A stretch of 32,599 bases of DNA from Chloroflexota bacterium (GCA_019873685.1 JAIOAT010000043.1:1-32599); one strand, 5' to 3'. Shown: positions 1-32,599, numbered from the stretch's first letter. Notes: generated from the sequence alone by a model not told the origin. Translations and numbers: made by a program.

Positions 1-1
1 A

Positions 2-868
2 CAGAAAATACATGACTGGCAGTATCTGGACTGGTCAGATCTCCACGAGAGCGCTCATCGTTTCCTTAAGGAGGATGGAATCCCCCCTATTTATGACGTG
101 ATTCTTGTCGATGAAGCACAGCACTTTGCACCTGCATGGATAAGAACGTTGCGGCATCTCCTGAAACCAGATGGACACTTGTTTCTCTGCGACGATCCCA
201 CGCAGGGAATCTATCGAGCATATAGCTGGAAAGATCGGGGTGTGGACGGTGTTGTTGGCCATACACGTTGGCTCAGAATTCCCTATCGAAATACGCGCCA
301 GATATCGCAGGCTGTGTTCTCACTGCTACAAGATCAGCCTGAATTGGTCGAAATACTCAGAGAATCTGGTGAGTACTTATCAGTTGATCTCTCTGATCCG
401 CGCCTACGCGACGGGCAATTGCCGGAGGTTCACCTTTTTGAGACAAATACGGAACAGCACGAGTACTTCGCGGCTGTGATACAGAAACTGGTTGAACAAG
501 GGATTATGCCTAGTGAGATTGCGGTGCTGAATCCGAGAAAACATGTGATTGACAAGTACGAGAAACATAAACGGCATACTGTAAGACAAGTTGTCGCATT
601 GGCAACCAACAACCAGACAGGAGTGGAATACCGGGCTGTGATTATACCTTGTGTAGAGGAGTACTTCAGTCGTGATACTTCCGTCTCCTTTGCGCAAAGC
701 ACCCTACGAAATTTGCAGCGGTTCTTTGTAGCGGCTACCCGTGCGCGAGACATCCTGATTATCGGCGCACAGATTGACCGCTTTCCAAGGGAGTTACTTG
801 CACTGAAAGGCAAGGTGAAGTGCATCGAGCACAGACAGTTGTCAGAAACTGTCTGCTCTGAACAGTAA
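2..868 (+). CDS. UvrD/Rep-type superfamily 1 helicase, C-terminal part (5' end outside window)
   Basis: The reading frame is open from the left edge, so the gene starts upstream and the ATP-binding Walker A motif is not in view. The visible part holds a Walker B motif (ILVDEAQHF, from about base 101), motif III (LCDDPTQGIY), a Y-R-N-T-R-Q-I segment typical of motif IV, and a C-terminal motif VI (FVAATRARD) with the arginine expected to contact ATP. This is the layout of UvrD-like 3'-5' DNA helicases, particularly the stand-alone or NERD-fused kind often found near restriction genes. Base composition is poorer in GC than the genes to its right, which is consistent with transfer. A 236-base gap separates it from the Mrr gene, so membership in the same transcript is unproven. 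The helicase assignment is firm; the cellular role is not visible. Confidence 0.85.
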   Translation, partial: QKIHDWQYLDWSDLHESAHRFLKEDGIPPIYDVILVDEAQHFAPAWIRTLRHLLKPDGHLFLCDDPTQGIYRAYSWKDRGVDGVVGHTRWLRIPYRNTRQISQAVFSLLQDQPELVEILRESGEYLSVDLSDPRLRDGQLPEVHLFETNTEQHEYFAAVIQKLVEQGIMPSEIAVLNPRKHVIDKYEKHKRHTVRQVVALATNNQTGVEYRAVIIPCVEEYFSRDTSVSFAQSTLRNLQRFFVAATRARDILIIGAQIDRFPRELLALKGKVKCIEHRQLSETVCSEQ

Positions 869-903
869 GCATTCTTGAGAGACGTTCCGGCTACTGGAGG
901 CGT

Positions 904-942
904 GGGACAGGGGGGTAGGGAGTGGGGAGTAGGCAGTCGGGG
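904..942 (+). repeat. G-rich degenerate heptad repeat with G-quadruplex potential
   Basis: Four consecutive seven-base units (GTAGGGA, GTGGGGA, GTAGGCA, GTCGGGG) fill 915-942, preceded by GGG at 904-906 and a run of six G at 910-915. Four or more G-runs lie close together on the plus strand. It sits in the non-coding gap between the UvrD-like helicase and the Mrr operon. Similar short GGGAGT-type repeats are scattered in the intergenic DNA of some bacterial genomes, which is background knowledge and not shown here. Confidence 0.6.
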
Positions 943-1104
943 TCGAGCGCCCGCTGCCCGGCGGTTGGCCCCGGCAGTGTGGGATAGCGCGGCAGAGAAA
1001 GAGACTCGGATCGTTTGGAAGCGCCTCTGTCGTCCTCAAGTCGGCAGGGGTGTATGGCAGGGCAGAAGATCACGGTAACGCGCGTTTCAGAGGAGACACG
1101 GGCT

Positions 1105-2304
1105 ATGGCCACCAAACCGAGTGTTCATGTGCTGCACTATCCGACCTATCGCAGCGCGCGTATGTTCCTGTCGTTGATGGAAGGGCAATCGCGCCGCACC
1201 CTGTTCGATATGCGCGCCACGATCGACAGCCAGCGGGGGACGCCCCAGGATACGCGAACCTGGGCGAACCCGGACGAATGGATACCTGAGGTTCTGGAGG
1301 GTGAGGAGCGCCGGCTGGCCGAACATCTGTGGCGTGGCTCCCGCGGCCTGGTTAATCCGCGTCACCTGACGGGGGTCTGGTCGCTCTGTTCGTCCTACGA
1401 GCTGCTGGTTCAAGACGATAGCGGTCGGCTGCAGATCACGAGTGCAGGACGGGACTTCCTGGAAAACCCGTTTGGCGAGACGGAGCGGCAGCTGGATTAC
1501 GGCGAGGGGCTGCTGCATCTGCTGGCGATCGTCGCCGAGCATGGCCCCGGCAGGCGCGCGGATCTGCTGCCGCCCTTCACCGAATTCCTGGCCCGCTGTT
1601 CCCGTGTGCTGGCCCAGAGCGCCATCAGAGGGGCCTGGTACGAGCGCATCATCAACCTTGTGAACCGGCAGCTGGTCATGCGGGAAGCCGTCACGTATCA
1701 AATCACCGAAGCAGGGCTTGACTACCTGGAAGCGGTGGCTCCCCTGCTTGAGGAGAAAGAGCTTCCGCCCGTGAGCAGGACGACAACCGCCCTGCGCAGG
1801 CTGCTGGACGAGCAACAAAAGGAAGTGCGCGACCGAATCGCCGAGACCCTCCGCACGATCGACCCCTATCAGCTGGAGAATGTGATCAGTACCCTGCTGG
1901 AAGCGATGGGTTATGAGAACGTGGTGGTCACCAAACGGAGCGGCGATGGCGGCATTGACGTTGTTGGGGACATTCGGGTCGGCATCACTTACGTGCGCGA
2001 AGTCGTCCAGGTCAAGCGTCATCACGGGACAATTCAACGGCCGGTTCTTGATCAGCTACGCGGATCGCTGCATCGCTTCAATGCCAACCGGGGCACGATC
2101 ATCACCACAGGCGGCTTCAGCAAGGGCGCAAAAGATGCCGCTTTTGAGGAGCGGGCTGCGCCAATCACACTGATCGATGGCGATACACTGATCACGTTGC
2201 TCATCGAGCACGAGATCGGCGCCCGCAAAGAGACGATTTCGGTGACCAGGTTTGAGCCGGATGATTTCAAGCCGGAAGAGGAACCGGCTGACGCGGAGTC
2301 CTGA
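1105..2304 (+). CDS. mrr-like: Mrr-type restriction endonuclease
   Basis: Predicted 399-residue DNA endonuclease. The N-terminal two thirds looks like winged-helix DNA-binding material (Mrr_N-like). The C-terminal part from about residue 255 is an Mrr_cat PD-(D/E)XK domain: a helix LENVISTLLEAMGY, then GDGGIDVVGD with catalytic Asp at about 285, then VVQVKRH where Gln302 and Lys304 form the Q-x-K variant typical of Mrr, followed by GTIITTGGFS. Mrr family enzymes usually cut modified (type IV) or otherwise foreign DNA. I chose ATG 1105 because AGAGGAG lies nine bases upstream; in-frame TTG 1015 and ATG 1054 have weaker sites. The stop is 17 bases before the giant helicase gene on the same strand, so it is probably the first gene of that operon. 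No cognate methyltransferase is present. Confidence 0.88.
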   Translation: MATKPSVHVLHYPTYRSARMFLSLMEGQSRRTLFDMRATIDSQRGTPQDTRTWANPDEWIPEVLEGEERRLAEHLWRGSRGLVNPRHLTGVWSLCSSYELLVQDDSGRLQITSAGRDFLENPFGETERQLDYGEGLLHLLAIVAEHGPGRRADLLPPFTEFLARCSRVLAQSAIRGAWYERIINLVNRQLVMREAVTYQITEAGLDYLEAVAPLLEEKELPPVSRTTTALRRLLDEQQKEVRDRIAETLRTIDPYQLENVISTLLEAMGYENVVVTKRSGDGGIDVVGDIRVGITYVREVVQVKRHHGTIQRPVLDQLRGSLHRFNANRGTIITTGGFSKGAKDAAFEERAAPITLIDGDTLITLLIEHEIGARKETISVTRFEPDDFKPEEEPADAES

Positions 2305-2321
2305 CTGCTGAGGGGTATAAC

Positions 2322-5300
2322 GTGGACGCATTTCGCCTGCATCGGAAAGTACTGGAAGACTATCACGACTACGTGACCAGCTTCATCCACATCCGCGATG
2401 AGCGCATCCGGGAGGCGGTGCGGGCGCAGATCGCGGGGGGCAAGCTGTGGCCGGAGCCGCTGCTCCAGCTTAACCCGGCCTACGAACGCGGCGGGACGGT
2501 TGAAGATCTGGTGCGGCAGGGCCACCTGCATGAGGCTATGCGGCTCATCTTCCGCGATCGGGATGGACGCCCGTTCCACCTGTACCACCACCAGGCACAG
2601 GCCATCGAAGCCGCCCGGCAGCGCCAGCCCTACATCCTCACCACCGGCACGGGTTCCGGCAAGAGCCTGGCCTACTTCATCCCGATCGTCGACTATGTGC
2701 TGAAGCACGAGCCGAAACGTCACCGCGTGCAGGCCATCATCGTCTATCCGATGAACGCCCTGATCAACTCCCAGCTGGATTCGATCACCCGTCTGCTGAA
2801 GCAGATGCCGGACTGCCCGGTGCGTGCGGCGCGGTATACGGGTCAGGAGGATGATGACACCAAGAATAGCCTCCAGAGCGACCCGCCGCACATCCTGCTG
2901 ACCAACTATGTGATGCTGGAGTTGTTGCTCACGCGTCCGCATGAGCGCGTGTTTGTAGAGCGGACGCTGGCTGACATTCAGTTCCTGGTGCTGGACGAAC
3001 TGCACACGTACACCGGTCGGCAGGGTGCAGACGTAGCCATGCTGATCCGGCGGTTGCGCCAGCGCTGCGGCAACCCGGAGCTGCTATGCATTGGCACCAG
3101 CGCCACGATGGTCGCCGGGGAAGCGACCCGCGATCAACAGCGGCGGAAGGTCGCCGAAGTGGCCCGCACGTTGTTCGGCGTGACGGTAGACCCGCGCAAC
3201 GTGATCGATGAGACCTTGCGGCCCGCTACAGAGATCGATCTTGTCTTCACTGCTGAAGCCCTGCGGGAGGTGGTGCAGAATGGCCTCCCGGCGGAAATCA
3301 GCCGCGCGGAATTCATCCGCAATCCGTTGGCCGTGTGGGTGGAGCGCACCTTTGGTATTGAGCGCGACGAAAGCGGCTTCCTGCGCCGCCGCAAGCCCAT
3401 TGCGCTGCGGGAAGGCGCGCTCCGGCTGAGTGAATACATCGGCCTGCCGGTCGCCAGGTGCCAGGCGGCGCTCCAGGATGTCCTGCAACTGGGCAACCGC
3501 ATCCGCGATGAAGAGGGCAACCCGGTCTTCGCCTTCAAGCTGCACCAGTTCATCTCCCAGGGGGAAGCTGTCTATGCCACTCTGGAAGATCGGGCGGTGC
3601 GCCACATCACCCTGGAGGGCAGGAGCTTCGCCGCCGAAGGGCGGATGCTCGCACCGCTGGAGTTCTGCCGGATGTGTGGTCAGGAGTACTACCGGGTGCG
3701 CTGGGATCAGGAGGCTGGCAGGTTCGAGCCGTGGACGCCGGGCATCCCCGACGCGGATGGGGACGAGGCGATTGCGGAAGGTTACCTGCTGCTGGACGAT
3801 CCAGAAGCGCCGATCTGGACGTACGAGCGCGAGTCCGAGCTGCCGGACAGCTGGTTCAACATCAGCCAGAAGACCGGCGAGCGGACGAGCATCAAGCAGG
3901 AGTTTCGGGACGCCATCCCGCGTCGGGTTTTCGTCCGACCGGATGGCACGGCGGTATCCCCTGCAGAGGATGGTTCCCTGCCGCCGGGGGCGCAACCGTA
4001 CTGGTTTGTGCCCAGGCCGTTCCTGACATGCCTGGCATGCGGGGTGGTCTACACTCGCCGCGAGCGCGAATTCCGTAAGCTTGCCCGGCTTTCCAGCGAA
4101 GGCCGGTCGACTGCGACCACGCTGCTCAGTATTTCCACCGTCTCGGAGTTGCGTCGGCAGCCTGGCGTGGAGCGGCAGGCAGCCAAACTGCTCTCTTTTA
4201 CCGACAATCGCCAGGATGCTTCTCTTCAGGCAGGGCACTTCAACGATTTTGTGCAGGTGGCGCGGCTACGGGCGGCGATCGCCCGCGCCCTGGAGACTCA
4301 CGAGCGTATTGATCATGCGCACATCGCCGAGTATGTGGTTGATGCGCTGGCGCTCCCGGAGGAGGAGTATGCCAAGGAAGTCGGGGGGACGCCGCGGCTC
4401 AAGCAGGCCAACCGCCATAACCTGATGCGGTACATCGAGTACCAGGTGTACAACGATCTGCGGCGCGGTTGGCGCGTCGTCCAGCCCAATCTGGAACAGG
4501 CCGGGCTGATGCGCATCGAGTATGATGGCCTTGCCGAGACTTGCGCCGAAGAATCCCTGTGGGAGGGGCATCCGGTGCTGGCGGCGGCCAAACCGGAAGA
4601 GCGCCTGGAAGCGACGCACGCCTTCCTGGATTACCTGCGCAAAGCACTGGCGATCCATGTGGATTGCCTGAATCCTGAGTTTCAGCGTAAGCTGAAACAA
4701 TATGTTCGGGCTGGCCTCAAAGAGTTGTGGTCGTTTGATGAGGATGAACGCCTGACCGAATTCACCTGGTTCGTTTTGCCGGATGCGCCGCAGATGCGCA
4801 AAGGCACAAGCGTCTTCAGCCTGTCTCCGGCCACTGCGCTGGGGCGCTACCTGCGGTCGCGGTTCACGTGGTCCGCGCTGCACGAGGACCTGCCCACTAC
4901 GGAATACGCCGCGCTGCTTGACTCTTTTGTGCAGGCCTTGCGGGCAGGGGGATACCTGGAGTACGACGAAGAACTCAAAGGCATCCAGGTGCGGGCGGAT
5001 GCGCTGGTCTGGGTGCGCGGAGATGGTACACCGCCGCCGCCGGATCCGGTGCATTCGCGCTGGATGCGCGATGCCAGAAGTAGATCGGCAAGGGCAGAAA
5101 GTAATGCCTTCTTCAGGCGGCTGTATGGCGAGAAGGCTCACCACTTCGGCCAGTTTGAGGGGCGCGAACATACCGCCCAGGTATCCATGGTCGATCGTCT
5201 CGATCGAGAGAACCGCTTCCGCAGCGGTGAACTGGCCTGTCTGTTCTGTTCCCCCACCATGGAACTGGGCATCGATATTTCCGATCTGAATGCCGTGCAC

Positions 5301-7478
5301 ATGCGGAACGTACCGCCAACGCCTGCCAACTATGCCCAGCGATCAGGACGTGCCGGGCGCAGCAACCAGCCTGCCGTTGTGACCACCTACTGCGCTATGG
5401 GCAACGGTCACGATCAGTATTTCTTCCGTCGTCCCCAGCAGATGGTTGCCGGTGTTGTCGCGCCTCCTCAGATGGATCTTGCCAATGAGGAACTTATCCG
5501 GGCGCATATTCACGCCATGTGGCTGGCACAGGTTGGGCTGTCACTGGGGAATTCCATTTCGGAAATACTGGATGTCGACGGCAAGGGCTACCCGCTCAAT
5601 GACAACGCTGCCCATCAGATCCAGCTATCCGAGAGACGGCTGGAAGAGCTTTTGGGCTATTGCAGGCAGGTATTGGATGACTGTGCACCGGCTATCGACC
5701 GGCAGCGATATTCAGATGAATGGCTGCGCCAGGTTCTCAGAGGTGCGCCGAACGCATTCGACCGTGCTTTTGACCGCTGGCGCGAGATGTATGAGCGCGC
5801 TGAACATCAGATACGACAAGGCGAGACCGCCAGTCAGCGTGCGACCAATCAGAAAGAACGTGATGCTGCTGAGCGATTGCGTAGCGAAGCTGTGCGGCAG
5901 CGCGATCTGTTGCGCAATCTGGAAGGCAGCAATCAAACAGATTTCTATCCCTATCGCTACCTGGCCAGCGAGGGTTTCCTGCCGGGCTACAACTTTCCGC
6001 GGTTGCCGATCCGGGCCTATGTGTCCGCCAGAGGCAAGGGGGAATACGTCTCCCGGTCACGTTTCATGGCTATCCGGGAGTTTGCTCCCCGCAATATCCT
6101 CTACCATGAAGGTCGCAAGCATCGGGTGGTGCGCAGTCAATCAACGAGTGGTGGCCTGGGGGAACGCTTGCGTTCAGCCAAGTTCTGCCTGGCATGTGGC
6201 TACTTCCACGAAGGAGAAGACCTGTACACTGATGTCTGCCAGAACTGCGGAACGACGCTTTCTGGCAACAATTCCTTATTCGTCCGCAATCTTCTGGAAA
6301 TGCAGGATGTGATTACGCACCAGGTAGAGCGCATCACCTGCGACGAAGAGGAGCGGTTGCGTGAAGGTTACAACATTGACACGTATTTTCGCTTCAAACC
6401 GTCCGGGGTCGATAATACCGGCCGGGTAGAGGCGACGGTTCAGCAGGTGGAGGGCGAGTGCCTGCTTCATCTCACCTATGGCGCAGCGGCTACACTGTGG
6501 CAGGTGAACACAGGCTGGAGGCAGAACAGCAACGGCAAAGGCTTCGCTCTTAATGTGCGCACTGGAGAGTGGGTGGGAGGCAGGAATTCGGAAGAGTCTG
6601 AGCCAGAAGCCGATGAGGTGATGCGTGGCATTCAACTCATGGTCTGGGATACTCGCAACATTCTGCTGGTCCGTCCGGGTGAATCGCTTCTCAAACAGAT
6701 TCCCCCGGATACCCTTGAAGCCTTTCTGGCCAGCCTTCAGGCGGCTCTACTCCAGGGTATTCGAGCGGTGTTCCAGGTCGGCGAACGTGAGATCAATGCA
6801 GGCCGGATTGGCCACGGGGATGGACTGGCCATTCTGATCTTTGAGGATGCTGAGGGCGGTCTGGGGGTGCTGGAGAATCTCGTCACCGATCCTCAGGCAA
6901 TCGCGGTCGTCGCAGAAGCGGCGCTGGATGTCTGCCATTTCAACCTGGCTGGTGATGATCTGAGGCCGGCTGATGATATCGAAAATGGTTGCGCCCGGGC
7001 GTGCTATGATTGCCTGATGTCCTATGCCAACCAACGGGATCACCTGATCCTCAACCGGCACTTGTTGCTGGCGCCATTGCAGGCACTGCGGCAGGCCGCG
7101 TCTCTGCGGCGTTCCTCCGAGCGTGACTACACCCAGCAGTATGAATGGCTGCGCGAGCAGACAGATCCTGCTTCCGAGCTTGAGCGCCGTTTCCTGGACT
7201 TTCTGTTTCGGCATCAGCTGCGTCTGCCCACCTATGCTCAGTATAGAATGTCCGATTTCAGTGTCCAGGCCGATTTCATTTATCGGGATGGGAACGGTGT
7301 CACCTGCGTTTTCTGTGACGGCAGCGCCCACGATGACCCTCGCGTGAAAGAACGGGACAATGTCATCCGCGAGCGACTTCGCAATGCTGGTTTTGCGGTG
7401 ATTGTCATCCGTTACGATCGCCCATTTGGCGAACAGGTTTCCCAGTATCAGGATGTGTTCGGAAAATACAATGAATGA
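2322..7478 (+). CDS. Giant DEAD/DEAH helicase with MZB/DUF1998-like module and Vsr-like nuclease tail (DruE/DpdJ/MrfA-like)
   Basis: 1718 residues, starting at GTG 2322 behind TGAGGGG. Order of parts: N-terminal extension; helicase core with Walker A TGTGSGKS (Lys114), DELH box (Asp225) and GTSAT; zinc-type pairs FCRMCG and LTCLACG near residues 450 and 570; second RecA-like lobe with MELGIDISDL and QRSGRAGR near residues 985-1015; a CxxC...CxxC ribbon (FCLACG, CQNCG) near 1290-1315; and a DUF1998/MZB-like region with GCARACYDCL near 1560. The last 100 residues resemble a PD-(D/E)XK or Vsr-fold nuclease: Asp1651 in ADFIY, then VFCDGSAHD (Asp1666, His1670), then a G-F-A-V-I-V-I-R strand. The helicase/DUF1998 architecture is shared by DruE (Druantia), DpdJ and MrfA; the exact subfamily is unresolved. 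It probably acts on DNA together with the Mrr and SNF2 proteins. GC content drops by eye after about 5.4 kb. Confidence 0.88.
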   Translation: MDAFRLHRKVLEDYHDYVTSFIHIRDERIREAVRAQIAGGKLWPEPLLQLNPAYERGGTVEDLVRQGHLHEAMRLIFRDRDGRPFHLYHHQAQAIEAARQRQPYILTTGTGSGKSLAYFIPIVDYVLKHEPKRHRVQAIIVYPMNALINSQLDSITRLLKQMPDCPVRAARYTGQEDDDTKNSLQSDPPHILLTNYVMLELLLTRPHERVFVERTLADIQFLVLDELHTYTGRQGADVAMLIRRLRQRCGNPELLCIGTSATMVAGEATRDQQRRKVAEVARTLFGVTVDPRNVIDETLRPATEIDLVFTAEALREVVQNGLPAEISRAEFIRNPLAVWVERTFGIERDESGFLRRRKPIALREGALRLSEYIGLPVARCQAALQDVLQLGNRIRDEEGNPVFAFKLHQFISQGEAVYATLEDRAVRHITLEGRSFAAEGRMLAPLEFCRMCGQEYYRVRWDQEAGRFEPWTPGIPDADGDEAIAEGYLLLDDPEAPIWTYERESELPDSWFNISQKTGERTSIKQEFRDAIPRRVFVRPDGTAVSPAEDGSLPPGAQPYWFVPRPFLTCLACGVVYTRREREFRKLARLSSEGRSTATTLLSISTVSELRRQPGVERQAAKLLSFTDNRQDASLQAGHFNDFVQVARLRAAIARALETHERIDHAHIAEYVVDALALPEEEYAKEVGGTPRLKQANRHNLMRYIEYQVYNDLRRGWRVVQPNLEQAGLMRIEYDGLAETCAEESLWEGHPVLAAAKPEERLEATHAFLDYLRKALAIHVDCLNPEFQRKLKQYVRAGLKELWSFDEDERLTEFTWFVLPDAPQMRKGTSVFSLSPATALGRYLRSRFTWSALHEDLPTTEYAALLDSFVQALRAGGYLEYDEELKGIQVRADALVWVRGDGTPPPPDPVHSRWMRDARSRSARAESNAFFRRLYGEKAHHFGQFEGREHTAQVSMVDRLDRENRFRSGELACLFCSPTMELGIDISDLNAVHMRNVPPTPANYAQRSGRAGRSNQPAVVTTYCAMGNGHDQYFFRRPQQMVAGVVAPPQMDLANEELIRAHIHAMWLAQVGLSLGNSISEILDVDGKGYPLNDNAAHQIQLSERRLEELLGYCRQVLDDCAPAIDRQRYSDEWLRQVLRGAPNAFDRAFDRWREMYERAEHQIRQGETASQRATNQKERDAAERLRSEAVRQRDLLRNLEGSNQTDFYPYRYLASEGFLPGYNFPRLPIRAYVSARGKGEYVSRSRFMAIREFAPRNILYHEGRKHRVVRSQSTSGGLGERLRSAKFCLACGYFHEGEDLYTDVCQNCGTTLSGNNSLFVRNLLEMQDVITHQVERITCDEEERLREGYNIDTYFRFKPSGVDNTGRVEATVQQVEGECLLHLTYGAAATLWQVNTGWRQNSNGKGFALNVRTGEWVGGRNSEESEPEADEVMRGIQLMVWDTRNILLVRPGESLLKQIPPDTLEAFLASLQAALLQGIRAVFQVGEREINAGRIGHGDGLAILIFEDAEGGLGVLENLVTDPQAIAVVAEAALDVCHFNLAGDDLRPADDIENGCARACYDCLMSYANQRDHLILNRHLLLAPLQALRQAASLRRSSERDYTQQYEWLREQTDPASELERRFLDFLFRHQLRLPTYAQYRMSDFSVQADFIYRDGNGVTCVFCDGSAHDDPRVKERDNVIRERLRNAGFAVIVIRYDRPFGEQVSQYQDVFGKYNE

Positions 7479-10329
7479 CTATCAACCTGGCTCAATAGTC
7501 TCGCTACGCGACCGTGACTGGATTGTGCAGCCTTCTGCCTCGCCGGATGTGATTGAACTACGCCCTTTGATCGGCGGCGACCAAGAGAAGCTCAAAATCT
7601 ATCGACGGCTGGCACTGGAAATGCCTGAACCGGCAACCTTTCCGTTGCCAGATTCCCACTATCCGGGTGACTTCTCATCGGCCCGGTTGCTCATGGATGC
7701 AGTGCGGCTGAGTCTCCGCAGCGGAGCCGGTCCTTTCCGGTCCCTGGGTCAGATTTCTGTCCGCCCCAGGCCATATCAGTTTGTCCCCCTGATGATGGCT
7801 CTGCGTCATGAGCCAGCCGTCCGTATCCTGATTGCAGACGACGTGGGGATTGGCAAAACGATCGAAGCGGGCCTGATCGCTCGTGAACTCTATGACCGGG
7901 GTGAAATCCAACGCCTTGCTGTGCTTTGCCCACCTTATCTGTGTGAGCAATGGCAACAGGAACTCCAGGAGAAGTTCCACCTGCCGGCGGTGATTGTGCG
8001 TTCCGGGACGATTTCGCGACTTGAGCGCGAGCTTCCTCGCCAGGATATGAGTATCTTCCAGTACTTCACCTGCATGGTGATCTCCATCGACTACGCCAAA
8101 GCGGAGCGTCGACGGGACAACTTTCTACTCCATGCCCCGGAATTGATCATTGTGGATGAAGCCCATTCGGTTGCACGTCCTGCTGGGCGTTCGATCTCAC
8201 AACAGCAGCGCCATGAACTGGTGCATGAACTCGCCAAAAAAGCGGAACGCCACCTCATCCTCCTCACGGCAACGCCCCACTCAGGGATAGAGGGATCGTT
8301 CAAGTCACTTCTGGGCCTGTTGAAGCCTTACTTTGAGGAATGGGATACGGCTAACCTCACTGAACAGCAACAGATCGAACTGGCGCGACACCTGGTACAG
8401 CGACGTCGTGCTGACGTTAAATCCTGGCTGGGGGAGGATACGCCATTTCCGGAGCGTAATTCCCGTGAGGTTGCCTATGCACTTCATACTGAATATCGGG
8501 CGCTGGCTGAGGATGTGTATCGTTTTGCCAGCGAGATTGTCCGCACCGGTGAAAGCCTGAGCGGGTTCAGCCGGCGCGTACGTTATTGGACGGCGCTGGC
8601 GTTGATGCGCTGTGTCATGTCAAGCCCTGCTGCGGCTGAGGCAGCGCTGGAAGGGCGCGCGAGACGGCTTGACGATCAAGAAGGTGGCGAACCTGACGAT
8701 ACCTTCTTCAGTCCCTATATCTACGATGCCCCGGATGCCGAGTTTGCTGTTATTGACGTATCACCATCGTACGTTCTTGATCAGGGTGAACTGTCGCTGC
8801 GGAGCAGTGAACAGCGCAGACTCCGTGAGTTCGCTGATCGTGTGCGGAAACTCCGTGGTGACAAAGATACCAAGGTTGAGTCCCTGGCAGCGCTAGTAGC
8901 CGAGCAACTCCAGAAAGGTAACGATGTCATTGTTTATTGCCGCTATGTTGCTACTGCAGAGTATGTGGCCGCAGAACTCAACCAGCGTCTGGAGAGACAT
9001 GCACCGAAGGCGCGGATCATCGCGGTAACGGGTACACTGAGTGAAGATGAGCGGCGCGCGCGAATCCTTGAGCTGGCTGAGTCCGAACAGCGTGTGCTGG
9101 TTGCTACAGATTGTTTGAGTGAGGGAATCAATCTGCAGGATTGGTTTAACGCCGTTATCCATTATGACCTGCCCTGGAATCCCAATCGTCTTGAGCAACG
9201 AGAAGGTCGTGTAGACCGGTTTGGTCAGGCCAACCCTCGTGTGGACACCATCCTGCTATACGGCAAAGATAACCCGATTGACGGCAAAGTCCTCGACGTG
9301 CTGATTCGCAAAGCCATTGAGATTCGCGACCGACTTGGCGTCACGGTGCCGGTCCCGGTGGAAAGCGAGTCTGTTGTCGAAGCCGTTGCTCGTTCACTGT
9401 TCTTCCAGGATCACAGAAATCCAGAACAACTTGAGCTACCCGGGATGGAAGCGACGCCATTTGAGCGCATCGAGGAGGTTCATAGACGCTGGTATGCCAG
9501 CGCCGAACGAGAAAGGGAGAACCGGACACGGTTCGCGCAGCGTGGCATAAAGCCAGAGATGGTCGCTGCAGAAATTGAGGCTGTGGACCACGTGCTGGGT
9601 GATCCCCAAGCGGTTCAGCGCTTTGTGTTGACGGCCTGCCAGCGACTCGGAATCCATCTCATTAAAAGTCGGGCCGGTTGGAAGCTGAGTCCGGAGGCGA
9701 TACCACAGGGTATTCTAGGTGAGCAGCTTGGGCTGGCTTCGCCGATAACGATGGCGTTCACAAGCCCAGCCCCACAGGGCGCCGAATATGTCGGAAGACA
9801 TCACCGGATCACGGTTGCACTTGCCGAGCACATCCTTTCCACTGCATTGACGGGTTCCGATGGGGCAGTCCCTGTTGCGGCGCGATGTGGCGTACACCGC
9901 TCAAACATGGTGGCACGGCAGACCACAGTGTTGCTTTTGCGCCTGCGTTACTTGATGCATGAAGCGCGAGCGCCACGGGATATTATGGCTGAGGAATGCA
10001 TTGTCGCGGGCTATCGCAAGGATGACAACCGTGTAGAGTGGCTGCAGTCCGCAGAGGCCAAGGCGTTAGTGGAGGCAACTATTCCGCAAGGCCAGTTGAG
10101 TAGTCTTGACATTCACCGGAGACTCGAAAGCGAACTAGCGTTCATCCAGCAGGCAATGTCGCAGGAAATTGCGCAGATCGCTGAACGTCGTGCCCGGGAC
10201 CTGCTGGATGCACATCGTCGTGTGCGTCAAACCGTACAACTGGGAAGTATCTCTGTAAAGCCGGTGTTGCCTGTTGACGTGATCGGGGTCTACATCCTTG
10301 TGCCGATGCCGACTCTGGGCAATTCGTGA
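7471..10329 (+). CDS. SNF2/RapA-type superfamily 2 helicase (DrmD/DpdE-like)
   Basis: 952 residues if started at ATG 7471, which overlaps the end of the upstream helicase gene by eight bases (ATGAATGA), a sign of translational coupling. An in-frame start at 7402 would lie deep in the upstream gene and is less likely. The N-terminal region begins with a short SH3-like stretch (PGSIVSLRDRDWIV). The core has Walker A ADDVGIGKTIEAG (Lys129), the DEAH box at Asp229 and LLTATPH. The C-terminal lobe has VATDCLSEGINLQ and NRLEQREGRVDRFGQ, the hallmark of SNF2/RapA translocases. DrmD of DISARM and DpdE of the deazaguanine system have this architecture. The extra C-terminal 300 residues are not recognised. 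Its direct coupling to the DUF1998 helicase suggests a joint complex. Confidence 0.87.
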   Translation: MNDYQPGSIVSLRDRDWIVQPSASPDVIELRPLIGGDQEKLKIYRRLALEMPEPATFPLPDSHYPGDFSSARLLMDAVRLSLRSGAGPFRSLGQISVRPRPYQFVPLMMALRHEPAVRILIADDVGIGKTIEAGLIARELYDRGEIQRLAVLCPPYLCEQWQQELQEKFHLPAVIVRSGTISRLERELPRQDMSIFQYFTCMVISIDYAKAERRRDNFLLHAPELIIVDEAHSVARPAGRSISQQQRHELVHELAKKAERHLILLTATPHSGIEGSFKSLLGLLKPYFEEWDTANLTEQQQIELARHLVQRRRADVKSWLGEDTPFPERNSREVAYALHTEYRALAEDVYRFASEIVRTGESLSGFSRRVRYWTALALMRCVMSSPAAAEAALEGRARRLDDQEGGEPDDTFFSPYIYDAPDAEFAVIDVSPSYVLDQGELSLRSSEQRRLREFADRVRKLRGDKDTKVESLAALVAEQLQKGNDVIVYCRYVATAEYVAAELNQRLERHAPKARIIAVTGTLSEDERRARILELAESEQRVLVATDCLSEGINLQDWFNAVIHYDLPWNPNRLEQREGRVDRFGQANPRVDTILLYGKDNPIDGKVLDVLIRKAIEIRDRLGVTVPVPVESESVVEAVARSLFFQDHRNPEQLELPGMEATPFERIEEVHRRWYASAERERENRTRFAQRGIKPEMVAAEIEAVDHVLGDPQAVQRFVLTACQRLGIHLIKSRAGWKLSPEAIPQGILGEQLGLASPITMAFTSPAPQGAEYVGRHHRITVALAEHILSTALTGSDGAVPVAARCGVHRSNMVARQTTVLLLRLRYLMHEARAPRDIMAEECIVAGYRKDDNRVEWLQSAEAKALVEATIPQGQLSSLDIHRRLESELAFIQQAMSQEIAQIAERRARDLLDAHRRVRQTVQLGSISVKPVLPVDVIGVYILVPMPTLGNS

Positions 10330-10339
10330 GGCAGGTATC

Positions 10340-10376
10340 CCTGATTATGGTGACGAGACTGTCACTGATCAGGTTT
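10340..10376 (+). terminator. Hairpin closing the Mrr-helicase operon
   Basis: Eleven bases after the SNF2-helicase stop, CCTGAT (10340-10345) pairs with ATCAGG (10368-10373), and inside it GTGAC (10350-10354) pairs with GTCAC (10361-10365). Only three T follow, so termination strength is uncertain. Confidence 0.45.
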
Positions 10377-10600
10377 GTGAGTTGAGCATGAATAGCCCTG
10401 CGAGGCTGGATTGAGAACCGATAGACGCCTTTACGGGGGTGTTTCGCTCCAGACCATACTCTACCCAAGCGCAGTGCCTCAGGGTCCTTGGTTTGTCCTT
10501 TACACACTCATCCGGAAATTGGACGAGACGGAGGCCTTTGATTACAGGGGAGTTGGAGGAAGTGATAGTGTCGGTGTAACCCGATAGGGGAGTGTGGCCC

Positions 10601-11077
10601 ATGACTGCTCAAATCCATGAATGTCTGATCTTGGACGGCGAAGAAACCTCAATGGCCTTTTGCCCGCCCTTGCCAAAAGGTCATCCGCGTATTATCGAGG
10701 CAGACATCGATAAATCTGATGATCTAGTCCTGTATTCTACGGCCTGTTGGCGAGGCTACCAGGGAACATGGGAAATCAGAGATGGGCGCTTCTATCTGGT
10801 GGGGCTTCGGGGGCGTTTCAGATTATTGGGAGAAGAACCGCTCCTGGCAGACTGGTTTTCCGGAACTATTCGTATTCCGAGGGGGGAGCTTCTGGTATAC
10901 GTCCACATGGGTTTCGGGTCGGTTTATGAACAAGAGCTTCACGTGAGGATCATCAAAGGTGAGGTCGTTGCGTCGCGGATTATCGACAATCGTGGGCAAA
11001 CGTTTGATCGATGGGACCTCGGCTGGCGTAACATGCCGGGAGGTGAGAATCGATTCCCGGGAGACGATGACTGGTGA
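10601..11077 (+). CDS. Conserved small protein of unknown function
   Basis: 158 residues, soluble, with no signal peptide or membrane segment. ATG 10601 follows GGGGAG by eight bases; an in-frame GTG at 10592 overlaps that site and is less likely. The sequence carries a W-R-G-Y segment followed by TWEIRDGRFYLVGL, then ADWFSGTIRIPRGELL and YVHMGFGSVYE. From memory this pattern occurs in a widespread uncharacterised bacterial family, sometimes encoded next to toxin or defence genes; I cannot name it. It is acidic near the C-terminus (GDDDW). It is separated from the helicase operon by about 270 bases containing a terminator-like hairpin and nothing else I recognise, and it has its own terminator, so it is probably a separate transcription unit. 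The function is unknown. Confidence 0.75.
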   Translation: MTAQIHECLILDGEETSMAFCPPLPKGHPRIIEADIDKSDDLVLYSTACWRGYQGTWEIRDGRFYLVGLRGRFRLLGEEPLLADWFSGTIRIPRGELLVYVHMGFGSVYEQELHVRIIKGEVVASRIIDNRGQTFDRWDLGWRNMPGGENRFPGDDDW

Positions 11078-11207
11078 ACCGCTCCGACAAACTCGACCGA
11101 GATATTCTTATCGAGTTATTCCAGTTACTGTTACCCTAGCTTTTCTGGTGCAGGAGGGCGAAGGGCGGTTTCGCTGGAGTAGTTGCCTGGCTAGCAATGG
11201 CCAAGAT

Positions 11208-11249
11208 GAGGGCGCCTGGTGTTGTACCACGCCGGGCGCCCTCGTTTTT
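11208..11249 (+). terminator. Rho-independent terminator
   Basis: A perfect nine-base stem, GAGGGCGCC (11208-11216) with GGCGCCCTC (11235-11243), is followed by G and five T. It lies 130 bases after the small-protein stop and faces the convergent glycoside hydrolase gene. The reverse strand has no T run, so it serves plus-strand transcription. Confidence 0.85.
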
Positions 11250-11280
11250 GTTTCTATACACTGCCTATTCCAACAAGCCC

Positions 11281-12447
11281 TCAAAACAGGCAGTTCTCGC
11301 GCACCAGCCGGGCCATCTCGTAGGCAAAGCGGCGGATGGCGTGGATATCGCGCTCCTCTTCAGGCTGGGCGCGCCAGATGGCGATCCTTGCGCTGGGCGC
11401 ATCCCACATGGGCACCATCTCCGCTGCCTCGAGCAGGTTCACACAGTACTCCGCCGCCTCAAGAATGTCATCGGTAGTCTTGGGTTTCTGCATGAACAGG
11501 GTGGTCTGCTCCACCCGGAGCGCGTCTTCCACGGCCTTGACGGCGCGGTAGGCATGCCCTTCTTTGTTGGCGTTAACCAGAATGCGGCTTGCCGTGCGGT
11601 TGCGGAAGAAGCCAAATAGCGCGGCGATCACCGATGGGTCGCGGATCGTGCCGTCGGGGTATACCAGCCCGTGGATATCCCCCCAGAAGCCTTCGCTGAC
11701 CAGGTTGAAGAGGTAGAAGCCGATGCGATGCTTGTGCAGCAGCTCCAGCTCCACCTCATAGGGATTGGCGCGGCCAACGCAACCGGTCTCCGTGTTGAGG
11801 ATGGGCTTTCCCCATTCCGTGCCCATAGCTTCAGCGGCAAGGATGGCGTCCTCGATCTGGCGGCGGGTGGGGAGGTAATCGTGGAAGGAGATGACATCCA
11901 CCAGATCGTTGGTTGATGCGCAGTGCGGCACCGCCTCGTGCCCGACGGTCATACAGCCGTCGGGATCGCAGCGGCGTACAATCTCACACAGCCGGCGCAC
12001 GTAACGGCGGATGTTGTCAAAGCGCGCCTGGTATTCTTCCGCCGGGCCGTGGTGCATGTAGTCGTTACAGAATGGCTCATTGATGACATCCCACATCAGG
12101 ATGAAAGGCTCATCCCGGAAGCGCTCAATGAACGCTCTGGCATAGGCTTCGGCGCGGGCATACCACGCTTCATCGGGGTCGCTCCATTCGCGGATGAAGT
12201 TGCCATTCCACAGGATCGGCATACTGGACAGGCCGTAGCGCCACGCTGTGCGCATAAAGTGATCCAGCGTGTCAAAGTAGGTGTCCCCCTGCTGCTCCCA
12301 GGTATCCATGTTCATCCAGAAGCGGAGGGAATTCAGCTGCAATCGCTGGCAATACCCCAGTTCGCGTTCCAGTTGCTCCTGCCCGCGCTGGGGGCGGGGA
12401 TTGTGGCATACGCCACGGATATGCGAGTAGTCTTTCAATGGTTGCAT
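11281..12447 (-). CDS. Clan GH-A glycoside hydrolase (cellulase/GH5-like)
   Basis: 388 residues, no signal peptide, so probably cytoplasmic. The fold signature is a TIM-barrel glycosidase: LQLNSLRFWMNMDTWE early, then LMWDVINEPF around residue 120, whose Glu in N-E-P is the expected acid/base, and ILNTETGC near residue 216, whose Glu is the expected nucleophile. GYLP-like VISFHDYLPTRR and an aromatic F-W-G-D segment suit a sugar cleft. ATG 12447 is preceded at seven bases by GGAGG, which decides the start over an upstream in-frame GTG. It is transcribed divergently from the GH4 gene across a 350-base spacer. The substrate is not readable from the sequence; the neighbours point to plant oligosaccharides that have already been imported. 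GH5 is the closest guess, but another GH-A family is possible. Confidence 0.8.
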   Translation of the reverse strand: MQPLKDYSHIRGVCHNPRPQRGQEQLERELGYCQRLQLNSLRFWMNMDTWEQQGDTYFDTLDHFMRTAWRYGLSSMPILWNGNFIREWSDPDEAWYARAEAYARAFIERFRDEPFILMWDVINEPFCNDYMHHGPAEEYQARFDNIRRYVRRLCEIVRRCDPDGCMTVGHEAVPHCASTNDLVDVISFHDYLPTRRQIEDAILAAEAMGTEWGKPILNTETGCVGRANPYEVELELLHKHRIGFYLFNLVSEGFWGDIHGLVYPDGTIRDPSVIAALFGFFRNRTASRILVNANKEGHAYRAVKAVEDALRVEQTTLFMQKPKTTDDILEAAEYCVNLLEAAEMVPMWDAPSARIAIWRAQPEEERDIHAIRRFAYEMARLVRENCLF

Positions 12448-12481
12448 ACGTCTGCCTCCGGCAAGTTCGGTCACAGGCCCT

Positions 12482-12511
12482 GTTGTAGTTCAAGGGCAAC
12501 GGAAATGCCAA
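12482..12511 (-). promoter_or_regulatory. Candidate promoter of the GH-A hydrolase gene
   Basis: Read on the minus strand: TTGGCA (12511-12506), an 18-base spacer, then TACAAC (12487-12482). It lies about 35 bases upstream of the start codon. Both boxes deviate slightly from the vegetative consensus. Confidence 0.4.
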
Positions 12512-12672
12512 ATTGTGCCTGTGCCCCGGTGAATCAGGGCATTAGCATTGCTCGCAGGGAGAGCGATGTCTATTCACCTGTGCGTACGCCCGGCGGAGGG
12601 CAACCCTGACCTTGCTGTGGAACATGGCCTGCGTCGATTGTCTCCCGGCCGTAGGTGCGCGTACGGGACCTT

Positions 12673-12696
12673 TGCTACAATCACGTAAACGTTTGC
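12673..12696 (+). promoter_or_regulatory. Extended -10 promoter with LacI-family operator
   Basis: TGC-TACAAT (12673-12681) is an extended -10 element with no clear -35 box. Three bases on, GTAAACGTTTGC (12685-12696) is a near-perfect dyad centred on CG, the hallmark of LacI/GalR-family operators, and it would cover the transcription start. A repressor bound there should block the GH4 gene until the inducing sugar is present. No LacI-family gene lies in the window. Confidence 0.6.
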
Positions 12697-12797
12697 GCCT
12701 GGGCGTCTCTGTCCTGGCTTGCGCATATCATGGTGGTCAGGCTCGCCCTGGCCCGGCAGTAACCTGTGCCGTTGAGCAGATACAGCAGGAGAACCTC

Positions 12798-14180
12798 ATG
12801 AAACTGACCGTGATCGGTGGCGGCGGGGTGCGTTCGCCGCTGCTGACAGCTTCCGCCCTGTGCTGGGCTGACCGCATCGGGCTGGACGAGCTATGCCTGA
12901 TGGACATCAACGCCGAAAAGCTGGCGCTGCTGGGCGCTCTTTGCCACCACATCGGCCAGCGCGAAGGCAGCCCGGTGCGCATCACGACGACCACCAGCGC
13001 CGATGAAGCGCTGGATGGCGCGAGCTACATCATCACCACCATCCGCGTCGGCGAGGAGCAGGGGCGCGTTCATGACGAGCGTATTGCCCTCAAGCATGGT
13101 GTGCTGGGCCAGGAAACAACCGGCCCCGGCGGCTTCGCCATGGCCATGCGCAGCATCCCGGCGATCCTCGGCTACGCCGCGCTGGCGGAAAAGCGCGCGC
13201 CCGGCGCGTGGATCTTCAACTTCACCAATCCCGCCGGGCTGGTGACCCAGGCGCTGCGCGATCAGGGCTTTGCCCGCACGGTTGGCATCTGTGACAGCGC
13301 CAATAGCGCCCAGCATGAAGCTGCGCGATTCCTGGGAATCTCCCCCGAGTCGCTCCAGGCGGAAGTCTTTGGCCTGAACCACCTTTCGTGGACCAGGCGG
13401 CTGCTGCGTGACGGGCGGGACATCCTGCCGGAGTTGCTGGCGGACGACTCCTTCCTGGCCGCGACCACACAGCGCATGTTCGATCCCGAACTGGTCCGCC
13501 ACCTGGGGATGTTCCTGAACGAGTATCTGTTCTATTTCTACTATGCTGAAAAGGCGCTGGCCAGCATCCAGGCGGATGAACTGACCCGCGGCGAAGAAGT
13601 CCTGCGGCTCAACCGCCAGCTGCTGGACCGCCTGCGGGCAATCGATGTGGAGCGCCATCCTGAGGAAGGGCTACGCGCTTACCTGGCTTATGATCGCCGC
13701 CGCGCGGCCACCTACATGCACTACGCCAATCCCGATGGCCCTTCGATGGAAGAAGCGGATATGGCGGCAGAAGGCCCGGTCGCGATCTCTATGGAAGGCG
13801 GTGAGGGCTACGCCGGAGTCGCGCTGAAGATCATCCAGGCGCTTGAAAGCGGCGAACCGGCCCGGACAGCGCTTAACGTGCCGAATGCTGGTGCGCTGGA
13901 CTTCATGCGGCCTGATGACGTTGTCGAAATCTCCTGTGTCATCGAAGACGGCGACATCCGGACTATCCCGGTTAGCGACGTACCGGAGGATCAGCAACTG
14001 CTGATGCGCGGTATCAAGCTCTATGAACGGCGCGCGGTTGAAGCGACGCTGAAGCGCTCACGGCGGCAGGCGGTCTACGCACTGATGGCCCACCCGCTGG
14101 TGCTCTCCTACTCGCTCGCCCGGACGCTGGTCGATGAGTATCTGCTGGCCCATGCGGCTTTTGTCGGGGAGTGGCAGTAA
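12798..14180 (+). CDS. GH4 family NAD-dependent glycosidase (6-phospho-beta-glucosidase or related)
   Basis: 460 residues, the normal GH4 length. The N-terminus MKLTVIGGGG is the NAD-binding Rossmann glycine loop, and LCLMDIN supplies the acidic residue after strand two. Further GH4 marks are GQETTGPGGFAMA (about 104-116), IFNFTNPAGLVTQAL, ICDSANS with Cys165, and FGLNHLSW with His195; Cys165 and His195 are the expected divalent-metal ligands. GH4 enzymes cleave by oxidation at C3, elimination and re-addition, using NAD and Mn. The motif set is closest to the 6-phospho-beta-glucosidase group. However, the neighbouring importer is an ABC type that delivers unphosphorylated sugar, so a non-phosphorylated glycoside remains possible. 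ATG 12798 follows AGGAG by six bases. Expression is probably under a LacI-type repressor. Confidence 0.88.
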   Translation: MKLTVIGGGGVRSPLLTASALCWADRIGLDELCLMDINAEKLALLGALCHHIGQREGSPVRITTTTSADEALDGASYIITTIRVGEEQGRVHDERIALKHGVLGQETTGPGGFAMAMRSIPAILGYAALAEKRAPGAWIFNFTNPAGLVTQALRDQGFARTVGICDSANSAQHEAARFLGISPESLQAEVFGLNHLSWTRRLLRDGRDILPELLADDSFLAATTQRMFDPELVRHLGMFLNEYLFYFYYAEKALASIQADELTRGEEVLRLNRQLLDRLRAIDVERHPEEGLRAYLAYDRRRAATYMHYANPDGPSMEEADMAAEGPVAISMEGGEGYAGVALKIIQALESGEPARTALNVPNAGALDFMRPDDVVEISCVIEDGDIRTIPVSDVPEDQQLLMRGIKLYERRAVEATLKRSRRQAVYALMAHPLVLSYSLARTLVDEYLLAHAAFVGEWQ

Positions 14181-14304
14181 GCCGGCCATACTCACCGGAG
14201 GATGATCGCGATCAAACTGTTTCCAGCGCCGTTTGCCATGCAATCGCTCATGCGGAACTCGTCCGGCAACCGGCAACTGCCAATAGCCGGTACGCCGACC
14301 GGAT

Positions 14305-14335
14305 AAAAAGCAGCCGGGTCAGGCGGCCCGGCTGC
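14305..14335 (-). terminator. Rho-independent terminator of the secreted-protein gene
   Basis: On the minus strand, GCAGCCGGG and CCCGGCTGC form a perfect nine-base stem with an eight-base loop, followed by five T. It begins 29 bases after the stop codon at 14364. Confidence 0.88.
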
Positions 14336-14363
14336 AGCGATGGTCTTGGGATCGCGTTCTACT

Positions 14364-15698
14364 TCATTGGCGGCATGGATAGACTACCGTGGGCGCGGGG
14401 AGGGAGCTGCCCTCCTGAGTTGGGAATTCCGAAGCATTAGGGTGCCATTCCGACGTGATGCTGACTCCGCCGCCTGCCGGATGTGACGCCCAGATCAGGA
14501 AGCGGAGGTGCGGGTCAAAGCGATTCGTCGGCGACCACACCCTGAACTGCTGGATGCCCAGCCTGCTCTGCCGCTCAACAGCGGCTTCGATCTCGCGCGC
14601 CAGGTTGGCGGCAATCCCCAGTGGCCCCACGTCCAGGACTTCTGCGCCAATGTCGATGATCAGGCTCTGGTAATCAACCCCCCGGCTAATGTCGTCAAGG
14701 GGGATGATATCCAGCGTGGTGTTGCTGTCCAGCGCGGCGACCGTGACGCTGGCTGCGCCCAGGGGCAGCGCGTCGTTCGCGCTGCCAAAGGTCAGTACGA
14801 AGTAGGTATCGTTGGGGCCGCAGGCTACGTGTTCGGGCTGGGCAAAGGCCGGTGTGGTGAACAGAGTCGAGCCAGAGAGTGCATCTGCTGGCGTGGATTT
14901 CCCGCCGCCTGCCGGACTGCCGACATCCGCTCCGGATAGCCACTGACACACCCGGTTAAGCGCCTCGGCGTTGTCATACAGGGCGATCGCGTCATCAGCA
15001 AAGATGCCCTTGTCGGCCTCAGAGCTTCCGCCGTGATGGAAGGATGGCACGGCGATGAAGAGAATCTCCCCGGCGCCTTTCTGAACGTGAGCGGACGTGA
15101 TGATCTCGCCTTCCGGGGATTGCAGGGTCGTTTGCACCGCGTTCCGGTCACCCACGACGATGTTGTTCGCCAGCCCCTGATTGACCGTGTCAGGTAGCCC
15201 TACCACAAGCCCGTCCCACAGGGGGGAGAGAGTCTCCCCCTCGTACGTGGCCTGCCCGGAGAACAGGTAGCGGTAATCGGCCATGACCCCGAACCGGTCA
15301 CGCAGGACATCGTTCAGGCTGTTGTCCGACGTATAGTAGAAGACGAACAGCCACACGGCCCTGCCCCCGGCGGAGACAAACTCATCCACTCTGGTCGCCA
15401 GGGTGTCAAAGTGGCCTTCCCCACCGTCGTTGATGATGAGCAGGGCGTCTGTAGCCGGATCCAGCGAGGCTACCCGGTCGGCCACAGCGCTAAGATCATT
15501 GCGATGAGTAGAAGAAGGGAGCAGGTGAAGGTCGCACCCCAGCTCAAAGCCTGCTGCTTCGATGCGCTTGTAATAGTCGCTCCAGCGCGCGGTGACATAG
15601 ATGGATTTTCCCGTTGCTTCCTGCGCCCCGACTGCTGTGGCGCTCAGCATGGTCGCCGCCAGAGCGAGAACAACCACCAGCAGGAATATCCTGCGCAT
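14364..15698 (-). CDS. Secreted protein of unknown function
   Basis: 444 residues from ATG 15698 (AAAGGA ten bases upstream). It starts with a clear signal peptide: MRR, then a hydrophobic stretch FLLVVVLALAATML, ending in the A-x-A type site AVGA before QEA. The first mature domain (about 30-270) alternates strands and helices, with ALLIINDGGEGHFDTLA and FVSAGGRAVWLF, which resembles the glutamine-amidotransferase-like or ThuA-like Rossmann folds often seen in extracellular proteins. The second domain (about 300-440) is not recognised. Only about three cysteines remain after the signal peptide. It is divergent from the M24 peptidase gene and ends at its own strong terminator, so it is a single-gene unit. 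The call of a secreted protein is firm; the role is unknown. Confidence 0.8.
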   Translation of the reverse strand: MRRIFLLVVVLALAATMLSATAVGAQEATGKSIYVTARWSDYYKRIEAAGFELGCDLHLLPSSTHRNDLSAVADRVASLDPATDALLIINDGGEGHFDTLATRVDEFVSAGGRAVWLFVFYYTSDNSLNDVLRDRFGVMADYRYLFSGQATYEGETLSPLWDGLVVGLPDTVNQGLANNIVVGDRNAVQTTLQSPEGEIITSAHVQKGAGEILFIAVPSFHHGGSSEADKGIFADDAIALYDNAEALNRVCQWLSGADVGSPAGGGKSTPADALSGSTLFTTPAFAQPEHVACGPNDTYFVLTFGSANDALPLGAASVTVAALDSNTTLDIIPLDDISRGVDYQSLIIDIGAEVLDVGPLGIAANLAREIEAAVERQSRLGIQQFRVWSPTNRFDPHLRFLIWASHPAGGGVSITSEWHPNASEFPTQEGSSLPAPTVVYPCRQ

Positions 15699-15883
15699 AC
15701 CGCTTGTGTCCTTTCGCGAGGATGTTTCAGGTTCGCCTGTCATCATAGGCTTTCACCGCAGCGGCGCAACTGCTCAAGGCCCGCACTGCGTGGCCGCCGG
15801 GCAGTGGACAGCGGCGCATTTTCGGCTACAGTTCGGGTATAGCATTCTTGTTGCCGTAATTATCCAGGAGGAGAAGCGGAGAG

Positions 15884-17161
15884 ATGGTCGGGCAACCTGC
15901 TACCTACCAGGCGCGTCGCCAGTCCTTACTTGCTACAGTCAGCTCCAGCAGCCTGATTCTGATCGATTCCGCCGGGACGGCGCCCAACCCGGTGCTCGCC
16001 GACCGCAACCTGTGCTACCTGACCGGCTATGCCGGGCGCGATGCGATCCTGCTGCTGGCGCCGGGCGGGATCATGGTCGAGCATGACGAGACGCGCGGCG
16101 GCCCGGAACTGGCGCGGGGGCGGCGCGTCTGCGAAATCCTGTTTGTCAGGGAGCAGGAAGCGCATCAGGCCTTTATGGATGGCCGGCAGGCCACATTTGA
16201 GGACATTAAGGCGCAAAGCGGCGTGGAACGGGTCTATCCGCTTTCCCGCCTGGACGCCATCCTCAGCCGGACGCTGATGGACGCTGAGCAACTCTGGATC
16301 AACGTTCCCGGTGCGCCGCCGCTGGATCGACCGCTGTCGCCGTACCTGGCGTATGTCAGCCGTCTGCGGGAGCGTTTCAGCTGGGTGCAGGTCAGGAATA
16401 TCGCCAGGCACATCCATAACCTGCGGTTTGTCAAAGACGCAGGGGAGATTGCGGCGTTACGGCAGGCGTTTGCCGCCCAGAGCGAGATTTTTGAGACCAT
16501 CATGCGCGCCCTCAAGCCCGGCGAGAATGAGTCGCTCGGCCAGGCGGTGCTGGAATACGAGGTCGGGCGGCGGGGCAAACGGTATCGCTCCATGGCTGCG
16601 GAAGCCTACGAGGCGGGCATCGTGGTTGCCAGCGGCCCCAACAGCCTGATCCCGCACTATATGGCTAACAGCCGCGATATTCAGGATGGCGATCTGGTGC
16701 TGATCGACGGCTGCATTAGCTATGACGGCTACTATGCGGATATCACGCGCACCTTCCCGGCCAACGGTCGCTTTACCCCCCGCCAGCGGGAAATCTACAG
16801 CATTGTGCTGGAGGCTCAGCAGGCGGCCTTTGAAGCGCTCAGGCCCGGCGCGACCATCCTGCAGGCTCACCGCGCTATCTACGATGTCTTCAAGCGCTAC
16901 GGGGTGGAGCAGTACAGCTATGGCAACTGCGGCCATTCGATCGGCCTGACCATTCACGACCCGCATGGCCGCTTTCAGGATGACCGCGAGCAGCCGCTGG
17001 AGCCGGGCGTCGTCCTGGTGATCGAGCCGTTCCTGATGATGCGCGACGACGGCTTCGGCGTGCGCATTGAGGACGGCGTGGTGATCACCGAGCACGGGCA
17101 CGAACTGCTGCCCGGCCCGGTCAAGGAGATCGCCGCTGTTGAGGCGCTCTGTCAGCGTTAG
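15884..17161 (+). CDS. pepP/pepQ-like: M24 family metallopeptidase, Xaa-Pro aminopeptidase/prolidase type
   Basis: 425 residues, cytoplasmic. The N-terminal creatinase/AMP_N-type domain (about 5-170) includes NLCYLTGY. The C-terminal pita-bread domain has all five metal ligands: Asp275 (LVLIDGCISY), Asp286 (GYYADITR), His351 (NCGHSIGL), Glu381 (VIEPF) and Glu396 (VRIEDGVV). The enzyme should remove an N-terminal residue ahead of proline or split X-Pro dipeptides using two Mn or Zn ions; sequence alone does not separate the two. ATG 15884 has AGGAGGAG ten bases upstream. It stands alone, divergent from the secreted-protein gene and convergent with GH127 across a shared hairpin. Its place inside a sugar locus may be chance, or may reflect use of proline- or hydroxyproline-rich glycoprotein. 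Confidence 0.92.
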   Translation: MVGQPATYQARRQSLLATVSSSSLILIDSAGTAPNPVLADRNLCYLTGYAGRDAILLLAPGGIMVEHDETRGGPELARGRRVCEILFVREQEAHQAFMDGRQATFEDIKAQSGVERVYPLSRLDAILSRTLMDAEQLWINVPGAPPLDRPLSPYLAYVSRLRERFSWVQVRNIARHIHNLRFVKDAGEIAALRQAFAAQSEIFETIMRALKPGENESLGQAVLEYEVGRRGKRYRSMAAEAYEAGIVVASGPNSLIPHYMANSRDIQDGDLVLIDGCISYDGYYADITRTFPANGRFTPRQREIYSIVLEAQQAAFEALRPGATILQAHRAIYDVFKRYGVEQYSYGNCGHSIGLTIHDPHGRFQDDREQPLEPGVVLVIEPFLMMRDDGFGVRIEDGVVITEHGHELLPGPVKEIAAVEALCQR

Positions 17162-17173
17162 CCTGGAACAATA

Positions 17174-17208
17174 CCAGGGCAGCCGGTGTGCATCGTCGGC
17201 TGCCCTGG
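17174..17208. terminator. Bidirectional hairpin between convergent M24 and GH127 genes
   Basis: A perfect 12-base stem, CCAGGGCAGCCG (17174-17185) with CGGCTGCCCTGG (17197-17208), has an 11-base loop. It lies 12 bases after one stop and 19 bases before the other. Neither side has a strong T run; the minus side reads TATTGTT. Confidence 0.7.
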
Positions 17209-17227
17209 CAGGTGTCCTATAAGGGCG

Positions 17228-19117
17228 CTAATCCATCGGCACCCAGACGCGCATCGGGCCGGTTCCCCGGTTGCCCCACTGGTGGTAGGGGACAAAGCGC
17301 AGTTCCACCGGCCGGCGCGGTAGGACGCTGGCGACATGATGCGGCAGGTAGAGCCGGTTCTCCCAGGCGCTCAGGTCCGGCAGGAAGCCGTACCCGCTGA
17401 TCAACACAGTGCCGCCCAGGAGGTCGGGGCGCGGCTCCACCTCAAAGGCCGTATTGGGGTCAAGCTGGGCCTGTAGCACATGAGCCGCTTCAGGCTGGTC
17501 GATCCCTTCCAGGCAGTACACCAGCGGCCCGCGCTCCAGGGCCAGCGCCCCGCGGCTGGATGACACGTACGGGTGGGCGCGCATGAGCCGGGGAGCCATC
17601 GGCAGCTCCAGCGTGATCACATCGCCGCTTTGCCAGCGCCGCGCCAGGAGCAGGTAGCTTTCCTCAAGGACGGCTTCGACGGGCTGGCCGTTCAGCTGCA
17701 CCCGGGGCGCACTGCACCAGTCCGGGACGCGGAGCCGCAGCCGCCAATCGCCGCTTCCGACGTCATCGACCGTGATCCTGACCGTGCCTTCCCAGGGGTA
17801 AGCCGTCTCCATCGTCAGGTGAACCGGCCCCACTTCCGGGATGTCGGCGGCGATGGCGGCTCCGGCGTACTGATGCACCTGCAGCTCTCCGACGCTGACC
17901 GTGACCAGGTAGCGGTTGAGCGAAGCGATCAGGCGCATGACATTGGGCGGGCAACAGGCGCACTGGAACCACGGCTGGCGGACATGCGCTTCCCGCACCA
18001 ACAGCGGGTTGACGTAGAAAAAGGTCCTACCATCCAGGGAAACGCCGCTCAGGAAACCGTTGTAAAGCGTGCGCTCGATCAGCGCGGCGTAGCGCGCTTC
18101 GCCGGTGACCCGCAACATGCGCCAGTTCCACATGATGCTGGCGATGGCCGCGCAGGTCTCGCAGTAGCCGGTGTCATCGGGGAGTTCGTAGGGTTCGCCA
18201 AAGGCTTCGTCGAAATGGCGTGCGCCGGCGCCGCCGGTGATGTACATCTTGTGGCTGGTGAAGTCATGCCATTGCCGGTGCAGGGCGTCCAGCAATGCCT
18301 GCTCGCCGGTCTCCAGGTAGAGATCGGCCATGCCGGAGGTCAGGTACATGGCGCGGACGGCGTGGCCTTCCACACGGTCGTTGTCACGCACGGGCACGCG
18401 ATCCTGATAGTACGACGGGCTGAAGTAAGCCCAGCCTTTCATCGTGTTCTTGCCGCGCTCGTTGATGAAAAATTCCGCCAGCGCCAGGTAGCGAATCTCG
18501 CCTGTCTCGCGGTACAGCTCGATCAGGGCCAGTTCTACGCCCTGATGGCCGGGAGCTTCCTCCCGCTTGCCCTTGCCAAATACGGTATCGATGTGGTCGG
18601 CGAAGCGACAGGCGATATCCAGCAGCCGCCGGCTGCCGGTGGCGCGGTGATGAGCTACGGCGGCTTCGAACAGGTGCCCGGCGCAGTATAGCTCATGATC
18701 ATGCGCTTCGTTCGTCCAGCGGTTTTCCGGCTTGAATTTGATCTGGTAGTAGCTGTTGATGTAGCCGTCTTCCATCTGAGCGGCGGCGATGAGATCGATC
18801 GCGGCGTCGACCTGCTGGCGGAGGGCTGGATCGTCCGCTTTGGCCAGTTCGTAGGAGGCCGCCTCCAGCCACTTGTAGACGTCTGAATCCTGAAAGCGCA
18901 TGCCCCGATGTTCGCCGGATTTCATCCCGGCGGCGATGCGCAAGTTATCCAGCGCCCCGGATTCCTCCAGCATGGCAAAGCCATGGGGCAGGCTGTTGTG
19001 GCGGTTGACAGCCTGCTTGTCCTTCCAGAATCCGGCCTGGATATCCACGGCGGTCAGGGGCAGCGCGTGCAGGCGCTCAAAGTGACTCACATGCATTTGA
19101 CCGGGTAGGGTGACCAT
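17228..19117 (-). CDS. GH127 family beta-L-arabinofuranosidase
   Basis: 629 residues, no signal peptide, therefore intracellular. It shows the HypBA1-type active site: GYCETCA with Glu320 and Cys322, and CACCPPN with Cys388 and Cys389, the zinc-binding Glu-Cys-Cys-Cys set in which Cys388 corresponds to the nucleophile. Glu304 in FDEAF sits 16 residues before Glu320, exactly the spacing of the acid/base Glu322 to Glu338 in HypBA1. An alpha/alpha barrel (YINSYY, ELYCAGHLFEAA, NDRVEGHAVRAMYL) precedes beta-sandwich domains. The family releases L-arabinofuranose from beta-linked arabino-oligosaccharides, including those on plant hydroxyproline. I prefer ATG 19117 (AAGGA eight bases upstream) over ATG 19126, which abuts the ribosome site. 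It lies downstream of, and on the same strand as, the AraC gene. Confidence 0.92.
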   Translation of the reverse strand: MVTLPGQMHVSHFERLHALPLTAVDIQAGFWKDKQAVNRHNSLPHGFAMLEESGALDNLRIAAGMKSGEHRGMRFQDSDVYKWLEAASYELAKADDPALRQQVDAAIDLIAAAQMEDGYINSYYQIKFKPENRWTNEAHDHELYCAGHLFEAAVAHHRATGSRRLLDIACRFADHIDTVFGKGKREEAPGHQGVELALIELYRETGEIRYLALAEFFINERGKNTMKGWAYFSPSYYQDRVPVRDNDRVEGHAVRAMYLTSGMADLYLETGEQALLDALHRQWHDFTSHKMYITGGAGARHFDEAFGEPYELPDDTGYCETCAAIASIMWNWRMLRVTGEARYAALIERTLYNGFLSGVSLDGRTFFYVNPLLVREAHVRQPWFQCACCPPNVMRLIASLNRYLVTVSVGELQVHQYAGAAIAADIPEVGPVHLTMETAYPWEGTVRITVDDVGSGDWRLRLRVPDWCSAPRVQLNGQPVEAVLEESYLLLARRWQSGDVITLELPMAPRLMRAHPYVSSSRGALALERGPLVYCLEGIDQPEAAHVLQAQLDPNTAFEVEPRPDLLGGTVLISGYGFLPDLSAWENRLYLPHHVASVLPRRPVELRFVPYHQWGNRGTGPMRVWVPMD

Positions 19118-19153
19118 GTACCTCATCCTTCACGAATAGAGGCAACTACGATT

Positions 19154-19159
19154 ACTATA
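19154..19159 (-). promoter_or_regulatory. Possible activator-dependent -10 box for GH127
   Basis: TATAGT on the minus strand lies about 37 bases upstream of the GH127 start. No acceptable -35 box is found 16-18 bases further up, as often seen at promoters that need an AraC-type activator. Confidence 0.3.
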
Positions 19160-19242
19160 CAGGCAAGATTGCAGCCATGACTACGGGGCAACCGCGCACA
19201 ATTTCAGCACTAATCCGACTTGAGGTTGGCGAGACGAATCAC

Positions 19243-19265
19243 CCGGTCAGCCGGGCGGCTGCCGG
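19243..19265 (-). terminator. Hairpin after the AraC gene
   Basis: On the minus strand CCGG-CAGCC and GGCTG-a-CCGG pair with one bulged base around a four-base loop, 27 bases beyond the AraC stop. There is no T run, so partial termination or processing is as likely as full stop. Confidence 0.4.
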
Positions 19266-19291
19266 AGAGCGTAAGCGCCGCCGGGGGGGGC

Positions 19292-20116
19292 CTACTGGGT
19301 ATTGACGTGCATGTGGGCGTACTGTTTGCGGTAAGCCCGCGGGGTGCTGTGCATCAACCGCTGGAAGACGCGCCGGAAGTAGTTGGTATCGGTGTAGCCG
19401 CAGGCCTTGGCAATCTCCTCGACGATCATGTCTGTGTCGAGCAGGTAGCGGCAGGCGACTTTGATCCGGCGGCGGTGGATCGCTTCCGTCAGCGTGCAGC
19501 CGTAGGTCTTGCGGTAGACGCGGCCCAGATAGTCGGCGTTGTAGCCGAGCGCCCTGGCCACATCGCCGGCGGTGATCGGCTGGTCGTAGTTGAGCCGGAC
19601 GAAGGTATGGGCGCGGGTGGCCAGCAGACTGGTCGAGTCGGAATTCTCCTTGCCGGGGCTGGTGTGGCGGGCCACTTCCAGCAGCATCAGCATGGTCAGC
19701 CAGTTCGCCTGGCTCTGCTGCAGATGGCCGGTTTCCTGCTCATCCAGGAAGTACCGGAAGAGGTACTCCAGCCGATCCGGGCGCTCCACCTGCTTGACCT
19801 GGGGAATCTCAAAGACGGCGTCAGCCGTCTCGGGGCAGGGGAAATCCGGCGTGATTTCGAAGTGAATCCAGTAAAACTCCAGGTTGGGCGGCATATCCCC
19901 AACGCTGCCGTGGCGTTTCCGCGGTTGCAGGTGCAGGGTCTGGCCTTCGGAGAGGGAAAAGACGCGGTCGTCTTCCCACATCTCCAGCGTGCCACGCTTG
20001 ATGAAGATCAGTTCGTGGGAGAAGATGACGCGGGTGGGGTGCTTGCCATTGCCGCGTGAAATGAACAGCCCGGCGTTTTGCGCCCTGATGGGGCAACTCC
20101 TGCTCAGCCGCAGCAT
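19292..20116 (-). CDS. AraC family transcriptional regulator
   Basis: 274 residues. The N-terminal half is a cupin-like sugar-sensing domain (LIFIKRGTLEMWEDD, LHLQPRKRHG, YWIHFEI). The C-terminal 100 residues hold two helix-turn-helix units of the AraC/XylS type: ITAGDVARALGYNADYLGRV, and IVEEIAKACGYTDTNYFRRV followed by the typical STPRAYRKQY. ATG 20116 follows GGAGG by six bases. It sits upstream of GH127 on the same strand and divergently from the sugar importer, so it most likely activates one or both in response to an arabinose-containing sugar. Its own promoter is close to consensus, suggesting steady synthesis. The family is certain; targets and effector are inferred from position. Confidence 0.93.
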   Translation of the reverse strand: MLRLSRSCPIRAQNAGLFISRGNGKHPTRVIFSHELIFIKRGTLEMWEDDRVFSLSEGQTLHLQPRKRHGSVGDMPPNLEFYWIHFEITPDFPCPETADAVFEIPQVKQVERPDRLEYLFRYFLDEQETGHLQQSQANWLTMLMLLEVARHTSPGKENSDSTSLLATRAHTFVRLNYDQPITAGDVARALGYNADYLGRVYRKTYGCTLTEAIHRRRIKVACRYLLDTDMIVEEIAKACGYTDTNYFRRVFQRLMHSTPRAYRKQYAHMHVNTQ

Positions 20117-20154
20117 ATCCCCCCTCCGGGGCCTAAAGTCGGTTTTGTGCTGAT

Positions 20155-20183
20155 ATTATACGTATTCGCTTGTAGTCAGGCAA
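20155..20183 (-). promoter_or_regulatory. Vegetative-type promoter of the AraC gene
   Basis: Read on the minus strand: TTGCCT (20183-20178), exactly 17 bases, then TATAAT (20160-20155). The predicted start is about 30 bases before the ATG at 20116. Confidence 0.8.
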
Positions 20184-20238
20184 TTGAAAGCTCCCTAGAA
20201 TGATCATTGGGGGAAGGTCGCAATTGACATTGAGGGCC

Positions 20239-20265
20239 ATGCCTGCTGCCTGTGCAGGCAGGGCA
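20239..20265. promoter_or_regulatory. Dyad symmetry, possible operator or leader hairpin
   Basis: TGCCTGTGCAGGCA (20247-20260) is a perfect inverted repeat. The symmetry extends outward as ATGCC (from 20239) and GGCAT (to 20265) with small mismatches. It begins ten bases after the TTGACA at 20224-20229. Confidence 0.45.
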
Positions 20266-20588
20266 TCAGCGTCTATCCTGGCGGCGATTCTGCGGTCAGG
20301 GTCCTGAGTCTTCCCCAGTCGGTGGCTGTTCAGGCGTCTATCCGTCGCTGTTGCATGCCAGAGAAGGCGTTTGTGGATAGGCTCCTGGTTGGTTTTTGGG
20401 GGGCGTCTGCCTGCCCCCACGGTGAAGGGAAAAGCGGCAGTGACAGCCACAGGACACTGCATCCCGCTTCAGGGCAGCCTTCCGGGGCGAATCTGGCGCG
20501 TGCGGCAACCGGCACGCTTTCCGGCCTGGCGGCTGGCAGTCAGGCCGGGCGTCCCCGTTCATGAATTCCCCGGTGTGTGGTGTGAAAC

Positions 20589-20607
20589 GTGCATCACCGT
20601 GATGCAC
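20589..20607. promoter_or_regulatory. Perfect dyad upstream of the binding-protein gene
   Basis: GTGCATCA (20589-20596), CCG, TGATGCAC (20600-20607): eight-base arms without mismatch, about 70 bases before the start codon at 20679. It could be a repressor operator or an RNA hairpin in the leader. Confidence 0.45.
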
Positions 20608-20678
20608 AGAGCGCGTGCCCTGCCCGGCACGCATCCGTCCGGTTTCAGCGCACCTAGCATGAGTTAAGGAGAAGAGGG

Positions 20679-22064
20679 ATGGCCAGGACAAGATTGTCTC
20701 GTCGCGACTTCATCAAGCTGATGGGGATTTCGGCGGCGTCGGCGGCAGCCGGGACGCAGTTCTTCAGGGGCAGCCCGGCCTTTGCGGCGCCCAATCGGCA
20801 AGGCCCTACCACGATCACCTTCATGGGGTGGGGCGACGTCGCGGAAGACGAAGGGGTACGGGCCGCTATCGCGGTGTTCGAGGCGGAGCAGGACGAAGTC
20901 CGCGTCACCTGGATGCACACGCCGGACAACTACAACGAGAAGTTGCTGGCGAATGTCGCTGCCGGGACGCCGCCGGATACCGCTTTCATCAGCCAGTCGC
21001 AGTTCCGGACGCTGGTGCATGATGGCCTGACCACCGACATCACCGACTATGTCATGAGCGATCCGCTGCTGAGCCAGGAAGATTACTTCGTTCAGCCGCA
21101 GGAGACGCAACGCTGCACCGACGAAAACGGTCGCTGGCACGGGATTGGCTCCACCTGGACGGCCAATCACCTGTTCATTAACAAAGACCTTTTTGAGGAA
21201 GCGGGCATCGAACCCCCTGATTTTGATGACGACAAGATCTGGGACTGGGATACCTTCCTGGAAGCTGCACGCTTGCTGACCAAAGATGCCAATGGCCGCC
21301 ACCCCGGCGACGCTGGCTTTGATGTTGACAATGTAGTCCAGTGGGGCTTCTACTACGACACGAGCTGGTGGATGACCTTTGACCAGCTGGCCAAGGTCAA
21401 CGGCGGCGCACTCTCGGATGGTCAGCTGCTGACGCTGGACACCCCGGAGGCGCTGGCTGGCATCCAGGCTTTCGCCGACCTGATCCATGTCCATCACGTC
21501 ATGCCGCAGGCGGTGTTCTTCAACGAACTGGGCATGAGCGCCACGCAGATGCTCGATACCCGTCGTCTGGCGATGGTGCTGGATGGCTCGTGGGCGCTGT
21601 CCTACATGTATGTTGTGCCTTCGCTGGGTGTGGGGCCGGTGCCGGTGCTCAGCCCCAACGGACAGGCTTCCGGCCAGGGGCACCTGCATTGCATCCTCAA
21701 GGGCAGCCAGAAGGTTGAAGCGGCCTGGAAGTGGCTGCGCTTCCTGGCGACGCCGTTCTATCAGACCCATTTCTGCAAGCTGGGCCTGTGGATCCCCAAC
21801 CAGACTGCCATGCTGACGGAAGAGGGCATGGACGAATGGATCACCGAGGGCATGCACCCGGCCAACTACCGCAAGTTTGTGTCCGAGTACATCCCCAAGC
21901 ACATGAGTCCGACCCTGGTGCCGGCGGGCTTCCCGCGCGCGCAGTCGATCTTCTATCCGGCGCTGGAGCGGGTCATGAATGGCGAAGGGCCAGCCGCCGA
22001 ACTGATCCCGCCCGCTGTTGCGGAAGCGAACGCCGTCCTGACCGCGGAGTACATCAACGCCTAG
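20679..22064 (+). CDS. Family 1 extracellular sugar-binding protein of a CUT1 ABC importer, Tat-exported
   Basis: 461 residues. The N-terminus carries a twin-arginine signal (SRRDFIKLMG), then a weakly hydrophobic alanine-rich stretch and a cut site near AFAAP, so it is exported folded. The mature protein has the SBP_bac_1 layout: ITFMGWGD start, a LLANVAAGTPPDTAFIS helix-strand unit, W-x-x-N-H-L-F-I-N-K-D-L-F for the hinge, and repeated aromatic residues (WDWDTF, YYDTSWWMTF) suited to sugar stacking. No lipobox is seen. ATG 20679 has AAGGAG seven bases upstream. It leads an operon with two permease genes and is divergent from the AraC regulator. The ligand is not readable; arabinose-containing oligosaccharides are the favoured guess from context. 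Confidence 0.92.
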   Translation: MARTRLSRRDFIKLMGISAASAAAGTQFFRGSPAFAAPNRQGPTTITFMGWGDVAEDEGVRAAIAVFEAEQDEVRVTWMHTPDNYNEKLLANVAAGTPPDTAFISQSQFRTLVHDGLTTDITDYVMSDPLLSQEDYFVQPQETQRCTDENGRWHGIGSTWTANHLFINKDLFEEAGIEPPDFDDDKIWDWDTFLEAARLLTKDANGRHPGDAGFDVDNVVQWGFYYDTSWWMTFDQLAKVNGGALSDGQLLTLDTPEALAGIQAFADLIHVHHVMPQAVFFNELGMSATQMLDTRRLAMVLDGSWALSYMYVVPSLGVGPVPVLSPNGQASGQGHLHCILKGSQKVEAAWKWLRFLATPFYQTHFCKLGLWIPNQTAMLTEEGMDEWITEGMHPANYRKFVSEYIPKHMSPTLVPAGFPRAQSIFYPALERVMNGEGPAAELIPPAVAEANAVLTAEYINA

Positions 22065-22085
22065 CGGCAGTGTGACAGAAGCAAC

Positions 22086-22124
22086 GGGGAAGAAGCGGGC
22101 CTGCAGTTCCGCCCCTTCTTCCCC
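22086..22124 (+). terminator. Intra-operon hairpin between binding protein and permease genes
   Basis: GGGGAAGAAG (22086-22095) pairs perfectly with CTTCTTCCCC (22115-22124), followed only by CTCTTGTTG. It lies 21 bases after the binding-protein stop. Such hairpins commonly leave more binding protein than permease by stabilising or ending the transcript. Confidence 0.65.
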
Positions 22125-22157
22125 CTCTTGTTGGCCTTATAGCCAGGAATACCCACT

Positions 22158-23108
22158 ATGACTGCGACCCGTTCTATGGCATCGAACGCCGGAGGCAGGC
22201 CAGCTGGTGGCTTCGGGTGGCTCCAGAATCTGACCCTTTCCCAGCGGCGGACAATCACCGGCTACCTGTTCATTTCGCCGTTCATCCTGGGGTTCTTCCT
22301 GTTCTTCATCCTTCCGGCGCTGACAGCGGTGTATCTGGTTTTCACCCGCTGGAACCTGATCGCCGAGCCGCAGTTCGTAGGGTTGAAGAACTTTGAAGAC
22401 CTGGCCAAAGACGCCCTGTTCTGGCAATCGCTCAAGGTCACCTCGATCTACACGTTTGCCTCCGTGCCGCTGGGGCTGACGATGAGCTTTCTGCTGGCGC
22501 TGCTGATCAACACCAAGATTCGCGGCATCGCCTTCTTCCGGACGGTTTACTACCTGCCCAGCATTGTCCCGGCGGTCGCCAACGCTGTGCTGTGGGCCTG
22601 GATCTTCAATACCGAGTTCGGGCTGCTGAATGTCGTCCTCCGGGCGATCGGCCTGACCAAGGTCAAGTGGCTGCAGGAGCCGAGCTGGGCGCTGGTGGCG
22701 ATGATCGTCATGAGCCTGTGGGGCGTAGGCAGCTCCATGATCGTTTTTCTGGCCGGCCTGCAGGGCATCCCGGATATCTACTACGAAGCCGCCGAGATTG
22801 ACGGGGCCGGGCGCTGGCAAAAACTGCGTTACATCACCATCCCGGTGATGTCGCCGGTGATCTTCTTCAACCTGATCATGGGGATCATCGGCTCGTTCCA
22901 GGTGTTCACCGCCGGTTTCCTGATCACGGATGGCGGCCCGCAGAACGGCACGCTGTTCCTGGTGCTATACATTTACCGCAACGCCTTTGAGTACCTGAAC
23001 ATGGGGTACGCTGCCGTGCTGTCCTGGGTGTTGTTTGGCATCATCGCCATCTTCACCTTCCTGGTCTTCAAGTACTACGGCAGCCAGGTCTACTACGAGA
23101 ATGTATGA
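22158..23108 (+). CDS. CUT1 sugar ABC importer permease, MalF/UgpA type
   Basis: 316 residues with six predicted membrane segments. The first begins [21 protein letters not shown] and the last ends at LVFKYYGS. The cytoplasmic EAA loop, [20 protein letters not shown], lies about residues 211-230 and is the docking site for the ATPase. The segment [19 protein letters not shown] is typical of sugar permeases of this type. ATG 22158 has AGGAA eight bases upstream. It partners the next gene as a heterodimer in the membrane. The ABC ATPase is not encoded nearby. Confidence 0.93.
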
Positions 23109-23109
23109 C

Positions 23110-24006
23110 ATGGGAAGCAGCATGAGCACAACGATCTCCACCCGGACGGCGCAGACCCAATTCAGGGAGAAGTACCTCACCATCGATTTCATCTGGCGGC
23201 TGGCCACGATCGCGATCCTGATCGTGATCGCGGTGGTGATGTTCATGCCGTTTGTCTGGCTGGTGAGCAGCTCGCTCAAGCAGCAGCACCAGATCTTCCA
23301 GTACCCGCCGCAGTGGATCCCCAGCCCGGTACAGTGGGACAACTATGTCAACGCGCTGACCTACAAACCATTCCATCTCTACCTGCGCAACAGCCTGCTG
23401 ATCATCATCCTGAATGAGATCGCCACGCTGGGGACGGCCTCGCTGTGCGCCTATGGCTTCGCCCGGCTGCGCTTTCCGGGGCGTGATTTCTGGTTTGCCA
23501 TTGTCATCGGCACGATGATCATGCCGTACGTGGTGCTGGTCGTGCCGACCTTCATCCTGTTTTCGCGCCTGGGCTGGGTAGATACCTTCCTGCCGTTGAC
23601 CGTCCCGCAGTTCTTCGGTGGGGGGTCGTTTTACATCTTCCTGCTGCGCCAGTTCTTCCGCACCATCCCGGAGGAGCTTTCCGATGCCGCCCGTATCGAC
23701 GGGGCTGGCGAGTTTGAGATCTTCTGGCGGATCATGTTGCCGCTGGCCAAGCCGCCGCTGATCACGGTGGGCATCTTCACCTTCCTGGGATCGTGGAATG
23801 ATTTCTTCGGCCCGTTGATCTACCTCAACTCGCCGGACAAGTTCACGGTAGCGGTTGGGTTGGCCACCTTCCGCAGCGTGCTGGCGACCCGCTGGGAGCT
23901 GCTCATGGCGGCCTCCACAGCCATGATCGTCCCGGTGATCATCCTGTTCTTCTTCGCCCAGCGTTACTTTATCAAGGGCATCGTCATGACCGGGTTGAAG
24001 GGGTAG
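23110..24006 (+). CDS. CUT1 sugar ABC importer permease, MalG/UgpE type
   Basis: 298 residues with six membrane segments, the first near [13 protein letters not shown], a marker of the MalG-type subunit. The EAA loop reads [20 protein letters not shown], and the C-terminus ends [15 protein letters not shown], the usual MalG-type tail. Starts at 23101, 23110 and 23122 are all in frame; I prefer 23110, one base after the preceding stop, with weak GAGAA upstream. ATG 23101 would overlap the upstream gene by eight bases. The operon ends here with a hairpin 59 bases on. A shared MsiK-like ATPase encoded elsewhere presumably energises the importer. Confidence 0.92.
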
Positions 24007-24064
24007 ACGGGACGCTGCGGCGCAAAGACTGCGCCCCGGTTGAAGAAGCTGAGGTATGGCACAG

Positions 24065-24098
24065 GCTGCCATATGCCCTGTGGGGGCAAGATGGCAGC
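24065..24098 (+). terminator. Nested hairpin after the importer operon
   Basis: GCTGCCAT (24065-24072) pairs with ATGGCAGC (24091-24098), and inside it TGCCC (24074-24078) pairs with GGGCA (24084-24088). The trailing sequence CGCTATCTTTGC is only weakly T-rich. Confidence 0.5.
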
Positions 24099-24144
24099 GC
24101 TATCTTTGCTGGTACGGGAAGATGGGTGATCCGTCCGGATGGCG

Positions 24145-24576
24145 TTACCCGCGCAGGGTCATCAGGTAAGCGATCAGATCGCTGAGGTCCTGCGGGGAAA
24201 GATAGGCGGCGTACCCGGTGAACATGCTGACGTGATAGCCGGGGATAACATGGCTGGCAGGATGGAGGATGCTTTCCTCAAGGTATTGTGCCGCAGCCAT
24301 GCCGGGGATGCGCTCCGCAGCATGGACGGCGATCCCGGCCAGATTTGGCGCCAGGCTGAAGCCCGCGCTGCCTGCAGCCACCTGATGACAGGCCGAACAG
24401 GGCGGCGCACCTTCCACGCCGATCCGGAATACCTGCTCGCCATGCACCGGATCACCCTCCACTGCTGGAGCTGGTCTGATCCCCAGACGCGCCAGGAAAG
24501 CGTTCACCCCGGAGCATCCCGTCAGGGCCAGTATAGTCAGTAACGCAGTGGCAATTAGGCGTCTGGAGAACATCAT
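24145..24576 (-). CDS. c-type cytochrome lipoprotein, single haem
   Basis: About 143 residues. The N-terminus is a lipoprotein signal peptide: two Arg, LIATALLTILAL, then the lipobox LTGC, so the mature Cys is lipid-anchored on the outer face. The haem site is CSACH near residue 62, and HVSMFTGYAAYLS near the C-terminus offers the distal Met. The closing helix DLSDLIAYLMTLRG is the usual class I cytochrome c ending. Three ATG codons in a row (24579, 24576, 24573) follow AGAGG; spacing favours 24576. It lies 75 bases downstream of the propeller gene on the same strand, with a strong hairpin between. Role: electron carrier outside the membrane; partner unknown. Confidence 0.88.
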   Translation of the reverse strand: MMFSRRLIATALLTILALTGCSGVNAFLARLGIRPAPAVEGDPVHGEQVFRIGVEGAPPCSACHQVAAGSAGFSLAPNLAGIAVHAAERIPGMAAAQYLEESILHPASHVIPGYHVSMFTGYAAYLSPQDLSDLIAYLMTLRG

Positions 24577-24593
24577 CATTGGCCTCTGAACAT

Positions 24594-24629
24594 GCAGGCG
24601 GATCATCCCTCCCCGGTTGATCCGCCTGC
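24594..24629 (-). terminator. Intra-operon hairpin between propeller and cytochrome genes
   Basis: A perfect 12-base stem, GCAGGCGGATCA (24594-24605) with TGATCCGCCTGC (24618-24629), lies 22 bases after the propeller stop. No T run follows on the minus strand, suggesting partial termination or transcript processing. It makes an upstream start at 24606 for the cytochrome gene unlikely. Confidence 0.65.
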
Positions 24630-24651
24630 TGATTTTCCGCCCGGTGTAGGT

Positions 24652-25683
24652 CTACAGGGGCAGCTTGATGACTCCGCCGGTCATGCCGGGGCCAAGCGGA
24701 ATGGTGCCGAAGCTGACGTACAGCGCGCCATCCGGCCCCTTGGCCAGGCCAAACGGCGCTGGCAGCCCTTCAGCGACGGGCGTGGCGCCGGACGAATCGA
24801 CCATGATAACCCGACCCGGCCCGGGGCCTGCCTCGCCAAAGATCACCAGTTCGACCGCGTACAGGGTGTCGCCGTCAAGCAGGATGTCGCTGACGGCGTT
24901 CAGACCGCTGTACGTGTGCACCAGCTGGCCGCCTGACCAGTGCTCGATCTTGGCGGCGCCTGGCGCCAGGCCAGCGCCCAGGAAGCCAACATACAGATCG
25001 CCATTGGCCGCGACTTCGACCGAGGTGGGCACGGGGTTATCAGGCCACGCGGCCACCAGCTGCAAACCGCCCGCCTCCGTCCAGGAGAGCAGATCATTGC
25101 CCCCCGCGTCGGTGATGTAGAGCGTGCCATCCGGCCCCCAGGCAATGTCGGAGACATTGGTATCGTAGCCGTTGCCGTCGGGGTCGTTGGCGATCTCAAA
25201 AGGCTGCAGGTTGATCACGCGGCGGACCCGCAGGGTCGCGGCATCGAGTTCAACCACCGAGTCGGTCCAGAAGGCGCCGAACGCGCCGGCGCCAGTGCCG
25301 CTGAAGACGACCCACAGAGAGTCCCCGTGGGGAATTGCCCGGTAGACGCCAAGCGTCTCGGAGCCGGTGTTGTAGCTGGGCAGCCCGGCAACCAGATCGG
25401 TTGCCGCGCCATCGGCGGCTACGGAGAGCACCCGCCCGCTGAGGCCCATCTTGACGGTGGATTCGCCTTCCGGCCCCGGCAGGACAGCTTCAATAGTGCC
25501 ACCTTCACCGGCGTCGGCGATGAGCAGGTTGCCGCTGGAGTCAAAGGCCAGGCCGCGCGGCGCACCCAGATTGGCCATCACTACTTCGCCGGGCAGGGGC
25601 GGGCCGCTTTGCGCCGATGCCTGAGCTGCTACCAGAGCTACCAACAAAACCACCGATGCCAGAACTACGGTCTTACGAAACAT
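24652..25683 (-). CDS. ScyD/ScyE-like secreted beta-propeller protein
   Basis: 343 residues. ATG 25683 lies nine bases after AGGAG, and the next 20 residues form a signal peptide (FRKTVVLASVVLLVALVAA) cleaved near ASAQ. The mature part repeats NHL/SMP-30-like blades: APRGLAFDSSGNLLIADAG, DIAWGPDGTLYITDAGG, VEVAANGDLYVGFLG and GLAKGPDGALYVSFG. This is the pattern of the ScyD/ScyE family, named after cyanobacterial scytonemin proteins but widespread. No catalytic residues can be named. Such proteins are generally exported binding or scaffold propellers. It is the first gene of a probable two-gene unit with the cytochrome, behind a near-consensus promoter and a 135-base leader. Confidence 0.85.
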   Translation of the reverse strand: MFRKTVVLASVVLLVALVAAQASAQSGPPLPGEVVMANLGAPRGLAFDSSGNLLIADAGEGGTIEAVLPGPEGESTVKMGLSGRVLSVAADGAATDLVAGLPSYNTGSETLGVYRAIPHGDSLWVVFSGTGAGAFGAFWTDSVVELDAATLRVRRVINLQPFEIANDPDGNGYDTNVSDIAWGPDGTLYITDAGGNDLLSWTEAGGLQLVAAWPDNPVPTSVEVAANGDLYVGFLGAGLAPGAAKIEHWSGGQLVHTYSGLNAVSDILLDGDTLYAVELVIFGEAGPGPGRVIMVDSSGATPVAEGLPAPFGLAKGPDGALYVSFGTIPLGPGMTGGVIKLPL

Positions 25684-25761
25684 AAAACTGTGCTCCTTTG
25701 CCTTTGAAGAGAAGAGACTGTCTTTGCTGCGATGTTGCGACGATGGAACAGACACCCCCTT

Positions 25762-25779
25762 TGCTGACCCTGGTCAGCA
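25762..25779. promoter_or_regulatory. Perfect dyad in the propeller gene leader
   Basis: TGCTGACC, CT, GGTCAGCA: eight-base arms without mismatch, about 40-55 bases downstream of the predicted transcription start. Candidate operator or leader hairpin. Confidence 0.45.
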
Positions 25780-25797
25780 CAGAACAAAGGCCACGAA

Positions 25798-25818
25798 ATC
25801 TCATATTTTGGATGAGAT
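25798..25818. promoter_or_regulatory. Dyad at the propeller transcription start
   Basis: ATCTCAT (25798-25804) and ATGAGAT (25812-25818) flank a seven-base AT-rich loop. The symmetry touches the predicted start site just below the -10 box, a usual place for a repressor operator. Confidence 0.45.
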
Positions 25819-25824
25819 ATATCT

Positions 25825-25853
25825 ATTATACTGTGAACAGGCAACTTACGCAA
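25825..25853 (-). promoter_or_regulatory. Promoter of the propeller-cytochrome unit
   Basis: Read on the minus strand: TTGCGT (25853-25848), exactly 17 bases, then TATAAT (25830-25825). The predicted start near 25818 gives a leader of about 135 bases. Confidence 0.7.
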
Positions 25854-26019
25854 ATGGCAATTCCGTGTTCCGTGGGGGCGCAGGCAAACCAGCGGCAGGT
25901 TCCGGCGCTCAAGCCGTGCGGGGAAAGCAGGAAAGAATGCCCGGTAGCCAGGGAGGCCAGAAGAGCGGATTGCTGAAGCAGAGAACCAGAAGGGAGGTTA
26001 GCAGAGGGAAAATGAACAA

Positions 26020-26045
26020 CCGGAGAACGATCACGTTTTCTCCGG
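26020..26045 (-). terminator. Terminator of the kinase-receiver operon
   Basis: CCGGAGAA and TTCTCCGG (26020-26027 with 26038-26045) form a perfect eight-base stem with a ten-base loop. On the minus strand it is followed by TTGTTCATTTT. It lies 71 bases after the receiver stop. Confidence 0.65.
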
Positions 26046-26115
26046 GAACGCTGGGCGGGCAACGGGGCAGTCAGCGCCGCCTGAGGTCCGCTGTGTCGTG
26101 TCGCCAGCCGGGCGC

Positions 26116-26481
26116 TTATTCGCCAAGCTGGGCTTTGATCGCCCCCAGCAACTCGTCCAGGTTGTACGGCTTGGGGATGTACCCCACTGCGCCCAGTTCC
26201 ATGCCCCGGCGGACGAACGCAGGGTCGTTGAAGGCAGTCAGGAAGATCACCGGGATGGAAGCGATCTGCGGGTTGCGCCGCAGGTTGGTGAGTACATCGA
26301 AGCCGTTCAACACCGGCATGGCGACATCGCAGAGGATCAGGTCGGGCTGGTAACGCTGCGCCGCCTGCAACCCTTCCTGGCCATTATCGGCGGCGTAGGT
26401 TTCGTAGCCCTCAAGCTGCAGGATGGTCACCAGGTCAGACTGCAGGTTCTTGTCGTCATCGATGACCAGGATTTTCTTCAT
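26116..26481 (-). CDS. Stand-alone receiver (CheY-like) response regulator
   Basis: 121 residues, a single REC domain with no output domain. Conserved residues are the acidic pair in IDDD (residues 8-10), the phosphoryl acceptor Asp52 in LCDVAMP, Thr82 in FLTAF and Lys104 in PKPY. It lies 63 bases after the giant histidine kinase on the same strand and is probably phosphorylated by it. With no DNA-binding or enzymatic domain it must work by protein contact, for example on a phosphotransfer protein, another kinase or a motility target. AGGGGGA lies about ten bases upstream of ATG 26481. A ten-base hairpin in the gap may separate its expression level from that of the kinase. Confidence 0.93.
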   Translation of the reverse strand: MKKILVIDDDKNLQSDLVTILQLEGYETYAADNGQEGLQAAQRYQPDLILCDVAMPVLNGFDVLTNLRRNPQIASIPVIFLTAFNDPAFVRRGMELGAVGYIPKPYNLDELLGAIKAQLGE

Positions 26482-26519
26482 CGCAATAAAGTCCCCCTGG
26501 TTTATGGAATGTGAACGGC

Positions 26520-26544
26520 GCCGGAGGCTGTACGAGCCTCCGGC
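26520..26544 (-). terminator. Hairpin directly after the kinase stop codon
   Basis: GCCGGAGGCT (26520-26529) and AGCCTCCGGC (26535-26544) form a perfect ten-base stem with a five-base loop that touches the kinase stop codon. No T run follows on the minus strand. It fills much of the gap before the receiver gene. Confidence 0.6.
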
Positions 26545-29500
26545 CTATCTCCCGGTTGCCTGCGGAATGCGGACGGTGAACGTGGTGCCGACCCCTTCCT
26601 GACTCTCAAAGCTGATCGTACCGCCGTGCAAATCGACCAGCTGTTTGACGATTGCCAATCCCAGCCCCGTGCCGGGGACAAAACCGACGTTCGGGGCACG
26701 ATAGAACGATTCGAACATGTGCACTTTGGCGCTTTCCGGGATGCCAATCCCCCGATCCTGGACGCGGAAAATCACCGCGTCCGGTGTGCAATCTACGGTA
26801 AAGGTGATCGTGCTTTCTGCAGGCGAATACTTGATTGCGTTGGAAAGCAAATTGCTGAGAATATGCCACAACAGCTTGGCATCCAGCAATGGATGAATGT
26901 CAGTTCCCCGGTACGAAAAGTCAATGAATTGCATCGCATTACTCGCCTGCCTGACTTCTGCGATGATTTCCTGGCAGCAGGTTTGCAGGTCGACCTGGGC
27001 GGGGTTGCAGGTGAGCTTGCCGGATTCAGCCCGCCCGAGGACGAGGATGTCATCCAGCAAGTCAACCATGCGCCGGACGCTATCCCGCATGGCGGCGTAC
27101 TTTTCGCGCTTCTTTTCCGCCGTCAGGCGGTCGCCGTAGCGCTCCAGCAGCGTGAAGGCGCTCTGGATGACGGCCAGCGGATTGCGCAGGTCATGGGCGG
27201 CCATCGACACATAGCGCGACTTGACCTCGTTCATCTTCATAGCCTGCTCAACCGTCTGGCGCAGTTGCGCTTCCAGTTGCTTGTGCAGGCTGATATCGCG
27301 CAGGCTGCAGACAATGCCGGATAGCTGCCCTTCCTGTTCAATAATCGGAGAGAGCACCACGTCGGCGTCAAAGGTCTTGCCCAGCCTGGTGCAGCGGGCC
27401 GTGGCTTCCAGCCGCCCCGGCTGGTGAGTCTCAACGACAGCGGCGAAGGTCTCTTTTACATGGGGGACATGGTCGGGGAGAAACAGGTAAGCAAACGACT
27501 GGTTCAGCGCAGTCTCCGCCGGGCATCCGAAGGTCGCTTCAAAGGCCGGGTTGGCCTGGCTGATGGTACCGTCTGTGCGGCACAGGATGATGACGTCGCT
27601 GCTGCTGTTGAGGATGGCCTCGGTGCGCTCCTTGGCATGGTTCAGCTGGGCGGTGCGCTCGATGACCCGCTGCTCCAGTTCGTCGGCGTAGCGCCGGACC
27701 TGCTCAAAGAGCTGGGCGTGCTCGATGGCAACAGACGCCAGGTCGGCAAAGGCCTGCAGGCGTTCGGCGTGGCTTTCGTTGAAGAAGGCGGGAGTGCGGC
27801 TGTCCAGGTTCAGGAAGCCGATCAGTTTGCCTCGCATGTGGATGGGCGCGCCGGCATAGGAACGGATCCAGTCCGTCAGCGGTTCGGGCGCCCAGCCCTC
27901 ATAGTCTCTGGCATCAGCGATCACCACCGGCTCGCCGGTGATGGCCATCTGCTGGAGGTTCCGCGTCCCGGAGACAGAGAACCGGAGATTCTGCAGGTAT
28001 CGGGCGATCTCCGGCGGGTAGCCGCGCCAGTAGGCGATCTGGGCCCGGTCATCCTCCGTGAGCAGCATGACATCGGCGGCGTCATACGGGATGACCCGGG
28101 CAATGCTCTCCAGCAGGGTCGCCATCACCTCCTCCAGGCTGGCGGTGCCGATCAGCGCGGCGCTGGTGGCGCGCAGGGCTTCGGTCAGGTGGTGCTGTTC
28201 GCGCTCGGCTTCCTCCGCCCGCTTGCGCGCGCTGATATCGATGGCGATCACCTGGATGGCTGGCCGACCTTTGAACGTGAACGGCGTGGCGAACACTTCC
28301 ACAGGGACTTCGCTGCCATCCAGCCGCACGTAGCGATCTTCGGCGTGGTACAATTCGATTTCTCCCCGCAACATGCGCGCGACATGATCGCGCGTCACAT
28401 CCCAGGTGGCCGGGGAGACAATCATGTTGATTGGCCTGCCGATGAGTTCCTCCGGGCTGGCCGCCCCCAGCAGTTGCGCTGCAGCAGGATTGGCAAAGAC
28501 CAGGAGGCCATCCTGATGCACGCCGATCGCGTAGGGGGACTGGTCGATCAGCAGGCGGTAGCGCTCCTCGCTCTCCCGTAGCGCTTCCTCCGCCCGCTTA
28601 CGCGCGCTGATGTCGAGGGCGATCACCTGAACGGCTGGCCGGCCCCTGAATATAAAAGGAGTAGCGGACACTTCCACAGGGACTTCGCTGCCATCCAGCC
28701 GTACATAACGATCTTCGGTGGGGTAGAGTCCTGTTTCCCCCTGCAACATGCGCGCGATACGATCGCGCGCCGCACCCCAGGTGGCGGGGGAGACAATCGA
28801 GCTGATCGGCCTGCCAATCAGCTCCTCCGGGCTGGCTGCCCCCAGCAGCCGCGCCGCGGCGGGATTGGCGAAGACCAGGAGGCCATCCTGATGCACGCCG
28901 ATCGCGTAGGGGGATTGATCGATCAGCAGGCGGTAGCGCTCCTCGCTCTCCCGTAAGGCTTCCTCCGTCCGCCTGTGTTCGACGATTCGCCAGACCGAAT
29001 CCATCAGCAGGGCGAGTTGCGTGGCATCAGCCGGCGTGTAGTCCGCCTCCCGGTTGCCCACCCCGGCTACCGCGACGATCTTCTCCCCGCTGAAGACAGG
29101 AACGCTGATGTGCCTGGTCAGGATAGCTCCTTCCGCCGGGGGCGCCAACGTCAGGAGCGCCGGGTTCGCGTTGACCACGACCGGGCTGCGCTGGCGGACG
29201 ACCTCCCGCCAGAGGTCGGCAACATCCGGCATACCGGCGGTTGGCGCCTCTGGCATGGAGGCCGCCTGCTGGGCTTCCCCGAACCAGGTGGTTAGCGTGA
29301 AGGTCTGGTCGTCTTCGTCGTAAAGACACAGGTAACCGATCTGGCTTCCCATTAGCCTGACGGCTTCGTTTAGCGCGCGTTCCAGGAGTTGCTGGATGCT
29401 GGCGATGTTGTTCTGGGAGAGATTGATCAGGCTTTGCAGCCGTGCTTCGTTGAGCCGCACCTGCGCCTCGGCCTGCACACGGTCGGTGATGTCGTGAACG

Positions 29501-31620
29501 ATGGAATAGAGCAGTTTCCGGCCGTATATCTCAATCGGCCCGCTGTAGACTTCCACGTTCCGGATGGCGCCATCAGCGCGGCGATGCTTGAACAGGAAGT
29601 GGTTGCGTTCCTGTTCCTTGGCGCGCCGCATCTCGGCGCGTACTTCGTCCGGTGGGAGCGTGTTGATCTGGTCGATCCGCATCTGGCGGAGTTCCTCCCG
29701 CGTCCAGCCATAGTAGGCGCTGGCCGCCGGGTTGGCGTCAATGATCGCCCCGGTAGCCGGATCGATGATCAGCATCACCGCATGGTTGTTCTCAAACAGG
29801 CTTCTGTACCGCGCTTCGCTCTCACGCAGCGCTTCCTCTGCCAGCTTGCGTGCGGTGGTGTCCCAGACCGTTGAGAGCAACAGGTTACTGCCCTGAATCC
29901 GGGTGTTGGCGGCGCTGATGTAGGTGGTTTCCTCGCCCTCACGGGTGATCGGCACATCCTCCCAGTGCATACGCGCCGGGTCGCCGCTGGCGATATCGTC
30001 CCGCACACGCTGCTTGATCTCCTCCCGGAAGGCGGGGTCCTGGTAAACGGCTTCCCAGAAAGCGTCAGGCTTGCTGAGCGCCTCACGCGTGGTGCGGTAA
30101 AACCTGACGAAGTTGTCGTTGACGTAGTCAAAGGTGACGGTGGGGTCGGCGGAGTTGACGGCCACGCCGATGGGCAGGTTGTCCAGGATGCTGCGGATGT
30201 AGGCCTCGCGCTCTTCCAGCGCCCGTTGCGCGGCGCGCTCTTCCGTTTGATCCCGGAAGGCCAGCACCACGCCGGTCACGTTGCCATCCACGTCAAAGAT
30301 CGGCGCGCCGCTGTCGGCGATCGGAATCTCCCGTCCATCCCTGGCCAGCAGTAGCGTATGGTTGGCCAGCCCGACGACGGCCCCTTCCTGCAGGACACGC
30401 TGCACCGGGCTGGCGACGGGCTGGCGCGTCTCTTCGTGGATGATGCGGAAGACCTCTTCCAGCGGCTTGCCCCGGGCTTCGTCGCGGCGCCAGCCGGTCA
30501 GCGCCTCGGCGACCGGATTGAGCAGTTCCACCCGCCCTTCGATATCCGTGGTGATTACGGCGTCGCCAATGCTCAGCAGCACGGTCCGGTAACGCGCTTC
30601 GCTGGCCTGGCGGGCCTGCTCCGCCTGGTACAGGCTGCGGAAGTGGTCCTTTTCATTGCGCTGCCAGATCATCCCGATCAGGGTGATCGCGGTTACCGCG
30701 CCACCCAGGGTCATGGCCAGGATCAGGGCGGCATGGGTTTCCAGTTCGGCCAGGACTTCCGCCCTGTCCACCTTGGCCACCATAGCCCAGGGCGAATCCG
30801 GGATGGCGCGGAGGTAGGCGATCACATCGACGCCACGGTAATCCTTGCCTTCAAAGGGGCCTTCCTCCCCCAGGGCGGCCCTGACCGCCGGGACATCCCT
30901 CTCGCTCAGCGGGATGCGCAGGATGAGCGCTGTACCGGAGCGGTGGCGCAGCTCATTCAGGAAGAGCACGGCGTCGCCATCCCGCCGGACAAGCAGGGTT
31001 TCAGCGGTCTGGCTGGGAGTCGGCCAGGACTGGATCAGCGGGTAGAGGTAGGCCGCGGCGTTGCTGCGCAGGATCACCGCGCCTACCGGCTCTGCGTCCG
31101 CCGCCTGGCTGGCGAACAGCGGGGCAATCACATCAATGTGGGGCGGCGAATCCGCCGTAAGGAAATGGAGATCGGTCAACACTGGGCGCCGTTCGTGCCA
31201 GGCCTGGGCCAGCGCCTGGACAGCCTCTTCTGCCAGAGGAGGACGATTGCCGCTCAGGCTCAGGCGGACGGCGCCGCTCGGGTCAACCAGAAGGATGTCG
31301 TCATAACTGTAGTGCCCCTGCAACGCCTGGAAACGGGTGAGCAGGGTCTGGATGACCGCGCCCTGGGGGTTTTCCATCCAGTACTTCACTACCTCGGCGA
31401 AGAGGGTATCGGCCAAAGCAGCAGCGTCCGCCAGGTGTTCCTGCCGCCAGCCCACGATCTCGTCGACTTTTAGCTGGGCAATGGTGTGGAGTTCCTGCCT
31501 GGCCATGCTCAGCACGTGCTGGTACTGGGTGTAGTACAGCCCGCCGCCGCCGGCCAGCACGCCGAGCAGCGCCAGCGCCATAATCACCAGCAATTGACGG
31601 GGAGGCAATCGTTGAACCAT
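26545..31620 (-). CDS. Giant multi-PAS/GAF sensor histidine kinase
   Basis: 1691 residues. Layout: membrane segment 1 (about 9-31); an outside sensor of dCache type (32-295); membrane segment 2 (296-318); PAS1 (341-462); PAS2 (470-590); PAS3 (597-713); GAF1 (731-877); PAS4 (888-1010); PAS5 (1013-1137); GAF2 (1144-1307); PAS6 (1337-1454); dimerisation domain with the phospho-acceptor His1476 in MAAHDLRNP; ATPase domain with the N box LLSNAIKYSP, DRGIGIP and GTGLGLAI. Boundaries are rough. PAS4 and PAS5 are near copies. The protein should sense an outside ligand plus several internal cues and pass phosphate to the receiver encoded 63 bases downstream. ATG 31620 has only a weak AGGGG upstream. 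The signal is not readable from sequence. Confidence 0.93.
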   Translation of the reverse strand: MVQRLPPRQLLVIMALALLGVLAGGGGLYYTQYQHVLSMARQELHTIAQLKVDEIVGWRQEHLADAAALADTLFAEVVKYWMENPQGAVIQTLLTRFQALQGHYSYDDILLVDPSGAVRLSLSGNRPPLAEEAVQALAQAWHERRPVLTDLHFLTADSPPHIDVIAPLFASQAADAEPVGAVILRSNAAAYLYPLIQSWPTPSQTAETLLVRRDGDAVLFLNELRHRSGTALILRIPLSERDVPAVRAALGEEGPFEGKDYRGVDVIAYLRAIPDSPWAMVAKVDRAEVLAELETHAALILAMTLGGAVTAITLIGMIWQRNEKDHFRSLYQAEQARQASEARYRTVLLSIGDAVITTDIEGRVELLNPVAEALTGWRRDEARGKPLEEVFRIIHEETRQPVASPVQRVLQEGAVVGLANHTLLLARDGREIPIADSGAPIFDVDGNVTGVVLAFRDQTEERAAQRALEEREAYIRSILDNLPIGVAVNSADPTVTFDYVNDNFVRFYRTTREALSKPDAFWEAVYQDPAFREEIKQRVRDDIASGDPARMHWEDVPITREGEETTYISAANTRIQGSNLLLSTVWDTTARKLAEEALRESEARYRSLFENNHAVMLIIDPATGAIIDANPAASAYYGWTREELRQMRIDQINTLPPDEVRAEMRRAKEQERNHFLFKHRRADGAIRNVEVYSGPIEIYGRKLLYSIVHDITDRVQAEAQVRLNEARLQSLINLSQNNIASIQQLLERALNEAVRLMGSQIGYLCLYDEDDQTFTLTTWFGEAQQAASMPEAPTAGMPDVADLWREVVRQRSPVVVNANPALLTLAPPAEGAILTRHISVPVFSGEKIVAVAGVGNREADYTPADATQLALLMDSVWRIVEHRRTEEALRESEERYRLLIDQSPYAIGVHQDGLLVFANPAAARLLGAASPEELIGRPISSIVSPATWGAARDRIARMLQGETGLYPTEDRYVRLDGSEVPVEVSATPFIFRGRPAVQVIALDISARKRAEEALRESEERYRLLIDQSPYAIGVHQDGLLVFANPAAAQLLGAASPEELIGRPINMIVSPATWDVTRDHVARMLRGEIELYHAEDRYVRLDGSEVPVEVFATPFTFKGRPAIQVIAIDISARKRAEEAEREQHHLTEALRATSAALIGTASLEEVMATLLESIARVIPYDAADVMLLTEDDRAQIAYWRGYPPEIARYLQNLRFSVSGTRNLQQMAITGEPVVIADARDYEGWAPEPLTDWIRSYAGAPIHMRGKLIGFLNLDSRTPAFFNESHAERLQAFADLASVAIEHAQLFEQVRRYADELEQRVIERTAQLNHAKERTEAILNSSSDVIILCRTDGTISQANPAFEATFGCPAETALNQSFAYLFLPDHVPHVKETFAAVVETHQPGRLEATARCTRLGKTFDADVVLSPIIEQEGQLSGIVCSLRDISLHKQLEAQLRQTVEQAMKMNEVKSRYVSMAAHDLRNPLAVIQSAFTLLERYGDRLTAEKKREKYAAMRDSVRRMVDLLDDILVLGRAESGKLTCNPAQVDLQTCCQEIIAEVRQASNAMQFIDFSYRGTDIHPLLDAKLLWHILSNLLSNAIKYSPAESTITFTVDCTPDAVIFRVQDRGIGIPESAKVHMFESFYRAPNVGFVPGTGLGLAIVKQLVDLHGGTISFESQEGVGTTFTVRIPQATGR
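28209..28958 (-). repeat. Tandem 375-bp duplication encoding PAS4 and PAS5
   Basis: Two direct copies, 28209-28583 and 28584-28958, each 125 codons and in frame. Long stretches are identical at the DNA level, including the segments encoding ERYRLLIDQSPYAIGVHQDG and YVRLDGSEVPVEV. A few changes cluster in the ligand-facing middle (GAARDRIARMLQG versus DVTRDHVARMLRG). Confidence 0.9.
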
Positions 31621-31756
31621 AGCGGTAGCCCCTGCAATCAGAAAAGCCCCGGTCGGCGGATCGTTGTCAGGCTATCCGGCGGGCGGCGCCGGGCTGGCCA
31701 TATAACCAATCATTGTCGTTCCAGTAAATACAAATTCCTCCATTGACGGTCTGTTT

Positions 31757-31765
31757 ATTATATCA
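31757..31765 (-). promoter_or_regulatory. Extended -10 promoter of the kinase operon
   Basis: On the minus strand TGA-TATAAT (31765-31757), a consensus -10 with the TGn extension. No good -35 box is seen at 16-18 bases. The implied leader is about 130 bases. Confidence 0.55.
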
Positions 31766-31904
31766 CAATGTAAGAAGGGGCGCGGAACCTCACCTGTCGG
31801 CGTGGGAGGATGGAGCGCTGCTTACCGGCCAGGCTTGCGCTCCTGCCGGTAACCCGTTTTCTTGCCTCCTGCCACCTGGCTCCTGTCTCTTTGACCGGCC
31901 GGTT

Positions 31905-31932
31905 TTGCCAGCCCTGCGGCTGTCGCTACAAT
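31905..31932 (+). promoter_or_regulatory. Promoter giving a leaderless methyltransferase transcript
   Basis: TTGCCA (31905-31910), a 16-base spacer, then TACAAT (31927-31932). The expected start, seven to eight bases on, falls on or next to the A of ATG 31940, leaving no room for a ribosome site. Confidence 0.6.
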
Positions 31933-31939
31933 CACCGCC

Positions 31940-32599
31940 ATGGACGAGATCACCCTCCGCCGCCTGATCCAGCTTAACCGTGAATTCTACCGCACGGTTG
32001 GCGACGAATTCGACCGCACCCGCGGCGCGGCCTGGCCCGGCTGGGCGACGCTGTGGTCGTATCTGCCCCTGCCGGAGGCGCCCGGCGCGTTTGCGGTGCT
32101 GGATGTGGGCTGTGGTAACGGGCGGCTGGGCGTCTTCCTGGCGGAACGGTTTCCGGCAGGTTTGCAGCTATGTTATCACGGAATGGATATCGATGCCGCT
32201 TTGCTGGAACGGGCGGCGCAGGCCCTGGCCGGGCGCAAGGTGATGCTGACCCTGGAGCAGCGCGATGTGATCGCCAGCCCACCGGAGACGGGCGCGTATA
32301 ACCTGGTGGCCCTGTTCGGCGTGCTGCATCATGTGCCGGGGCGCGCCACCCGCCTGAGTCTGTTGCGGGCGCTGGCGGAGCGCGTTGCGCCGGGGGGGCT
32401 GCTGGCCTTTGCCTGCTGGCGCTTCTACGAATATGCCCGCTTCCGGGAGCGGATTGTCCCCTGGCCGGATGACCTGGCCGGGCGGGTGGAAGCTGGCGAC
32501 TACCTGCTGGACTGGCGGCAGGGCGCTTCCGCCCTGCGCTACTGCCACTATGTGGATGACGCCGAACACGCCGCGCTGATCGCCGCGACCGGCCTGGAA
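31940..32599 (+). CDS. Class I SAM-dependent methyltransferase, Trm9-like (3' end outside window)
   Basis: 220 codons are open from ATG 31940 to the right edge without a stop. The SAM-binding motif is VLDVGCGNGRLG (about residues 53-64), followed by an acidic end of strand two (GMDID) and LFGVLHHVPGR as the post-motif helix. The opening segment FYRTVGDEFDRTRGAAWPGW resembles the start of Trm9/ALKBH8-type tRNA wobble-uridine methyltransferases, where F-x-x-T-R-x-x-x-W-P is typical. A general small-molecule methyltransferase remains possible. No Shine-Dalgarno sequence precedes the start; a promoter lies immediately upstream. It is divergent from the kinase operon with no evident functional link. 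Confidence 0.82.
   Translation, partial: MDEITLRRLIQLNREFYRTVGDEFDRTRGAAWPGWATLWSYLPLPEAPGAFAVLDVGCGNGRLGVFLAERFPAGLQLCYHGMDIDAALLERAAQALAGRKVMLTLEQRDVIASPPETGAYNLVALFGVLHHVPGRATRLSLLRALAERVAPGGLLAFACWRFYEYARFRERIVPWPDDLAGRVEAGDYLLDWRQGASALRYCHYVDDAEHAALIAATGLE

Follow-up and report, generated by a model that had tools for sequence, protein, structure and literature searches.

A probable ARMADA Type I antiphage island divided by contig ends in a Chloroflexota draft genome

The window analyzed here is an entire contig, C43 (32,599 nucleotides), of a Chloroflexota draft genome of 4.12 Mb in 109 contigs. Its base 1 falls within a gene for a UvrD-family (SF1) helicase, of which the C-terminal part is present (2 to 868, plus strand). 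Full-length relatives have frames of about 670–715 amino acids, so ∼400 residues are missing from the window copy, and because the contig's left end cuts this gene, the left neighborhood is missing too. There follow on the same strand an Mrr-type restriction endonuclease (1105 to 2304), a YprA helicase (2322 to 7478), and a SNF2 helicase (7471 to 10329), separated by a 17-base gap (Mrr/YprA) and joined by an 8-base overlap (YprA/SNF2), as the original prediction had described them. That prediction also had the module end at a hairpin. A hairpin does follow SNF2, at ∼10340 to 10373, but it does not stand out from shuffled sequence (z −1.0) and lacks a T tract. The strong intrinsic-terminator-like hairpin is at 11203 to 11248 (plus strand; z −6.7), at the right edge of the island described below and 3′ of a 158-amino acid ORF that belongs to no known Pfam family and lies within that island (10601 to 11077, plus strand). 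With a GC content of 49%, against ∼60% in Mrr and YprA, the UvrD-like gene seems to have had an origin separate from theirs. A GGGGAGT-type repeat occupies positions 900 to 960, between UvrD and Mrr.

Mrr enzymes cut DNA with foreign methylation. The gene in the window runs from an ATG at 1105 to a stop at 2304, and its longest ORF begins with a TTG at 1015. A profile search confirmed the predicted nuclease (Mrr_cat domain, E 5e-29), and the protein matched the PADLOC PDC-S02 profile over nearly the whole length (E 1e-127). The catalytic motif GDGGID/QVK is intact, with D311, D315, Q332, and K334 invariant among 27 homologues, so that the catalytic domain with D...D...QxK expected of a Type IV restriction enzyme of the PDC-S02 family is present. 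PDC-S02 is normally a single-gene system, whereas here Mrr abuts other defense genes.

The YprA gene starts with GTG. Its product was predicted to be a DUF1998 helicase-nuclease, and we found an SF2 core (DEAD and Helicase_C domains) and a DUF1998/MZB region, the MZB match (E 9e-5) lying just under the curated cut-off. The best PADLOC match was DruE, and the helicase motifs (TGTGSGKS, DELH, and SGRAGR) and zinc cysteines are intact. A first Foldseek search with the nuclease region gave weak matches (best E 0.035). A structural model of the C-terminus (pLDDT 84) matched the Vsr endonuclease 1cw0 (Z 8.5, rmsd 2.5, 91 aligned residues; VIA-align), and the Vsr active-site motif is conserved; the Vsr-type domain occupies residues ∼1615–1715. 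The window protein aligned over its full length with seven relatives. It shows the combination expected in ARMADA Type I, a YprA helicase with OB-CON-DUF1998 and a C-terminal Vsr nuclease. A Vsr-type C-terminal nuclease has been reported for ARMADA YprA (Bell et al. 2025 preprint, PMC12458937). In residues 265–650, where ARMADA Type I would have a BrxA-like domain inserted after RecA1, the model (pLDDT 71) gave only weak winged-helix matches (best Z 4.6).

The SNF2 gene starts with ATG and encodes the predicted SNF2-rel_dom and Helicase_C domains, with motifs GIGKT, DEAH, and REGRVDR intact. Its best PADLOC matches were DpdE and DrmD, and BrxH/RapA profiles also matched. A BrxHII/RapA-like (ArmA-like) SNF2 gene adjoining YprA, as in ARMADA Type I, is therefore present. 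The expectation of a defense module with helicases of the DISARM/Druantia/Dpd type holds.

The module had also been thought to lack a modification gene. This holds for the window, which contains no methyltransferase, but not for the genome. As for the absent METHYLTRANSFERASE, the best methyltransferase match within this genome lies on another contig, C67 (18,096 bases), where it extends in frame from 14191 to the contig end. It encodes a PglX/DrmMI-like N6-adenine methyltransferase, 1302 amino acids of it up to that end, with Eco57I/N6_Mtase domains, an NPPW motif, and DPAAGSG rather than DPACGSG as motif I. A second methyltransferase, on contig C44, was discounted as a partner because it shows only about 30% identity and sits on a long branch.

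A genome of the same genus (G001) that has no YprA relative bears on how the two contigs are related. Positions 8166–14014 of C67 match G001:C12:48624-42767 (91%), and window positions 11264–12532 match G001:C12:42764-41496 (92%), as does most of the window beyond. On G001:C12, the two parts adjoin with 2 bases between them, which places the right boundary of the island at window position 11263/11264. The intervening sequence, C67:14015-18096 together with C43:1-11263, has no counterpart at the G001 site. Because this empty site flanks both contig pieces, the simplest reading is that the C67 methyltransferase and the defense genes of the window mark opposite ends of a single island at one chromosomal site, although two separate insertions at that site are conceivable. 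A PglX-like methyltransferase is present in the same genome, across this empty site from the window genes, on a contig not physically joined to theirs: we found no bridge between C67 and C43, either as an exact end overlap or as shared 31-mers. At least the UvrD N-terminus (about 400 amino acids), which we did not identify, and the methyltransferase C-terminus (about 80 amino acids) fall in the gap between the two contigs. A question of this kind can be decided without new sequencing when a sister genome carries the empty site.

Phylogeny agrees with this arrangement. The C67 methyltransferase is 55% identical to that of a Poribacteria locus (L048) with the order methyltransferase-X-YprA-...-SNF2; the YprA of L048, one of the closest to the window protein, groups with it. 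The maximum-likelihood trees join the C67 methyltransferase to L048, the cyanobacterial plasmids, and the L082 clade, the subclade in which the window YprA and SNF2 are also found. Support for some of these forks is only moderate (81/85 in the case of the methyltransferase). Identity ranks of the window YprA and the C67 methyltransferase agree across 28 loci (Spearman 0.67). In a YprA tree that leaves out the ARMADA, Druantia, and TALON reference sequences of PMC12458937, the window protein groups with loci bearing SNF2 and PglX-like genes. By tblastn, seven genomes of the same order carry a full-length YprA relative (41–43% identity), and in all seven, YprA is followed by SNF2 and then by a DrmMI/PglX-like methyltransferase. 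Within the sequence covered, both partners were present at 30 of 62 related YprA loci, many of the others being cut by contig ends.

The recurring set is the core of ARMADA Type I: YprA, SNF2 (BrxHII), and a PglX-like methyltransferase (Bell et al. 2025, PMC12458937). The locus shares with it a YprA with C-terminal Vsr nuclease, a RapA/BrxHII-like SNF2, and, on the separate contig C67, a PglX-like methyltransferase. It differs in carrying Mrr and UvrD genes and in its probable order, methyltransferase-[UvrD, Mrr]-YprA-SNF2, which is neither of the two given in the text of that preprint (YprA-BrxHII-PglX and BrxHII-PglX-YprA). ARMADA Type II has the three core families in common with our locus, and both have a UvrD-family helicase nearby, but Type II has a strict order and closes with a RelE-GajB-like helicase, ArmD (PMC12458937); no such gene follows YprA or SNF2 in the window, where the UvrD fragment instead precedes YprA, lying between it and the methyltransferase. 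DISARM Class 1 also combines a DrmD-like SNF2, a DrmMI-like adenine methyltransferase, and a YprA-type helicase. Here, however, the YprA core and DUF1998 region form one protein rather than a DrmA/DrmB pair, the nuclease is fused to YprA, and no DrmC PLD nuclease was found among the window genes scanned (the assembly gap lies outside this view). The large helicase scores best against DruE profiles, yet no other Druantia gene was seen in the window, and its partners are a methyltransferase and a SNF2 protein. Dpd 7-deazaguanine synthesis and insertion genes and the TALON NERD nuclease, TPR-CSD, and TBP genes were likewise not found among the window genes scanned; moreover, the C-terminus of TALON YprA is an inactive RNase H, in contrast to the Vsr-type domain here.

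We conclude that the genes in the window very probably form the downstream end of an ARMADA Type I antiphage island that the draft assembly broke over two contigs. The complete island would read methyltransferase (C67:14191 to end), unassembled gap, UvrD-like, Mrr, YprA-Vsr, SNF2, small ORF, and terminator. The original prediction of a gene set matching no known system does not stand, as its core is that of the 2025 preprint (PMC12458937). Its apparent novelty arose because the contig end hid the left neighborhood, where, as the prediction had itself allowed, the missing genes of a standard system could lie: the methyltransferase is on C67, at the left side of the same insertion. The methyltransferase-free reading is an assembly artefact. 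GGGGAGT-type repeats, found in the window and at the C67 end, may have caused the two breaks. What is new is minor, namely the permuted gene order and the Mrr accessory: ARMADA Type I gains a documented member with both, and a false “methyltransferase-free” system is removed. A contig end, then, can imitate a new defense system.

If the locus works as its characterized relatives do (ARMADA Type II, DISARM, and BREX), host DNA would carry a mark set by the methyltransferase, and incoming DNA without that mark would be processed and cut by the two helicases, SNF2 and YprA with its Vsr nuclease. ARMADA Type II is reported to give direct, non-abortive protection, for which both the motifs of the helicases and the NPPW motif of the methyltransferase are required (PMC12458937). 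Mrr would probably act as an accessory Type IV enzyme cutting DNA with foreign modification, rather than as the switch between self and non-self.

The tight spacing of Mrr, YprA, and SNF2 and the absence of a methyltransferase from C43 are what a new three-gene system, discriminating by Mrr recognition of modified DNA, would predict. We consider such a system very improbable: empty-site synteny places the C67 methyltransferase across the same insertion, and the set that recurs is YprA-SNF2-methyltransferase. Nor did the trio turn up elsewhere, an outcome that the original prediction had said would count against it. With a profile built from 26 relatives and the window's own protein, we found Mrr beside YprA at 0 of 62 related loci, drawn from genomes of the same order, from the wider phylum, from other phyla, and from plasmids, and Mrr-YprA-SNF2 at none but ours. 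The Mrr family, for its part, stands alone in the same order. Of 300 genomes of the order and class, 46 have a match to the PADLOC profile with E 1e-30 or better, and in about 20 of these the match spans most of the profile. At 20 loci of the order and class where Mrr is complete or nearly so, neither YprA nor SNF2 lies alongside; Mrr relatives on plasmids also had neither beside them. An ARMADA locus degraded by a repeat insertion that breaks the methyltransferase at its 3′ end, leaving the helicases and Mrr as relics or re-purposed, is a more serious alternative that we still judge unlikely. Just before the contig end, the methyltransferase does contain a repeat-rich insertion and another ORF start, and its last ∼80 residues, sought elsewhere in the assembly, gave only weak matches. 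The frame, however, stays open through the insertion to the contig end; in a related methyltransferase (L086), the protein continues past an insertion at this very position; and YprA, SNF2, and Mrr each remain intact and keep every motif. Given the insertion, the activity of the C67 methyltransferase is uncertain.

Between methyltransferase and YprA, other loci carry an OLD-like gene (L092), a PDDEXK_4 nuclease (L052), GmrSD_N (L110), or a UvrD-like gene (L096), and this space is likely a variable slot of ARMADA loci. Since Mrr is absent from related YprA loci, its family stands alone, and the slot holds other genes elsewhere, we favor the view that the window Mrr is an accessory Type IV nuclease occupying that slot. 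A precedent for a Type IV enzyme next to an ARMADA-like cassette is McrBC, which a Nocardioides plasmid carries in the order YprA-SNF2-methyltransferase-McrBC and whose link to such cassettes has been noted (PMC11090510). Mrr and UvrD might instead be functional parts that add a second sensor, for modified DNA, to the same operon, as McrBC may elsewhere. The 17 bases that separate Mrr from YprA on the same strand, the genes held in the slot at other loci, and the McrBC precedent make this a possibility worth entertaining, if a tentative one, against which stand the lack of a second locus with Mrr, the related loci that do without it, and the differing base composition, which suggests that UvrD and its neighbors arrived separately. 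More doubtful is the specific proposal that Mrr, and perhaps UvrD too, is a working part of one operon restricting both unmarked and wrongly modified DNA, with the slot swapping Type IV and other nucleases between lineages.

Several smaller observations concern the individual genes. In C67 (L159), a GGGGAGT-type repeat interrupts the methyltransferase near its 3′ end (17900–18096) and is followed by the apparent start of another ORF, GDPSIQSYRDLRV, which we take to resemble four-helix-bundle proteins; at locus L164, a four-helix-bundle gene adjoins the methyltransferase. Varied defense or toxin-antitoxin genes lie between methyltransferase and YprA at L052, L092, L096, L110, L164, and L165. 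In one genus (L217–L234), PDC-S02-type Mrr occurs in a fixed chromosomal neighborhood, about 212 amino acids-Mrr-234 amino acids-795 amino acids, as if it were resident rather than mobile. Viral contigs yielded no Mrr relative and four YprA loci, all without Mrr. Finally, four loci (L083, L084, L104, and L108) carry YprA-Vsr genes with neither SNF2 nor a methyltransferase nearby; some of them adjoin housekeeping genes (ketoacyl synthase, DNA polymerase III delta′, phosphomannomutase, UbiA), and they are possibly orphan versions with a different role.
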